Positions 1-64,000 of a stretch of 64,000 nt of DNA are shown here, in pieces. The position numbers were made by a program, and so were the translations under genes. Source of the DNA: Hyalangium gracile (lineage in GTDB: Bacteria; Myxococcota; Myxococcia; Myxococcales; Myxococcaceae). The first letter of the stretch is position 1. Each line of letters starts with the position of its first letter. The notes under the pieces were generated by a model. It worked only from the letters and a program-made list of their open reading frames with translations. It was not told where the DNA came from and did not search any database. Where the stretch lies: positions 124,001-188,000 of the forward strand of contig NZ_JAHXBG010000019.1 of the NCBI RefSeq assembly GCF_020103725.1, in the 5' to 3' direction.

Positions 1-968
1 GCCAGAAGCCCGCGGAGGTCGTCGGCAGGTCCGTGCGAGCGCTCATCGGAGAGCAGGCCTACGCGCGCTTCCGGGACCCCATCCAGCGGGCCCTGAAGGG
101 AGAGCTCGTCCGCTACGAGGGCTCGCTGGCGCTGAAGAACGGCGGCACGGTGTACACCGCGTCCAGCTACATCCCGGATCGGGATGCCGAGGGCCGGGTG
201 CGCGGGTTCGTGGTGCTCGCGCCTGACATCACCGAGCGCAAGCAGGCGGAGGAGGCCGCGCGCAGCGCCGTGCGGCTGCGTGACGAGTTCCTCTCCGTGG
301 CCAGCCACGAGCTGAAGACGCCGCTGACGTCCCTGAGCCTCAAGCTCCAGACGCTCGCGCGCGACGCCGCGGCCCAGCCCGACTCGCCGTTCGTGCTGAA
401 GGTGCGGGCGCACGTGGAGACGGGACGCCGGCAGGTCAAGCGACTGTCGGAGCTGATCGGCGACCTGCTGGACGTGTCGCGCATCAGCTCCGGAAAGATG
501 AAGCTCCACTGGGAGCCCGTGGACTTCGCCGCCGTGGTGCGCGAAGTGGCCTCGCGGCTGGAGCCCGAGGCCACCCGGGCGGAGTCCCGGCTCACCGTGG
601 AGGCGCCGGAGACGCTACCGGGGAGCACGGACCGGCTGCGGTTCGAGCAGGTGGTGGAGAACCTGCTCACCAACGCCATCAAGTACGGGGCCGGCCAGCC
701 CATCCACGTCCGGCTGGAGGCGGGCTCCGAGCGGCTCATCCTCACCGTCCAGGACCGGGGCATCGGCATCGCGCTCGAGAACCAGGCCCGCATCTTCGAG
801 CGCTTCGAGCGCGCCGTGTCCGAGCGGAACTACGGCGGCCTGGGGCTGGGGCTCTACATCACCCGGACCATCCTGGAGGCCCTGGGAGGCACCATCCGCG
901 TGAAGAGCGAGCCCGGTCAGGGCGCCTGCTTCACGGTGGAGTTGCCTCGGGAGCCGCCAGCGCCATAG
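1..968 (+). CDS. PAS-domain sensor histidine kinase, 5' end outside window
   Basis: The reading frame is open from base 3 and begins inside a PAS/PAC module (PDITERKQAEE at its end), so the start lies upstream of the window. After the PAC come a HisKA phosphoacceptor helix with SVASHELKTPL (the His is the predicted phosphorylation site), then a HATPase with an N box (ENLLTNAIKYG), G1 (DRGIGI) and G2 (GGLGLGLYI). It should autophosphorylate in the cytoplasm and pass phosphate to an unlinked response regulator; no receiver domain is fused. Its last 52 bases overlap the 3' end of the convergent DUF2300 gene. The family call is firm; the signal is unknown. Confidence 0.9.
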   Translation, partial: QKPAEVVGRSVRALIGEQAYARFRDPIQRALKGELVRYEGSLALKNGGTVYTASSYIPDRDAEGRVRGFVVLAPDITERKQAEEAARSAVRLRDEFLSVASHELKTPLTSLSLKLQTLARDAAAQPDSPFVLKVRAHVETGRRQVKRLSELIGDLLDVSRISSGKMKLHWEPVDFAAVVREVASRLEPEATRAESRLTVEAPETLPGSTDRLRFEQVVENLLTNAIKYGAGQPIHVRLEAGSERLILTVQDRGIGIALENQARIFERFERAVSERNYGGLGLGLYITRTILEALGGTIRVKSEPGQGACFTVELPREPPAP

Positions 969-3166
969 GCACGCTCGAGGATGTCGTCGCTGCGCAGGCC
1001 ACTGGCCTTCGCGTCCTCCACGTCCAGCCCCTCGCCATGGCCCCGGCCCCGGCCCTCGAAGAGGATGTCCGGCCCGTCGAAGGAGGCCGTGCGCGGGCAC
1101 GCCGGCAGCTTCAGCCCCGAGCGCAGCAGCTCGCACGGCAGGGACTCGGTGGTGTCGTAGGTGGCGCCCGCCTCCTGCTGCGCCCGGACGAAGAAGACGC
1201 GCCCCGCGTCGAAGCGCAGCGCCGCGAGCCCAGGCCCCAGCAGCGCCTCCACCCGCCCACGGGGGCGTGACTCGCGCCAGGGCTCCTGCCCGCCCTGCGA
1301 GAAGAGCAGCCACTGCTTCCAGCGCAGCGGCGGCAGCCCCAGCGCCTGCTCCTCCTCTGGCCGCACCCGCACCGTGCCGAGGAAGGCCTGGCAGTGCGTC
1401 GTGTCGCAGATGGGGCGGCCTGCGTGCCGGCTCGCGGCGTGCTGCTCGTTGTGCGCCACCACGCGCGCCAGCGCCACCCGCGCCTCACCCTTGAGCGACG
1501 CGTCCTCCGAGGCCACCACGCCCGCCGTGTACTGCAGCCGCGTGGTGCGGAAGATGAAGTCCGAGCCCCGCCGGGCGTTGCGCTCCCGCTCCGTGGTGGG
1601 CACGCCCAGGGGGGGCCGGTACGGCGGCGGCGCGGACCAGGTGAAGAGCCCCGCGTAGTCCCGCCCCTCCGCCGGAATCCCCGGCACGCGCACCCGCCAT
1701 GGGCTGCCCAGGCAGAGCGCGGGGCCGCGCGCCACCATGTCCCGCATGCGGGAGAAGCCCTGGGGCACGGCTCGCGGCAGGCCGTCGTGGATCGAGAAGC
1801 CCACGCCCCGACATGCCGCCTCCACGTCCGCGGAGGAGGCCAGCCCCAGCACCTGCACGCGCGCGGCCTCCAGACCCGGGCGCTGACGCACGCGGGCCAG
1901 CACCCTGGGCACCTCGTCCGCGAAGCTGCGAGGCATCTTCCCCGGGCGCATCGCCACCGCGACGAGGTCCGCGTCCACCGCGACGATCCACCCGTACTGG
2001 GGCCGGCTCGCCGCGTCGCGCACGGTGCCCGTCTTGGTGGCCACGCCCTCGTACGCGGGCGAGGCGGGCAGGTCCGACAGCGTCCCTCGCGCGGCGTTGT
2101 CCTTCATCACCTCGATGAGCTCGGGGCGGGCCTCCGCCAGCGCCCGGTACGCCTGCGCCATACCCCACGGCGAGAGCGCCAGCGTCGAGCGCAGGCCGAT
2201 GGCGTCCGCCATGTCCGCCGGCTTGCCCGTCAGCCCCACCGCGGTCAGCACCGCGCCCCAGGCGCCGAAGTCCGGCGCCGCGCCGCCCTTCGCCTCCCAG
2301 TCCATGAAGTAGCCGTTGCACGAGCGCAGCAGCGCCGTGCGCCCGTCCACCTGCCTGGGCAGCCCCGGGCCGCAGGCCCATTCCTGGATTCCCGAGCGCG
2401 GCATCAGCAGCGGGGGCGGGGCGCTGCCGGCGAGCACGAAGGGCTTCAGCGTGGAGCCGTAGGGCACCGCGCGCTGGACGTCCCCCTCTGAGAACAGCAC
2501 CTCGCCCGAGTGACGGCTCAGCACCACCGTGGCGGGGGTGGCCGCCCGCACCGTCACATCCGCCAGCTCATCGATGGAGACGGGCACCGCCCACCGGGAG
2601 CCGTCCTGGCACTGGCGCAGCCGGCGAGAGAGCGCCTGGGGAAAGCCCCGGTCCTCGCCCAGGATGCGCGCCAGCGCTCGCCGGGCTCTGGGCGTGTCCA
2701 CCGCCGGCGAGCGGGACAGCTCCGCGGCCGCCACGCTGAGCGACTGGTAGGGCGCGTCCCGCCACTCCGGCAGCTCGCCGCTCACCACCAGCGCGAAGGC
2801 CTCGTGGAAGAGCCGATCCTCCGAGGCCGCGGGACAGGCCCACCACAGGAGCTGGTGCGCCAGCTCGTGCCGCATGGCGAGGCGGAGCCGTTCATCCAGC
2901 ACTCCCGGGGTGTTCTGCCGCAGCTCCACCAGCCCAGGCCGGCTCTGCGCGTTGCGCTCCGGCGGCAGCCCCATGCCTCGCTGCAGGCGGATGGGCGCCG
3001 GAGGTTGCGCGGGGAGCCCGCCGGCCTCGGTGGCGTACCGGGCCTCGAGCTCCTTCCAGGCGGCCTCGGCCTCGGCACGCAGGGCGACCTCGGGCGTGAC
3101 ATCGCCCTGCGTGAGGAACACCGGGGTGGCCGCCAGGAGCGCGGCCGTCACAGCGGCCCACCCCAT
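917..3166 (-). CDS. DUF2300/YfaQ-like secreted protein: HExxH, transpeptidase-like and SpoIID regions
   Basis: 749 residues, last gene of the yfa-type operon, starting 3 nt after the macroglobulin stop. A hydrophobic N-terminus (about 1-20) suggests export. HELAH at 100-104 with a downstream HEAF (121-124) looks like a zinc-protease site. Residues about 200-430 carry the three penicillin-binding-protein motifs: STLK (238-241), SCN (282-284) and KTG (378-380). The C-terminal third resembles SpoIID/LytB, with CDTTHCQ near 587 and RGRGHGEGL near 710. SpoIID proteins cleave peptidoglycan glycan strands. Seen directly: the motifs and operon position. Inferred: a peptidoglycan-modifying partner of the macroglobulin, analogous in setting to PBP1C beside YfhM. 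There is no glycosyltransferase domain, so it is not PBP1C. The 3' end overlaps the upstream kinase gene. Confidence 0.8.
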   Translation of the reverse strand: MGWAAVTAALLAATPVFLTQGDVTPEVALRAEAEAAWKELEARYATEAGGLPAQPPAPIRLQRGMGLPPERNAQSRPGLVELRQNTPGVLDERLRLAMRHELAHQLLWWACPAASEDRLFHEAFALVVSGELPEWRDAPYQSLSVAAAELSRSPAVDTPRARRALARILGEDRGFPQALSRRLRQCQDGSRWAVPVSIDELADVTVRAATPATVVLSRHSGEVLFSEGDVQRAVPYGSTLKPFVLAGSAPPPLLMPRSGIQEWACGPGLPRQVDGRTALLRSCNGYFMDWEAKGGAAPDFGAWGAVLTAVGLTGKPADMADAIGLRSTLALSPWGMAQAYRALAEARPELIEVMKDNAARGTLSDLPASPAYEGVATKTGTVRDAASRPQYGWIVAVDADLVAVAMRPGKMPRSFADEVPRVLARVRQRPGLEAARVQVLGLASSADVEAACRGVGFSIHDGLPRAVPQGFSRMRDMVARGPALCLGSPWRVRVPGIPAEGRDYAGLFTWSAPPPYRPPLGVPTTERERNARRGSDFIFRTTRLQYTAGVVASEDASLKGEARVALARVVAHNEQHAASRHAGRPICDTTHCQAFLGTVRVRPEEEQALGLPPLRWKQWLLFSQGGQEPWRESRPRGRVEALLGPGLAALRFDAGRVFFVRAQQEAGATYDTTESLPCELLRSGLKLPACPRTASFDGPDILFEGRGRGHGEGLDVEDAKASGLRSDDILERAYGAGGSRGNSTVKQAP

Positions 3167-3169
3167 GCG

Positions 3170-6100
3170 CTACCAGTCGCCCCGCGGCTTCTGCGAGGGC
3201 TTCACCGTCAGCACGTCCGACTTCGTCCGCCCACGAATGCTGGCCACGTACATGTCCTCGATGGAGGCAGGCGGCGCGTTGAACGTGCCCGCGAACTGGG
3301 CCCGCATCACGTAGCCCACCGTGCGGGGGCTGTCGCTCCACCAGGCCGGCTCCTCGAAGAAGAACGTGGCCCGCTCCGGGCTGAGCACGCGCCGCTTGAG
3401 GGCCTCGGGCGCCAGGTTCAGCGAGTGCGGCGCGCCCCGGTACTCCTTGTCCTCGATGAGCGGCACGAAGCCCGCCGGCACCGCGTCCTCCACCACGTAG
3501 TACGCCGAGCGCGCCTTGTTGTCGCCGCGCGCGTCCAGGGTGAGCTCCACGAACACCTCCTCGCCCTGGGCCACCTGCCCCCCGGCGGCCAGCTCCACCT
3601 TGCCCTCCGGGCGCAGCACGAAGTAGCGGCGCGAGATGCTCATGCCGTCGGCCCGCGGCTGCACGTCCGACAGCGGCGTGAGGGTGCTGGCGCGCAGCGT
3701 GGCCACGCCGTCGAAGGCGCCCACGCTCACCGAGCGCGTGCCCGGCTCGAGCGTGGCCACCAGGCCCATGCCGCGCGGCGCGAAGCTGACCGTGCCCTTG
3801 GCGCCCTTCACCTCCGGCGGCGGCAGCTTCTTGAAGGCCTTCGCGTCGCGCTCGATGAGCCACAGCGAGTGCAGCAGCGCCGTGCTCCTATCAAAGGTGG
3901 AGAGGTCCGGCTGGCTGAGCAGCTCCAGCAGCCGCCGGCGCGCCTTGTCCACGTCCAGCTTCCCGAAGGAGGCCGCGTGCGCCAGCAGCGCGGTGAGGCC
4001 CACGCGGCGCAGCGGGTAGTGGAAGAAGGCCTCGGACTCGGTCGCCGTGTTCAGGCTCGCCAGCTTGACGAAGCCCTCGTTGCTCGCCGTCACCAGCGAG
4101 TCCACGCGGGCCTGCAGCGCCGGCTCCTTCATCACCCCCGCCTTCTCCGCCGCCAGTACGGAGAGCGCCAGCGGGTACAGGTCTCCCGGCGTCGCCCGGT
4201 CGATGAGGGCGCGCACCCGGTCCGCCTTGCTCGCGCCGTACAGCCGCGAGAGCACGTAGGCGCGCGTCGCGTCGTACTCGAAGGGCAGGTTCTCCTGCGC
4301 CTCCAGCCAGCGCGCGGCCTCCGTCAGCCGCGTGTCGTTGGCGTCCACCAGGCCCGCCTCCGAGGCGTACGCCAGGCCGTCCAGGGCGATGAGCGTCATC
4401 GCCACGTCCGGCGTGCTGTAGCCGCCAAACCACGTGAAGCCGCCGCCCTTCACCGCCAGGGAGAGGATGCGCGCGGTGCCCTGCACGGAGCGGCTGCGCG
4501 CCTCGGCCAGCAGCGCCTGGCTCTCCGGGTCCAGCTTCTCCAGCGCGTCCGCCTTCTTCAGCGTCTGGTAGAGCGCCACGTTCGGCACGGTGGTGGAGAC
4601 GAGCTGCTCCAGGCAGCCGTACGGGTAGGTGAGCAGCTCGCGCACGTTGCTGAGCGCCGCGTCCACCAGCGAGGGCTGGAGCACCAGCTCCACGTCCGCC
4701 ACCGTGGCCGTGGTGGGCGCCTGCAACGACAGCTCGCCGCCGCCCCAGGCGGACACCTTCACCGGCTCCGCCAGGGCCGCCGGACGCACCGGCACCGAGC
4801 GCCGATCCCTCAGCGGATCCTTGCCGCCCGTCACGTCCACCGCCAGCTCGGCGGCGCCCGCGGTGGTGGCCTTGAGCTGCAGCGGGAGCACCTTCTCACC
4901 GCCCTCGCCCAGCTCCACCTTCTCCGCCGCCTGGTTGGCCTGGAGCGCGCCCGCCGAGGCCAGCTTCACCTCCAGCACCTGGCTGCCCTTGGAGGCCATG
5001 CCCGCCGACAGGCGCACCGAGGCGAGCGCCTCGTCCCCCGCGCGGAGGAACTGGGGCAGCGACGCGTACAGGTTGAGGCCGCCGCGCGTGGCGAACTCCG
5101 CGGTGCCCTCGCCGAAGCGGCCCGAGGTGTCCGCCGCCACCGCCGTCACCACCCAGAGCGTCTGGTTGGAGGGCAGCTTGAAGCGCACCGTGGCGCGCCC
5201 GTCCCGGTCCGTCACCACGTTCGGCTGCCAGAAGGCCGTGTCGCGCTCCTCGTCCTTCGCCTTGCGCGTGGGCGGCTTGATGGAGGCGAACGCGTGGTCC
5301 GGCAGCCCCGCCATCTTCCGTGCCAGCGCCTCGCCGTAGCCGTAGCCCTGGAACTCGGCGGAGTAGAAGTTGGACACGTTGTTGCGCGCCGGCGGGTAGA
5401 AGAAGTCGAGCACCTTCGGGCGGAACTCGGTCTGGATGGCGTAGACGGCCTTGTCCACCACGCCCACCGAGAGCTGCGACACCACGCCCTCGCCGTCCTT
5501 GTCCGTCACCCGCACGTCGATCACCTGCTCGGTGAGCGGGGTGGCCTCCGCGCGGCGGGGCTCCAGCTTCACCGTGAGGGTGCGCTCGGCCGGGACGATG
5601 CGGAAGGACACCGTGCGCTCCTCCCAGCGGCCGGAGGACGTGGGGTACGCCACGGACACGTACACCCCGCTGCCGAAGCGCTCCTCCACCTCGAAGGAGT
5701 GCACCAGCGTGCGGCCGCTCTGCTTCACCAGCTGCGTGCCGAACAGGCCCGCGCCGGTATAGGTGACCCACACCGGGCCCTCGTCCTTGCCGCTCGGGCC
5801 CCAGCCGTCGGGCAGCAGGCCCACCAGCCGCGCCGAGTCCCCCGGCGACAGCGTGCCGGACAGCGAGGCCAGCGTGAGGTTGGCCACGCGCGCCACCGGC
5901 TCGTCGTTGCCGCCAATCACCAGCATGGACTCCTCGCCCGTCCATGCCTTGCCGTTCTTGTCCTTCACCGTGAGGCGCGCCAGCACCGTGCCCACCTCGG
6001 AGGTGGGCACCTTCTCGCGGGCGATGCCGTCGGCGCCCGTGGTGACGGAGCGCTTGTCCAGGCTCTTCTCGGTGCCGTCCGCCTTGCGCAGCACGAACTC

Positions 6101-7879
6101 CACCTCGACCTGGGTGACGCCGTAGGGCTTGCCGGACAGCGTGGTGGCGCGCACGGCCAGCGTCGCCTCGCCACCCTTCTTCACCACCGCGTCCGAGAAG
6201 CTCCCCGCGCCGAACACCTCCACCTCCGACAGGAAGTAGGAGGCGCTCGCGTTGGCGAACGTCTGCTGATCATCCCGCGCGCGCACCGTGAGCGTGTAGC
6301 GGTAGGGCAGCCGCTCCTCGCCCGGCTTGAGCGCCGGCACGTTGATCTCGATGACGGCCTCGCCGTTCTCGTCGAACGCCGTCGCGCTCTCCCACGGGTC
6401 ACCCTCGGCGCCGCGCTCGGCCACGGAGGAGTAGAGCCGCTCCGGCACGCTGAGCTTGCCCTCGGTGGTGGAGGCCGTGCCGTACGTCACCGCGCTGCCC
6501 GCCCCGCCCTTGCCCGCGTCATCCACCCACGCGGGCGCATCCAGCAGCGAGCGGTAGAGGAACACCTCGTACTTCGCGCCCTCGGGAGCGCCGCCCGCGT
6601 AGCGCCGCGCCTTCACCGTGGCCTTCAGCGCCTGGCCCGGGACGACGTTCTCCTGCTCGGGGTTGAGCTCCAGGTAGAAGGTGGGCTTCACGTAGTCCTG
6701 CACGCGCGCCTCGGCCTGGTGGGCCTGCTCGTCCACCGCGGCGTTGATGCGCAGCACGCCCGTGCCCAGGTCCTCCGGCACGTTCATCTCGCCGTGGAAG
6801 CTGCCGAACTCGTCCACCGCCACGCGCGTGGACACCTCGCGGCCCTCGGCCGACTCCAGCTTCACCACCACCTGCTTCTTCTTCGGGGTGAACAGGCGCG
6901 CCAGGAAGGTGTCCGGCTGGCGCAGCACGCCGCGGAACTTCACCTGGTCGCCCGGCTTGTAGATGGGCCTGTCGCTATAGATGAAGACGTCCGGCGCCAC
7001 CGCCAGCGAGGAGTAGAAGTCCGTGTCCACCAGCGCCGTGTCCTTGCCCACCGTGGCCGTGGCCAGCAGGCGCGGCTCCGACACCGCCAGCGTCACTTCC
7101 CCCTTCTCGTCCGTCTTGCCCGTAGGGCCCTTGCCCGTGGGCAGGAACACCTGCACCTGCGCACCGGCGCGCGGCTGCTGGTCCCTCCCCGCCACGCGCA
7201 CCAGCACCTGCCCATCCGTCTGCTTGAGCTGCACGGTGAGGTCCGAGACGACCAGCACCACCTGGCCCTCCACCTTGCCCTGCACCAGTTGCAGCACGTA
7301 GGTGCCCGCCGGCAGCGGCGCCAGCATCACCCGGCGCTCCTGGAAGCCTCCGCCACCGCCCCAGGTGTTGAAGCCCGGGACGCTGAAGTCCACTCCGCCA
7401 CCGCCCAGGTCCAGGTTGAGCCACTGGCTGCGCGCCACGGTGAAGCCGGGCGGCACGCCGATGAGCTTGTCCGGGCCCTCCACCATCGTGTTCAGCGACG
7501 GCGGCGTGTCCTCGGGGCCGCGCGGCGGCAGCGCCGGGGAGACGGCGTCACGGAACTCCGTGCTGATGGAGTACAGCAGGAAGGTGCTGGGCAGCTTCAC
7601 CGCGTTGAGGCCGCGGCTGAGCGCGCGCCCCGGGTTCTTCAGCACGGGCGGCGCCTCGTAGGCCCGGCGCAAGTCGCCCTGCGCCTGGATGAAGGCGTCC
7701 AGGCTGTCCGGCTTGAGCACCCGCAGCTCCACGGGGCCCTTGCTGTTGAACGCCACGTCCACCGCCACCGGCTCGTCGGTGCCGTAGGCGCGGGGCACGG
7801 TGATGTAGAGCGGCTTGGCCGCCGCCACGCCAGCCAGCGTCAGCGCGGCCAGCAGGGAAAAGCGCGTGGAGTACCTCAT
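3170..7879 (-). CDS. yfaS: Bacterial alpha-2-macroglobulin, YfaS type, with thioester
   Basis: 1569 residues, a usual length for bacterial macroglobulins. An N-terminal signal peptide ends in AAA near residue 21 with no lipobox cysteine, so a soluble periplasmic protein is predicted rather than the lipoprotein form. The MG2-like segment with YSDRPIYKPGDQVKFRG lies near residue 300, the macroglobulin-family core near 910, and the thioester motif GCLEQ near 1088, followed by the alpha-helical thioester domain. Such proteins present a bait region, and cleavage by a protease triggers covalent trapping through the Cys-Gln thioester. The start ATG overlaps the upstream stop (ATGA), implying translational coupling. 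It sits in the order DUF2135-DUF1175-DUF2138-macroglobulin-DUF2300, which supports the YfaS assignment. Confidence 0.93.
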   Translation of the reverse strand: MRYSTRFSLLAALTLAGVAAAKPLYITVPRAYGTDEPVAVDVAFNSKGPVELRVLKPDSLDAFIQAQGDLRRAYEAPPVLKNPGRALSRGLNAVKLPSTFLLYSISTEFRDAVSPALPPRGPEDTPPSLNTMVEGPDKLIGVPPGFTVARSQWLNLDLGGGGVDFSVPGFNTWGGGGGFQERRVMLAPLPAGTYVLQLVQGKVEGQVVLVVSDLTVQLKQTDGQVLVRVAGRDQQPRAGAQVQVFLPTGKGPTGKTDEKGEVTLAVSEPRLLATATVGKDTALVDTDFYSSLAVAPDVFIYSDRPIYKPGDQVKFRGVLRQPDTFLARLFTPKKKQVVVKLESAEGREVSTRVAVDEFGSFHGEMNVPEDLGTGVLRINAAVDEQAHQAEARVQDYVKPTFYLELNPEQENVVPGQALKATVKARRYAGGAPEGAKYEVFLYRSLLDAPAWVDDAGKGGAGSAVTYGTASTTEGKLSVPERLYSSVAERGAEGDPWESATAFDENGEAVIEINVPALKPGEERLPYRYTLTVRARDDQQTFANASASYFLSEVEVFGAGSFSDAVVKKGGEATLAVRATTLSGKPYGVTQVEVEFVLRKADGTEKSLDKRSVTTGADGIAREKVPTSEVGTVLARLTVKDKNGKAWTGEESMLVIGGNDEPVARVANLTLASLSGTLSPGDSARLVGLLPDGWGPSGKDEGPVWVTYTGAGLFGTQLVKQSGRTLVHSFEVEERFGSGVYVSVAYPTSSGRWEERTVSFRIVPAERTLTVKLEPRRAEATPLTEQVIDVRVTDKDGEGVVSQLSVGVVDKAVYAIQTEFRPKVLDFFYPPARNNVSNFYSAEFQGYGYGEALARKMAGLPDHAFASIKPPTRKAKDEERDTAFWQPNVVTDRDGRATVRFKLPSNQTLWVVTAVAADTSGRFGEGTAEFATRGGLNLYASLPQFLRAGDEALASVRLSAGMASKGSQVLEVKLASAGALQANQAAEKVELGEGGEKVLPLQLKATTAGAAELAVDVTGGKDPLRDRRSVPVRPAALAEPVKVSAWGGGELSLQAPTTATVADVELVLQPSLVDAALSNVRELLTYPYGCLEQLVSTTVPNVALYQTLKKADALEKLDPESQALLAEARSRSVQGTARILSLAVKGGGFTWFGGYSTPDVAMTLIALDGLAYASEAGLVDANDTRLTEAARWLEAQENLPFEYDATRAYVLSRLYGASKADRVRALIDRATPGDLYPLALSVLAAEKAGVMKEPALQARVDSLVTASNEGFVKLASLNTATESEAFFHYPLRRVGLTALLAHAASFGKLDVDKARRRLLELLSQPDLSTFDRSTALLHSLWLIERDAKAFKKLPPPEVKGAKGTVSFAPRGMGLVATLEPGTRSVSVGAFDGVATLRASTLTPLSDVQPRADGMSISRRYFVLRPEGKVELAAGGQVAQGEEVFVELTLDARGDNKARSAYYVVEDAVPAGFVPLIEDKEYRGAPHSLNLAPEALKRRVLSPERATFFFEEPAWWSDSPRTVGYVMRAQFAGTFNAPPASIEDMYVASIRGRTKSDVLTVKPSQKPRGDW

Positions 7880-9501
7880 GAACCAAACCCTCCAGGAACC
7901 AGCGAATTGCCCTGCACCGTGCCGCGCAGGCCCACATACGGCAGCGTCTCGAGATCGCGCCGGGCCGCTTCAATCTCCGGCGGCGCCGAGCTCGGCACCG
8001 GGTTGTTCTTCCCGAGCTGCTGCTCGGACCAGTACCCGTCCGCCAGCAGCTGGCTGAGCAGGTGGCCCGTGTTCAGTCCAAGCGTCACCGAGCCCTGCGC
8101 CCGCAGGCCCTGCACCACCGGGCCCGCCGCGTTGAGCAGGTTGGGGCTCTGGCCCTCGCAGGCCTTCTGCAGCCGCTGCAGCACCGACGGGTCCGAGGCC
8201 AGCACCTGGTGCTTGCACAGCATGGCCTGCACCAGCGGGTTGCCGCCGTTGAACATCGTCTTCAGCGCGGGCGCGTCCTCCACCCGGCCCCAGAGGATGG
8301 CGAACTCGTGGCCCAGGGCGGCGTCGCCGCGCGGCGTCCACACCAGGGCAATCTGCCGCGTGCGCACCGGGCCCACGTCCCCGCCCTTCCAGTACGCGCC
8401 GACCTTCTCGCCCTCCAGCGCTTCGGGCAGCTTGAGCTGCAGCGCCAGCAGCACCGGCGTGTCCGACGGCACCAGCTTGAGCAGATCATCCGAGAGCGGC
8501 GCCGCATCCAGCCGCACCTTGTCCATCAGCGGGCCGGCGATGCCGCGCGCCACCAGCCGGTTGCCCTCGGCGGCGAACTGCAGTCGGGTGCCGTTGCCCA
8601 CTCCCAGCGCGTGCGTGAGGAACACCAGCTCGCGCCCCAGCACCTCGCTGTTGAAGCCCAGCTCGACGTCCACGCCCGACGGCGCCTCCAGCTTCGTCAG
8701 CTCCGCGCACAGGCCGCGCAGCACCATCGACGGCTGCCGCGCCACCACCAGGCGATCCGCGGCGCGGCCGGCATACAGCGACTGCTCGGCCACCAGCCAG
8801 CGAGCGATCTCGAAGCCGCCCTCCGGAGTGGAGACGGAGCTGCCCTCCGGGCACTTGTCCGAGGTGAAGCCGCCGCGCGCGGCCACCTTGTCCATGGCCT
8901 CGTAGGCCGTCACGGCGCCGCTGCTCGGGCTGGGGACGATGAAGACGGGGGCGTTGGTGTCGCTGCCACCGACGAACCACAGCGCGCGGAACGGCGCGTC
9001 GAGGATCTGCCCGGCCACCACGTCGAACACCGCGCCCTTGAAGGAGGCCTTCAGGTCCTCGCCGGTGGAGCCGAAGAAGGCGGCCCAGGAGCTGGCGAAG
9101 CCCTGGCCGAGCGGCTTCTTGAGCTGCTCCTGGAGCCAGCGGTTCTCCATGAGCGCGCCGCGCACCTTCGCGGGCGAGTACACATCCACCCAGACGGCCG
9201 GGGTGCCCAGGGTGGAGACGCTCAGCGGCTTCGGAGCCGGCGGCGGGGGCATGCCCTCCACCGTCGCACCGGCGCTGGGGATGCCCGGCTCACTCGAGCC
9301 CGAGGCCTGCGACGAGTCGCCGGAGCCACCCGGGCCTCCGCTGCGGCGGCCGAGCACGAAGGCGCCCACCACCGCGCCGCTCACCAGCACGGTGACGAGC
9401 GCGACGAGGATCGCCTTGGAGGCGCCCTTGCCCGGCGGAGGCGAGGCCGGCGGCGGGGCCTCCGAGGGCGGCGGGCCCGGAGGGGTTTCGGATGAGCTCA
9501 T
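7876..9501 (-). CDS. yfaA: DUF2138 (YfaA-like) membrane-anchored protein
   Basis: 541 residues from the ATG at 9501, chosen because it overlaps the upstream stop as ATGA; the frame remains open upstream but that extension lies inside the DUF1175 gene. A Pro/Ser/Glu-rich cytoplasmic tail (about 1-25) is followed by one membrane segment (AILVALVTVLVSGAVVGAFVLG) and a Gly/Ser-rich linker, then a large predicted periplasmic domain. No catalytic motif is recognisable. Position between the DUF1175 and macroglobulin genes matches yfaA of the yfa cluster. Function unknown; probably an inner-membrane partner of the macroglobulin. Confidence 0.8.
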   Translation of the reverse strand: MSSSETPPGPPPSEAPPPASPPPGKGASKAILVALVTVLVSGAVVGAFVLGRRSGGPGGSGDSSQASGSSEPGIPSAGATVEGMPPPPAPKPLSVSTLGTPAVWVDVYSPAKVRGALMENRWLQEQLKKPLGQGFASSWAAFFGSTGEDLKASFKGAVFDVVAGQILDAPFRALWFVGGSDTNAPVFIVPSPSSGAVTAYEAMDKVAARGGFTSDKCPEGSSVSTPEGGFEIARWLVAEQSLYAGRAADRLVVARQPSMVLRGLCAELTKLEAPSGVDVELGFNSEVLGRELVFLTHALGVGNGTRLQFAAEGNRLVARGIAGPLMDKVRLDAAPLSDDLLKLVPSDTPVLLALQLKLPEALEGEKVGAYWKGGDVGPVRTRQIALVWTPRGDAALGHEFAILWGRVEDAPALKTMFNGGNPLVQAMLCKHQVLASDPSVLQRLQKACEGQSPNLLNAAGPVVQGLRAQGSVTLGLNTGHLLSQLLADGYWSEQQLGKNNPVPSSAPPEIEAARRDLETLPYVGLRGTVQGNSLVPGGFGS

Positions 9502-10115
9502 TGCATCCACTCCTTGAAGCGGAAGAAGCCGAGGAAGGCGGTGTTCTGGGGCACGGGGCGCCACTCCAGCGGCGCCTCGGTGGCGAGCCGGTGCAGCACG
9601 CCCGTACGGACGGCGGCGCCCTTCTCACCCGGGTGGTAGACGACGCGCGCCGGCGCGTGCGCCTTGTCCTCCGGGCGCACCACCAGCATCAGATGGAAGA
9701 TGGGGCCCGAGTCCTGCTCCTGGCGGAATGCCACCAGGTCTCCGGTGCGCAGCGTCTCGACGGTGGCCTCATCGCGGCCCAGCGGCACGAAGCTGCGCGT
9801 GAGCAGCGTCTCCGCGTCCGCGAAGTCCGAGGGCCGTCCCTGCACATCGAGCCAGAGGGGACGGCTGAGCCGCTCGGGGAAGAAGCGCTTGTGCGCGCCG
9901 CGGTAGGCGAAGCGCACCAGCCCCGCGCAGTCGCGCTGGTCCGGGTGCCAGGCGGGATCGAACTTCGTGAACTGCGCCAGCGCCACGTGGCCCAGCTCGC
10001 GCCGCAGCAGCACGTCCCGGGCCTCGCGAGGCTCGGACGCGGCGGGCATCTCCGGAGCGGCGGCGGCCGGAGGCGTGGAGGCGACGAGCGCCAGGGTGAG
10101 GGACAGGACGAGCAT
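9498..10115 (-). CDS. yfaT: DUF1175 (YfaT-like) secreted NlpC/P60-like protein
   Basis: 205 residues with an N-terminal signal peptide (MLVLSLTLALVASTPPAAAA). QRDCAGLVRFAYRG supplies a Cys in the position of the NlpC/P60 nucleophile, and IFHLMLVV further on a candidate His, so a papain-like amidase fold acting on cell-wall peptides is plausible. This is inference from motif spacing; DUF1175 has no established activity that I know of. It lies 17 nt after the DUF2135 gene and overlaps the DUF2138 start by 4 nt, so it is almost certainly part of the same transcript. Confidence 0.8.
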   Translation of the reverse strand: MLVLSLTLALVASTPPAAAAPEMPAASEPREARDVLLRRELGHVALAQFTKFDPAWHPDQRDCAGLVRFAYRGAHKRFFPERLSRPLWLDVQGRPSDFADAETLLTRSFVPLGRDEATVETLRTGDLVAFRQEQDSGPIFHLMLVVRPEDKAHAPARVVYHPGEKGAAVRTGVLHRLATEAPLEWRPVPQNTAFLGFFRFKEWMQ

Positions 10116-10132
10116 CGGCGGCCTGGGAGGCG

Positions 10133-11092
10133 TCAGTCCCCACCCTCGTAGCTCTCGCCCTCACCCTCGTAGCTCTCGCCCTCACCCTCGTAGCCGCCCC
10201 CCTCGTCGCCGGAGCCCGAGGCAACGGACTTCGCGGCGTCATCCAGGTTCTTGGGCCACGCGGCGCCCGTGGGCTTGGGGTCCGCCGTGGGCACGTACAC
10301 CTCGGCCTGGTTGTCCCCGAGGATGTTGATCCACGCCAGCACGCGCGTGGTGCCCGGCGTGGCCAGGGGGATGCGCACCATGCGGCGCACCTCGCCGGGA
10401 GTGCCCTCGAAGAGCGCCACGTTGAGGGTGGCCACCGTGTGGGCCTTGTCGCCGCTGGGCCAGTAGTTGGTGGCGATGAGGTAGACGCCCTTGGGCGGCG
10501 CCCGGTGGATATAGAGGTAGGGGCCGTAGGCGGGCTGGTCGAAGTCGCCGCCCTGCTCGTTGAGGAAGAAGGTGCCGCCGCTGGGGCTGGACGTGTTCGC
10601 CCAGTACACGTGCGCCATCTTCGCGCCGTCGAGCTGCAGCCCGTCCGTGCCCGTGGTGACGCTGGCGTCGGTGGGCTCGTAGATGTGCAGGTCCGTGTAC
10701 ACGCCCTCGGTGTCGCTGGTGAGGATGGCCTTGAGCGGCACGGGCGGAATCTGCGCGTACGTCGTCACCTGCGAGCGCGCCGTGCCGGCCTGGTTGGTGG
10801 CCATCACCGTGACGATGTTCTTGCCGCTGGCGGCCGGGAACTTGCGGCTGAAGCGCCCACCGTAGGTGCGCATCAGGTACCGGTCTCCGTTGATGGAGAC
10901 GACCACCGGATCAATGGTGGTGTCGCTGATCGTCCCCTCCACCAGCATCATCCGGTCCACCGTCCAGCCACCGGTGGGCGCGGTGAGGACGACTTTGGCC
11001 AGCTTCGTGCCCTTGCCGATGGGAACGCCCTGCTGGCGCGGGTTTTCTTTCGGCGTCTGGGTGAGGAGGAGGGCCAGGAGTACAGGCAGCAT
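10133..11092 (-). CDS. yfaP: DUF2135 (YfaP-like) secreted protein
   Basis: 319 residues from the ATG at 11092; the frame is open to 11308 but this start gives a proper signal peptide (MLPVLLALLLTQTP) with AGGA about 11 nt upstream. A first beta-sandwich-like region (about 25-110) precedes the DUF2135 region (YTDLHIYEPTDASV, GPYLYIHRAPPKGVYLIATNYW), a family found in yfaP and beside macroglobulins. It ends in an acidic Ser/Tyr/Gly tail built from a 7-residue repeat (ESYEGEG), encoded by a 21-bp DNA repeat. First gene of the operon, so its promoter should lie in the 125-bp gap shared with the divergent desaturase gene. Confidence 0.83.
   Translation of the reverse strand: MLPVLLALLLTQTPKENPRQQGVPIGKGTKLAKVVLTAPTGGWTVDRMMLVEGTISDTTIDPVVVSINGDRYLMRTYGGRFSRKFPAASGKNIVTVMATNQAGTARSQVTTYAQIPPVPLKAILTSDTEGVYTDLHIYEPTDASVTTGTDGLQLDGAKMAHVYWANTSSPSGGTFFLNEQGGDFDQPAYGPYLYIHRAPPKGVYLIATNYWPSGDKAHTVATLNVALFEGTPGEVRRMVRIPLATPGTTRVLAWINILGDNQAEVYVPTADPKPTGAAWPKNLDDAAKSVASGSGDEGGGYEGEGESYEGEGESYEGGD
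10141..10198. repeat. 21-bp coding tandem repeat, about 2.7 copies
   Basis: Two identical 21-bp units (10141-10161 and 10162-10182, each beginning CACCCTCGTAGCTCTCGCCC on the plus strand) are followed by a diverged partial unit. They encode the ESYEGEG repeats at the C-terminus of the DUF2135 protein on the minus strand. In-frame repeats of this kind often vary in copy number between strains. Confidence 0.9.
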
Positions 11093-11217
11093 CAGGGGCT
11101 CATCCTGTCGGGGTGGGAGACCGTCGGAGACGTTGACGGGGCGACAGACTGCGGCAGCAAGGCTCCTCATTTCAAGCCACCTGCCAGCCATGACCGGGGT
11201 GCAAAGACGACATACTT

Positions 11218-12375
11218 GTGGCATGGGGGCCTCCAGACGTGGTTGGGAGGCCACGCGGTGCTCGGCCCGCCGCGTCTCCCGGGCCACGAGGCCCAGGGGG
11301 CTTCGCATCGGGAGGCCGGCTCGTCCATGATGAGCCCGTCTTGGCCGAGTCCCACCTGTCGCCAGCCCTCCCCGCTGCTTCCAGCACCCCTCATCTCAGC
11401 GGAGCGAGACGGGCCGTGCTCCTCTTCATGGTGCAGGGGCTGCCGCTGCTCGGGCTGGGCTACGGGGTGTGGCTCTTCTCACGCGAGGGCATCCGCCCGC
11501 TGGATGTGGGCCTGCTGGTGGGCATGTACCTGCTCACCATGACGGGCATCGAGCTGGGCTTCCACCGCTACTACGCCCACCGCACCTTCGAGACGACGCG
11601 GCCCATCCGCGCCCTGCTCCTCATTCTCGGCTCGATGGCCGGACAGGGCTCCACGCTGCTGTGGAGCGCCATCCACCGCTGGCACCATGCCCACACGGAC
11701 GTGCCGGGAGACTTGCATTCGCCGACGCTCGGGCGCCACGGGTGGTGGCAGCGGGTGCGCGGCTTCTTCTGGTCCCAGTTCCTCTGGTACCTGGACACGC
11801 CGGCCGTGGCGAACTTCGGCCGCTTCCTGGAGCGCCACCGCGCCGCTCCGGACGCCGTGCTGGCCTCGGCGGAGGACAGCCAGGAGCACCGGCTCGTGCG
11901 CACCCTGCCGGACCTGCTGCGAGACGAGTGGCTGCTGCGGCTCAACCAGCGCTACGGCCTGTGGGTGCTGCTGGGCTTCGCGCTGCCCACCGTGGTGGGC
12001 GGGCTGGCCACCGGCTCGTGGGAGGGCGCGTGGCGCGGGCTCGTGTGGGGCGGCTTCGTCCGCTTCTCGCTCGTGCAGCAGGTCTCCTTCGCCATCAACT
12101 CGGTGACGCACACCCTGGGCACGCAGCCGCTGGCCTCGCGGGATGACAGCCGCAACAACGCGGTGATGGCGGTGCTGACGCTGGGCGCCGGGTGGCACAA
12201 CAACCACCACACCTTCCCCGGCTCGGCCTTCACGGACTTGCGCTGGTGGCAGGTGGATGCCTCGGGCCTGATGATCCGCCTGCTGGAGCGGCTCGGGCTC
12301 GCGTGGGATGTGCGCCGGCCCTCCGCCGAGGCCATCGCCGCGCGCCAGCGCCCCTCCCGGAGCCCTCATGAGTGA
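11218..12375 (+). CDS. Membrane fatty-acid (acyl-CoA/acyl-lipid) desaturase
   Basis: 385 residues if the GTG at 11218 is used. The three histidine boxes of membrane di-iron desaturases are present: HRYYAHR (HX4H), HRWHHAHTD (HXXHH) and HNNHHTF (HXXHH), with hydrophobic segments between them. It should introduce a double bond, probably delta-9, into acyl chains at the inner membrane. The first 60 or so residues are Gly/Pro/Arg-rich and unlike the family, and no good Shine-Dalgarno precedes 11218. A later start (TTG at 11341 or GTG at 11416) is therefore possible. Divergent from the yfa operon and convergent with the kinase that follows. Confidence 0.9.
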   Translation: MAWGPPDVVGRPRGARPAASPGPRGPGGFASGGRLVHDEPVLAESHLSPALPAASSTPHLSGARRAVLLFMVQGLPLLGLGYGVWLFSREGIRPLDVGLLVGMYLLTMTGIELGFHRYYAHRTFETTRPIRALLLILGSMAGQGSTLLWSAIHRWHHAHTDVPGDLHSPTLGRHGWWQRVRGFFWSQFLWYLDTPAVANFGRFLERHRAAPDAVLASAEDSQEHRLVRTLPDLLRDEWLLRLNQRYGLWVLLGFALPTVVGGLATGSWEGAWRGLVWGGFVRFSLVQQVSFAINSVTHTLGTQPLASRDDSRNNAVMAVLTLGAGWHNNHHTFPGSAFTDLRWWQVDASGLMIRLLERLGLAWDVRRPSAEAIAARQRPSRSPHE

Positions 12376-12395
12376 ACACCCGGGCGCACAGCGGC

Positions 12396-15158
12396 TCAGG
12401 CGTTGGCCACCTGCAGCGACTCGGCCTCGCCCAGCGGAATGCTGAAACAGAAGGTGGTGCCCTCGCCGGGCTGGCTCTCCAGCCAGATGCGCCCGCCGTG
12501 CGCCTCGACGATCTGCCAGCTCAGGTGCAGCCCCAGCCCCACCACGCCCGTGTAGCCCGTGGCCCCGGGCGGGAGCGGCTCGTAGAGCGGCTCGAAGACG
12601 TGAGGCTGGCGCTCGGGCGGGATGCCCGGCCCTTGATCCCTCACCGAGACCACGGCCTCCCTGTCATCGCTCTGGAGTTCCACCGAGATGGTGCCCCCGG
12701 GCGGCGAGTACCGGATGGCGTTCTCCAGCAGGTGCGCCACCACGTCGCCCATGCGCTGGCGATCCCCATCGACCATGACGGAGCCCACGCTGTCCACGTG
12801 GATGGGGTTCTCCGTGGTGCGGGAGATGCTCTTCACCTTCTCCTCCACCACGGCGCCCAGGTCGAACTGGCCGCGCTCTATCTTCGGCAGCCCTGGAGCC
12901 ATCCACACCGCGGCGAACAGGTGCTCCACCAGCTGCGCCAGCCGCCGCGTGTTCCGGGCGATGGCCGTGAGCCCCTTCTGCTGGCGCACGGAGTTCACCT
13001 CCATGCGGGTGAGGATCTCCGCCCACGTCTGGATGGTGGTCACCGGCGTCCTCAGCTCGTGGGCCGCCGCGGACATGAACTCCTCGCGCAGCCGCAGCGC
13101 CTCGCGCACCTCCTGGAACAGGCGCGCCTTCTCGATGGCCATGGCGAAGAGCTGGCCCACCATCCGGTGGAACTCCAGATCCCGCTGGCCGAAGCAGCGC
13201 GGGCTGTCGGTGAAGCACGTCATCACCCCCACCAGGTGCCCTCGGGAGTGCAGCGGGATGGCGACCATGCCCCGGAACCCCTCCTCCAGCGCGATCTTCC
13301 GGCAGAGCGAGGGCACGTCCTCGCCCAGCACGCTCTCGATGACCTGGATCGTCTCGCGCCGGGCCGCCTGCGCGGTGATGAGCGGCGCGTCGAAGGGGAC
13401 GATCTGAAGCGCGTCGCGCACGCGCGGCGTCAGGCCGTGCGAGGAGATCAACGAGAGCTGCGAGTGCTCGGGTTTCGCCAGCCACAGGCCGACGGCATCG
13501 GCGCCCAGCGCGTGGAGGCTCTGCTCGATGGCCACATGGGCGATCCGCTCCAGCTCCACCTCGCGCACCAGGGCCTGGCTCATGCGGGACATGGCCAGCT
13601 CGCGGTCGAGCAGCCGGGCGCGCTCCTGCTCCACCTGCTTGCGGTCGGTGATGTCGTGGACGACCGTCTCGCCCAGGATGATCTGCCCCGCGGAGTTCCG
13701 GACGGCGGCGCCATTGACGCTGACCAGCCGCTCCTTGCCGTCCAGGGTGCGCAGGCGCATCTCCACGTCGGTGAAGGTCTCCCCGTCCAGGGTGCGCTGG
13801 AAGGGCAGCTCCGCCAGCGTCATCAGCCGGCCATCGCCGTGCCGGAGGCAGTAGCGCTGGAGGTACTCGAACAGCGGCTGGCCCAGCTCGGAGCGGTCCT
13901 GGAACCCGAGCAGCTGGCGCCCCGCCGGGTTGGCGTCCACGAGCCTCCCGTCCGGGCTTGCCAGGAAGATGGCATCCGGCACGCTCGCGATGATGGCGTC
14001 GAGCTGGCTGGCATGCTGCTCGGCCTGGGCGCGCAGCATGTCCACCTCCTGCTGGCGCTGCGCCACCCGCGCCGCCATCTCGTTGAAGGCGGTGCCGAGC
14101 TCCTGCAGCTCATCCCCCGTGCGGATGGACACCCGCTGCGCCATGTCTCCCTGGCCCAGCGCCCGAGCCATCTTCTGGAGGCGACGCACGGGCCGGGCAT
14201 AGAAGCGGGCGAGGATGGCCGACATGAGGGCGCTCAGCAGGAGGATGGCGGCGAAGACCGCCAGCTTGGCGCGGAGCCACGAATAGAGCGGTGCCAGCGC
14301 CACGTCCCGAGGAGCCATCACCCCCACGGCCCACGAGTGCCGGGGCGTCGGGACGAAGGCCCCCAGGAAGGAGCCCTCGCCGAGCGGGTGGGTGAACTCG
14401 TCCAGCTTCATCGGCGTCCCGGCCAGCGCGACGTAGAGGGGCGCGAAGGAGAAGAACGCATCGCTCTTCTCGTAGGCCAGGTGGGGATGTCCGGTGTGGA
14501 AGGCCAGCCGGCCCGAGGGGTCCACGAGGAGGATCTCCTGGCCGGACTGCAGACGAGCCCCCAGGTAGCGCTGCTCCAGCACGTCCGTCTGCATCACCAC
14601 GTTGACGACGCCCATCGGCCGATTCTCGGGGCCGGGGATGGGCACGGAGATGATGATGGCCGTGCTCTTGGGACGGCGCAGCTCGAGGACCTGGGAGATG
14701 GCCGGCATGCCGGTGGCCATCACCTTCTGGAAATAGGGTCGATCACCGATGCGGAGCCGAGGCTCGGCGGGCGTCTCCGGCTCGCCCCAGCCGCGGTTGA
14801 GGCCCTGGGCGTCATAGACGCCGACGGCGTCATAGAGCGCGCTGTTGCGGGTCAGCGCCTGCAGGTGCGCATCCAGCCGAGTGGGGTCCAGGGTGTGCAC
14901 CAGCGGATCATTCGCCACGGCCCGGCCGAACTCGATGGCGGACTCGAAGGACTCGGTGATCTGCACGGCGACGGCCTGCGCCGTCATGCCCTGAGCCTCG
15001 AGAATGGTCTCCTGGGTCCTTCGCAGGCCCGAGAAGAAGTCAGCGCTCAGCAGCGCCAGCACAGGCACGAGGACCGCGCCAAAGGCGAGCAGCAGCTTTG
15101 CGTGGAAATGCAATCGAGGCATGGGCATCCGGATCGAGCGATACCGTCTCAACACCAT
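12396..15158 (-). CDS. Transmembrane sensor histidine kinase (Cache-HAMP-PAS-GAF-HisKA)
   Basis: Up to 920 residues. A membrane segment near 20-40 and another near 290-315 flank a periplasmic region of about 250 residues typical of Cache ligand-binding domains. Then come HAMP (RPVRRLQKMARALGQGD), a PAS (IIASVPDAIFLASPDG), a GAF-like region (ELERIAHVAIEQSLHALGAD), HisKA with SAAAHELRTPVTTI near 700, and a HATPase with DQGPGIP and GVVGLGLHLS. It should detect a small extracytoplasmic ligand and signal to an unlinked regulator. Met codons at 15128 and 15122 are alternative starts; no strong ribosome site decides between them. Confidence 0.9.
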   Translation of the reverse strand: MVLRRYRSIRMPMPRLHFHAKLLLAFGAVLVPVLALLSADFFSGLRRTQETILEAQGMTAQAVAVQITESFESAIEFGRAVANDPLVHTLDPTRLDAHLQALTRNSALYDAVGVYDAQGLNRGWGEPETPAEPRLRIGDRPYFQKVMATGMPAISQVLELRRPKSTAIIISVPIPGPENRPMGVVNVVMQTDVLEQRYLGARLQSGQEILLVDPSGRLAFHTGHPHLAYEKSDAFFSFAPLYVALAGTPMKLDEFTHPLGEGSFLGAFVPTPRHSWAVGVMAPRDVALAPLYSWLRAKLAVFAAILLLSALMSAILARFYARPVRRLQKMARALGQGDMAQRVSIRTGDELQELGTAFNEMAARVAQRQQEVDMLRAQAEQHASQLDAIIASVPDAIFLASPDGRLVDANPAGRQLLGFQDRSELGQPLFEYLQRYCLRHGDGRLMTLAELPFQRTLDGETFTDVEMRLRTLDGKERLVSVNGAAVRNSAGQIILGETVVHDITDRKQVEQERARLLDRELAMSRMSQALVREVELERIAHVAIEQSLHALGADAVGLWLAKPEHSQLSLISSHGLTPRVRDALQIVPFDAPLITAQAARRETIQVIESVLGEDVPSLCRKIALEEGFRGMVAIPLHSRGHLVGVMTCFTDSPRCFGQRDLEFHRMVGQLFAMAIEKARLFQEVREALRLREEFMSAAAHELRTPVTTIQTWAEILTRMEVNSVRQQKGLTAIARNTRRLAQLVEHLFAAVWMAPGLPKIERGQFDLGAVVEEKVKSISRTTENPIHVDSVGSVMVDGDRQRMGDVVAHLLENAIRYSPPGGTISVELQSDDREAVVSVRDQGPGIPPERQPHVFEPLYEPLPPGATGYTGVVGLGLHLSWQIVEAHGGRIWLESQPGEGTTFCFSIPLGEAESLQVANA

Positions 15159-15255
15159 GCAGGTTCCCGCCCTTCAGCTTCCGCCCCCCCGTCAGCGCGG
15201 AGGGCAGGCAGCGAGGCGGGGCCAGCCCGGATGCCAGTCGAGCAGGGAGACAGCC

Positions 15256-16083
15256 CTACGACGACTTCACGAGGCCCTCACCGGGCCTCACCAGCACGGC
15301 GCGCGAGTACGCCACGCCGAACCCCAGCCGTGTCGCGTTGCGCTCCGTGGAGATGCCCGGCCCCGAGTTGATCATGGCCAGTCGGCTGCCCAGCTCCCGG
15401 CCACGCTCGAGCCGCGTGGCCATCAGCGCCTGCTGAATTCCTCGCCGGCGGAACGCGGGCTTCACGGACGCGCCGAACAGCAGGGTGACGTCGTTGCCCG
15501 ACTCGCAGCCGGCTGCCCCCACCACCTCGCCGTTCACGCGCGCCACGTACAGGTCGTACCCCCTGGCCTTCGCGAAGCGCCTGCCGAAGTCCATGAGCCC
15601 TTCCGACAGCTCCATGCCCTCCGGAAAGAAGCCGCTGAAGGCCACGCGGATGTAGTCGTCCACGAGGGTGGGGTTCGTCGGGTCGACCTTCTCGATGCTC
15701 ACCCCCACCGGCCAGCCCCACGGCAGCAACGAGCGGATCTCACCGGTGCGCTGGAGATCGCGGATGAGGACGTTCTCGAACTCCTGGAGCACGAACCCCC
15801 GCTTGCCCAGCCCCTCCATCAGGGCCCGCGGCACGAAGGGGCAGAGCTCCACCTTCGGCTCGGCGCCGCGCTCGGTGAAGAAGGTGATCATCCGGTCGAG
15901 CTCGGCGTCGGTGGGCACACCGTGAAACCCCAGCCCGCAGACCTTGTTCACCGGCGAGCCGGGTGTGTCGAAGACCATCCACCCGCCCGCGACGGGCACC
16001 ACGTCGGTGGCCAGCCCCTCCAGCGAGGTCCCCTGCTTGCGCTCCACGAGGCGTGCGATCTCGGCGAAATCCAGGCCCTTCAT
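15256..16083 (-). CDS. GNAT-family N-acetyltransferase
   Basis: 275 residues. The C-terminal half has the GNAT acetyl-CoA signature: a beta strand with YVARVNGEVVGAAG, then FGASVKPAFRRRGIQQALM, where the R/Q-x-x-G-x-G/A pyrophosphate loop is RRRGIQ. The N-terminal half (about 1-130) is a second, weaker region of similar size. Such proteins transfer acetyl groups to amines of small molecules or proteins; the substrate cannot be read from sequence. It lies 41 nt after the serpin gene on the same strand and may be cotranscribed with it. Confidence 0.85.
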   Translation of the reverse strand: MKGLDFAEIARLVERKQGTSLEGLATDVVPVAGGWMVFDTPGSPVNKVCGLGFHGVPTDAELDRMITFFTERGAEPKVELCPFVPRALMEGLGKRGFVLQEFENVLIRDLQRTGEIRSLLPWGWPVGVSIEKVDPTNPTLVDDYIRVAFSGFFPEGMELSEGLMDFGRRFAKARGYDLYVARVNGEVVGAAGCESGNDVTLLFGASVKPAFRRRGIQQALMATRLERGRELGSRLAMINSGPGISTERNATRLGFGVAYSRAVLVRPGEGLVKSS

Positions 16084-16124
16084 CTCGACTCCTCGACGGG
16101 TGAGGACATGAAACAGGTCTCATC

Positions 16125-17330
16125 TCAGGCCGGGTCCGCGACGCGGCCCATGAAGAGCAACATCCCGGAGCGGATGTCGCGCAGGAAGAACAGGAAGGGA
16201 TGATCGGCGCGGAAGTCCTTGGGCTTTCCAGGCCGCATGGCCGTCCGGGAAATCATGACGACGGCGGTGGCGGCGGCGGCCTCGGTGCCCTTCTCGTCCA
16301 GCTTGACGAAGGCCTTGTGGAACACCTTGCTGATGTGCAGGCGCTCCGCCGGGTTCTTCGGGTTGGCCATGCCCGTGAAGTCCGCCCGATCCGGATCGAA
16401 GGCGCGCGCCATGCCCATCTCGCCCAGCACCCTGCCCAGCTCCAGCGAGCCCCCGGGGTTGACCTCGAAGCGCGGCAGCACGACGTGGACGCGCTCGCGC
16501 GACAGGGCGTCGATCCAGTCCGCCACCTGGGCGCTCGTGAGCTTGCGCTCGATGGCCTCCAGCCCATCGACGGCGTCCGGGAGCACGAAGAGCATCGACA
16601 GCTCCCCTCCTTCATAGGGGAGCTCCAGCACCTTCACGCCGTCCACCTGGGCGAAGCGGTAGTCCCCCGTGCGGTGCATCAGGGGCACATCCCTCGGAGC
16701 CTGCGGCGCGACGAAGAACGGCTCGCGCTGGGTGAGCTCCTCCGAGAAGGGCTGGGCCCAGGCCGCCTTGAAGTAGATGGCGTTGACGAGCACCAGCCGC
16801 GTCACCTCGGGCACCAGGCTCCCGGGCGGCAGCAGCTCCGGGATGCGCCCCTCCGTCCTGTGGGCGGCCCAGTCGTTGATGAGCCGGCGCGTGGCCTCGA
16901 TGTCGGCGCGGAAGTCCACCGGCTCCAGCGGAGCGCCGAAGGCTGTCCGGGTCCGCTCCAGGTAGGGCGGCTCGAACGCGAAGTCCTTCGCACCAAAGAG
17001 CCGGCTGGCCAGCCGCAGGAGCGCGGGCCCGGCGCTCGTGTTCCACGCCTGGAGCAGCCGCCCCGCGGAGCCCATCACGTCCTCGGCCGAGCCCTCGAAG
17101 TGGAGCACCTGCTTCATCTCGGCGGCCGTCTCTCCCCGGGCTCCGCCCCACGCCATCGTCAGCGCCAGGGTGAGGCTCGCGGGCGAGACGGCCAGGTTGC
17201 CCGCCGTCTCGCGGATGCGGCCCCACAGCTCGACCGCGAACGCGTTGCTGCTCGTCGCGAGCCGGGCCAGCGCCTCCGGCTCGGGGGGCTCGACAGGCAC
17301 GACGGTGTCAGCGGGCTTCAGCGGTTCCAT
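16125..17330 (-). CDS. Serpin-family serine protease inhibitor
   Basis: 401 residues from the ATG at 17330, close to the usual serpin length of 350-400. It is collinear with the serpin fold: N-terminal helices (SSNAFAVELWGRI, NLAVSPASLTLALTMAWGGARG), LVNAIYFKAAWAQPF, HISKVFHKAFVKLDEKGTEA and the C-terminal DHPFLFFLRD. The hinge EKGTEAAAAT fits inhibitory serpins (P17-P8). Counting from there puts Arg of MISRTA at P1, which predicts trypsin-like targets. The start MEPLKPADTV shows no signal peptide, so a cytoplasmic role or non-classical release is implied. The frame is open upstream to 17786 but that part reads as non-coding. Confidence 0.92.
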   Translation of the reverse strand: MEPLKPADTVVPVEPPEPEALARLATSSNAFAVELWGRIRETAGNLAVSPASLTLALTMAWGGARGETAAEMKQVLHFEGSAEDVMGSAGRLLQAWNTSAGPALLRLASRLFGAKDFAFEPPYLERTRTAFGAPLEPVDFRADIEATRRLINDWAAHRTEGRIPELLPPGSLVPEVTRLVLVNAIYFKAAWAQPFSEELTQREPFFVAPQAPRDVPLMHRTGDYRFAQVDGVKVLELPYEGGELSMLFVLPDAVDGLEAIERKLTSAQVADWIDALSRERVHVVLPRFEVNPGGSLELGRVLGEMGMARAFDPDRADFTGMANPKNPAERLHISKVFHKAFVKLDEKGTEAAAATAVVMISRTAMRPGKPKDFRADHPFLFFLRDIRSGMLLFMGRVADPA

Positions 17331-17481
17331 GGATGCTCCCGAGCAGTTCCGCCACGTTGCCCATCCGACTGCGCTCCTGTCACTCAATGACGGATTCTCG
17401 GTTTTAGCGAATCCAGCAAAATCCACCACTGTCAGATCAGCACTTAAAGTATGGCTCCTCTTTTGAGCAGGAGGACCCAGC
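17331..17481. promoter_or_regulatory. Divergent intergenic region, serpin / lipoprotein
   Basis: This 151-bp gap between two divergent genes is locally AT-richer than its surroundings (17390-17460) and must hold both promoters. An AGGAGG ribosome-binding site at the right-hand end precedes the GTG at 17482. No convincing -10/-35 pair was identified. Confidence 0.5.
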
Positions 17482-19134
17482 GTGAACAAGCCGTTCGAGA
17501 CACCCACCCGATTCCGTGCGCGCAGCGTGTGGCTGGCCGCATGTACGTCCACCCTCGTGGCGGCGATGACCGCGGGCTGTGGCGCGGTCGAGCTGGCCGA
17601 GCCCGAAGTCGCGCCCGCCGTCGAGCCCCTCCTCGAACCCGTCGCCCAGGAGGCCCTGAACCCCGAGCGCCGCGGCATCGGCGCCGAGCCTCTGCCCGAG
17701 CGGCAGGGCCCCTCCGCCCAGGCCGTCACCGTCGATGCGCGACGCTCGCTGGCCGTCACGGACCAGGCCATCCTGAGCCAGTTCACCTTCCAGGAGGTGA
17801 TGGATCAGCTCGTCGCGCAGGCGGGCATTCCGGGCCTCACCCGGCTCCAGCTCTTCCAGCAGTGGTGGGACACCCAGCGCCCGGCGCCGGGCCTGGGGCT
17901 GGGGCCCCACTGCACGGACGCAGGCATCGCGAACATGAACGGCTTTCCCTACGCGTGCCCGCGCGCCGAGGGCAACCAGGCCACGGTGGATCCGTTCATC
18001 AACCCCACCGGCCCGAATTCCTACATGCCCATCGGCCTGTTCAACCGCTTCGACCTGGCGCCGACCAACGGGGCCAACTGCGGTGAGTACCGCATCCTCT
18101 TCGCCCGGCGGGGCGGAGTGACGGACGGTGCGCGCAACCTCATCATCTTCGAGGCGGTGCTGCCCAACCCCTCGCCGAGCCGGGGCCTCCACGGCTGCCG
18201 GCTCGTGGCCAACTTCTGGGCCAACCTCTCCGCCAACAACGACGTGAGCGCCCGCGCCGCGGCGCTGAAGAGCTTCTACTTCACCGGCCTGAGCGGCTTC
18301 ATGCCCGTGGTGCACATCGACAACTACGGCAACCGCGCCAGCAACACCGGCCAGGTGCGCACCAACCAGTTCATGGAGTTCAACTGGCTGCTGCGCGAGT
18401 TCAAGGTGAAGAAGACGTGCGGCACGGCGTGCACCCTGCAGTTCATCCCCATCACGGTGAAGACCAACCCGGGGGGCAGCCTCTTCAGCCCCGGCTCCAC
18501 CCACGCCCTGGCCGCCGAGTTCCAGGCCACGGCCTTCCCGGGCCAGGTCCCCGCGCTGGCCGTCAACAACGTGAACACCTTCAACATGACGCTGGCCGAC
18601 AAGTTCAACGCCGGCGAGAGCGACTCGCAGGAGGGCCCCACGTCCGACGCCAACTACAGCGACTTCTTCGGCACCGGCCCCAGCACCCTGCGCACCAACA
18701 TCCAGGCGAAGATCCCCACCTCGAGCGGCCTGACGCCGGACCACATCGTCGCCCGCGCCAAGGCGCTGTCGTGCGCGGGCTGCCACCAGCTCAGCAACGG
18801 CGCCGCGCTCGGCGGCGGCATCACCTGGCCGAACTCCCTGGGCTTCGTCCACGTGCGCGAGTCCTCTCCGGAGGCGAGCCCGGAAGGCGGCACCCGCTTC
18901 GTCGTCTCGCCCGCGCTCACCAGCACCTTCCTGCCCCACCGCAAGGCCGTGCTGGAGCACTTCGTGAACACCGCGTGCGGCGACGGCGTCTGCCAGAGCT
19001 GGGAGTCCGCCACGGTCAACAGCTGCGTCATCGACTGCGGCTGTCCGCCCAAGTACAACCGGTGCTGCGACACCTGCGTCCCGTCGACGGTGCAGTGCAC
19101 CGATCAGGCCTGCCCGGACGTGGTGCTCGAGTAG
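17482..19134 (+). CDS. Lipoprotein with single c-type haem motif
   Basis: 550 residues, GTG start supported by GAGGAG about 9 nt upstream. A long signal sequence ends in the lipobox MTAGC (residues about 31-35), so outer-membrane or periplasmic anchoring is expected. The body matches no family I recognise. Near residue 430 it has CAGCH, a covalent haem-binding CXXCH motif, and the C-terminal 60 residues are cysteine-rich (about 12 Cys), probably a disulphide-bonded module. The gene is convergent with another lipoprotein gene that also carries a CXXCH. Electron transfer or haem-dependent redox sensing is possible but not shown. Confidence 0.75.
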   Translation: MNKPFETPTRFRARSVWLAACTSTLVAAMTAGCGAVELAEPEVAPAVEPLLEPVAQEALNPERRGIGAEPLPERQGPSAQAVTVDARRSLAVTDQAILSQFTFQEVMDQLVAQAGIPGLTRLQLFQQWWDTQRPAPGLGLGPHCTDAGIANMNGFPYACPRAEGNQATVDPFINPTGPNSYMPIGLFNRFDLAPTNGANCGEYRILFARRGGVTDGARNLIIFEAVLPNPSPSRGLHGCRLVANFWANLSANNDVSARAAALKSFYFTGLSGFMPVVHIDNYGNRASNTGQVRTNQFMEFNWLLREFKVKKTCGTACTLQFIPITVKTNPGGSLFSPGSTHALAAEFQATAFPGQVPALAVNNVNTFNMTLADKFNAGESDSQEGPTSDANYSDFFGTGPSTLRTNIQAKIPTSSGLTPDHIVARAKALSCAGCHQLSNGAALGGGITWPNSLGFVHVRESSPEASPEGGTRFVVSPALTSTFLPHRKAVLEHFVNTACGDGVCQSWESATVNSCVIDCGCPPKYNRCCDTCVPSTVQCTDQACPDVVLE

Positions 19135-19153
19135 GGCGTTCCTCCCGCTAGAG

Positions 19154-19201
19154 AGCCCCGCGCCAGGCCTGGGGCTGGGAGCCGGAGCAGCACCGGCTCC
19201 C
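19154..19201. terminator. Two back-to-back hairpins between convergent genes
   Basis: AGCCCC (19154-19159) pairs with GGGGCT (19171-19176), and directly after it GGGAGCCGG (19177-19185) pairs perfectly with CCGGCTCCC (19193-19201) around a 7-nt loop. There is no T-tract. The position, 20-65 nt past one stop and 14 nt from the stop of the opposite gene, suggests a shared bidirectional transcription barrier. Confidence 0.6.
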
Positions 19202-19214
19202 CGCCTCCAGCGGC

Positions 19215-21599
19215 CTACGGCGCCTCGCCGCGAGCGATGACTTCGATCTCTCCCAGGCTCGCCACCTTCGCGCCGTAGAAGGTGCCCGTCACCGAGCCCA
19301 GCTCCACCCGCACCACGCGCGCGCGCACGTCCGAGAAGCTCACGTCCGTGCCACTCACGGCGAGGTTGCTCGCGGTGCCGGTGCCCACCAGCTGCGTGGC
19401 GCCCGCGTCCGAGTAGAGCTTCACGGTGGCGCTGCCCACCTGGATGGAGACGTTCGCCTCGCCGCCCTGGCGCGGGTTGTACAGCCGCACCTTGCGCACC
19501 GTCACCGGCACCGGGAAGGTGAGCTGCACCCACTGGTTCGCCTGCTGCTCCGCGGCGCTCCGCCAGTAGCGCCAGATCTCCCCCTTCGTCACGCGGCGGT
19601 CGATGACGCCCGTGTTGAAGGCGGGATCCAGCGTGGAGGAGACGGCGACGGTGGCGCCGGGAGCCAGGTTGCTCCACTTCGCCTCCTCGTCGGTGGGAGG
19701 CAGCGGAATCATCGTGTGGCCGGCATGGCAGCCCACGCACCGGGACACGGTGCCCGGCGGCGCGAAGTTCATCCCCGCCACATGGCTGGCGCCGTCCGGG
19801 TGGGGCCCGCCCGTCACCGGCACCTTGTATCCCTGCGAGGCCGGGCCGCGGAGCTGCTCGAACAGCGGCACGTTCGCGGGCGCGGTGTCATCCATCACGG
19901 AGCCATCCGGCGCCACGGGCTTCTCGCCCAGGAGGATGGGCCAGTCCAGGTGGGGGAAGGAGCCCGGGCTGGTGCGCTGGTGATCGATGTAGAAGCGGAG
20001 GCTCGCCGCCGAGCCCACCGGGGGCGCGCTCACCACGTCCCAGTCCACCGGGGCGTTGGCGTACACGTTGAGCGCCGCGAAGGTGAACCTGCCGTCCACG
20101 TCATACGGGCCCGCCGCCGTGGGAGGCAGCGGCGAGGGGGCCGGCGCGCTCGGGTTGTCGACGTACCGGTCCCTGAGCACCGGCGGCTTCGGCCGGGGCC
20201 CCAGCACCCGCGCGCGCACCTCGGCCGCGCCGGGCACGTCGTAGAGCAGCTTCGCGCCCTGGCCGTCCGCCTCCACCACGTACAGGGCGTAGTCCTGCTG
20301 CACGTTCGGGGCGATGGAGACCACCAGCCGCCCATCCGGCAGCACCTCCGGCTCGGCGGCGTATGTGCCCTTGAAGATGCCGTAGGAGGTGGGGTTGGTC
20401 GCGCTCACGTAGTCCAGCGTGAAGTCCGCCACGCCGAGGATGGGCTGGTAGGGCGTGGGGCCGCGCTCGTAGCGGCGGATGCCACCGAAGCCGCTCGCCT
20501 CCGTCATGTTGTACATGGGGAAGAAGTTGGCGAAGAAGACGCCCTGCGGGCTGAAGGCGCCGCCATAGACGTGGTTCTTCTCCTCCAGGCGGAAGCGCCC
20601 GTTCCACAGCTCGAGCCCCGTGCCGTCCGGGTTGATGGCCGCCGCCTGCCACGCGTTGCGGAACATGTCCGGGCCGCCCACGGGGTTGCTCCGGTCCGTC
20701 GTCAGCCCATCCTTCCGGTCATACCCTCCCTGCGGGTTCGCGAGGGTGCTCATGTCGTTGGTGGGGAAGCGGTGGTTGCGCCACCAGCGCGCGTAGACGA
20801 CCTTGCCCGTGAGCGGATCCACCAGCGGCCGGTCCGCGCCGTTGCGCTCGGCGGTGATGCGGTGCAGCCGCGAGCCGTCCAGGTTCATCACGAACAGGTT
20901 GGTGGTGCGCACGCCGCTGTACTGCCCATACGAGGGCCAGCGCGTGGAGGAGAAGACGAGGCGCCCGTCCGGCAGGAAGGCGGGATCGAAGTCGTCATAC
21001 CCCTGCAGCCCATTGGCCGCCGGGCCGAAGCGGCTGTAGTCCAGGCCCGGCTCCGGAGGGCTCACCAGCCGCAGGTTCGTCCCGTCCGCGTTGATGGCGT
21101 ACAGGCGCCACGCCCCCAGGGACTTCGCCGGCGCCGTGTCGTGGGTGCCCGCGGGCAGGCCGGAGAAGACGATGGTGCTGCCGTCATACGAGACGGCCGG
21201 CCCGTTCACGTCCACCAGGTTCAGAGTCTGCGCCGAGGGCCGCTCGCCGTCGACGAGCACGCGCAGCTGGCCGCTGGACTCGCGGACGATGAGGCGGCCG
21301 GGCACCGAGGGCCGCACGCGGCTGTGCGCCCCCACGCCCGGCATCGCGTTGGGGACATCCCAGTAGATGCTGCCCTCGGGCATCACCTTGCGCGAGACGA
21401 AGACGAGCGCGGGCACGCCGCCATCCGTGGGTGGGCTCACCCCGCCATCTCCGGAGCCGCCATCCCCCGGGCCGTTGCTCCCTCCATCGTCCGCGGTGCC
21501 ACCGTCCGGCTCATCTCCAGGAGGCTCGGAGCCGGAGCACGCGGCGACACACCCCAGCAGGCACAGCGCGACGACCAGACGACTTCGGGACATGGACAT
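19215..21599 (-). CDS. Large lipoprotein: WD40-like repeats, CXXCH, C-terminal beta-sandwich
   Basis: 794 residues with a lipobox (LLGCVAAC), then an Asp/Gly-rich linker of about 35 residues. The central part has TolB/PD40-type beta-propeller blades (DDFDPAFLPDGRLVFSSTRW; PEVLPDGRLVVSIAP). A CVGCHAGH haem motif lies near residue 640, and the last 130 residues look like a discoidin (F5/8 C) sandwich. The overall order recalls the hydrazine-synthase-alpha-related family of secreted cytochrome-like proteins; that link is inference. It is convergent with the preceding CXXCH lipoprotein gene. Confidence 0.75.
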   Translation of the reverse strand: MSMSRSRLVVALCLLGCVAACSGSEPPGDEPDGGTADDGGSNGPGDGGSGDGGVSPPTDGGVPALVFVSRKVMPEGSIYWDVPNAMPGVGAHSRVRPSVPGRLIVRESSGQLRVLVDGERPSAQTLNLVDVNGPAVSYDGSTIVFSGLPAGTHDTAPAKSLGAWRLYAINADGTNLRLVSPPEPGLDYSRFGPAANGLQGYDDFDPAFLPDGRLVFSSTRWPSYGQYSGVRTTNLFVMNLDGSRLHRITAERNGADRPLVDPLTGKVVYARWWRNHRFPTNDMSTLANPQGGYDRKDGLTTDRSNPVGGPDMFRNAWQAAAINPDGTGLELWNGRFRLEEKNHVYGGAFSPQGVFFANFFPMYNMTEASGFGGIRRYERGPTPYQPILGVADFTLDYVSATNPTSYGIFKGTYAAEPEVLPDGRLVVSIAPNVQQDYALYVVEADGQGAKLLYDVPGAAEVRARVLGPRPKPPVLRDRYVDNPSAPAPSPLPPTAAGPYDVDGRFTFAALNVYANAPVDWDVVSAPPVGSAASLRFYIDHQRTSPGSFPHLDWPILLGEKPVAPDGSVMDDTAPANVPLFEQLRGPASQGYKVPVTGGPHPDGASHVAGMNFAPPGTVSRCVGCHAGHTMIPLPPTDEEAKWSNLAPGATVAVSSTLDPAFNTGVIDRRVTKGEIWRYWRSAAEQQANQWVQLTFPVPVTVRKVRLYNPRQGGEANVSIQVGSATVKLYSDAGATQLVGTGTASNLAVSGTDVSFSDVRARVVRVELGSVTGTFYGAKVASLGEIEVIARGEAP

Positions 21600-21646
21600 G
21601 CAGGCTCCTCACGCGATCACGGCTCGGCCCTCCCGAGGGCCCCGGG

Positions 21647-22258
21647 CTACTTCGTCCCCATCGAGCCCGCCGAGGGCGCCGGCTTGCTGGCCTTGGCCTT
21701 GGCCGGCTCCTGGGCGGGCGCGGCCTCCGGCTCGAACACCCGCAGCGTCCACATCGAGCCCGTGCTGTAGCCCGGCAGGTGGAGCGGGTTGAAGAGGCTG
21801 GCGCTGGTGGCGAAGCCGCCCGCGTAGGCCCGGGGGAACTCCGTCAGCTTCAGCTCGCAGCCGGCCAGCACCACGCCCGGGCGCGGCACCGCGTTGCTCA
21901 CCGCCGTGCACTTACCCACCGCCTCGAAGTGCCCCTCGGGCAGCTCGAAGCTGGCGTAGATGTCGCCCTGCGAGCCCTCCGCGAAGGTGCGGTCCGTGAT
22001 GCGCAGGCACGCCAGCGCGGCCCCCACGGGCTTCTTCCCGCTGGCCTTCACCTTCCCATCCGTCGGGCTCGTCTCGGGCACGGAGACGCTCCCCTGCATC
22101 TTCACGTTCGCCTGGAACGGCGCGTCATGGCACGCGTTCGGATCCGCCGCGGCCTTGGGGTCCTCCAGGGTCTGGAACTGGATCACCATCTCTCCGGCCA
22201 GCGCGGCACCGGGCAGGGCGAGCACGAGCGAGACGAGGCACACAGGAATGCGCGGCAT
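21647..22258 (-). CDS. Secreted protein of unknown function
   Basis: 203 residues. A clear signal peptide (MPRIPVCLVSLVLALPGAALA) precedes a mature domain of about 150 residues with four Cys, probably two disulphides, and a Lys/Ala/Pro-rich tail. I recognise no family. It lies 47 nt upstream of the large lipoprotein gene on the same strand, so the two may be cotranscribed. Confidence 0.65.
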   Translation of the reverse strand: MPRIPVCLVSLVLALPGAALAGEMVIQFQTLEDPKAAADPNACHDAPFQANVKMQGSVSVPETSPTDGKVKASGKKPVGAALACLRITDRTFAEGSQGDIYASFELPEGHFEAVGKCTAVSNAVPRPGVVLAGCELKLTEFPRAYAGGFATSASLFNPLHLPGYSTGSMWTLRVFEPEAAPAQEPAKAKASKPAPSAGSMGTK

Positions 22259-22323
22259 GGATCAACTCCCGTTGAAGGGTGGAACCGCCATGATGACAGA
22301 GCCGTGTGACGGGCTCCGGGCCC

Positions 22324-22941
22324 CTACTCCCAGGAGATCTCGTACTCACTGTCGAGCAGCCCGAGCGGCCGTCCCTGGACGTGGACGCCGCGCGCTCCAG
22401 CCACCAGCAGCGTCCCCCGGAGGACGCCCTCGTGGTAGGCGGGGGGCATGAAGTCCCGCCGCATGAGCACGCGCCCGCGGCTGCCACCCACCCACATCAC
22501 GCTGCGCTCGCCATAGCTCACCGCCGCCCGGTAGCTGGAGGGCAGCTGGCTGAGCAGCCGCTTCGGGTTGCCTTCGGCCAGCAGCAGCGCCGTCTTCCCC
22601 GCCATGGAGCCCAGGAAGTCGCGCGCGGCCTGCTCGCCCAGCCAGCGCAGCATCCGCTCGCACCCACCGAGCCGCGGCCCCACGTGCCCCGAGGCGCTCA
22701 GGCACAGCCGCAGGAAGCTGGCCACCGGGTAGGTGAAGAAGTCGACGTGCTTGCGCTCTCCGGTGGCCTGCCGACAGTGCCGCGCCACCTCCTCACCCAT
22801 CAGCTGGCCCACGGCCCCCAGCACGCCGTTGAAGAACATCCCGCGCACCGCGTCCTCGGGCCTTGCGAGCACGAGGTGGCGCTCCAGCAGCCCCTCCGAG
22901 CCGAGATCCACCTCCACCACTTCCTGGGCCAGTCCAGTCAT
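22324..22941 (-). CDS. TIGR02265-type (DUF2378) myxobacterial protein
   Basis: 205 residues from the ATG at 22941, chosen for GGAG 9-12 nt upstream; a Met 13 codons earlier lacks one. The family is recognised from the opening RPEDAVRGMFFNGVLGAV, the middle FFTYPVASFLRLCLSAS and the end YHEGVLRGTLLVAGARGVHVQG. It belongs to a large paralogous set in Myxococcus relatives with no established function. It is 60 nt downstream of the KAS-III-like gene and probably cotranscribed. Confidence 0.75.
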   Translation of the reverse strand: MTGLAQEVVEVDLGSEGLLERHLVLARPEDAVRGMFFNGVLGAVGQLMGEEVARHCRQATGERKHVDFFTYPVASFLRLCLSASGHVGPRLGGCERMLRWLGEQAARDFLGSMAGKTALLLAEGNPKRLLSQLPSSYRAAVSYGERSVMWVGGSRGRVLMRRDFMPPAYHEGVLRGTLLVAGARGVHVQGRPLGLLDSEYEISWE

Positions 22942-23001
22942 GGTGCCGCTCCTTCTCGAGAGGGAAGACTGCGATGGCACTGCCAGGGGACGACAGGCGG
23001 G

Positions 23002-24096
23002 CTACAGCCGCACGAGCTGGGCGCCGTAGTGCACGCTGGCGCCCACGGCCGCCACGAGCACCAGGTCCCCGCTGCCCAGCCGCACCTGGCCGGACTCCAG
23101 GTCCTCGGCCAGCAGGATGAGCATGCCGGCCGCCGAGGTGTTGCCGTAGCGGTGCACGTTCATCGCCACGCGCTCGGGCGGCAGGCCCACCGACTGCGTG
23201 AAGAACTCCATCAGCCGCCGGTTGGGCTGGTGGAAGTAGTAGCGCTTCACCTCGGAGCGCAGCTCCGGGTGGCGCTCCAGCACCCCGTCGATGCAGTGGC
23301 GCATGTAGACGGGGTAGCTCTCGGCCACCTTCTGCCCGTCCACCACGAAGGCCATGTCGCCCGGGCGAGCCCGGCCCTGGTGGGGCAGCTTCATGCCGCC
23401 ACCGCCGCGGCGAATCACCAGCTGCTCGTGCGTGTTGCCGGACAGGGTGGAGAGGATGCCGGTGCCACTGTCGCCGTCCGCGCGCAGGATGACCGCGCCC
23501 GCGCCGTCGCCGAAGACGTACGCCGACAGGAACGCGTTGAGCGGCTTGCGCCCCGGCCCGGGGACGATTTCATCGGTGTAGACCTCTCGGTTCATATGAG
23601 GAGAGGTCAGCGTGGAGGCCACCACCGCCACGTTCTTGAAGCGGCCGCCCTCCATCATCTTCGCCGCCATGTCGATGATGTACGTCGTGCCGCCGCAGCC
23701 GTCGTCCACCACCAGCGCGAAGGTGTCCGTGCGGCAGCCCAGGCGCCGGTGCAGCTCCATCGCGTCGTGGTTGAAGTTCAGCTCGTCCGGCGAGCACGTG
23801 ACGAGGAAGATGGCATCCAGCTCGCGCGGCTCCACGCCCGAGTTCTTCAGCGCCTTGCGCAGGGCGATCTCGCACATGTCCGTGTTGGAGGCCGGGTAGA
23901 TGGGGAGATCATTCTCGGGCGGCGCAATCGCCGTGCCCCTCTCGTCGATCTCCCACAGGTAGCGCCGCTCCTGGATGCCCGTCTTCTCCAGGATGCGCTC
24001 GGCGGACCAGCCAGGAAACGCCTTGGCGATGCGCTCATTGGTGATGACTCGAGATGGAACGAAGGCACCGGCTCCTGCGAAGCGGACAGTAGGCAT
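23002..24096 (-). CDS. 3-oxoacyl-ACP synthase III-family (FabH-like) enzyme
   Basis: 364 residues from MPTVRFAGAG, where the family fold begins; an upstream extension to 24246 reads as non-coding. The thiolase-fold triad is visible: Cys in DDGCGGTTYIID, His in YYFHQPNRR and Asn in RYGNTSAAG. FGDGAGAVIL is also typical. KAS-III enzymes condense an acyl thioester with a malonyl or second acyl thioester. The Cys context is not that of housekeeping FabH, so a secondary-metabolite or lipid starter role is likelier. No acyl carrier protein lies nearby. Confidence 0.87.
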   Translation of the reverse strand: MPTVRFAGAGAFVPSRVITNERIAKAFPGWSAERILEKTGIQERRYLWEIDERGTAIAPPENDLPIYPASNTDMCEIALRKALKNSGVEPRELDAIFLVTCSPDELNFNHDAMELHRRLGCRTDTFALVVDDGCGGTTYIIDMAAKMMEGGRFKNVAVVASTLTSPHMNREVYTDEIVPGPGRKPLNAFLSAYVFGDGAGAVILRADGDSGTGILSTLSGNTHEQLVIRRGGGGMKLPHQGRARPGDMAFVVDGQKVAESYPVYMRHCIDGVLERHPELRSEVKRYYFHQPNRRLMEFFTQSVGLPPERVAMNVHRYGNTSAAGMLILLAEDLESGQVRLGSGDLVLVAAVGASVHYGAQLVRL

Positions 24097-24555
24097 GAGC
24101 GTTTCTCGCGATGTTGGAGGAGCTTCCCTGCTGATGGTTTGGATGAGCAGGGCGCATGCCACGACCGCAAGTGGCCGGAAGAACGCTCGCGCTACGCGCG
24201 CTGGACCTTCATTCTTGAATTTCATTTTTGTCTCGTTTTGCTGCAATTGCTCTCAATTCCTCGATTTTTGAGCAAACCTTCAGCGGCGAAGCCCTCGGAT
24301 TCACGTGTGAATCGATCTGCGTGAAACCCCTTAGATCCAGGAGCCTCCCATCGGGAAAATCTGAGGGTGTGGGTCAGACTCCTCACTCACCAAGTCACTG
24401 GAGACCCCCCGGGGTCAGAATGACCCTCAAAGAGCTGTCCAGCATGGTTGAAATGACCCACCTTCTGGTGTCCATCTCGACTCACCTGAGGCAGCAGAGA
24501 CCTTTCAGGGTAGAAGAGCCCCCAAAGCTGGCGGTCGTGCCAGGGGAGGCCGTGG
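24097..24555. promoter_or_regulatory. 459-bp divergent intergenic region with AT-rich core
   Basis: This region lies between the divergent KAS-III-like and MFS genes. The part at 24220-24290 is strikingly AT-rich for this genome and contains TTGCTC...GAGCAA inverted arms. The part at 24371-24459 holds four GGGTCA/TGACCC half-sites, listed separately. The right end carries GGGGAGG, the ribosome-binding site of the MFS gene. No coding frame is supported here. Confidence 0.6.
24371..24459. promoter_or_regulatory. Cluster of GGGTCA half-sites, candidate operator
   Basis: GGGTCA occurs at 24371-24376. GGGTCA-GAA-TGACCC forms a perfect 15-bp inverted repeat at 24412-24426, and TGACCC occurs again at 24454-24459. 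GACCCC-CC-GGGGTC (24403-24416) overlaps the central palindrome. The cluster ends about 100 bp before the MFS start, a plausible place for a dimeric regulator. No regulator gene is adjacent. Confidence 0.5.
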
Positions 24556-25851
24556 GTGTCCGAACAGGCCAGTGAGCGACGCGGGCTGCACGCCCAGCGC
24601 GAGCTTTGGAGGGACGGGCGCTGGCTCCGGTGGGTGCTGGCGGTGACGTTCGTGCGGCTGTGCGGGACGATGATGCCGTTTGCCCTGCTGCTGGCGGGCG
24701 AGACGGCGCTCGGCTCCTTCTCCGCTGGCGCCTGGATGACGAGCGCCTACTCCGCCGGAGCCGCCCTCGCCGCCCCCTTCCGGGGCCGGGACATGGACCG
24801 CCGCCGCCTGCCGGAAGCCATGCGGGTGCCCCTGCTCCTTCTGGCGACGTTGTGTGTCGCGGTCTCACTCGCCTGCGCGGCCCGCGCGCCGCTGCCGGTG
24901 CTGCTGGGCCTGTCTCTGCTGCTGGGCGTCATCCCCGCGGGCGTCGCTGGCGGATACCGTGCGCTGTTGCCCTCGCTTCTCCCACCCCGGATGCTGGAGC
25001 CCGCCTTCTCCATCGACGCGGTGCTCACCGAGGTGGCGTGGATCGGCGGTCCGCCGCTGGTGGGGTTGCTGGCGCTCGTCCACTCGAGCCTCACGCTGGG
25101 CCTCATCACCGTGTGCGCCCTGGTGGCCGTCCTGGCCAACCGGCGCCTGCCCTCGCGCGAGCCGCCGCCGGCCTCCGACGCTCCGGTGAGGGGCCTGTCC
25201 CTGGGGCCCTTCTTGAAGGGCCTGCCGCCGCTCGTGTTCGTGGGCGCCATCGTCACCGGGGTGAGCTGGGGCGCGGTGGACACGGCGCTGCCGGCGCGGC
25301 TGGTGCAGCTGGGCTCGCGCGCGGAGTTGTGGGGCGCGCTGGCGGCGCTGGTGTCCGTCACGAGCGCCATCGGCGGGCTGCTCTACACGAGCCTGGCGAA
25401 GCCGGCCTCGGCCGGAGAGGCGCTGGGACGGGCCCTGCTCTTCCTGGCGCTCTGGAGCGGGTTCCTGATGCCGCTGTGGTTCTCGCAGGGGCTGGCGAGC
25501 ACCGCGGTGTGGCTGGGCGCCGCGGGCTTCTTCCTGGCGCCCCTGGTGGGGCTCATCACCTTCCTGCTGCAGCAGACGCTGCCGGCCACGCGCCAGGCCG
25601 AGGGCTTCGCGGTGTACGGCTCCTGCTGGTCGCTGGGCATCGGCGCGGGCAGCGCGCTGACGGCGGTGCTCCTGGAGCACTCCAGCGCCCGCATGGCGCT
25701 GCTGCTGTCCGGGGCGGTGCCGCTGGCGGCGGTGCTGGTGGGCGTGCTGCTGGTGCGCCCCCTCCTTCGCTCCGCCGCGAGCTCGCTGCCGCCGCTCAAG
25801 AGCGTGCCGGCTCCGGAGCCCCAGGGGGACGCCGGGGCAGGGTCACCGTGA
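24556..25851 (+). CDS. MFS-type membrane transporter
   Basis: 431 residues with a GTG start and GGGGAGG about 8 nt upstream. About twelve hydrophobic segments in two halves, with FRGRDMDRRRLPEAM after the second or third segment as the conserved cytoplasmic loop of the major facilitator superfamily, indicate a secondary drug or metabolite exporter. The C-terminus (SVPAPEPQGDAGAGSP) is cytoplasmic. Its last 56 nt overlap the 3' end of the convergent kinase gene. Possible control by the GGGTCA sites upstream. Confidence 0.88.
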   Translation: MSEQASERRGLHAQRELWRDGRWLRWVLAVTFVRLCGTMMPFALLLAGETALGSFSAGAWMTSAYSAGAALAAPFRGRDMDRRRLPEAMRVPLLLLATLCVAVSLACAARAPLPVLLGLSLLLGVIPAGVAGGYRALLPSLLPPRMLEPAFSIDAVLTEVAWIGGPPLVGLLALVHSSLTLGLITVCALVAVLANRRLPSREPPPASDAPVRGLSLGPFLKGLPPLVFVGAIVTGVSWGAVDTALPARLVQLGSRAELWGALAALVSVTSAIGGLLYTSLAKPASAGEALGRALLFLALWSGFLMPLWFSQGLASTAVWLGAAGFFLAPLVGLITFLLQQTLPATRQAEGFAVYGSCWSLGIGAGSALTAVLLEHSSARMALLLSGAVPLAAVLVGVLLVRPLLRSAASSLPPLKSVPAPEPQGDAGAGSP

Positions 25852-27424
25852 ACGTCGTCCCGTTCTCCAGGCTGGAGTCCACGCGGATGTGGCCTGCGTG
25901 GGCCTCGGTGATGTGCTTGACGATGAAGAGCCCCAGGCCGATGGAGTGGCTGCCCCGCGAGCCCGGGTCCTCGCCGCGCTTGAGCGGCTGGAAGAGCTGG
26001 CCGATCAGCTCCGGCGGGATGGGCGCTCCCATGTTGTGCACGGAGAGCACCACGCTGTCGCGCCAGCCATGCGTGCGCACCCGCACCGCGCAGTGCTCGT
26101 CCCCGTAGGTCAGCGCGTTGTTCACCAGGTTGGTGATGAGCTGGGCCAGCCGGTCCGCGTCCCACGCGCCCTGGCCGTCTGCGGTGCGCTCCACGACGAG
26201 CCGCCGGTGCGGATGGGCCAGCTGCACCTCCTCCACCACCAGCCGGGTGAGCTCGTGCAGATCCATCGGCCGGAATTCCACCGGGATGGAGCCGCTCAGC
26301 CGGGCCTGGGTGAAGTCCAGCAAGTCCCTGAGCATGCGGGTGGCGCGCTCGGCGCTGGTGACGATGCGCTGGACGGACTGGCGCTGCGACTCGTCCAGCC
26401 CGCCCTTCTTGAGCAGGAGCCGGGCCGCCATGGAGATGGCGTTGAGCGGGTTGCGCAAGTCGTGGCTGACGATGCCGATGAGGTGCTGCTCGAAGTCGGC
26501 CCGGCGCTGGGCCTCGTGCTCGGCCACCTTGCGCTCGGTGATGTCCTGGAAGGCGCCCACCATGCGCACGGCGTGGCCCTGCGCGTCCCGCACCACGTAG
26601 CCCCTGTCGTTGACGAACATGTACGAGCCGTCCCCGCGCCGGAACCGGTACTCCTCCATCCAGTGGTTGCCCCCGGTGTCGACGACGGCCTGGAGGCTGT
26701 TCACCACGCGCTCGCGATCCTCGGGGTGGATGTTGTCGGCCCACCAGTCCAGGGCCATCTCCACCTCCCCCGGCGCGCGGCCGGTGAGCCGGTGGACGTT
26801 GTCGCTCCAGTGCACCTGGTGGGTGGACAGATCCAGATCCCACACGGCGTCGCTGGTGGCCAGGATGGCCAGCCGGTAGCGCGTCTCGGACTGGCGCAGC
26901 TCCGCCTCGGCCCGCAGGCGCTCGGCAAGCTCGCGCGGCCCGTCCTGGCCGTCCCGCAGCGCCTGCTCGTGCTCCAGGGCATAGCACCGCAGCGCCTCGG
27001 CTCCCGCGTGGGACAGCACGTCCAGCAGCCGCCGCAGCGCGTCCGTGTCCAGCAGGCACGCGCCCTCACGGAGCACGTCGAGGATCACATCCCGCAGCAC
27101 GGAGTACTCGCGCACCACCGCGGCGATGGCGAAGCCGCGGTGGAAGCACTCGCGGCCGTGCGACTGGGCGAGGGTGCCCACCGAGGCCGGCACCGTGGAG
27201 CCGGTGGCGACGGGCTCGCCCCGCAGGGCAGCCCCCAGCGCGTCGAGGAGCCGCGGCAGCGCCTCGAGCAGGCCGCCCTGGAGCGCGGGCGTGGACTGCA
27301 GGCGCACGCGCTCCTCCCACCGTTGGGCGATGGCCTGGCTCCGAGCCTGCAGGAAGTCCGCGAGGCCTTCGCTCGCCGGGTCGCACGGGCTCATGAGAGA
27401 CAAGCTGCCTTCGGTGGAGTCCAT
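25796..27424 (-). CDS. Sensor histidine kinase with RsbRD-like N-terminus and PAS
   Basis: 542 residues, soluble. Residues about 20-140 (DFLQARSQAIAQRWEERVR ... FAIAAVVREYSVLRDVILDVL) resemble the RsbRD/RsbT-antagonist N-terminal helical domain used by myxobacterial kinases as a sensor. A PAS/PAC follows (about 180-290), then HisKA with IVSHDLRNPLNAI near 320 and a HATPase with NLVNNALTYG and SIGLGLFIVKHI. No membrane segment and no receiver, so it is a cytoplasmic orphan kinase. The 3' end overlaps the MFS gene. Confidence 0.88.
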   Translation of the reverse strand: MDSTEGSLSLMSPCDPASEGLADFLQARSQAIAQRWEERVRLQSTPALQGGLLEALPRLLDALGAALRGEPVATGSTVPASVGTLAQSHGRECFHRGFAIAAVVREYSVLRDVILDVLREGACLLDTDALRRLLDVLSHAGAEALRCYALEHEQALRDGQDGPRELAERLRAEAELRQSETRYRLAILATSDAVWDLDLSTHQVHWSDNVHRLTGRAPGEVEMALDWWADNIHPEDRERVVNSLQAVVDTGGNHWMEEYRFRRGDGSYMFVNDRGYVVRDAQGHAVRMVGAFQDITERKVAEHEAQRRADFEQHLIGIVSHDLRNPLNAISMAARLLLKKGGLDESQRQSVQRIVTSAERATRMLRDLLDFTQARLSGSIPVEFRPMDLHELTRLVVEEVQLAHPHRRLVVERTADGQGAWDADRLAQLITNLVNNALTYGDEHCAVRVRTHGWRDSVVLSVHNMGAPIPPELIGQLFQPLKRGEDPGSRGSHSIGLGLFIVKHITEAHAGHIRVDSSLENGTTFTVTLPRRPPGAPEPARS

Positions 27425-27568
27425 GCCACCGTGGGTCCTCCGTCTTCACCGGATCGCCAGCCAATGTGCTCACGCCGAGGCGTGATGGCGAGAGCCCTCC
27501 TCAGGGGCCCGGCTGCTCGAACGGGCCACCTCTGAGTCCGAGGCGGGCGGACGTGGGAGCGCCTGCCG

Positions 27569-27763
27569 TCACACGCGCGGCGCCAGCTGGCTCCGCATCA
27601 CCAGCAATTCACAGGCGACGTCGCGCGCCGCACGGTGCCGCGCGGAGGCTGCCTCCAGCCGCTGCCGTGCCTCGGCGCTGCCATCCAGGCCTCGACGAGC
27701 CTGCTGCAGCTCGAGCGTGGACACCATGAGCAGGGTTGCCAGTTCCAGCTGCTGGAGCTCCAT
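27569..27763 (-). CDS. Small protein of unknown function, 64 residues
   Basis: The ATG at 27763 has GGAG about 9 nt upstream. The product is a predicted helical protein rich in Leu, Ala, Arg and Gln (MELQQLELATLLMVSTLELQ at its start), without signal peptide or Cys pairs. The frame extends upstream to 27895 but without a ribosome site. It could belong with the kinase gene 145 nt downstream. Only the start signal and codon use support it. Confidence 0.45.
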   Translation of the reverse strand: MELQQLELATLLMVSTLELQQARRGLDGSAEARQRLEAASARHRAARDVACELLVMRSQLAPRV

Positions 27764-27959
27764 CGTCCATCTCCTACGAGGCGTCCCGACCGTTGTACCA
27801 GCCACCTGCCTCCGGCCCCAATTCCTGGACACGGGGAAATCCGCAATACCTGACAGAACCGCCACTTCGAGGGTTGGCCCCCGGTGCCGAGCCATCTAAG
27901 GTGTGACGCACCACGGCAGTTCCGGGGGAGCAGGCCCGGAGCGCCGGTGCCACCGCGCC

Positions 27960-28733
27960 ATGGGCCACATCCACATCATCCGCGACTTCCCCTCCCCGCA
28001 GGAGGGCTTCCAGCGCACCCTGCGCATCTACACGCCGGAGGGGTACGACGAGCACGGCTCGCGCCGCTATCCGGTCCTCTACATGCACGACGGGCAGAAC
28101 GTGTTCGCGCACCCGGAGTCGGCGGTGTTCGACACGTGGTGCGCCAACCACGCGCTGGAGGCGCTGGTGCGCGAGGGCCGGCTGGAGCCGTGGCTCATCG
28201 TCGCGGTGGATGCGGGGCTGGGGCGCTTCCAGGAGTACTCGCCGTGGGACGAGCCGCGCAACCAGGTGCGGGGCCGCGGCCAGGCGTACGCGCGCTTCCT
28301 GGTGGAGGAGCTCAAGCCGTACGTGGATCGCGTCTACCGCACGCGCACGGAGCCGGAGTGGACGGGGGCGATGGGCTCGTCGCTGGGCGGGCTCATCTCG
28401 CTGTACCTCGGGTGGAAGCACCCGGAGGTGTTCGGGCGGATTGGGGGGCTGTCGCCCACGGTGATGTGGAGCTACAGCCGGCTCTTCGAGGAGTGGAAGG
28501 CGCACAGCCAGAAGTGGACGCGCATCTACCTGGACGCGGGCAGCACCGAGCACATCGACGCGGGCGGGGTGGCGCTCAACTACGGCGAGGCCACGCGCGA
28601 GTTCTACACGCACCTGAAGAAGCTGGGGTACCACGACCACGAGCTGCTGCTGGTGCTGGAGCCCGGCGGGCAGCACCACGAGAAGGACTGGCAGCGGCGG
28701 CTGCCGTTCGCGCTGCGCTGGCTGCTGAGCTGA
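27960..28733 (+). CDS. Esterase of the alpha/beta-hydrolase D family
   Basis: 257 residues from MGHIHIIRDF; a Met 19 codons earlier is possible. Typical features are YPVLYMHDGQNVF near the oxyanion loop, the nucleophile elbow GAMGSSLGGL, LYLDAGSTEH around the acid position and GGQHHEKDW with the catalytic His. This is the PF00756 family (esterase D, Fes and carbohydrate esterase relatives). No signal peptide, so a cytoplasmic ester substrate is expected, but which one cannot be told. Convergent with the ATP-grasp gene, 15 nt away. Confidence 0.87.
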   Translation: MGHIHIIRDFPSPQEGFQRTLRIYTPEGYDEHGSRRYPVLYMHDGQNVFAHPESAVFDTWCANHALEALVREGRLEPWLIVAVDAGLGRFQEYSPWDEPRNQVRGRGQAYARFLVEELKPYVDRVYRTRTEPEWTGAMGSSLGGLISLYLGWKHPEVFGRIGGLSPTVMWSYSRLFEEWKAHSQKWTRIYLDAGSTEHIDAGGVALNYGEATREFYTHLKKLGYHDHELLLVLEPGGQHHEKDWQRRLPFALRWLLS

Positions 28734-28748
28734 GCGGCCGGCGCCCGG

Positions 28749-29918
28749 CTACGGATTGAGGGCCTGGACGAAGCGGATGTCGTCGCGCAGGCGGTCCATG
28801 TCCATGTGGCGGGTGAGGTAGAGCTCGGTGCCCATGGCGGCCTGGTATACGGAGGGCAGGTTCGAGCTGTGCTGCAGCAGCGTGGGGCCGAGCCTGCGCA
28901 CCACCTCCTCGTGGGAGTGGCGGTAGGGGCGGCCGGCGCGCCGGGCGATGTGGCACACGTGGTACTTGGGCGTGTAGCGGAAGTCGCTCACGGGCTCGCC
29001 GGTGACGAGGCGTGCCCAGAGCCGGTACACGTCGATGTCGCAGGCGTAGTTGATCATGTCCGTCATGAAGCCGCCGGGCGGACGGAGGTTGGCCTCCAGC
29101 GCGACGAAGCTGTCATCCGGCAGGCGGAAGAACTCCAGGTGGAACCAGCGCTCGCGCAGGCCGAGCGCGGCCACGGCCTTGCGGCCCAGGGTGTCGAGCG
29201 CCTCGGGGATGTGCTTGAGGCTCCAGAAGGAGATGTCGCGCCTCTCCGTCACCACCTCCATGACGCCATCGCTGTACTGGTGGCTCAGGGTGAGGAGGAT
29301 GCGGCCCTCGCGGTCCACCAGGCCGTCAAAGGTGACGATGGTGCCCTTGACGAAGGCCTGGGCGACGTAGGGGGTGATGGGCGGCTGGGGGATGGCCTGC
29401 TCCACCTCGGCGTCGCTGCTCACCTTGAAGGTGTGGGCGGCGCCCACGCCCACGTCGGGCTTGAGGACGAGCGGGTAGCCGACGCGCCGGGCGAAGGCCT
29501 TGACCTGGTCGGCGCTCTGGACGAGCTCGAGCTCGGGGTGGGGCACGCCGGCCTCGCGGAAGGCGGCGGCCATGCCGGACTTGCTGCGCAGGCGGTCGAT
29601 GTCGTGGGGCTTGAGGCCGAAGACGTTGAAGTCCTCGCGCAGCCGGGCCTCCTGGCCCAGCCAGGACTCGTTGAGCGACTCGATGCGGGCGAGGCGGCCG
29701 TGGCGCCAGGTGAGGTAGCCGGTGGCGCGCAGCAGGGAGTCGTAGTCGTGGAGGCTGGGGGTGAAGAAGTACTCGCGGATGGAGTCCCTCAGCTCGTGGC
29801 GGAGCGTCTCGTAGGGGGCGTCGCCGACGGCCAGGACATTGACGCCCCGCTCTCTCAGCGCCGTGACGAAGTGGAAGTACTGCGGCGGAAAGTGGGGGGA
29901 GATGAAGACGAAGTTCAT
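28749..29918 (-). CDS. ATP-grasp ligase-like protein
   Basis: 389 residues. An N-terminal pre-ATP-grasp region (MNFVFISPHFPPQYFHFVTAL) is followed by the ATP-grasp fold: VGYPLVLKPDVGVGA supplies the nucleotide Lys, and HLEFFRLPDDSFVALEANLRPPGG the Mg-binding Glu and Asn. Such enzymes ligate a carboxylate to an amine through an acyl phosphate. There is no neighbouring biosynthetic cluster or peptide precursor to indicate the substrates. It is divergent from the luciferase-like gene. Confidence 0.85.
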   Translation of the reverse strand: MNFVFISPHFPPQYFHFVTALRERGVNVLAVGDAPYETLRHELRDSIREYFFTPSLHDYDSLLRATGYLTWRHGRLARIESLNESWLGQEARLREDFNVFGLKPHDIDRLRSKSGMAAAFREAGVPHPELELVQSADQVKAFARRVGYPLVLKPDVGVGAAHTFKVSSDAEVEQAIPQPPITPYVAQAFVKGTIVTFDGLVDREGRILLTLSHQYSDGVMEVVTERRDISFWSLKHIPEALDTLGRKAVAALGLRERWFHLEFFRLPDDSFVALEANLRPPGGFMTDMINYACDIDVYRLWARLVTGEPVSDFRYTPKYHVCHIARRAGRPYRHSHEEVVRRLGPTLLQHSSNLPSVYQAAMGTELYLTRHMDMDRLRDDIRFVQALNP

Positions 29919-30104
29919 GGCTCCTCGGAGCGGGGGCTCCCGTGGGGAGGACCATAGCGCGGGATCGCTCGGTGCTCACTTCCTTGTCCGGAGGGTGTGC
30001 GATCAGGCCCACTCCCAGCGGGTTCCATCCTCTGGTGGACAGGGAAGGTGTGGGTGGGCGGACCCATCGGAGAAACCGATGCATCGCTGGGGCATCCAAG
30101 ACGG

Positions 30105-31109
30105 ATGATGAGCACACCTCTCTCCATCCTGGACGTCATTCCGGCTCCGGAAGGGGCTTCGAGCTCCCAGGCGCTGCGCCGCAGCCTGGAGCTGGCCCGC
30201 CTGGCGGATCGGCTGGGCTACACCCGCTACTGGTTCGCCGAGCACCACAACATGCCGGGCATCGCGAGCACGACCCCGGAGATCATGATCGCGCTGGTGG
30301 CGGAGGCCACCTCGCGCATCCGAGTGGGTTCCGGCGGGGTGATGCTGCCCAACCACGCGCCGCTCAAGGTGGCCGAGGCCTTCAAGATGCTGGAGGCGCT
30401 GTACCCGGGCCGCATCGACCTGGGCATCGGCCGGGCGCCGGGCACGGACCCGAGGGCGGCGCTGGCGCTGCGGCGCACGCGGGAGGCGCTGGAGGTGGAC
30501 GACTTCCCGGAGAAGCTGGTGGAGCTGGTGGCGTTCGGGAAGGGGCAGTTCCCGGCGGGCCACCCGTTCGGCGCGGTGAAGGCGGTGCCGGACGACGTGC
30601 CGCTGCCGCCCATCGTGCTGCTGGGCTCGAGCGGGTTCAGCGCCCAGCTGTCGGCCCGGCTGGGGATGCCGTTCGGCTTCGCCGCGCATTTCAGCCCCGA
30701 GCCTCCCGACGGGCCGATGCTCGCCTACCGCGAGCAGTTCACGCCGGGGGTGCTGGAGAAGCCCCACGCCATCCTGACGGTGTCGGTGGTGTGCGCTCCG
30801 ACGGACGCGGAGGCGGAGCGGCTGGCCTCCAGCGTGATTCTGTCCTTCGTGCGCGCGCGGACCAACCAGCGCGGCAAGCTGCCGAGCCCCGAGGAGGCGC
30901 TGGCCTACCCCTACACTCCCTTCGAGCGGGAGGTGGCGGAGTCGATCCGGGCGATGCAGATCATCGGCTCGCCGGCGACGGTGAAGCAGCGAATCACGGC
31001 GCTGGTGGAGCGGACGGCGGCGGACGAGGTGATGGTGATGACGAACACTTTCGGCCACATGGAGCGGCTGCGCTCGTACGAGCTGCTGGCGGAGGCGCTC
31101 CTGAGCTGA
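30105..31109 (+). CDS. LLM-class flavin-dependent oxidoreductase
   Basis: 334 residues from the first of two adjacent ATG codons. The bacterial luciferase-like TIM-barrel signatures are clear: YTRYWFAEHHNMPGIAS, TSRIRVGSGGVMLPNHAPLKVAE and GRIDLGIGRAPG, with SPATVKQRI near the C-terminus. Members are FMN- or F420-dependent monooxygenases; the EHHNM form is common in the FMN-type MsnO8/YhbW group. Substrate unknown. The aldo/keto reductase gene starts 31 nt downstream, so a two-gene oxidoreductase operon is likely. Confidence 0.9.
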   Translation: MMSTPLSILDVIPAPEGASSSQALRRSLELARLADRLGYTRYWFAEHHNMPGIASTTPEIMIALVAEATSRIRVGSGGVMLPNHAPLKVAEAFKMLEALYPGRIDLGIGRAPGTDPRAALALRRTREALEVDDFPEKLVELVAFGKGQFPAGHPFGAVKAVPDDVPLPPIVLLGSSGFSAQLSARLGMPFGFAAHFSPEPPDGPMLAYREQFTPGVLEKPHAILTVSVVCAPTDAEAERLASSVILSFVRARTNQRGKLPSPEEALAYPYTPFEREVAESIRAMQIIGSPATVKQRITALVERTAADEVMVMTNTFGHMERLRSYELLAEALLS

Positions 31110-31140
31110 GCAGGATGGCCCCACTCTGGAGGGGAGAACC

Positions 31141-32058
31141 ATGGAGAGGCGACGGATCGGCTCGCTGTCGGTGTCGGTGATTGGGCTGGGGTGCAACAAC
31201 TTCGGGATGCGGCTGGACGCGCAGGCGACGGCGGCGGTGTTGGATGCGTCGCTCGAGGCGGGCATCAACTTCCTGGACACGGCGGACATCTACGGCGGGA
31301 CGAAGAGCGAGGAGTTCATCGGCCGGTGGCTCGGCAAGCACCGCGAGCAGGTGGTGCTGGCGACGAAGTTCGGCTCGAAGGTGGATGAGCAGCGCAAGGG
31401 AGCGGCTCCGGCGTACATCCGGCGAGCGGTGGAGGACAGCCTGCGTCGGCTCGGGACGGACCGGATCGACCTGTACCAGCTGCACCGGCCGGATCCGGAG
31501 GTGCCCATCGCGGACACCCTGGGCGCGCTGGACGAGCTGGTTCGCGCGGGGAAGGTGCGGGAGCTCGGCTGCTCGAACTTCTCCCAGGAGCAGCTCCGCG
31601 AGGCGGAGGCGGCGGTGAAGCCGGGCGCGGCGCGCTTCATGAGCGTGCAGAACGAGTACAGCCTGCTGCACCGGGAGCCGGAGCGCGACGTGCTGCCCGA
31701 GTGCGAGCGCAAGGGCCTGGCGTTCCTGCCCTACTTTCCGCTGGCGAGCGGGCTGCTGACGGGCAAGTACCGCAAGGGCCGGCCGTTTCCGCCGGGCACG
31801 CGCATCACGGACGGCGGGCGCTTCTCGAGCTTCCTGAGCGAGGAGCGGCTGGCCAGGGTGGAGTCGCTCATCGCGTTCGCGGAGTTGCGCGGACACACGC
31901 TGCTGGAGCTCGCCTTCTCGTGGCTGCTCGCGAGGAAGAGCGTGGCCTCGGTGATTGCAGGCGCGACCTCGCCGGCCCAGGTGAAGTCCAACGCCGCCGC
32001 GGCGGGCTGGCAGCTCACGGCAGCGGAGCTGGCGGAGGTCGACCGCCTCCTGTCATAG
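31141..32058 (+). CDS. Aldo/keto reductase
   Basis: 305 residues; GGAGGGGAG precedes the ATG. The family residues are visible: NFLDTADIYGG (catalytic Asp and Tyr), VVLATKFGSK (Lys), IDLYQLHRPDP (His), and ELGCSNFS and SVIAGATSPAQVKSNAAA for NADPH binding. It reduces aldehydes or ketones with NADPH in the cytoplasm. Cotranscription with the luciferase-like gene is likely. Confidence 0.92.
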   Translation: MERRRIGSLSVSVIGLGCNNFGMRLDAQATAAVLDASLEAGINFLDTADIYGGTKSEEFIGRWLGKHREQVVLATKFGSKVDEQRKGAAPAYIRRAVEDSLRRLGTDRIDLYQLHRPDPEVPIADTLGALDELVRAGKVRELGCSNFSQEQLREAEAAVKPGAARFMSVQNEYSLLHREPERDVLPECERKGLAFLPYFPLASGLLTGKYRKGRPFPPGTRITDGGRFSSFLSEERLARVESLIAFAELRGHTLLELAFSWLLARKSVASVIAGATSPAQVKSNAAAAGWQLTAAELAEVDRLLS

Positions 32059-32276
32059 GAGCGGCGCTCCTCTCAGCCTCCAGCCGAAGGGCACGAGCAG
32101 CGTGTCCACTCCAGCCAAGGCGGAATCCACCGTCGCCCAGAAGCCCGGCTTCTCCGAGACTCCCGGCACCTTCGACGGGCAGAAGCAGGGAGAGCGCAAG
32201 AAGACCTGAACCAACGGCCAGGCCCGTAGTGTCGTGGGCAGGAAGGGGCCGTCGCCTCAATCCCGAGGCGTCCACC
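32059..32276. other. No supported gene; left part of a 640-bp anomalous stretch
   Basis: From 32059 to the 45-bp element at 32702 no frame gives a recognisable protein, although several stay open by virtue of GC content. The minus-strand FCD regulator frame runs through 32277-32780 as an unusual tail. The stretch may be decayed coding sequence; I see no transposase signature. Confidence 0.5.
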
Positions 32277-33503
32277 TCAACGCTGGCGAGCACCCACTCC
32301 TGGCGCATCGCCAAGCCCAGTTCCGCAGCCTTCCGCCGCGTCCACTGCCAGAGCTGCCTGGCGCTCGCTGGGGACAGGCTGCATTGCCATGGCAGTTGGA
32401 GCTTCCGTGCACGGGGCAGGTGGACCTCCGCCGTCTGCTTCCGGGAGTGCCAACAAGGACGGAGGCGCCCAGGCAAGAAGCAGGGTGGGGGCGGAACAGA
32501 GCCTGCCTGGAGCACCTCCGGAGGAGGAGCGAAGAACAGGCGGGGCCGCAATGGATTCAGGGCCGCAGGAATCCTCCTGCCACTCGCCAGCGGAGAGCGG
32601 GGCGAGTGGGCCCTCGGGAGCGTTCCGGCTCGAAGTGGGACACGCGGTGGCCCCCCCTTCCTCGTGGACCGGGAGCCTCCCTGTCGGCTCGACTTGTTGC
32701 GAACTGGTATGACAAGCATACCAGTTGCTGGCGTTCTCGCCCGACACGGGCACCTCCCCGTGAGGAGGTGGGGGCTTGGGCACGGTATGTGCGTCGCGCA
32801 CCGGGGCCAGCCGGTCGAGCAGCGGCTCATCGGCAGCCTTCAGCAGCGCCGGCAACTGTTGGCGAAGGGCCTGGGCGTCACGGTCGGCCAGAGCGTTGAA
32901 CACGCACTGGGCCCACTGCTGGAGGGCCTCGGGCTGCAGCGCAGGGAGCAGAGCGGCTGCCAGCCCTCGGAAGGCCTTCTCCAACGACATCAGGAGCAAC
33001 ATGTGGCCGGGACGGTCCGCTCCTTGGGCCGCCAGCCTCAGCAAGTCGAACTCTCGCTCCACCCACCGGATGCGCTTCTCCTGCCAGCGCACCTCATCTC
33101 TCAGCGCGAAGCTGGCATTGAGCAGCTGCTCCACAGCGGGCTGGCTGGCGTGCTCGCAGCAGGCGGCCAGCAGTTCCACCGTCACCTCCCGCTTGAGGGC
33201 GAAGTACCCCTCGAGCAGCGGCCGGCGGTCCATGTCTTGGCGGCCCTCGGGCAGCAGCAGCTTCAGGCTCTCCAGCGACAGCGCTTCGCCCAGGGGCACC
33301 GTGCGGCTCTGTCGCCCGGGGTGTTGACGGATGAGTCCTCTGGCGGCCAGCCCCTGGAGGGCTCCTCGGATGGTGGTGCGCGACACCCCATAGCGCTGGG
33401 CCATCTGCCGCTCGGAAGGCAGCCGGCCCTTGGGCCACTGCCCCAGGGCAATCGTTTGCTCCAACTGCTCCGCCACTCTCGACACCAGCCCCTTGTGTTC
33501 CAT
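32277..33503 (-). CDS. GntR-family (FCD) transcription regulator with anomalous C-terminal tail
   Basis: 408 residues from the ATG at 33503, supported by GGAGG 10-14 nt upstream. The N-terminus is a standard GntR winged helix (LVSRVAEQLEQTI, LPSERQMAQRYGVSRTTIRG) and about 75-235 is the helical FCD effector domain. FadR-type members usually end here, near base 32780. The frame instead continues about 165 codons of Pro/Ser/Ala-rich sequence unlike any domain, crossing the 25-bp palindrome at 32702. Either the native stop was lost through insertion or rearrangement, or the tail is real. Effector unknown. Confidence 0.75.
   Translation of the reverse strand: MEHKGLVSRVAEQLEQTIALGQWPKGRLPSERQMAQRYGVSRTTIRGALQGLAARGLIRQHPGRQSRTVPLGEALSLESLKLLLPEGRQDMDRRPLLEGYFALKREVTVELLAACCEHASQPAVEQLLNASFALRDEVRWQEKRIRWVEREFDLLRLAAQGADRPGHMLLLMSLEKAFRGLAAALLPALQPEALQQWAQCVFNALADRDAQALRQQLPALLKAADEPLLDRLAPVRDAHTVPKPPPPHGEVPVSGENASNWYACHTSSQQVEPTGRLPVHEEGGATACPTSSRNAPEGPLAPLSAGEWQEDSCGPESIAAPPVLRSSSGGAPGRLCSAPTLLLAWAPPSLLALPEADGGGPPAPCTEAPTAMAMQPVPSERQAALAVDAAEGCGTGLGDAPGVGARQR
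32702..32746. repeat. 45-bp composite element, copy A (palindrome plus distal box)
   Basis: A perfect inverted repeat has arms AACTGGTATG (32702-32711) and CATACCAGTT (32717-32726) around ACAAG. Exactly 10 nt later comes TCGCCCGACA (32737-32746). A second copy at 63757-63801 has the same order and spacing. The palindrome form resembles operators of GntR/FadR-type repressors, and it lies within the tail of such a regulator. Confidence 0.8.
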
Positions 33504-33717
33504 CCTCGCCGCCCTCCTCGTTGCACGCCTCCTCCATCCAAGCAGAGGCATCTGACAACATCAGCAGCAACCCGAGTGAGCGGCGCGTCCATCGCCGGGA
33601 GCAGCAACGGTGAGGGGAAGGCGCAGTGATGCCTTTTTCCTACCCACACGTTTGGGTCTGACCGGCCTTCTCTGAAACAGGTTAACGGTCTCGCCTTCGC
33701 CGTCCTGGCTGCTGCCG

Positions 33718-35184
33718 CTATTTCCGAGGCCTGGCTCGTGTCATGCGGCGAACGGCCTCGCGCAGCTCCGACTCCTTGAGGCCGGCGTAGCCGAGGCGCA
33801 CGGCGGGTAATGGCTGGCCGTCGAACGTGTACTGCCCGCCATGGGAGAACCACGCTCCCAGGGTGGAAGCGCTCCTGGCCCAGGCGGCGGCGTCCAGGCC
33901 CGGAGCGCAGCGAGCCCACAGCGTCATGCCTCCGGCGGGCACGGTGAAGTCGAGCGCGCCGGACAGCTCCTTGTGGAGCGCCTCGACGAGCGCGTCCCGG
34001 CGTGAGCGATAGACGCCGCGCATCTTGCGGACGTGGCGCTGGAGCTCACCCTCTTCGAGCAGCTCGGCCAGGGCGTACTCCGCGACCAGGTCTCCCTGCC
34101 GGTCCACGACGGCGCGGATGGAAGTCGCGCGCTGGATGAACGGGATGGGAGCGAAGAGGAAGCCGACGCGCAGCCCCGGGGCGAGCACCTTGGAGAGCGT
34201 GCCCACGTAGATGACGACGTTGTCCCGGTCGGCGCTGGCGAGAGGGAGGACGGGGCGGCCCTCGTAGTGAAACTCGTGGTCGTAGTCGTCCTCGATGAGG
34301 GCGCAGCCCGAGCTGCGAGCCCAGGCCAGCAGCGCGAGGCGGCGAGCGGGCGAGAGCGTGACGGTGGTAGGGTACTGATGGTGCGGAGTGAGGTAGACGG
34401 CCCGGAGCCCATGGCGGGCGGCCGCGGCCTCCAGCTTGTCCACACGGATGCCCTCCTCATCGACGGGGATGGGCACGAGCTGGGCCCCCACGGAACGCAG
34501 GGCCTCCCACGCGGGGCGATAGCCCAGGGCCTCCACGGCGACACGGTCTCCCGGACGCACGAGGGCCCGCGCGGCGAGGAAGAGCGCGCCCTGGCTGCCC
34601 CGGGTGACAAGCAGCGAGTCTGGAGTGGCCGCGAGCCCGCGCACGGATGCGAGCATCTGCGCGAGCGCGGCTCGCAGGCGCGGGTGCCCCTGAGGCCCGG
34701 CGTAGTCGAGGAGGCGCTGGCCTCCGAGCTTGAACGCACGACGCCACGCGCGAGCGAGCACCTCGACGGGAAGGAGCCGCACGTCCGGAGTGCCCCCCGA
34801 GAGCACAAGGGCTCCGCGAGGAAAGTCCACGGGCTCACGCGTCCGCAGGGGCGGCTCGAGCGCGAAGCCAACCGAGTCGAGCGTCCGGGAGCGCGGTGAC
34901 GCGGCCGGAGGAGCCGGCTCCACGTCCGGGAGCGCCGAGGAGACGAAGGTGCCCCGCGCGGGGGCGGTGGAGATCCACCCCTGCGCCTCCAGCTCCTGGT
35001 AGGCGGCCAGGACGGTGTTGCGGTGGACACGCAGCGTGGTGGCGAGCGCGCGGCTGCCCGGGAGCGCGGCCCCGGGCTTCAGTCGGCCACGCCGGATGTC
35101 CTCGGAGAGCGCCCGAGCAATCTGGACGAACAGCGGCGTCGGAGACGCCTCATCCAGCGGAACGCTCAGCTCCCAGGTGCGCAT
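33718..35184 (-). CDS. MocR/PdxR-type GntR regulator with aminotransferase-like domain
   Basis: 488 residues. An N-terminal GntR winged helix (PLFVQIARALSEDIRRGRLKPG, VHRNTVLAAYQELEAQG) is joined by a Pro/Ala linker to a fold-type I aminotransferase-like domain. Its PLP lysine is in YVGTLSKVLAPGLRVG and the PLP-binding Asp/Tyr in ALIEDDYDHEFHYEG. MocR regulators sense pyridoxal phosphate or amino acids and often control vitamin B6 or GABA genes; no such gene is adjacent. It lies about 215 nt upstream of the FCD regulator on the same strand. Confidence 0.92.
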   Translation of the reverse strand: MRTWELSVPLDEASPTPLFVQIARALSEDIRRGRLKPGAALPGSRALATTLRVHRNTVLAAYQELEAQGWISTAPARGTFVSSALPDVEPAPPAASPRSRTLDSVGFALEPPLRTREPVDFPRGALVLSGGTPDVRLLPVEVLARAWRRAFKLGGQRLLDYAGPQGHPRLRAALAQMLASVRGLAATPDSLLVTRGSQGALFLAARALVRPGDRVAVEALGYRPAWEALRSVGAQLVPIPVDEEGIRVDKLEAAAARHGLRAVYLTPHHQYPTTVTLSPARRLALLAWARSSGCALIEDDYDHEFHYEGRPVLPLASADRDNVVIYVGTLSKVLAPGLRVGFLFAPIPFIQRATSIRAVVDRQGDLVAEYALAELLEEGELQRHVRKMRGVYRSRRDALVEALHKELSGALDFTVPAGGMTLWARCAPGLDAAAWARSASTLGAWFSHGGQYTFDGQPLPAVRLGYAGLKESELREAVRRMTRARPRK

Positions 35185-35244
35185 GGGGACTCCGGAGCCC
35201 CGTCCCCTCTCCGGAAGAGTGGAGAGGGGCCCTCGCCAGCGGGC

Positions 35245-36924
<1,680 letters not shown>

Positions 36925-37047
36925 CGGGTTCTCGTGCCTCCAAAGTGACGACGGACGTAGGACGTAGACGGTGGCGGATACTAAGGAGGGGCGCTGGGCG
37001 CAAGGAACTCTCCCACGCCCCCTCCTCTGCCGGGCGGAAACGGGCGC

Positions 37048-37563
37048 TCAGCGGCGCAGCCTGTCCCACAGGGACTCGGACGTCATGTACGCGAAGTCCG
37101 CGTCCCCGAAGCGCACCAGGTCCCCATCCTGCACGAAGAACTCCTTGTGCGGCTCCAGCATGTGGCCGTTGATCTGCGTCCCGTTCATCGAGCCCAGGTC
37201 CACCACCGTGCAGCTGTCCGACTGTCCATGCCACGACAGCCGCGCGTGCTCCTTGGAGACGGACGGATCGTTGATGACCAGGTCGCAGCTCGGCAGCCGC
37301 CCCACCATCAGCTCGTCGATGCTCCGCAGCGGCGGCAGGCTGGCCACCAGCAGCTCGTCGAAGCGCAGCATCACCGCCAGCTGCATCGCCTCCAGGCTGG
37401 GGCCCGTGGCCACCAGCGTGCTCTGCGCTCCCATCCGCATCGCCATCTGCTCCACCACCGGCCGTGGCGGCTTCTGAACGAGGACGAAGGGGCCAATCTG
37501 ATTGCAGAAGAAGGCCTCCGTGAGTCGAGAGGCCAACGACCGCAGTTCCCGGACATTGAGCAT
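37048..37563 (-). CDS. FHA-domain protein
   Basis: 171 residues from the ATG at 37563; a longer open frame upstream runs antisense to the ABC genes and is rejected. The C-terminal FHA domain has the phosphothreonine-binding motifs MVGRLPSCDLVIND, SVSKEHARL and VVDLGSMNGTQING. The N-terminal 70 residues are a helical region of unknown role. It probably reads Ser/Thr kinase output; a kinase gene lies 2 kb away, but linkage is only suggestive. Divergent from the ABC exporter pair. Confidence 0.9.
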   Translation of the reverse strand: MLNVRELRSLASRLTEAFFCNQIGPFVLVQKPPRPVVEQMAMRMGAQSTLVATGPSLEAMQLAVMLRFDELLVASLPPLRSIDELMVGRLPSCDLVINDPSVSKEHARLSWHGQSDSCTVVDLGSMNGTQINGHMLEPHKEFFVQDGDLVRFGDADFAYMTSESLWDRLRR

Positions 37564-37617
37564 GGGCGCGCAGTCTAGCGCCAGACTTCGTGGAGGTGCT
37601 AAAGCCCGGCCTCCTCC

Positions 37618-38550
37618 ATGTCCGCCCCCGTCCTCGAGCTGCAGGGCCTCACCAAGAGCTATTCGAAGCTCACCGCGCTGTCCGACGTGAACCTCTCCAT
37701 CCAGCCGGGGGAGATCTTCGCCCTGCTGGGCCCCAACGGCGCCGGGAAGACGACGCTCATCGGCTCGGTCTGCGGACTGGTGAAGAAGACGAGCGGCCGC
37801 ATCCTCCTGTTCGGCAAGGACCTGGACCAGGACCCCGTCACCCCCCGCTATGACGTGGGCCTGGTCCCCCAGGAGATCAACTTCGACCCCTTCTTCTCGG
37901 TGGCCGAGTCCCTCTACATCCAGATGGGCTACTACGGCCGCCCCCGGGACGAGGCCCGCGTGAACGAGGTGCTCACCGCCCTCAACCTCCACGCCAAGAA
38001 GGACGCGCTCACCCGCGCCCTCTCCGGCGGCATGAAGCGCCGGCTGCTCATCGCCAAGGCCCTGGTGCACCGCCCCAAGCTCGTCTTCCTGGACGAGCCC
38101 ACCGCCGGCGTGGACGTAGAGCTGCGCCGCGACCTGTGGACGTACGTGCGCAAGCTGGCCTCCGAGGGCACCACCATCGTCCTCACCACCCACTACCTCG
38201 AGGAGGCCGAGGAGCTGGCCGACCGCGTGGGCGTCATCAACGAGGGGCGCCTGCTGCTGGTGGAGGACAAGGCCTCCGTCATGCGCCGCTTCGGCGAGCG
38301 CCGCCTCGTCGTCACCTTCGAGCAGCCCCTGCCCGAGCTGCCCGAGGCCGCCCGCCGCTTCACCGCCACCCTCTCCGAGGACCGCCGCACCCTCACCTAT
38401 ATCGAGCGCGAGGGCACCCCGCCCTCCGGCGAGCTGCTGCGCGCCCTCTACGCCCAGGGCCTGCCCATCTCCGACGTGGAGACGCGGCGCTCCCGCCTCG
38501 AGGACGTCCTCATCGAAATCCTCCGCGGCCGCCCGCAGAAGGCCGCCTGA
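37618..38550 (+). CDS. ABC-2 exporter, ATP-binding subunit (YadG-like)
   Basis: 310 residues. Walker [11 protein letters not shown]-loop VPQEINFDPFFS, signature LSGGMKRRL, Walker B LVFLDEPTAGVD and the H-loop His in VLTTHYLEEAEEL are all present. The last 90 residues form the regulatory tail of DrrA/YadG-type ATPases. It powers export through the permease encoded 28 nt downstream; substrate unknown. Confidence 0.93.
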   Translation: MSAPVLELQGLTKSYSKLTALSDVNLSIQPGEIFALLGPNGAGKTTLIGSVCGLVKKTSGRILLFGKDLDQDPVTPRYDVGLVPQEINFDPFFSVAESLYIQMGYYGRPRDEARVNEVLTALNLHAKKDALTRALSGGMKRRLLIAKALVHRPKLVFLDEPTAGVDVELRRDLWTYVRKLASEGTTIVLTTHYLEEAEELADRVGVINEGRLLLVEDKASVMRRFGERRLVVTFEQPLPELPEAARRFTATLSEDRRTLTYIEREGTPPSGELLRALYAQGLPISDVETRRSRLEDVLIEILRGRPQKAA

Positions 38551-38578
38551 GCCCCCTCCCCCGCCCGCACCGATACCT

Positions 38579-39340
38579 ATGAACACCCAAGGGATGAAGA
38601 CGCTGTTCGCGAAGGAGGTCCGCCGCTTCATGCGCGTGCCGGGCCAGACCGTCCTCTCGCCGCTCATCAGCACCACGCTCTACTTCATCGTCTTCGGCTA
38701 CTCCATCTCCAGCCGCATCCACGAGGTGGAGGGCACCCCGTACCTGCCCTTCATCGTCCCGGGCCTCATCTTCCTGGGCATCGCCAACAACGCCTTCCTC
38801 AACTCCAGCTCCTCGCTGTTCATCACCAAGATTCAGGGCACGGTGGTGGACCTGCTCGTGGCCCCGCTGGGCCCCGGCGAGCTGATGGCCGGCTTCATCG
38901 GCGGCGCCATGGTGCGCGGCCTGGTGGTGGGCGGCCTCACCTGGGCGGTGGCCGCCATCTTCACCGGCTTCAGCCTCCAGCACGCCCTGGTGGCCGCCTA
39001 CTTCCTGCTCATTGCCTCCTACGTCTTCAGCGTGCTGGGCATGCTGGCCGCCGTCTGGGCCGAGAAGTTCGAGCAGATCAACTTCTTCCCCACCTTCGTG
39101 ATGATGCCGCTCACCTTCCTGGGCGGCGTCTTCTACTCGGTGCGCGAGCTGCCCTCGCCCTGGAACCACATCAGCCTCTTCAACCCCATGGTCTACATGG
39201 TGGAGGGGCTGCGCTACGGCATGCTCGGACGCAGCATCTTCCCGCCCGTGCTCGGCGGCGGCATCCTCCTGGGGCTCGCCGTGGTGGCCACCATCGTGGC
39301 CTGGCTGGCCCTGCGCTCCGGCTACAAGCTGAAGGCCTGA
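38579..39340 (+). CDS. ABC-2 exporter, permease subunit (YadH-like)
   Basis: 253 residues with six predicted membrane spans, the usual size of this family. The segments ISTTLYFIVFGYSI, YLPFIVPGLIFLGI and FVMMPLTFLGGVFYSVREL match the ABC-2 permease pattern (PF01061). It pairs with the preceding ATPase as a homodimeric inner-membrane exporter of YadGH/Nod type. Confidence 0.92.
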   Translation: MNTQGMKTLFAKEVRRFMRVPGQTVLSPLISTTLYFIVFGYSISSRIHEVEGTPYLPFIVPGLIFLGIANNAFLNSSSSLFITKIQGTVVDLLVAPLGPGELMAGFIGGAMVRGLVVGGLTWAVAAIFTGFSLQHALVAAYFLLIASYVFSVLGMLAAVWAEKFEQINFFPTFVMMPLTFLGGVFYSVRELPSPWNHISLFNPMVYMVEGLRYGMLGRSIFPPVLGGGILLGLAVVATIVAWLALRSGYKLKA

Positions 39341-39464
39341 GCTCCCATGCCTGTCCACCAGCCGTCATCCGACAATTCCGGACTGTCCGCTTCCTCGCTT
39401 GGAGGACAGACAGAAAGACGGGCTTTCACGGATTGCCAGAGAACGGAGTATCGTAAGCTGAGAA

Positions 39465-41102
<1,638 letters not shown>

Positions 41103-41109
41103 CCCCGCC

Positions 41110-43134
41110 TCACACGCGCGGCGGAGACTGGGCCACCAGCCGCCGGATGAGCTCGGGCTCGAAGGGCTTGTCGATGCGCGGGTGCGAGAAGTTCTGCAGG
41201 AACGAGCGCGCCCGCGTGGTGAACCCGCCCCCCGTCATGAAGACGAGCCGCGGCAGGCACTCGGGGTGGCGCCGGGCCAGCTCGGCGTGCACGTCCATGC
41301 CCGTCAGGTCCGTCATCATCAAGTCACAGAAGATGCGGTCGAACTCCGTGTCGCGCTCCAGCAGCTCGAGCGCCTCGCGCCCGCTGTTGGACACCACCAC
41401 CTCGTTGCCGCGGCCGATGATGCGGCGCATGACGGAGGCGATGCCCGGCTCGTCGTCGATGACGAGCACGCGCTTGCCCTGCACGGACGGCGTCTCCGGC
41501 GCGGCGGCCAGCGACGGCACCTGCACCTCGGACTCGGCCCCCCGCGTGGGCAGCACCACGCGGAACGTGCTGCCCTTGCCGGGCGTGCTGGCCACCGTCA
41601 GCTCCCCGCGCAGCGCCTTGATGATGCCGTGGCAGATGGACAGCCCCAGCCCGGTGCCCTCGCCCTGGGGCTTGGTGGTGAAGAAGGGCTCGAAGGCGCG
41701 CGCCCGCACCTCCGGCGACATGCCCACCCCGGTGTCCGTCACCTCCACCACCACCTGGTTCTCCCGCATGGAGGTGGTGAGGACGATGCGGTGGCGCGCC
41801 GAGTCCCCCTCGGGAATGGCCTGCGCCGCGTTGATGAGCAGGTTGAGGAACACCTGGCCCAGCTTGGCCTCGTTGGCCCACACCGGCTGCACCGTGCCGA
41901 AGCACTTCACCACCTGCGCGCGGTAGCGGATGTGGTTCATCGCCATGGAGAGGCTGAACTCCAGCGCCGCGTGCACGTCCACCGGGCGCAGGTGCACGTC
42001 GTCTCCCCGGGCGAACGTCTTCAGGTCCCGGACGATGCCGCGGATGCGCTCGGCGCCCTCGCGCGCCTCCTCCAGCGCCTCGGACGTCTCCCGCAGCGCC
42101 TCGCGCGCCTCCACCTGCGGCAGCGTGGAGATGGCCTCCAGCGCGAAGTGGATGTTGCCCATCACGAAGGACAGCGGGTTGTTGATCTCATGCCCCACCC
42201 CGGCCGCCAGCTGGCCGGCCACCGCCAGCTTCTCCGACTGGACGAGCTTCTCGCGCGCCGCCAAGAGCTCCCGCGCGCGCTGGCGCGCCAGCTCCTCCGC
42301 CTCCAGCCGCCCCGAGTGCTCGCGGTGCAGCAGCGCGTCCCGCTCCTGCTCCGCGCGCTTCCGCTCGGTGGCGTCCCGGAAGAAGATGGCGATGCCCGTG
42401 CCCGAGGGGTACGCGTGCATGTCCAGCCAGACGCCGGGCGAGTACTCCATCTCGAACGAGGTGGACTCGCGCTCGGCCATCACCCGGCGGAACTCGCGCT
42501 CGGTGACGGTGCCCACCAGCTCCGGGCAGGTGTCCCAGAGGCTGCGGCCGAAGAGCTTCTCGCGCGGCTTGCCCTTGAGCTGGAGCGCGATGCGGTTCAC
42601 GTACGTATAGCGCCACTGCGCATCCACGGAGATGAAGCCCTCGGGCAGGTTCTCGAGGATCTCCACCATCCTGTCGCGCGTCTCGCGCAGCCCCGTCTCC
42701 GCGCGCCGGGCCGCGGTGATGTCTCTCAGGCGCACCAGCACGCCGTCCCGGAAGCGCGCCACGGTGGCCTGAAGCCAGCCGTCGAATCCCTCGCACGAGT
42801 GGGGGAACACCTGCTGGCACGACTGGCCCGTCTCCACCACCTGGTGGAAGGCCTCGAACTGCCCGGCCAGGCCGAGCTCCGGCGGCACCTCGTGCAGCCT
42901 GCGCTTCACCAGCCCGCCCACGCGCCAGCTCAGCACGCGCTCCGCGGCGGGGTTGGCGTAGATCCACTCGAAGTCGACGATGGAGCCCTCGTCATCGCGC
43001 ACGGCGCGCAACGCCATGCTGCCTTCGGGGTGCGAGTGCTCCACCTCCACCAGCACTCTCAGAACCTCATCCGCCTCCCAGCTGTAAGCGCCTCGGAAGA
43101 ACTTCGGGGGCTCGATGAATGCGGGCTTGGGCAT
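41110..43134 (-). CDS. Hybrid sensor histidine kinase (PAS-PAS-HisKA-HATPase-REC)
   Basis: 674 residues from MPKPAFIEPP; GGAGG lies 10-14 nt before this ATG, while the longer frame to 43242 has no start signal. Two PAS domains (about 30-140, and 160-280 with ILENLPEGFISVDAQWRYTYVN) are followed by HisKA with GVGHEINNPLSFV near 315, a HATPase (NLLINAAQAIP, DTGVGMS, GEGTGLGLSI) and a C-terminal receiver whose phospho-acceptor Asp is in IFCDLMMTD near 605. No membrane span, so it is cytoplasmic. Convergent with the PEGA kinase, 7 nt apart. Confidence 0.92.
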   Translation of the reverse strand: MPKPAFIEPPKFFRGAYSWEADEVLRVLVEVEHSHPEGSMALRAVRDDEGSIVDFEWIYANPAAERVLSWRVGGLVKRRLHEVPPELGLAGQFEAFHQVVETGQSCQQVFPHSCEGFDGWLQATVARFRDGVLVRLRDITAARRAETGLRETRDRMVEILENLPEGFISVDAQWRYTYVNRIALQLKGKPREKLFGRSLWDTCPELVGTVTEREFRRVMAERESTSFEMEYSPGVWLDMHAYPSGTGIAIFFRDATERKRAEQERDALLHREHSGRLEAEELARQRARELLAAREKLVQSEKLAVAGQLAAGVGHEINNPLSFVMGNIHFALEAISTLPQVEAREALRETSEALEEAREGAERIRGIVRDLKTFARGDDVHLRPVDVHAALEFSLSMAMNHIRYRAQVVKCFGTVQPVWANEAKLGQVFLNLLINAAQAIPEGDSARHRIVLTTSMRENQVVVEVTDTGVGMSPEVRARAFEPFFTTKPQGEGTGLGLSICHGIIKALRGELTVASTPGKGSTFRVVLPTRGAESEVQVPSLAAAPETPSVQGKRVLVIDDEPGIASVMRRIIGRGNEVVVSNSGREALELLERDTEFDRIFCDLMMTDLTGMDVHAELARRHPECLPRLVFMTGGGFTTRARSFLQNFSHPRIDKPFEPELIRRLVAQSPPRV

Positions 43135-43486
43135 GCCTGGGATCCTCCAACGCGCGACATCCGACCGTGCACGGAGCGCCAGAGCTTCAGCCGCCGCGCA
43201 CCCGCAAGCGTACTTGCTTGCTCCTGGGGATCGAGACTCCATCCCCCCTCGACAACGGCCGCCTGTGAACAGACAAGCGACGGAAGCAGTTAACGATAAC
43301 GCACGGTAATTTCAAGAATGCCACGCCACGCATTGCAGCCGGACACCGTGGCTGGATTTCGCGCACGCACAGCCACGGGGAATTCCTATCTCCGACGCCG
43401 CCTCAGCGGAATCCTGCAATGCGACCACCCATGCTGATGAAGCTGGGTGGCAGGAGACCTTGGGTGTCCCAAAGCCAGACAGCCAA
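43135..43486. other. 352-bp gap with a 9-bp inverted repeat
   Basis: The gap lies between the treZ stop and the hybrid kinase start (both minus strand). CCGTGGCTG (43346-43354) pairs perfectly with CAGCCACGG (43370-43378) around 15 nt. No T-tract follows on either strand, so it may be an operator rather than a terminator. AT-rich sequence at 43285-43315 is a candidate promoter region for the kinase. No ORF here is convincing. Confidence 0.5.
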
Positions 43487-45337
43487 TCAGCTCGGGATTC
43501 GCACCACCACGGCGGACGGGCCCTCGAGCCGGATGACGCCATCGCGCAACGGGGGAAGCTCGACAGTGCCGCCAAAGCGGGGAGCCTCGCTCCACAGCAA
43601 CACCTTGGCCTGCCGGCCCTCGGGCAGCGCGTACTCCAGCGAGCCCTTCACGTTGACGAAGACGAGCAGCCGCTGCTCCACCGTCCTGCGCTCGAGCACG
43701 AGCGCGTCCGGGCCCACCACGCGCGCGTCATGGTTGCCTCGGCGGCGCGACCGCAGCTCGGGCTCGCTGGCGCGCAGTCGCAGCAGTTCCTGGTAGAGCG
43801 CGCGTACGCCCGCGTGCGGTGGGCGCTCGGCCTCGCTCCAGTCCAGGCGCGAGCGCTCGAAGGTCGCCACCGCCTGCGGATCCGGCACCGTATCTCCCGC
43901 GAAGCGGGTGAAGCCGGCGAACTCCTTGCGCCGGCCCTCGGTGACGAGCCGCCCCAGCTCCTCGTTGTGGTCGGTGAAGTAGAGGAAGGGCGTGCTCGCG
44001 TTCCACTCCTGCCCCATGAAGAGCAGCGGCGTGTACGGCGACAAGAGCAGCAGCGTGCTCATCGCCCGGAAGGCCGCTGGCGACACGTCATGGCCCAGCC
44101 GCTCTCCGTGCGCGCGGTTGCCCACCTGGTCATGGTTCTGGATGCAGTGCACGAAGCCGCGCGGCGACAGCCCGCTGGCGGAGGTGCCTCGGGCGTGGCC
44201 CAGGTTCTTCGACTCCTGGCCCTCGTAGAACCAGCCCTGGCGCAGCGTGCGCGCGATGTCCTCCGCGCTGCCCGTGTAGTCCTGGTAGTAGCCCTCGCTG
44301 TCGCCCGCGAAGGCGCGGCGCAGCTGGTGGTGGAAGTCGTCCGCCCAGACGCCGTCCAGCCCCATGCCTCCGTCGGAGGCGGGGCGCACCAGCCGGGCCT
44401 CGTTGCGCTCGTCCTCGGCGATGATGAGCACCTGGCGGTCCAGCGCGGCGGCGCGCGCCCGGGCGACGAGCTCCTCCAGCAGGTGCGGCGAGCCGTCATC
44501 CACGATGGCATGCGCCGCGTCCAGCCGCAGGCCGTCCGCGTGGTAGTCGCGGATCCACATCTCCACGTTGGAGAGCACCATCTCCCGCACGGGCGCCGAG
44601 TGCTTGCCGTCGTAGTTCACCGCATCGCCCCACGGGGTGTGGTGCCTGTCGGTGAAGTAGTGCGGCGAGTAGCAGCGCAGGTAGTTCCCGTCCGGCCCGA
44701 AGTGGTTGTAGACGGCGTCGATGAGCACGGACAGCCCCTGCGCGTGCGCGGCGTCGATGAGCCGGCGCAGGCCGGTGGGGCCGCCATAGGCGTGCAGGGG
44801 CGCGAAGAGGTCCACGCCGTCATAGCCCCAGTTGCGCGTGCCCGGGAAGCTGGCCAGGGGCATGAGCTCCAGGGTGTTGATGCCCAGCTCGCGCAGGCCC
44901 TTCAGCTTGGGGATGAGCGCCTCGAAGGTGCCCTCGGGCGTGGCGGTGCCCACGTGCACCTCGTAGATGACGAGCGACTCGGGGTCCGGGCCCCGCCAGC
45001 CCAGGTCCGTCCACTCGAAGTCCGGCACCACCACCTCGGAGGGGCCGTGCACGCCCATGGGCTGCGAGCGGGACCAGGGGTCCGGGAAGGGCCCCTCTCC
45101 ATCCACGCGCAGCTTGTAGCACACGCCCGCTCCGGCTCCCTCCAGCACGGCGCCGAAGCAGTCGCCCGGCTCGGGCGTCATGGGCAGCACCCGGCCCGGC
45201 TTGCCCTCGCCATCGTGCAGGACGACTTCGAGCCGTCGATGGCCCGGCGCCCAGACACGCCAGCGCACGCGATTGCCAGACTCCACCCAGGCGCCCAGTC
45301 GAGGCACCGCCACCCGAGATTCCGCCACTTGCTCCAT
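43487..45337 (-). CDS. treZ: Malto-oligosyltrehalose trehalohydrolase
   Basis: 616 residues from MEQVAESRVAV, or 8 more from the ATG at 45361. An N-terminal CBM48-like domain (RVRWRVWAPGHRRLEVVLH) precedes a GH13 barrel. The catalytic Asp is in GLRLDAAHAI, the acid Glu in LIIAEDERNEARL and the third Asp in IQNHDQVGNR. NWGYDGVDLFAP and WNASTPFLYFTDH are typical of TreZ rather than of branching enzymes. It releases trehalose from maltooligosyl-trehalose in the cytoplasm. Its partner TreY is not in the window. Confidence 0.93.
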   Translation of the reverse strand: MEQVAESRVAVPRLGAWVESGNRVRWRVWAPGHRRLEVVLHDGEGKPGRVLPMTPEPGDCFGAVLEGAGAGVCYKLRVDGEGPFPDPWSRSQPMGVHGPSEVVVPDFEWTDLGWRGPDPESLVIYEVHVGTATPEGTFEALIPKLKGLRELGINTLELMPLASFPGTRNWGYDGVDLFAPLHAYGGPTGLRRLIDAAHAQGLSVLIDAVYNHFGPDGNYLRCYSPHYFTDRHHTPWGDAVNYDGKHSAPVREMVLSNVEMWIRDYHADGLRLDAAHAIVDDGSPHLLEELVARARAAALDRQVLIIAEDERNEARLVRPASDGGMGLDGVWADDFHHQLRRAFAGDSEGYYQDYTGSAEDIARTLRQGWFYEGQESKNLGHARGTSASGLSPRGFVHCIQNHDQVGNRAHGERLGHDVSPAAFRAMSTLLLLSPYTPLLFMGQEWNASTPFLYFTDHNEELGRLVTEGRRKEFAGFTRFAGDTVPDPQAVATFERSRLDWSEAERPPHAGVRALYQELLRLRASEPELRSRRRGNHDARVVGPDALVLERRTVEQRLLVFVNVKGSLEYALPEGRQAKVLLWSEAPRFGGTVELPPLRDGVIRLEGPSAVVVRIPS

Positions 45338-45663
45338 ATCCCTTCGATTTAATGCGCCCATGTCCTACCGAGGAGCACCTCGGACGAGAGTCCCAAGTGG
45401 ATCCGCTCCCAGGTGTTCACTGCTGGCCCGCCGGACTGTCCGCTGCCTGCCTTCTATCCGCCCGCGGGGGCAACCCGGTGCAGGAGCCAGGGCAGCGTCA
45501 CCCACCGCGGCAGGGGCAGCTCCCGGTGCCATATCCGGCAGGGAGCAGCCCGGGGACCGGGCGCCCGCCGCGCCCCCGCCCCTGGTGCCAGGGAGGCATG
45601 GAGGCTCCGCCGCGCGCACGGACCGTCCTTACGGTGTGCGGGAGACGCCGGAGGCGGCACGCC

Positions 45664-46047
45664 ATGCATCACACTCGGGAAATCCCTCGCGAGGTCTGGT
45701 CCGACTACCTGACGCTGCTGAGCAGCATCACCCGCTCGCAGTGGGTGCGCATCGAGGCCATCAGCTCCGACATAGGCGAGCAGCCGCTGGCCCAGCGCCT
45801 GCCGCTCATCGACATCACCTTCGTGGAGAAGGGCAGCGACCAGGGCGCCATCGAGGTGACGGTGGGCCGGCCGGGCGAGGAGATCACCCACCGCATCTTC
45901 CAGCCGGGCCACATCTACGCCGACGAGAGCGAGAGCGGCGAGCTGGAGTGCCTGGACATCGAAGACGCCGAGCGCACCAAGACGCTCATCTTCTTCGAGC
46001 CGCTCCAGGCCATCGACGAGCTCTCCGGCTCCTCGTCGCACCTGTGA
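45664..46047 (+). CDS. DUF5335-family protein
   Basis: 127 residues from the ATG at 45664, chosen because GGAGG lies 10-14 nt upstream; the frame is open to 45352 but the extension is low-complexity. The opening REIPREVWSDYLTLLS and the following RIEAIS and LPLIDITF blocks fit DUF5335, a small uncharacterised bacterial family. No signal peptide or membrane span. It stands alone between the treZ and metzincin genes. Confidence 0.75.
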   Translation: MHHTREIPREVWSDYLTLLSSITRSQWVRIEAISSDIGEQPLAQRLPLIDITFVEKGSDQGAIEVTVGRPGEEITHRIFQPGHIYADESESGELECLDIEDAERTKTLIFFEPLQAIDELSGSSSHL

Positions 46048-46175
46048 GCAGGCGGCGCCAGCGGGCGCGCCAGGAATGAAGAAGGCCGGAGCCGCCCTCC
46101 GTCGAGGAGCGCGACCCCGGCCCTGGGTTCCTCCGTCGGCCGCGGCTCACGCGGCGCGAGTGGGAGGGTGCGAGA

Positions 46176-46988
46176 CTACGGGTACAGCGCGCGGGCGCCG
46201 GACTTGTCGAGGCTGGTCAGGACCAGGTCGCCCGTCTGGGTGCCGCGGCACTGCGGGTAGTGCATCACGGAGGCCGCGTCGTAGGTGGTCAGGCCGCGCC
46301 AGTTGGCATCCTCGTAGCAGCCGGTGCTGGACAGACGGGTGTGCTCGTGACGGAAGCCCAGGGTGTGGCCCAGCTCGTGGCGCAGCACGCCGGTGAGCGT
46401 CCACACGCCCAGGTTGCCGAAGGCGCTCGAGTCGATGAGCACGTTGCGGGCCGAGCGGCTGGAGTTCGGGAAGAACGCGCGCGCCGTGTAGCTCTGGCCG
46501 CTGACCTGGCGCACGTCGAAGACGACGGCGGTCTGGCTCGCGGTGCAGTTGGTGTCGTAGGTGCTGGAGTGCACGAAGTTGACGTTGGCGGTGGCCTCCC
46601 AGGCGGCTGCGGCGCTGCTCATCGCGCTCACCACGGTGTTGTAGCGCGTGCCGAAGCTCGTCTTGCTCACGCAGTAGGTGAGGTTGCGCGCCGCGGTGGA
46701 GCTCCACTTGATGTCACCGCCCACGTAGTAGACGGCCAGCCCGTCCGACTTCTTGCCCAGGTCGTTGGCGATGTTGTTGTCGTAGTAGGCCTGCAGCTCG
46801 CTCTCCTCCAGCGCGATGTCCTGGTCGAAGATGTACTTGCCGCCCTCGAAGTCCTCCTTCGTGAGCGAGGCCTTGAACTCCTCGAACGTCATCGGCTTCG
46901 ATTCCTGGGGCAGCTCCTCGGGGCCACCGCAGGCCGCGCCGAAAAGGGTCACACCCGCCAGCATCGCAACGGTACGGAACTTGAGCAT
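46176..46988 (-). CDS. Metzincin-type zinc metalloprotease lipoprotein
   Basis: 270 residues. Signal peptide with lipobox FGAAC, so a lipid-anchored or outer-membrane protein. HELGHTLGFRHEH is the full metzincin site HExxHxxGxxH, and SVMHYP provides the Met-turn, as in the M57/astacin-like group. A propeptide-like acidic region (about 20-85) precedes the catalytic domain. It should act outside the inner membrane in proteolysis or predation. The macroglobulin and serpin inhibitors are 30-40 kb away, so no direct link is implied. Confidence 0.9.
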   Translation of the reverse strand: MLKFRTVAMLAGVTLFGAACGGPEELPQESKPMTFEEFKASLTKEDFEGGKYIFDQDIALEESELQAYYDNNIANDLGKKSDGLAVYYVGGDIKWSSTAARNLTYCVSKTSFGTRYNTVVSAMSSAAAAWEATANVNFVHSSTYDTNCTASQTAVVFDVRQVSGQSYTARAFFPNSSRSARNVLIDSSAFGNLGVWTLTGVLRHELGHTLGFRHEHTRLSSTGCYEDANWRGLTTYDAASVMHYPQCRGTQTGDLVLTSLDKSGARALYP

Positions 46989-47374
46989 CAGTCTTCCTCT
47001 GGAGGACTTCGGGGGATTGAGCGCCGGCCGCCTGGGACACCCTCAGCCGCGTCCGGCGCGGCCCTCCATTGAGCAACTCTCAGGCCAAGAGCCTTGATTA
47101 ATTAAAAATCAGGGGTTACCCGGCAGGGCCGGAGAAGCCCGGAGCATTGAGGCTCCAATGTTTTTGGCGGGAACTGTAAACCTCTTTGACAACCTCGCAG
47201 CCAAGTAGCTGGACTCTGGCTGAATCCGTCACAATCACGTCACCGTTGCGCAAAACGACAGGGGTGTCCTGGTTTCAATCACCCCCATTTGGACGCGGCG
47301 CGGCGTGCCTGGGCGCCCCATATTTCCCTTCCTCCACGCCAGCGGAGGAGAACGGCCCGGGAGGGGCAAGCGCC
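46989..47374. other. 386-bp divergent intergenic region
   Basis: The region separates the metzincin and cardiolipin synthase genes. It contains an AT-rich patch (47095-47110, TTGATTAATTAAAAATC), then CATTG (47145-47149) pairing with CAATG (47156-47160) followed by five T, a weak terminator-like element on the plus strand with no upstream plus gene. A TTGACA at 47186-47191 could be a -35 box without a clear -10. The ribosome-binding site GGGAGGGG sits at the right end. Confidence 0.45.
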
Positions 47375-48826
47375 ATGGAGGTGCTCGAGCTGCTCGGCAG
47401 GATGGGGCCGCACGTGGTGGCGGCGCTGACGGTGCTCGTCAGCGTGCTGGCCTCCGGGCACGCGGTGCTGCGCAAGCGGGACGTGCGCGCGGCGGTGAGC
47501 TGGGTAGGCCTCATCTGGCTGGTGCCGGTGCTGGGCGCGGTGCTGTACCTGCTGCTGGGCATCAACCGCATCCGCCGCCGGGCGCGCTCGCTGACGCTGC
47601 GGCAGGAGCACGGGCGCTTTCCTCCGGGCCCCCGCCCCACGCCGCTGACGGCCCAGGCGCTGGCGGAGGCGCTGCCCGCGGCGGCGCACCTGGCCTCGCT
47701 CACGCGGGTGGTGGACGCGGTGGTGCAGCGGCCGCTGTTGCCGGGCAACCGCGTCACCGTGCTCGAGTCCCGCACGGACGCCTACCCGTCCATGCTGGAG
47801 GCCATCGGCGCGGCGCGCGTCTCGCTCACGCTGTGCAGCTACATCTTCGACAATGACATGGCGGGCCGGCGCTTCGTGGAGGCGCTGGGCGAGGCGGTGC
47901 GGCGCGGGGTGCAGGTGCGGGTGCTGGTGGACGCGCTGGGCAGCCGCTACACGTGGCCTCCCATCACCGGGAAGCTGCGCCGCGCGGGCGTCCGGGCCGC
48001 GCGCTTCCTGCCCACGCTGATGCCCAAGCGGCTGCCCTTCATGAACCTGCGCAACCACCGGAAGCTCATGGTGGTGGATGGGCGGGTGGGCTTCACGGGG
48101 GGCATGAACATCCGCGCGCACTTCCTGCCGGGCGAGGACGGCGCGAGGGACTTGCACTTCCGGCTCGAGGGCCCGGTGGTGGGACAGCTCCAGGAGACGT
48201 TCGCGCAGGACTGGGCCTTCACCACGGGGGAGCGGCTGACGGGCGAGGCCTGGTTCCCGGCGCTGGAGCCGGCAGGCCCGGTGGTGGCGCGAGGCATCCC
48301 CGACGGGCCGGACGAGGACTTCGAGCACATCCGCTGGACGCTGCTGGGGGCGCTGGCCTCGGCGCGAGACACGGTGCGCATCATCACCCCGTACTTCCTG
48401 CCGGACCAGGGGCTCATCACCGCGCTCAACGTGGCGGCGCTGCGCGGGGTGAGGGTGGATCTGCTGCTGCCGGAGCGCGGCAACCTGCCCTTCGTGCAGT
48501 GGGCGAGCACGGCGCAGCTCTGGCAGGTGATGCGGCCCGGCTGTCGCGTCTTCCTCACGGCGCCGCCGTTCGACCACGCCAAGCTGATGGTGGTGGACGG
48601 GATGTGGTCGCTGCTCGGCTCGGCGAACTGGGATCCGCGCTCGCTGCGGCTCAACTTCGAGTTCGACGTGGAGTGCTACGACGCGGCGCTGGCCCAGCGG
48701 CTGGAAGAGGTGGTGGAGGAGCGCATCTCCCGAGGCCGCTTGCTGACGCTGGAGGAGGTGGAGCAGCGCTCGCTGCCCATCCGCCTGAGGGATGGGCTGG
48801 CGCGGCTGATGTCTCCCTACCTCTAG
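47375..48826 (+). CDS. Cardiolipin synthase (phospholipase D family)
   Basis: 483 residues from the ATG at 47375, preceded by GGGAGGGG; the frame is open upstream to 47186 but without start signals. Two N-terminal membrane segments (VVAALTVLVSVLASGHAVL; VSWVGLIWLVPVLGAVLYLLLG) precede two PLD catalytic motifs, HRKLMVVDG near 227 and HAKLMVVDG near 401, each followed by the Gly/Asn part. This is the Cls architecture: it joins two phosphatidylglycerol molecules, or PG and PE, at the inner membrane. Confidence 0.92.
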   Translation: MEVLELLGRMGPHVVAALTVLVSVLASGHAVLRKRDVRAAVSWVGLIWLVPVLGAVLYLLLGINRIRRRARSLTLRQEHGRFPPGPRPTPLTAQALAEALPAAAHLASLTRVVDAVVQRPLLPGNRVTVLESRTDAYPSMLEAIGAARVSLTLCSYIFDNDMAGRRFVEALGEAVRRGVQVRVLVDALGSRYTWPPITGKLRRAGVRAARFLPTLMPKRLPFMNLRNHRKLMVVDGRVGFTGGMNIRAHFLPGEDGARDLHFRLEGPVVGQLQETFAQDWAFTTGERLTGEAWFPALEPAGPVVARGIPDGPDEDFEHIRWTLLGALASARDTVRIITPYFLPDQGLITALNVAALRGVRVDLLLPERGNLPFVQWASTAQLWQVMRPGCRVFLTAPPFDHAKLMVVDGMWSLLGSANWDPRSLRLNFEFDVECYDAALAQRLEEVVEERISRGRLLTLEEVEQRSLPIRLRDGLARLMSPYL

Positions 48827-48848
48827 TGGTAATGATGAGGGGCCACCT

Positions 48849-51800
48849 TCAGTGGACGCGGCCGACGAGGGCCAGGAGCTGCGAGCCGTAGCGCTCGATG
48901 AGCTTGGGGCCCACGCCCTGGATGGCCATGAGCGCGTCATTGTCCTGGGGGCGCACGGCGGCGATGACACCGAGCACCCGGTCCGTGAGGATGCGGAAGG
49001 CGGGGACTCGGCGCCGCCGGGCCTCGGCGAGCCGCCAGGCCTTGAGCGCCTCCACCAGCGCGGGCGAGGGCTTCGGAGCCGGAGCGCCCCGTCCGCGCCG
49101 CACGCCGACGTCGGCCTCCTCGTCCCAGGGCTCGCCAGCGCCTGGCGCCTCCTCCCAGTCGGGAACCACCCTCAGCGAGCCCGGAGCCGCCGCGACGTTG
49201 GGCCGAGCCGAGGAGGCACGTGAGCCGCTCCACGAGCCGGCACCCGCCGCCGCACGGGCCGGGCGGGCCTCGGCGGCACGTCCACCCATGGGGCTCCGCT
49301 TCTCGGCGCGCCTCCCCTCCCCCTTCGAGCGGCGGAGGCGACGCTTCTTCGAGGCCTTGGCCTCGAGGGGCATCGGCAGCAGCACGAGATCGGGCTCGAT
49401 GACACGCGTGCGCTGGCCATCGGGGGTGAGCGTGAGCCGCTGGAAGGTGATGCGCTGCCCCTCCTTGTCGAAGGAGTCCTCGCTCAGCCGGGCGAGCCCC
49501 GCGCGCACCAGGCCTCCCACGAGCCGCTCGAACTCGCGGCGCGGCAGGGACTCGCCGAAGAGCTCGCGGTGCAGGCGACCCGTGGCCTGGCCATCGCGCT
49601 CGTGCAGCGCGTCCAGGATGCGCCCCAGGGCGTTGAGCTCTCCCTCGCCCGGCTCGGCGAAGCGCAGGGTGACGCAGCCCTCGGGCGCGCACACGTCGCA
49701 CAGCCCGCACGGCTTGCCCGAGTCCTGCACGTCACCGAAGTGCTCCACCAGGTGGCGCATGCGGCAGCCAGAGGACTCCGCGTACCGGCCCATCTGCTCC
49801 AGGTGGAGCATCTTGCGCTCGCGCTGCGCGGCATACGAAAGCCCCCAGCCCGGCTTGCTCCGGCGCACCATCTCGTCCGGAGTGACCTCCAGGCCGCCGT
49901 GGATCCACAGCTGCTCGAGCGCCTTGTCGAACACCTCCGGGTCCATGCGGATGCGCGCCTGCAGGGCCTCCTTGGGCTCCAGCTCGACGCGAGCTGCGCG
50001 GAAGAGCTGCTCGAGCACCGCGGGCTCCGGGTAGTCGCGCTGGTGGAAGAACTCGTGAGTGCGGCGGTCCACGTACGAGTGCAGGAGCACCGCGCGCGAG
50101 GGCTTGCCATCCCGTCCCGCGCGCCCCAGCTCCTGGTAGTAGCCCTCGAGGCTGGCCGGGAGCGCGGCGTGGAAGACGGTGCGCACGTCCGGCTTGTCGA
50201 TGCCCATGCCGAACGCCGTGGTGGCGACGATGACCTCCAGCCGGCCCTCCAGGAACGCGGCCTGGACGCGGTCACGGTCGGCGGGCTGCATGCCCGCGTG
50301 GTACACGGCGGCGGGGAAGTCCGAGCCCAGCAGGTCCGCCAGCTGCTCGGCGTGCTTGCGCGTGGAGGCGTAGACGATGGCTGGGCGGCGCGAGGGCTCG
50401 GACAGCACCTCGCGGATCGCCTCGCCGCGCTGGCCGGGGTTCAGCTCGCGCATCTCGATGGCGATGTTGGTGCGGCGGAAGCCGTGGATGAAGGTGCGAG
50501 CCGCCCCGCCCCGTACGCCCTTCAGCCCGAGCTGCTGGACGATGTCGCGCTGCACGTCGGGCGTCGCGGTGGCGGTGAGGGCCACCACGGGCGCCGGGCG
50601 CAGCATCGGCAGGCGCGAGCCGAGCAGCCGGTAGTCCGGGCGGAAGTCATGGCCCCACTGCGAGATGCAGTGCGCCTCGTCGATGGCGATGAGCGCCGGC
50701 GTGCGCCGGGCCAGCAGCTCCACGAAGCCGGGCACGCCGAGCCGCTCGGGAGCGATGAAGAGGAAGTCCAGGTGTCCCTCGAGATAGTCCGCGCACACCT
50801 GGCGCGAGGTGGCCCGGTCCCGACCCGAGTGGATGCGCTCCGCCGCGAACCCGAGCGACTGGAGCCTCGTCACCTGGTCCTCCATCAGCGCGATGAGCGG
50901 GCTCACCACCAGCGTCGTGCCCGCCCGGGCCAGGCCCGGCAGCTGGTAGCACAGCGACTTGCCAGCCCCCGTGGGCATCACCAGCAGCAGGTCCTCTCCG
51001 GCGGTGGCCGCCCGGCACACGTCCTCCTGGTAGGGACGGAAGTCCTCGAAGCCAAAGGCCTCCTTCAAGAGCCTCCGAAGCTCTCCAGGCGGAGTGGGCG
51101 TTCGTGGCGCACGGCGAGCCGCAGGAACCGCCGACGCGCTCGCGGCGCCCACCCGCGGACGGGCGGCAGCCACGGCTGAGGTGGACTCCGCCCTGGGCTT
51201 CGCGGCGCGGGGCTCATGCTCAGCCCTCGCAGCCACGGCAGGGGCCTCCATGGGCATGGGCCTCGGACGAGACTCCCGCCGTTCCTCCTCCACGGGCGCC
51301 GAGGGAGCCCCCCCACGAGGAGCCGGAGGCGCTCGGGGCGGCACGCTCGCCGGTCCCTTGCCCACCACCTCGATGACGTATGCCTCGATGCTCCGCAGGA
51401 AGTCCGAGAGGTCCCCCCGCCCGCGCTCGATGCGCTGCAGCCACGCCTCCCACTGCCCCGTCATGGCCGGCGTCTTCACGTCCGGGTGCACGGTCTGGAT
51501 GAGGCGGATGCCCTTCTCCGTGGCCTCCATCGACTTGCCGCGGCGCTGCAGATACTCGCGCTCCAGCAGCACCTCGATGATGGCGGCGCGCGTGGCGGGC
51601 GTCCCCAGCCCCGTCTCGCGCATCGCGTCCGCCAGCTCCTTCTCGTCCAGCGTCCGCCCCGCCGTCTCCATCGCCGTGAGCAGCGTGGCGTCCGTGAAGC
51701 GCGGCGGCGGCCGGGTGCGCTTCTTCACCGCCTCCACATCCTCCACGCGCTGGGGCTGCCCGCGCTGCAGCCCGGCAGGCAGATCCTGCGCGTCATCCTC

Positions 51801-53357
51801 CGGCTCCCGGCCCTCGCTCTCCTCCTTCTCCTTCTCGGCCTTGCTCGGACGCTCCTTCGGCGGCTTCGGCCCGCCCACGTCCAGCACCTTCCACCCGGGG
51901 CGCACCACCTGCGTGCCCGAGCTGTGGAAGCGATCCACCCGCTCCGGCCCTCCCCCCGCTCCGGGCGAGCTCACCGCGGTGATGACCGTGGTGACGGACC
52001 AGACGTGGTCCTCGTGCCAGGCCGCGAGCAGCCGGCGGCACACCAGCTCATAGATGCGCCGCTCGTCCGGCGACAGCCGCACCTCATCCGGAGACGTGGG
52101 CGTCGGCACGATGGCGTGGTGGTCCGTCACCTTCGCGTCATCCACGAAGCGCCGGCCCAGCGGCCGCTCGCCCGTGCCCGGTGCCAGCAGCGGCAGGTAC
52201 GCCCCGCGAATCGCCCGCACCACGTCCGGCAGGGTGGCCGCCACCTCCGTCGACAGGTGCCGGCTGGAGGTGCGCGGGTAGCTCAGCAGCTTGTGCTTCT
52301 CGTACAGCGCCTGCGCCAGCTCCAGCGTCCGCTGCGCGCTGTACCCATAGAGCCGGTTCGCGTGCCGCTGCAGCTCCGTCAAGTCGTAGAGCAGCGGGGG
52401 CGCCATCTTCTTCGTCTCGGACGTGAGCGACTCGATGGCCGCCCGCCCCGTCCGCACGCGCGCCATCACCTCGCCCGCCTCCACCCCATCCGCGTGCAGG
52501 CGCCGGGCCTCGCGCGCGCCCTCGGCCAGCTTCGCCCCCGTCTTCGGGTCCACCTCGCGGAACCACGTGCCCCGGTACCGAGCCCCCGCCGGCACCTCCG
52601 CCGCCTGGGGCAGGAAGGTGGCCACCACCTCCAGGTAGTCCTCGGGGACGAAGTCGCGGATGGCCAGCTCGCGCTCCACCACCATGGCCAGCGTGGGCGT
52701 CTGCACCCGCCCCACCGACAGCATCTCCCCGCCCCCCAGCGTGTACAGGCGCGACAGGTTCATCCCCACCAGCCAGTCCGCCCGGCTGCGCCCGCGCGCC
52801 GCGTCCGCCAGCGCGTCGTACGCCGCCCCCTCCTTGAGCTGCCGGAAGCCCTCGCGGATGGCGCTCTCCGTCAGCGACGACACCCACAGCCGCTTCACCG
52901 GCTTGCGGCACCCGGCCGCCTCATAGATGTACCGGAAGATGAGCTCGCCCTCGCGGCCCGCGTCCGTGGCGCACACCACCGCGCTCACCTCGGGCGAGTT
53001 CATCACCTCGCGCACCACCGAGAACTGCGAGCGCGTGTTCTCGGACACCACCAGCGGCCACTCGCGAGGCAGCATCGGCAGCTGCTCACGGCTCCAGCGC
53101 TTCCACTCGGCCCGCATCTCGTGCGGCTGCGCCAGCCCCACCAGGTGCCCGATGGCCCACGTCACCACGTAGCCGTTGCCCCGGAACCAGCCCTCCCCGC
53201 GCTGCGAGGCCCCCAGCACCCGGGCAATGTCCCGAGCCACCGCCGGCTTCTCCGCCACCACCGCGAGCACGGACGCACGGCCCCGCTGAGCCGTCTCGCG
53301 GCCCACCTCTCGGGTCCTCTCTTCTTCGCGTCCTGCACCCATCGCATCCCACCTCAT
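48849..53357 (-). CDS. Topoisomerase III-RecQ helicase fusion with HRDC domain
   Basis: 1502 residues in one open frame. Residues about 28-165 are Toprim (VVAEKPAVA, DAGREGELIF) and 166-660 the type IA topoisomerase core, with active-site Tyr360 in LLSYPRTSS and LGTPATRA near 585. A charged insertion lies at 500-550. After an Ala/Pro/Arg linker (670-755) comes RecQ: FRPYQEDV, Walker A MPTGAGKS (794-801), DEAH (893-896), QELGRAGRDG near 1080, zinc cysteines CGLCDVC (1217-1223), a winged-helix region and HRDC (about 1431-1498). Separate RecQ and Topo III act together to resolve recombination intermediates; here both activities are tethered. The topoisomerase C-terminal zinc ribbons are absent. 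Confidence 0.95.
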   Translation of the reverse strand: MRWDAMGAGREEERTREVGRETAQRGRASVLAVVAEKPAVARDIARVLGASQRGEGWFRGNGYVVTWAIGHLVGLAQPHEMRAEWKRWSREQLPMLPREWPLVVSENTRSQFSVVREVMNSPEVSAVVCATDAGREGELIFRYIYEAAGCRKPVKRLWVSSLTESAIREGFRQLKEGAAYDALADAARGRSRADWLVGMNLSRLYTLGGGEMLSVGRVQTPTLAMVVERELAIRDFVPEDYLEVVATFLPQAAEVPAGARYRGTWFREVDPKTGAKLAEGAREARRLHADGVEAGEVMARVRTGRAAIESLTSETKKMAPPLLYDLTELQRHANRLYGYSAQRTLELAQALYEKHKLLSYPRTSSRHLSTEVAATLPDVVRAIRGAYLPLLAPGTGERPLGRRFVDDAKVTDHHAIVPTPTSPDEVRLSPDERRIYELVCRRLLAAWHEDHVWSVTTVITAVSSPGAGGGPERVDRFHSSGTQVVRPGWKVLDVGGPKPPKERPSKAEKEKEESEGREPEDDAQDLPAGLQRGQPQRVEDVEAVKKRTRPPPRFTDATLLTAMETAGRTLDEKELADAMRETGLGTPATRAAIIEVLLEREYLQRRGKSMEATEKGIRLIQTVHPDVKTPAMTGQWEAWLQRIERGRGDLSDFLRSIEAYVIEVVGKGPASVPPRAPPAPRGGAPSAPVEEERRESRPRPMPMEAPAVAARAEHEPRAAKPRAESTSAVAAARPRVGAASASAVPAARRAPRTPTPPGELRRLLKEAFGFEDFRPYQEDVCRAATAGEDLLLVMPTGAGKSLCYQLPGLARAGTTLVVSPLIALMEDQVTRLQSLGFAAERIHSGRDRATSRQVCADYLEGHLDFLFIAPERLGVPGFVELLARRTPALIAIDEAHCISQWGHDFRPDYRLLGSRLPMLRPAPVVALTATATPDVQRDIVQQLGLKGVRGGAARTFIHGFRRTNIAIEMRELNPGQRGEAIREVLSEPSRRPAIVYASTRKHAEQLADLLGSDFPAAVYHAGMQPADRDRVQAAFLEGRLEVIVATTAFGMGIDKPDVRTVFHAALPASLEGYYQELGRAGRDGKPSRAVLLHSYVDRRTHEFFHQRDYPEPAVLEQLFRAARVELEPKEALQARIRMDPEVFDKALEQLWIHGGLEVTPDEMVRRSKPGWGLSYAAQRERKMLHLEQMGRYAESSGCRMRHLVEHFGDVQDSGKPCGLCDVCAPEGCVTLRFAEPGEGELNALGRILDALHERDGQATGRLHRELFGESLPRREFERLVGGLVRAGLARLSEDSFDKEGQRITFQRLTLTPDGQRTRVIEPDLVLLPMPLEAKASKKRRLRRSKGEGRRAEKRSPMGGRAAEARPARAAAGAGSWSGSRASSARPNVAAAPGSLRVVPDWEEAPGAGEPWDEEADVGVRRGRGAPAPKPSPALVEALKAWRLAEARRRRVPAFRILTDRVLGVIAAVRPQDNDALMAIQGVGPKLIERYGSQLLALVGRVH

Positions 53358-53575
53358 GCCTTCCCCTCCTACCTCATCCTCCCCACCCCGATGCGATCGG
53401 GCTCCCCGGACGAACCTCTTCCTTATCGTGCCCCACCGACATCGCGCCCCTCTCTGGGGTCCTACCCGTCACGGCTGCTCCCTGTGCCACCGGGGAGCCT
53501 ACCTCGCACCTTCGGTGAAGTTTCCACCTCTCTGATTGCCCGCTTCCGCCCCCCCGGCGCCGGCGCCTGACAAGC

Positions 53576-54121
53576 GTGGCGTCCTCACGCAAGTGTTTGG
53601 CGCTGGGCTGGAAAACTCTCGTGGGCGTTTTGGCCATCATCCTGCTCGCTGCTTTCGCGGCCTGCGGGCACGCGGGAGCTGGGGGGAGCAATTCCATGCG
53701 CAGTCACCACGGCTCGATCATCGGAGAGACCAGCATGCAGTCGCTTTCGCAGCACCGTTCGCGGCGGGGGGAAGCAAGAGGGGGGATGTCTCGAACGGTC
53801 CTGCTCTCGGAGTCCGGCGCGAGCGCCACGACTCCCCAGCGATTGACCCGCTCGCCTCGAGCGGCTCGCCCTCTCGTCATCGTTCCGACCCGCTCGGCCT
53901 CGCCGCTGGACGCTCTCGCTCGCGAGAAGCGCCGCCAGCTCCGGGTGCTGGAGGCCGGGGTGGCCGTCTCTCTGCGCCTGGTGGTGGAGGGGAGGACTCG
54001 GCTCGCCTCGCTGCTGCCCGCCCGGGAGAGCGCTCCCGAGGCCGTGGCGCGCCGGGAAGTCCGCCGGGTCTTCACCCTCCACCGACCGCTCGCGCTCGCG
54101 GTGCTGGTGGAGCGCGGCTGA
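53576..54121 (+). CDS. Small putative lipoprotein of unknown function
   Basis: 181 residues from a GTG. The N-terminus (KTLVGVLAIILLAAFAACG) is hydrophobic and ends in a lipobox-like FAAC. The middle is Ser/Arg-rich, and the last 60 residues (AGVAVSLRLVVEGRTRLASL ... FTLHRPLALAVLVERG) look like a compact domain with strong GC preference at third positions. No family recognised. A plus-strand terminator follows about 175 nt after the stop. The opposite-strand frame is His/Arg/Gln-rich shadow. Confidence 0.55.
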   Translation: MASSRKCLALGWKTLVGVLAIILLAAFAACGHAGAGGSNSMRSHHGSIIGETSMQSLSQHRSRRGEARGGMSRTVLLSESGASATTPQRLTRSPRAARPLVIVPTRSASPLDALAREKRRQLRVLEAGVAVSLRLVVEGRTRLASLLPARESAPEAVARREVRRVFTLHRPLALAVLVERG

Positions 54122-54208
54122 ACCGCCACCGTCCAGGTGGCCCTTTCTGAAGTGGGAGGATGACGGGGAAGCCAAGGGCCCCGACATCCCAAGGGCGTGG
54201 AGAGTGTT

Positions 54209-54336
54209 CCGCATGCCGGGCGGGACACTTCGGTCGGGAGATCTGATGCGGAGCCGCTCGCCGGGAGGGGGGAGTGGCTCCGAATCCAGGTCGGCAGGGG
54301 GGATGCCTCGATGAGGGGCATCCCCCTTGTCTTTTT
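54209..54336 (+). ncRNA. Candidate structured RNA or structured 3' UTR
   Basis: Three hairpins lie in 128 nt. CCGCAT (54209-54214) can pair with ATGCGG (54246-54251). An 11-bp stem (54249-54259 with 54272-54282, one G-U pair) encloses a G-rich 12-nt loop. The terminator hairpin at 54298-54326 ends it. The first two stems share bases 54249-54251 and are mutually exclusive. No plus-strand gene follows, so this is either an independent small RNA or the 3' UTR of the small lipoprotein gene. No promoter was identified. Confidence 0.45.
54298..54336 (+). terminator. Rho-independent terminator
   Basis: GGGGGATGCC (54298-54307) pairs perfectly with GGCATCCCCC (54317-54326) around a 9-nt loop, followed at once by TTGTCTTTTT (54327-54336). 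The polarity is for plus-strand transcripts. The final T is the first base, on the plus strand, of the reversed stop codon of the minus-strand epimerase gene. Confidence 0.85.
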
Positions 54337-55484
54337 CAGGGGCTGGCCGGCGGGCTGCCCGCGCTCGAGCGCTGGTGCCACGCGGCGAGCACGGCGCTCT
54401 CCCGCTCGGGAGCCAGTCCCGAGCGCAGCTTCTGCTGGCGCTCGGGCGGCAGCGTCTTGAACCAGGCCAGGGTGTCTCGGGCGGTGTCCACCGTGGGGCG
54501 GCACTTCAGCCCGTGCGCCAGCGCCCGGGCGGTGCTCACCCGGCCCATGCCCTTGGAGTCGCCCGAGCGGGGAATCCAGATGGGCATGTCCGACCAGGGC
54601 ATCACCTTCTGCTGCTCCACCAGCCAGTCGGCGTCCACCCAGGTGAAGCGGGCGTCGCCGCCGTTGGCCGTCCTGCACGCCTCCAGGAGCTCGCGCATCA
54701 AGAGGGTGCTGGCGGGGCCCGTGGCGTTGAAGGTGCCCACCGTGCGCTGCTCCACCAGGCCGAGGATGAAGGAGGCCAGGTCCCTCACGTCGATGAACTG
54801 CACGGGATCCGCCCCATCGCCGGGAGCAAGCACCTCGCCGCCCCGGGCCACGCGCACCGGCCAGTAGGTGAAGCGGTCCGTGGGGTCCCCCTCGCCGACG
54901 ATGAGGCCGGGGCGGACGACGGTGGTGCGGCCGGGCATGGCGGCCTCGGCGGCCTTCTCGCTCAGGGCCTTGAGGGCGCCGTAGTGCTGGGAGACATCCT
55001 CCGTCTTCTCGTCCTCCACGGTGGCCACGGCCGCGCTCTCGTCGATGCCGTGGACGTCCATGTCCTTGTAGACGGAGATGGTGGAGACGAAGAGGTACCG
55101 CTCCACGTTGGGCGCGAGCAGCTCGGCGCTGGCCCGCACCACGCGAGGCACGTAGCCGGACGTGTCGATGACGACGTCCCACTGGCGGCCCTTCAGCGCC
55201 TCGAGGTTGCCGTCCCGGTCACCCTGGAGCTTCTCCACCTCCGGGAACAGGCCGGGCCGCGTCTTTCCGCGGTTGAAGAGGGTGAGGGTGTGGCCGCGAG
55301 GCTTCGCCGCCTCCACCAGCGCCGGCCCGAGGAAGCCCGTGCCTCCGAGGATGAGGATCTTCTTCTTCGAGACGGGCGCGGCCTGCGTGGAGCCGCCACC
55401 TTCCTTCGTGGATGCGCACCCCGTCGCCCAGAGCGAGCCGAGCGCGGCCGCTCCCTGCATCAAACCCCTGCGAGACAGCTTCAT
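54336..55484 (-). CDS. NAD-dependent epimerase/dehydratase with Tat lipoprotein signal
   Basis: 382 residues from the ATG at 55484 with AGGAGG upstream. The N-terminus KLSRRGLMQGAAALGSLWATGC has a twin-arginine motif followed by a lipobox Cys. A Rossmann domain follows (KKKILILGGTGFLGPALVEAA), then YVPRVVRASAELL, VSTISVYKD and the HYGALKALSEK segment with the Tyr-x-x-x-Lys pattern of short-chain dehydrogenases. Tat export of folded enzyme with bound NAD is predicted, giving a membrane-anchored periplasmic oxidoreductase-like protein. Substrate unknown. It starts 29 nt after the transporter gene on the same strand. Confidence 0.87.
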   Translation of the reverse strand: MKLSRRGLMQGAAALGSLWATGCASTKEGGGSTQAAPVSKKKILILGGTGFLGPALVEAAKPRGHTLTLFNRGKTRPGLFPEVEKLQGDRDGNLEALKGRQWDVVIDTSGYVPRVVRASAELLAPNVERYLFVSTISVYKDMDVHGIDESAAVATVEDEKTEDVSQHYGALKALSEKAAEAAMPGRTTVVRPGLIVGEGDPTDRFTYWPVRVARGGEVLAPGDGADPVQFIDVRDLASFILGLVEQRTVGTFNATGPASTLLMRELLEACRTANGGDARFTWVDADWLVEQQKVMPWSDMPIWIPRSGDSKGMGRVSTARALAHGLKCRPTVDTARDTLAWFKTLPPERQQKLRSGLAPERESAVLAAWHQRSSAGSPPASP

Positions 55485-55513
55485 GTTTCCCCCTCCTGGG
55501 AAGATTCGAGCCC

Positions 55514-56803
55514 TCAGCGGGCCGGGGCATCGCTGGGGATGGTGCCCAGCGAGGCCACCTCGGCCTGGCGCTTCACGCGTGGGTGGCGAGCCAGGTAGAG
55601 GGAGATGGCCAGCCACAGCCCGGCCATGGGCATGGCGGTCAGCAGCACGCCCGCGGCCCCGAGCCCCAGCGCCGTCAGCCCGCCCTCCATCCAGCCTCCC
55701 ACCACGTCCCCGCCCCGGTACACCACGGTGTCGATGAAGCTCTTGGCCTTGTACTTCTCCTCGCGGCTCACGGTGGTGAAGAGGATCTCCCGCGAGGGGC
55801 GCTCCAGCGCGTAGTGGGCGGCGCCACGCAGCGAGCGCACGGCGATGAACACCAGGATGACGGGCACCAGCGCCAGGCCCAGGAAGCCCAGGCCGGTGAG
55901 CACGGGCACCACGGCCATGGCCACCGCCAGCCCCAGCCGGGAGATGAGCCGCCCGGTGACGAAGGCCTGGAGCAGCAGCGTCAACACCTGCACCCACAGC
56001 TCGATGTTGGCGAACGCGGTGGTGCGCGCCGCGGCGCCGCTGGCCACCGTGTCCACCAGCTTCGCCTGGAGGATGTACAGGAACGAGGAGGTGACGGTGT
56101 AGAAGACCGTCTGCAGCCCCAGCGCGAGCAGGAAGGGCGAGGTGGCCAGCAGCTTGAGGCCCGACAGCACGCTGCCTCCCACCGGAGCGCCCACCGAGGG
56201 CGGAGACTGCACGTCATACGCCCAGCGCGACAGCTTGCGGACACATTGAGCGCTCACCTCCAGCAGCGCCGCGGTGATGAGGATGAGGTTCACCGGCCCC
56301 AGGGGCACGGCGAGCTGGCGCACCAGCAACAGCCCCAGGAGGATGCCCGCGGTGCCGCCCGCGGAGATGAAGCCGAAGAGCCTGCGGCCCTGCTCGCTGA
56401 CGAACAGGTCCGCCATGAAGCTCCAGAAGACGGAGACGACGAAGAGGTTGTAGACGCTGAGCCAGACGTAGAAGGCACGCGCCACCCAGGCGCTGGCCAG
56501 GCCCAGCTTCAGCACCACGAAGAAGCCCACCAGGTTGAGCAGGAAGAAGCGATAGATGAAGGGGATGACGCGCTTGCGCGGCCAGCGCGCCACCAGCGCC
56601 GAGTAGAGCGGCACCGCCACCAGCATCACCACGAAGGTGGCCGTCCACAGCGTCTTGAGCCCCTTCACCCCGCCGGCCGTGCCCATCTCGTCACGCACCG
56701 GCTTGAGGATGAAGTAACCGCACATCAGCGTGAAGAAGTAGAGGAACGACCAGAGGACCGCGCCCAGCTCCTCCTCCTTCACGTCCACGAATCGCTTGAG
56801 CAT
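55514..56803 (-). CDS. Multi-span transporter resembling the Tlc/NTP-transporter or MFS fold
   Basis: 429 residues with about twelve membrane spans. The opening KEEELGAVLWSFLYFFTLMCGYFILKPVRDEMG resembles a branch annotated as NTP/NDP exchange or MFS transporter, where the phrase YxxLKPVRD is characteristic. Substrate cannot be told; nucleotide exchange is unproven for free-living members. The downstream epimerase gene is close enough (29 nt) to be cotranscribed. Confidence 0.82.
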   Translation of the reverse strand: MLKRFVDVKEEELGAVLWSFLYFFTLMCGYFILKPVRDEMGTAGGVKGLKTLWTATFVVMLVAVPLYSALVARWPRKRVIPFIYRFFLLNLVGFFVVLKLGLASAWVARAFYVWLSVYNLFVVSVFWSFMADLFVSEQGRRLFGFISAGGTAGILLGLLLVRQLAVPLGPVNLILITAALLEVSAQCVRKLSRWAYDVQSPPSVGAPVGGSVLSGLKLLATSPFLLALGLQTVFYTVTSSFLYILQAKLVDTVASGAAARTTAFANIELWVQVLTLLLQAFVTGRLISRLGLAVAMAVVPVLTGLGFLGLALVPVILVFIAVRSLRGAAHYALERPSREILFTTVSREEKYKAKSFIDTVVYRGGDVVGGWMEGGLTALGLGAAGVLLTAMPMAGLWLAISLYLARHPRVKRQAEVASLGTIPSDAPAR

Positions 56804-56927
56804 GGGTGAAGGTCGCAGTCCTCGGGGCGGCTCGCGCCCCGGAGCCGCTTCCCCCGGAGCACGTCTGCCCCAACCCCCGCGCCGGGCGGCTATTCCCGGT
56901 GCACGCCTGCTCCTCGGGCGAGGGCGC

Positions 56928-58223
56928 TCAGGCCCCGCTCACCGCCGCGCGCAGCGTGGCCTCCACGCGAGGCATCGCCTCGCGGATGTCCGCCATGGAG
57001 ACAGCGCCCACGGAGAGGCGGAACCAGCCGGTGTCGTCCTTCAGCCCGAAGGCCTGGAAGGGCACCACCGCGAAGCTGGCCTTCTCCAGCAGCAGCTTGC
57101 GGATGTCGTCGTTCGTCTTGAGCCCCGCCTTGCCCACCAGGTCGAACTGCACCGACAGGTAGATGGCGCCCTGGGGCGCGATGGCGCGCACCGGCAGCCC
57201 CGCCTCGCGCATCTTCTCGAAGCCCTGGTGGAGCGCCTCCAGCCGCTCCTGCACCCGGTGCTTCATCGTCTCCATGAAGGAGGCGGTGCCCTGCACGTCA
57301 TCCAGCGAGCGCGCCACGGCGATCTGCTCGGCCTTGGGCGCCCACGCCCCCACGTGGCCGATGACGTCCCGCATGCGAGAGATGATGGCCGGCGGCCCGA
57401 TGCCCCACCCCACCCGCACGCCCGTGGCCGCGAACGACTTGGAGATGCCGTCCACGAAGATGGTGTAGTGCGCCATCTCCGGCACCAGCTCCACCGGCGT
57501 GACGTGCTTCGTCCGCCCGAAGCTCAGCGTCCAGTAGATCTGATCGTACATGAGGATGAGCGGCGCCTGGCCGCGCTCCTTGCGCCCGCGATTCTCCGCG
57601 ACGATGCGCTCGCAGATGGCCTTGAGCACCTCCGGGGAGATCATCGTCCCGGTGGGGTTGAGCGGGCTGCACAGGCACAACAGCCGCGCGCTCGACAGGT
57701 GCGGGGCCAGCTGCTCCACCGTGGGCATGAAGCCGTGGTCGGCGCTGGTGACGACCACCGTGTCCCTGGCCCCCATCATGTGCGTGTAGTGGTTGTTGTT
57801 CCACGAGGGCACCGGGTAGATGACGGTGTCGCCCTCGTCCAGCAGCGTGCGGTAGGTGCCGTAGATGATGGGCCGCGCGCCGCCCGCGATGACGATGCCC
57901 TCCAGCGGGTACTTCAGCCCCAGCACGCGCTCGTAGAAGCGCTGCACGCTCTGGCGCAAATCCAACACGCCGTCCGAGGGCGGGTAGTTCGTCTCGCCCG
58001 CCTGGAGCGCGGTGGCGATGCCCTGCCCCAGCGTGGTGGGGATGGGGAACTCCTTGGGGCTGAAGTCGCCCACGGTCAGGTTGCACACCTTGCGGCCCTG
58101 CGCCGTCAGCTCGCGGATCTCCGCGGCGATGCGCAGGATTTCACTGCCGACGAGGCCCTTGGCCATCGTGCCGACATAGGTGTCATCCCGCTTGGGGAGG
58201 AGGGTGGTGAGATCGATGGCCAT
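56928..58223 (-). CDS. Class I/II pyridoxal-phosphate aminotransferase
   Basis: 431 residues from MAIDLTTLLP, with GGAG 7-10 nt upstream. Fold-type I features include LTVGDFSPKEFP near the N-terminus, NYPPSDGVLDLRQSV, SPLNPTGTMIS, LILMYDQIYW (PLP-binding Asp/Tyr), the Schiff-base Lys in VDGISKSFAATGVRVG and the C-terminal Arg in WFRLSVGA. It transfers amino groups between an amino acid and a 2-oxo acid, probably aspartate- or aromatic-type, in the cytoplasm. Confidence 0.92.
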   Translation of the reverse strand: MAIDLTTLLPKRDDTYVGTMAKGLVGSEILRIAAEIRELTAQGRKVCNLTVGDFSPKEFPIPTTLGQGIATALQAGETNYPPSDGVLDLRQSVQRFYERVLGLKYPLEGIVIAGGARPIIYGTYRTLLDEGDTVIYPVPSWNNNHYTHMMGARDTVVVTSADHGFMPTVEQLAPHLSSARLLCLCSPLNPTGTMISPEVLKAICERIVAENRGRKERGQAPLILMYDQIYWTLSFGRTKHVTPVELVPEMAHYTIFVDGISKSFAATGVRVGWGIGPPAIISRMRDVIGHVGAWAPKAEQIAVARSLDDVQGTASFMETMKHRVQERLEALHQGFEKMREAGLPVRAIAPQGAIYLSVQFDLVGKAGLKTNDDIRKLLLEKASFAVVPFQAFGLKDDTGWFRLSVGAVSMADIREAMPRVEATLRAAVSGA

Positions 58224-58304
58224 GAGGTGCTCCGGTGGGCGCGCGTGCCGCTTTGGACGCGGGACCATATACGCCACGCGGCGCCCATGGGGCATCCATC
58301 GACA

Positions 58305-58865
58305 CTACACCGGGTAGGACCGACCACTCTCCGTGCGGGCGGGCAACACGGCCTGCACCGGGCTGGCCGCCAGCGGGAAGGAGCGCGGCGCCGTCATGCC
58401 CAGCGCGTTCCACGTCTTCGGCCCCACCACACCGTCGGCTTCCAGACCCTTGGCGCGCTGGAAGGCGAGCACCGCGCGCTCCGTCTTCGGACCGAAGAGG
58501 CCGTCCCTGGCGCCGGGATCGAACCCGTGCGTGGCCAGCACCTTCTGCAGCACCACCACCGAGCCCTCGCACACCCCGCGCTTGAGGATGGGGCGCAGCC
58601 CCGAGCCGCGACGCATGTCCAGCGCCGCCCACGTGCGGGAACCCACGATGCCGTCCACCTCCAGGCCTCGGGCCCGCTGGAACGCCATCAGCGCCGCCTT
58701 CGTCTTCGCGCCGAAGATGCCGTCCACCGGACCCGGCTCGAACCCCGCGGCCTCGAGCTGGCGCTGGAGCTGCTCGACGTCCGGCCCACACACGCCCTGC
58801 TTGAGAGCGCTCGGTGACTCGGAGGCACAGGACGACCCGGGCAGAGGCGGCAGGGAGGGGGGCAT
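58305..58865 (-). CDS. Protein with two peptidoglycan-binding domains
   Basis: 186 residues from the ATG at 58865, preferred over the Met at 58961 because GGAG lies 7-10 nt upstream. Two PG_binding_1 repeats: GPDVEQLQRQLEAAGFEPG with VDGIFGAKTKAALMAFQR, and VVVLQKVLATHGFDPG with RDGLFGPKTERAVLAFQR. No catalytic domain is attached. Neither start gives a convincing signal peptide, which is odd for a cell-wall-binding protein. The gene ends 82 nt upstream of the aminotransferase start. Confidence 0.85.
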   Translation of the reverse strand: MPPSLPPLPGSSCASESPSALKQGVCGPDVEQLQRQLEAAGFEPGPVDGIFGAKTKAALMAFQRARGLEVDGIVGSRTWAALDMRRGSGLRPILKRGVCEGSVVVLQKVLATHGFDPGARDGLFGPKTERAVLAFQRAKGLEADGVVGPKTWNALGMTAPRSFPLAASPVQAVLPARTESGRSYPV

Positions 58866-59297
58866 CAACGACTCCAGGGGCTGGGTTCGATGACGGGGGA
58901 GCGCTTGATCCAGAAGCCACGCGCGCGACGCCAGCCCCCCCAAGGAGCGGGGCGGACTCATACCTCAAAGGTGGGTTGCTGTCAGTGAAATATCACCTCG
59001 CTGTCACGAGATGATCCGCCTCGGTGTCTCGGAATTCGAGGCGTCGCGAGAGACCCACCCGAGTGCGCCAGTACCCACGAATCATCCTTTGCCCGTGAAA
59101 CGTTGCACTGCCCGACGGATCCATTGCAAATCCGGTGATTCTCGGAAATAAGAGTATTATCTGATAGGGTTTAATAAGCAGGCAGCCACACTCGGGCCAG
59201 AAGGGCCGAGCGCGCGGGCTGTCAGACGCGAAGCCCATCTTCAGAACTCGCTCGCTCGCTCGTTTCGAAGCGCCGTCATTACCGAGGCCCATAACCC
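58866..59297. promoter_or_regulatory. 432-bp divergent region with AT-rich promoter-like core
   Basis: The stretch at 59120-59180 is markedly AT-rich for this genome and includes TATTAT (59155-59160), a fair -10 box about 140 bp before the DUF1028 gene; no matching -35 at 17 bp was found. The rest shows no supported ORF. Confidence 0.5.
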
Positions 59298-60299
59298 ATG
59301 AAGCACTCTTCTCGACTGTCCCTCGTTCTGCCTCTCCTGCTGGTCGCGGCCTCGGCCTCCGCCTCGGATGGCGCCACCCCCAGCCTCAACGTCAACGTGC
59401 TGGGCACTCGCTCCATCGTTGCGTGTGATGCGGTGAGCCGCGCTTGCGGCGTGGCGGTGATCTCCTTCCCCGTCACCTCCTCCACCGTGCCGCATGGCCA
59501 GCCGGGCATCGCGGTGGCGTCCCAGATGATGCCCTCCGTGGACGAGGCCCAGGCCATCATGGCGCGCGTGGGAGCGGGCGAGACGGCACAGCAGGCGCTC
59601 GACGCCGTGCTCGCCGCGGATCCGATGTCCGCGATGCGCCAGTTCGGCGTGGTGTCCCTGAGCCCGAACGGCACGGTGCACGTGGGGCAGTTCACCGGCG
59701 AGGCGAGCTGGACGCAGCGCTGCGCGGTGGCCGGCGCCACCTACGCGGTGCAGGCGGCGGGGCAGACGAACGCGGCGGTGTGCCAGGCCATGGCCCAGGG
59801 CTTCGAGAGCGCCACGGGCAGCTTCCCCCTGCGGCTGCTGGCGGCCCTGAAGGCGGGCGTGGGCGTGGGGCGCGACACGCGCGGCGAGCGCTCCGCCACC
59901 CTGCGCGTCTGGTCGGCGGTGTCCCCGCTGAGCGCCGTCACCCCGCTGCTGGCGGATGCCTCGGTGGCGGGCAAGCCCAACGCGCTCGCGCAGCTCGAGG
60001 AGGAGCTCTACCGCTACCTGGGGCAGCTGGCCCCGCCGGACCCCGCGGACGCGGTGACGCTCGATGACTCCACCATCAAGTGCCTGAAGCGGACGCTGCG
60101 GGAGCTGGGCTACTACCACGGGCCGATGGATGGCCGCTGGAACGACGACGCCGAGCAGGCCCTGGCGGCCTTCCAGCTCAACAACGTCTTCTTCCCCCGC
60201 GCCACGCAGGAGGCGAGCCGCGGCGTGCGGAGGCTCGACGGCGCGTTCGTGCAGTTCGTCCTGCGCGCCGAGCGCGGGACGCTCGTTCCCGCTCCGTAG
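59298..60299 (+). CDS. Secreted DUF1028 protein with peptidoglycan-binding C-terminus
   Basis: 333 residues. A signal peptide (about 1-22, ending ASASA) precedes a DUF1028 domain (LGTRSIVACDAVSRACGVAVIS, GQPGIAVASQ and FTGEASW), which adopts an Ntn-hydrolase-like fold. The last 90 residues form a PG_binding_1 domain (IKCLKRTLRELGYYHGPMDG, DDAEQALAAFQ). DUF1028 fused to a PG-binding module suggests an exported wall-bound amidohydrolase; activity is unproven. The neighbouring divergent gene also encodes PG-binding repeats. Confidence 0.85.
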   Translation: MKHSSRLSLVLPLLLVAASASASDGATPSLNVNVLGTRSIVACDAVSRACGVAVISFPVTSSTVPHGQPGIAVASQMMPSVDEAQAIMARVGAGETAQQALDAVLAADPMSAMRQFGVVSLSPNGTVHVGQFTGEASWTQRCAVAGATYAVQAAGQTNAAVCQAMAQGFESATGSFPLRLLAALKAGVGVGRDTRGERSATLRVWSAVSPLSAVTPLLADASVAGKPNALAQLEEELYRYLGQLAPPDPADAVTLDDSTIKCLKRTLRELGYYHGPMDGRWNDDAEQALAAFQLNNVFFPRATQEASRGVRRLDGAFVQFVLRAERGTLVPAP

Positions 60300-60399
60300 G
60301 CCCCGCCGCGCACGTCACTCCGCGCTGGAACGCACGGTGCCTCCCATGAGAGAGGGGGGCGCCGGCCTGTCTCGGCGACGGGCCCCAGGAGAGTGACGG

Positions 60400-61137
60400 A
60401 TGACGCTGGCGAAAGGCTTCGGACGTGGGTGGTGGTGCCTCGGGCTGGTGGGCTGCCTGGTCGCAGCGGGGTGCTCGAAGAAGGAGGAGCCCGCGGCCCA
60501 GACGGAGCCCGCGCCTCAGACGGCGCCCTCTCCTTCTCAGCCCGCGGCGCCCGCGCCCGCTCCGACTCCGAGTGGCACTCCGCCCACGGGCACCGCGGAC
60601 GCTCCCCCGACGCCGCCGGCTCCTCCCACGCCACCGGACACCGCTGCTCCCACGCCGAGCACGGCTCCGGCCCAGGGCGCGGTGGCTCCCGAGGATCCGA
60701 AGAACCGAGAGTGGACCGCGGGCATCGTGAAGCTGGCGCGCCAGGGGTTCGCTCCGGTGACGCTGCGCTCGGTGCGCGCGGCGAAGAACGAGGGCTTCGA
60801 CCGCGTGGTGTTCGAGTTCGACGGGGCGCAGCTGCCCGGCTACCACATCGAGTACGTGGACAAGCCCGTCATCAAGTGCGGCTCGGGAGATCCGACGGAG
60901 GTCGCCGGCCAGGCCTGGCTCCAGGTGAGCCTCACTCCGGCGCAGGCGCACGAGGGGGGCGAGGTGACGGTGGCCGAGCGCGAGCGCAAGGCGGCCCTGC
61001 CCGTCATCCAGGAGCTGGAGCTCACCTGCGACTTCGAGGCCGAGGTGACGTGGGTGCTCGGCAACGCGCGCCCCAACAAGTACCGGGTGATGGAGCTGCG
61101 CGAGCCGACCCGCCTCGTGGTGGACGTGCAGCAGTGA
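60400..61137 (+). CDS. Lipoprotein with Pro-rich spacer and AMIN-like domain
   Basis: 245 residues. Lipobox VAAGC at about 21-25, then about 75 residues almost entirely Pro, Ala, Thr and Ser, a spacer fit to cross part of the periplasm or wall. The C-terminal 140 residues (FDRVVFEFDGAQLPGYHIEYV ... PTRLVVDVQQ) match AMIN-like beta domains, which bind peptidoglycan or outer-membrane partners. AGGAG precedes the ATG. It follows the DUF1028 gene by 100 nt on the same strand. Confidence 0.82.
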   Translation: MTLAKGFGRGWWCLGLVGCLVAAGCSKKEEPAAQTEPAPQTAPSPSQPAAPAPAPTPSGTPPTGTADAPPTPPAPPTPPDTAAPTPSTAPAQGAVAPEDPKNREWTAGIVKLARQGFAPVTLRSVRAAKNEGFDRVVFEFDGAQLPGYHIEYVDKPVIKCGSGDPTEVAGQAWLQVSLTPAQAHEGGEVTVAERERKAALPVIQELELTCDFEAEVTWVLGNARPNKYRVMELREPTRLVVDVQQ

Positions 61138-61146
61138 GCGCCCGGC

Positions 61147-63132
61147 TCACGGGCTCCGCAGCGCGTCGGCCACCTGCTCCAGGGCGGAGATGAGCTCGCG
61201 GTGGCGCGTGCGGGACGGCTCGCCTCCGGCTCGCAGCGCCAGCGCCAGGGCTCGGGGCAGGTTGAGCGCGGCATCCCGCGCCAGCTTCTCGCGGTACTCG
61301 CGGGGGTAGTCCGCTGGCACGCGCAGGGTCCAGTTCTCCTCGTTGACGCTGCCGGGCGCGTTGTAGATGTCGCGCAGCCCGAACAGGTCCGAGAAGAAGA
61401 TCATCACGTTGCGCGCCTTGCAGGCGAAGAGGTCCGCGAACTTCGCCTGCACGAGCAGCCCTGGCTCCGCCGCGAGCCGCCGAGCGAAGTCCTCTCGGCC
61501 CTCGGGCTCCGGGTGGAGGCGCCACGCCAGGTACTCCGCCTGGGCGCGCGCCGTGCCCGTCTGCTGCCAGCGCTCGGCGACGCGCCACAGGGGCGGGGTG
61601 TCGTGGGTGCCCACCATCACCCAGTCCTCCGGCGCCGCGTTCTCGCTCCGGTAGACGTCGGCCGGGTTCTCCAGGTTGGCCTTCTGGGTGACGCGGAAGC
61701 GCCCCAGCCCGTACTGCGCCAGCACGCGCTGGAGCGGATAGGGCTGCGTGCTGAGCACCTCGGCGAGCAGGTCCGTCAGCACGCGCCCGTGGCGCCGCGA
61801 GGAGGCGACGATGGTGTCGAAGAGGACGCTGTACTGGCGCACCTGCTCCGAGGTGAGCGAGCGCACCCACCCGTCCGCGTAGCGCGGCGCCGAGCGGTCG
61901 ATCTGCTCCCCGGTGGCGATGGCATACCGGGCCAGCTCGGGATGGTCCGGGAGGTCCGGCGAGTCGAAGAGGCGCGCTCCCGTCTGCACCGCGCGCAGAG
62001 AATCCGGTTCGCCCGAGCGGTAGACCCAGGGGCACACCAGCCCGTGCGGATGATCGATACGCAGGCCGTCGTACTCCCCGAGCATCTTGTCCATCCGCGC
62101 GTCCATGAAGCGCAGCACGGGGCCGGGGCGGCGCTCGGCGGCGAGGCCCTCGCGAGGCTCGAAGAGTCGGGCGGGGTCCAGCACCGGGTAGTTCCACGGC
62201 TGGCCCTCGGGGTTGGTGCGGCTGGGCGGCGCCCCCATCAGGTACGTGCGCAGGAAGAGGTCCTGCCACGCCCACGCGTCCTCCAGCGAGAAGCCGATCT
62301 GCAGGTCGCCATAGAGCTTGAGCCCCCAGCCCTCGGCGCGGGCCCGCAGCTCCCGGTGGGCGGCGTGCACAAGGAACTGCTGGAAGGCGTAGCGCGCGAT
62401 CAGCTCCGCGTGCTTCGCGAGCAGGAAGCGCTGGCGGGCCTGGCTCGCCTCCGCCTCTCCGGGCCCCGGCGCGAACAGCCGCGCGTCGAGCGCCGCCTCT
62501 CCCTGTCCATTCCAGCGGCGCCAGTCGCGCTGTCCGTGCTCGAGGCAGAGGGCCTCGAAGAGGGCATCGCGCCGCAGCCAGTCCCGGTGCTCCTTCGTAA
62601 AGGACTCGAAGCGCAGGGAGAGGTCTCGAATGGCGGGCGGCGCATCCTGCCGGGCCCGCTCACGCTGGAAGGTGCTCCACACCTCCTCGAGCGCGGCCTG
62701 CTGGACCCGGAAGGCGTAGCGGTAGCGCTGTCCCGGCCCCGCTCCAGCGGGAGGACGCATGTCCACGAGGGCGGCAAAACGCCCCGGGCGCATCAGCTGG
62801 CCCCAGGGTTCCTCGGTCAGGGCACGGAGCGGAATGTTGAGGATGTTGCGGGAGAACAGCGTCGAGTCGTAGGGCGAGGCGTTGGACTCGGAGGTCTGCC
62901 CCTGCGGGCCGAGCTGGATGCCGGTGAAGCCCAGCATCCGGGCGAACTCGAGAAAGCGGGCGGCGCCTCGGGAGTAGGGAGAGCCGCGGCCGGTGTCCTC
63001 ATCGGAGTTGCTGGGAAAGCTCGGGTCGTGGATGCCGAGGACCAGGTTGCGCACGTCCAGCGCCTGAAGCGCCTCGGCCACGAGCCCGCGCATCTTCTCC
63101 AGCAAGTCGTCCGACCCGATCCGTTCAGCCAT
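61147..63132 (-). CDS. malQ: 4-alpha-glucanotransferase, GH77 family
   Basis: 661 residues; GGGGAG precedes the ATG. GH77 landmarks are KLYGDLQIGFSLEDAWAW, GAPPSRTNPEGQPWNYPV, the nucleophile Asp in YDGLRIDHPHG and the third carboxylate in VGTHDTPPLW. The acid/base Glu region reads DLLAEVLSTQP instead of the common EDLG, so this is a divergent subfamily. It moves malto-oligosaccharide chains in glycogen or maltodextrin use. Together with TreZ in the window it suggests active alpha-glucan/trehalose metabolism, but the genes are 16 kb apart. Confidence 0.9.
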   Translation of the reverse strand: MAERIGSDDLLEKMRGLVAEALQALDVRNLVLGIHDPSFPSNSDEDTGRGSPYSRGAARFLEFARMLGFTGIQLGPQGQTSESNASPYDSTLFSRNILNIPLRALTEEPWGQLMRPGRFAALVDMRPPAGAGPGQRYRYAFRVQQAALEEVWSTFQRERARQDAPPAIRDLSLRFESFTKEHRDWLRRDALFEALCLEHGQRDWRRWNGQGEAALDARLFAPGPGEAEASQARQRFLLAKHAELIARYAFQQFLVHAAHRELRARAEGWGLKLYGDLQIGFSLEDAWAWQDLFLRTYLMGAPPSRTNPEGQPWNYPVLDPARLFEPREGLAAERRPGPVLRFMDARMDKMLGEYDGLRIDHPHGLVCPWVYRSGEPDSLRAVQTGARLFDSPDLPDHPELARYAIATGEQIDRSAPRYADGWVRSLTSEQVRQYSVLFDTIVASSRRHGRVLTDLLAEVLSTQPYPLQRVLAQYGLGRFRVTQKANLENPADVYRSENAAPEDWVMVGTHDTPPLWRVAERWQQTGTARAQAEYLAWRLHPEPEGREDFARRLAAEPGLLVQAKFADLFACKARNVMIFFSDLFGLRDIYNAPGSVNEENWTLRVPADYPREYREKLARDAALNLPRALALALRAGGEPSRTRHRELISALEQVADALRSP

Positions 63133-63222
63133 GAGCTCCCCGAGAGACCCTCGCGGCGGGGACCATAGCCGATGCGGCCTGGCTCTCGTGTATCCGGGGG
63201 AACTCGAGCGACGCGCTCCTGC

Positions 63223-63534
63223 TCACGTTCCGAGGGGATGGACCCGAACCAGTCGCCCAGCCACCGCCTGACGACGCACCCACCCATTCAACCGGCCCAG
63301 GTTGTTGCCGATGAGGAGCCGGTCTCCCTGGGCCTCCTTCACCAGGTGCAGCAGCACGCCGCCCTTCCACCGAACCAGAACCACGTCTCCGGCCCGCACT
63401 TCCACGGGGTCCACCGGGCCGAGAGTGACGAGCTGCCTGTCTTCGATCTTTCCTCGCATCGAGCCTCCTCGAGGTCGGATCGTCACCTGTTCTCCTCTTG
63501 CCAATGCGCGCAGTGCCTCCGTCGCCCATCCCAT
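63223..63534 (-). CDS. Small S24/S26-fold peptidase-like protein
   Basis: 103 residues from the ATG at 63534 with AGGAG 8-12 nt upstream. RPRGGSMRGKI has the Ser of the S24/S26 (LexA/signal-peptidase) motif; VRAGDVVLVRWKGG, LLHLVKEAQGD and LLIGNN match the rest of the fold, with a Lys that could complete a Ser-Lys dyad. There is no DNA-binding domain and no membrane segment. It could be a stand-alone protease or a binding-only relative. Copy B of the 45-bp element lies about 220 bp upstream of its start. Confidence 0.78.
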   Translation of the reverse strand: MGWATEALRALARGEQVTIRPRGGSMRGKIEDRQLVTLGPVDPVEVRAGDVVLVRWKGGVLLHLVKEAQGDRLLIGNNLGRLNGWVRRQAVAGRLVRVHPLGT

Positions 63535-64000
63535 CGTGCGTCTCCTTTTCCGAAAATTTGGAGCCGGGGACGGAGCCCTGTCGGAGGCCCTGACGCCTCG
63601 ATTGCCAGGATGGCAATCGGGAGCATGCCGTGTGTGACAAGCCGTGCGGCTGCGGCACCCAGGACGTTCCGAAGGAGTGCTTGCGCCATGGAGGGAGCCT
63701 CCTGTGCCCAGGGAGCAGCCCAGCCATGGAGGCGCCCTGGGCGAGAACCGGTCCCCAACTGGTATGACAAGCAGACCAGTTCGGACCGGATTCGCCCGAC
63801 AGGAGGGTGGTACCTCAGCTCCGGGCAGACCTCGGACGGCCGAGGTGTTCAGCGCTGGCACGCGACATGAACAGGGGTCAGCGTCGAGCATGACGACTCC
63901 TCTTCCGACTCTCGGGCGCGGCTGGGTGCACCACCTGGCTCGCCTCTTCCTCGCGGTGGCTGGCCAGACAAGGTCGCTATCCCACGACGCAGGAGGGCCT
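63535..64000. other. 466-bp region with copy B of the 45-bp element; no firm gene
   Basis: It contains the repeat at 63757-63801 and no ORF with family resemblance. A plus-strand ATG at 63890 opens a frame (MTTPLPTLGRGW) that is still open at the window edge; with only 37 codons visible it is a possible partial gene. Confidence 0.4.
63757..63801. repeat. 45-bp composite element, copy B
   Basis: Arms AACTGGTATG and CAGACCAGTT (63757-63781, spacer ACAAG, one base different from copy A) are followed after exactly 10 unrelated nt by TCGCCCGACA (63792-63801). On the minus strand it lies upstream of the S24/S26-like gene, a plausible promoter/operator position. Confidence 0.8.

Follow-up and report, generated by a model that had tools for sequence, protein, structure and literature searches.

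The 64,000-nucleotide stretch of Hyalangium gracile DNA analysed here (the window; contig NZ_JAHXBG010000019.1, positions 124,001–188,000) contains a gene whose product, judged from its sequence, is a topoisomerase III and a RecQ-type helicase in one frame, with both halves complete and their catalytic residues kept. We consider it probable that this is a natural and ancient single-polypeptide RecQ–topoisomerase III machine in which the two activities would be coupled. At least 66 distinct one-frame fused genes with the same order are present in the Myxococcota, the Acidobacteriota and one gammaproteobacterial order (that of Contendobacter), genes being counted as distinct where a 120-aa stretch of the helicase is non-identical, so that close species may be merged. 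The oddity of a single genome is ruled out by the loci and surveys in several groups, and a stop hidden by sequencing error, which the original prediction had allowed for, is excluded in practice because at least 65 other distinct genes are open in one frame.

Architecture of the fused protein

The gene lies on the minus strand and is one ATG-to-stop frame with zero internal stops; a scan for sigma-70 promoters found none. Its features are as follows.

48849–53357, minus strand: open reading frame for the topoisomerase III–RecQ–HRDC fusion (P0001), 1,502 aa, from the frame and profile searches
53365–53370, minus strand: Shine-Dalgarno-like AGGAGG just upstream of the ATG
52875–53261, minus strand: Toprim, residues 33–161, with Glu36, Asp132 and Glu136 (Pfam and alignment)
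51396–52820, minus strand: type IA topoisomerase core (Topoisom_bac), residues 180–654 (Pfam and alignment)
52278–52280, minus strand: active-site Tyr360 (SYPRT) (alignment)
51087–51347, minus strand: linker between the halves, about residues 671–757, ~85 aa, rich in Ala, Pro and Arg
50067–51077, minus strand: RecQ helicase core, residues 761–1097, with GAGKS at 797 and DEAH at 893
49860–50066, minus strand: insert predicted to be winged-helix-like, separating the helicase core from the zinc site, residues ~1098–1166 (model)
49689–49766, minus strand: RecQ zinc site, Cys1198, 1217, 1220 and 1223 (Pfam and alignment)
49428–49646, minus strand: predicted second winged helix, residues ~1238–1310, in place of the RQC domain of RecQ
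49074–49397, minus strand: second basic, low-confidence and probably disordered stretch, residues ~1321–1428
48864–49061, minus strand: HRDC, residues 1433–1498 (Pfam and model)

The Pfam matches to Toprim (33–161), Topoisom_bac (180–654), DEAD (774–936), Helicase_C (979–1084), RecQ_Zn_bind (1176–1223) and HRDC (1433–1498) all exceed their gathering cut-offs, and the helicase half contains a Walker A motif (GAGKS, 797–801) and a DEAH box (893–896). The topoisomerase half passes the TopB subfamily models NF005829 (652.2 bits, cut-off 597) and TIGR01056 (556.1 bits, cut-off 515.75), and Glu36, Asp132, Glu136, Tyr360 and Arg362 align with those of E. coli and Listeria TopB; the DPD of E. coli TopB is DAG in the fusion, as it also is in Listeria. 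The best sequence match of this half among solved structures is to DNA topoisomerase 3 (2o19; residues 33–454, E 1.4e-88). At the position that we take to be that of the E. coli TopB decatenation loop, and on which our assignment of the fusion's loop insert depends, there is an insert in all five aligned fused rows that is absent from Listeria TopB.

The helicase half passes the RecQ family model TIGR00614 (372 bits, cut-off 219.8), the zinc-binding model PF16124 is over its cut-off, and HRDC (PF00570) scores 65.9 bits. The RecQ equivalog model TIGR01389 is below its cut-off (465.1 versus 640.2 bits), and we therefore assign this half to the RecQ family and not to the strict RecQ equivalog; no RQC match is listed in the Pfam search of the fusion. 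Its best match among solved structures is the RecQ-type DNA helicase 1oyw (residues 761–1097, E 1.8e-86). These matches, together with the TopB models and the alignments, bear out the original reading of one frame carrying a full type IA topoisomerase, with Toprim and Tyr360, and a full RecQ helicase with DEAH, zinc cysteines and HRDC. An AlphaFold2 model of residues 740–1502 (26 relatives in the alignment; mean pLDDT 77, pTM 0.59) predicts the order helicase core, winged-helix-like insert, zinc site, second winged helix, a stretch with pLDDT below 50, and HRDC. Structural superposition pairs it with RecQ catalytic cores (best 4q48_B, Z 34.1 over 464 residues, rmsd 6.8; 1oyw, Z 29.6, rmsd 7.0), and the predicted winged helix at 1238–1310 falls within the range so superposed, at an rmsd of about 7. 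The fusion differs from E. coli RecQ by an additional insert ahead of the zinc site, although alignment suggests that the stand-alone RecQ of the same genome has a pre-zinc insert too, so the insert may not be specific to the fusion.

Of the 44 fused genes with a covered 3' end, 35 have a detected HRDC. The nine in which it is undetected are L021, L047 and seven further ones from the Contendobacter order (L160, L162 and L165–L169), although L171 of that same order has it; the HRDC-less proteins end about 245–250 aa past the helicase core.

The linker between the halves is fast evolving, long in many Myxococcaceae and probably disordered. Third-position GC is 0.94–0.96 in the domain stretches of the fusion but drops to 0.72 in one linker and 0.84 in the other, and the GC of the first linker by codon position (0.82, 0.79, 0.72) is higher at the second than at the third, unlike in the domains; composition alone being insufficient, we take the linker as coding because the frame is open in relatives. 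Compared with L017 of Hyalangium versicolor, the closest named locus of full length, it has an identity of 0.60 and a dN/dS of 0.25 (domains 0.91–0.95 and 0.06–0.20), and compared with Archangium (L014) a dN/dS of 0.46 (domains 0.18–0.36), the linker ratios being rough since its dS is high (1.2–1.7) and uncertain. Over the fused genes the linker ranges from 18 to 276 aa with a median of 70, and is 18–62 aa long in 33 of 66, the shortest, of 18 aa, being in L073. A model of the 1,200-aa short-linker homologue L018 (pLDDT 59, pTM 0.31) gave no usable interface.

Distribution and origin

Our first scan used six short peptide patterns against one genome per species, and is no census. It returned 38 loci, with topoisomerase and RecQ in one frame in 36 by blastp; of the other two, L045 stops at a contig border before RecQ, and L048 is a fusion by phmmer. 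The genome surveys measure frames from stop to stop, and RecQ in the same frame is verified only at loci whose sequence was extracted. How widely the domain order is kept in the Myxococcota had been raised as a check on the original prediction, and long TopB frames prove common there: a topoisomerase III match lies in a frame of at least 1,200 aa in 57 of 146 genomes, of which 28 are verified by locus in addition to the window's own, the others resting on frame length (some are backed by the same length in another search, and some are the genes of named loci). Within the window's family (f1) the count is 53 of 65. The twelve exceptions comprise nine genomes with no TopB-grade match, G032 with a 686-aa stand-alone TopB, G119 with a 527-aa frame, and G079, in which the fusion is probably split over two contigs; there, an 881-aa TopB frame and a 947-aa RecQ frame lie at G079:C170:749-2578 and G079:C169:7601-8605. 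In the same order outside this family, TopB-grade matches are confined to two genomes out of 32, G120 and G140 (both in long frames), and this rarity suggests that the function is dispensable there. The fusion is also present in Myxococcus (L041). A record titled Comamonas sp. KCTC 72670 (BNCN01000008.1, L038) has TopB match coordinates equal to those in G073, a member of the window's family, and its Comamonas label is probably wrong.

Elsewhere separate TopB is commoner, and the fusion, frequent in some groups, is in the minority in others. Using E ≤ 1e-90, a threshold that can drop cut genes in surveys where many genomes are drafts, TopB was found in 20 of 199 Acidobacteriota genomes, six of them fusions with RecQ verified in frame and 14 not; one acidobacterial locus (L107, G205:C21) has a 1,063-aa TopB frame from which RecQ is absent. 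At the same threshold 23 of 40 genomes of the Contendobacter order have TopB, in long or contig-cut fused frames in 20 (RecQ verified in 18 of these), and 43 of 369 genomes drawn from the class of Contendobacter have it. Five of the 43 have frames of at least 1,190 aa, three in the Contendobacter order (G149, G383 and G385) and two elsewhere, on frame length alone (G588 and G452); the remaining 38 have no frame of that length.

The genome containing the window spans 11.7 Mb and is rated 100% complete. A search at E ≤ 0.001 finds two type IA topoisomerases in it, the fusion and a TopA-like protein in an 853-aa frame. A search for stand-alone copies, proposed along with the original prediction, found a separate RecQ (690-aa frame, 435 bits) and no second TopB; a second TopB was likewise absent from 14 genomes tested from the 38-locus scan, and no second TopB-grade match was found in any genome with a long TopB frame in the Myxococcota, Acidobacteriota and Contendobacter-order surveys. 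The claim that fusion fixes the stoichiometry at 1:1 needs correcting here: with a second, separate RecQ gene in the genome, equal cellular amounts of the two enzymes cannot be assumed. Among 30 chosen genomes (27 with one-frame fusions, G079 and G154 with probable ones, and G205 with separate TopB and RecQ), the fused copy is the only RecQ at E ≤ 1e-60 in 20, whereas two to four matches occur in another nine; because many of the genomes are drafts, the lack of another RecQ or TopB is provisional.

Phylogenies of the two halves agree. In a tree of the topoisomerase half (52 rows, 632 columns), 36 fused sequences (35 loci and the window, with contig-cut L045 included and L114, L117, L120 and L121 left out) are split from 16 stand-alone TopB by one 100/100 branch, and in a tree of the helicase half (50 rows excluding L085, 339 columns) a 100/100 branch again separates 33 fused sequences from 17 stand-alone RecQ, both trees being unrooted with hand-picked rows, several of the stand-alone ones long branches, and with program warnings about long-branch joins. 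With the window protein, itself a fusion, as the query, bit scores leave a gap: they are at least 734 for complete fused and at most 466 for stand-alone TopB, and at least 469 and at most 310, respectively, for the RecQ core. Because the two trees agree and the bit-score gap fits them, the sequences fit a single ancient fusion followed by joint inheritance, probably with transfer of the fusion between phyla; repeated independent fusion is unsupported by either of these unrooted, sampled trees.

There is no sign of a mobile element or phage gene. A plasmid search returned, among its best 5,000 records, none in which one place covers 80% of the query, and viral contigs, scanned by sequence pattern, yielded no relative.

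Gene neighborhood and the DpdF annotation

The PADLOC model PDLC02865, labelled 'DpdF' and 1,499 positions long, matches residues 6–1500 of the fusion at 2,758 bits, and a DpdA is encoded in the same genome. Taken at face value the near full-length match would make the fusion DpdF, the helicase of the Dpd DNA-modification and defence system, but we regard this as almost certainly mistaken. PDLC02865 also matches all 28 sequences of the fusion-family alignment (A1), whereas the NCBI DpdF model NF041063 gives the fusion 206 bits against a cut-off of 550. The label misleads because the better DpdF homologues of this genome lie elsewhere: one on contig 2 (L005, G000:C2:251810-252865) scores 912.8 bits with the NCBI model, and a second on contig 15, at 464 bits and below cut-off, is ~9 kb from the DpdA (570 bits; the two contig 15 loci are L199, G000:C15:38004-39257, and L006, G000:C15:49304-50371). 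No Dpd match at E ≤ 1e-10 occurs among ten neighbors of the fusion, the DpdA being on another contig, and DpdA over cut-off is absent from 20 of 24 fusion genomes (with weak matches in three of those 20). With the NF041063 score, the better homologues, the neighbors and the missing DpdA all against it, we reject this identity. With PDLC02865, genes that are probably housekeeping would be annotated as defence, and the label is no guide to function.

The nearest neighbors of the fusion encode a phospholipase-D-type protein, a metallopeptidase and an epimerase, with one unassigned protein and an aminotransferase beyond. Matches of window proteins to other PADLOC models are generic: the phospholipase-D-type neighbor to DrmC (56.5 bits at best), an alpha-amylase-like protein (43487–45361) to GlgB (C3a214, 72.1 bits), and a protein kinase (39465–41102) to PD-T4-6 (243 bits). 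In a crude open-frame comparison of 16 loci and the window, the shared neighbor frames that were recognised fall in Myxococcaceae and Archangiaceae loci.

Proposed function and its alternatives

The closest parallels to the fusion are the eukaryotic Sgs1–Top3–Rmi1 and BLM–TOP3A–RMI1 complexes, in which the same two enzyme types are present and a RecQ-type helicase is physically joined to a topoisomerase III, here from one frame; the fusion differs in being covalent and bacterial, and its topoisomerase carries an insert of its own where the decatenation loop would be. Engineered yeast Top3–Sgs1 fusions were reportedly made by Bennett and Wang (2001), and express the same idea, but these are artificial whereas the fusion described here is natural and old. 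Reverse gyrase also has an SF2 helicase and a type IA topoisomerase in one chain, but the fusion uses the topoisomerase III and RecQ families and the domain order of reverse gyrase is the opposite; the reverse gyrase model TIGR01054 (rgy) scores 90.1 against a cut-off of 471.7, which rules out this identity and agrees with the earlier view that the likeness is one of logic only. In yeast an N-terminal piece of Sgs1 (1–250) binds Top3 (PMC3905885), which would place the topoisomerase N-terminal of the helicase in both designs. Among the matches listed by a full-text literature search, in which subscription papers are thinly covered, no title or abstract concerns a natural TopB–RecQ fusion.

In Listeria (L177, NZ_LR134400.1) recQ and topB are adjacent on the same strand, 23 bases apart, but they are separate genes and in the opposite order, recQ then topB; the record is called plasmid 3, yet it carries guaB and other chromosomal-looking genes. 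The RecQ and TopB of E. coli are homologous to the two halves of the fusion but are encoded by separate genes, and a 2020 review (PMC7140829) describes experimental evidence for a RecQ–topoisomerase III 'toposome' as lacking, with no physical interaction observed, while noting that RecQ stimulates topoisomerase III in vitro. A 2026 paper pairs topoisomerase III with RecG and not RecQ (PMC13244152), the direction in which recent E. coli genetics points. The original statement that RecQ and topoisomerase III meet in most organisms thus needs correcting, since these sources leave the E. coli pairing unsupported. In M. xanthus, MXAN_1950, which is called RecQ and is possibly but not necessarily the fusion, is higher after 10 h of mitomycin (PMC12288472).

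We propose that the RecQ half would translocate along and unwind a branched intermediate, such as converging Holliday junctions, late replication intermediates or D-loops, to yield DNA that is single-stranded and hemicatenated. The topoisomerase half, tethered to it, would then cut one strand with Tyr360, pass the other and reseal, so that the duplexes would come apart with neither nucleases nor crossovers involved. The branch may be held by the winged helices and HRDC while the flexible linker lets the topoisomerase reach DNA freshly opened by the helicase, and one chain would thereby do the job of the Sgs1–Top3 or BLM–TOP3A complex. We infer that the fusion may dissolve double Holliday junctions. 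The fullest form of this proposal is a self-contained bacterial dissolvase that does the work of BLM–TOP3A–RMI1 in one chain, was fused once in ancient times, was carried into several phyla, and is the only RecQ and the only topoisomerase III in many Acidobacteriota and Competibacter-like bacteria; we put this forward tentatively, as a possibility about which we are nearly evenly divided.

The choice of substrate is where this proposal meets its strongest competitor, that the fusion acts mainly at replication, in removing precatenanes or separating converging forks, with RecQ merely opening single-stranded DNA for the topoisomerase. HRDC is thought to favor double Holliday junctions, and its lack of detection in 9 of 44 fused genes is in keeping with a replicative role, but it is kept in the other 35, and no feature of the sequence tells the two substrates apart. 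One paper reportedly treats converging forks together with RecQ and topoisomerase III, and we count it on the side of replication. On balance we find a mainly replicative role rather unlikely, although PMC7140829 has E. coli topoisomerase III acting in replication, most likely on precatenanes.

The remaining alternatives concern whether the two halves work together at all. Fusion is selection for linkage and not proof of a shared substrate, and two ordinary enzymes with unrelated substrates might have been joined by chance or for co-expression; the long and fast-evolving linkers of many Myxococcaceae and the lack of a predicted interface could be read in this way. We consider this improbable, however, as linkers are only 18–62 aa in 33 of 66 genes, the halves have stayed together and intact over three groups, no second TopB-grade match is found in long-frame genomes, and the fused RecQ is the sole strong match in 20 of 30. 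It is less probable still, and very much so, that the working proteins are separate, through cutting of the chain or production of RecQ from an internal start as well: in-frame start codons at residues 703, 708, 729 and 764 are each preceded by a weak Shine-Dalgarno-like match and the linker is probably disordered, but the 18-aa linker of L073 leaves little room for either.

Returning to a coupled RecQ–topoisomerase III machine, the pairing of these enzymes in bacteria is disputed, and the fusion, found also in laboratory-tractable Myxococcus, offers a single protein in which to study coupled unwinding and strand passage. That a natural fusion has remained whole through long evolution speaks independently for a functional connection between RecQ and topoisomerase III in bacteria. 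If the fusion is indeed a dissolvase, then a RecQ–topoisomerase III partnership would exist in bacteria, contrary to the current view from E. coli.
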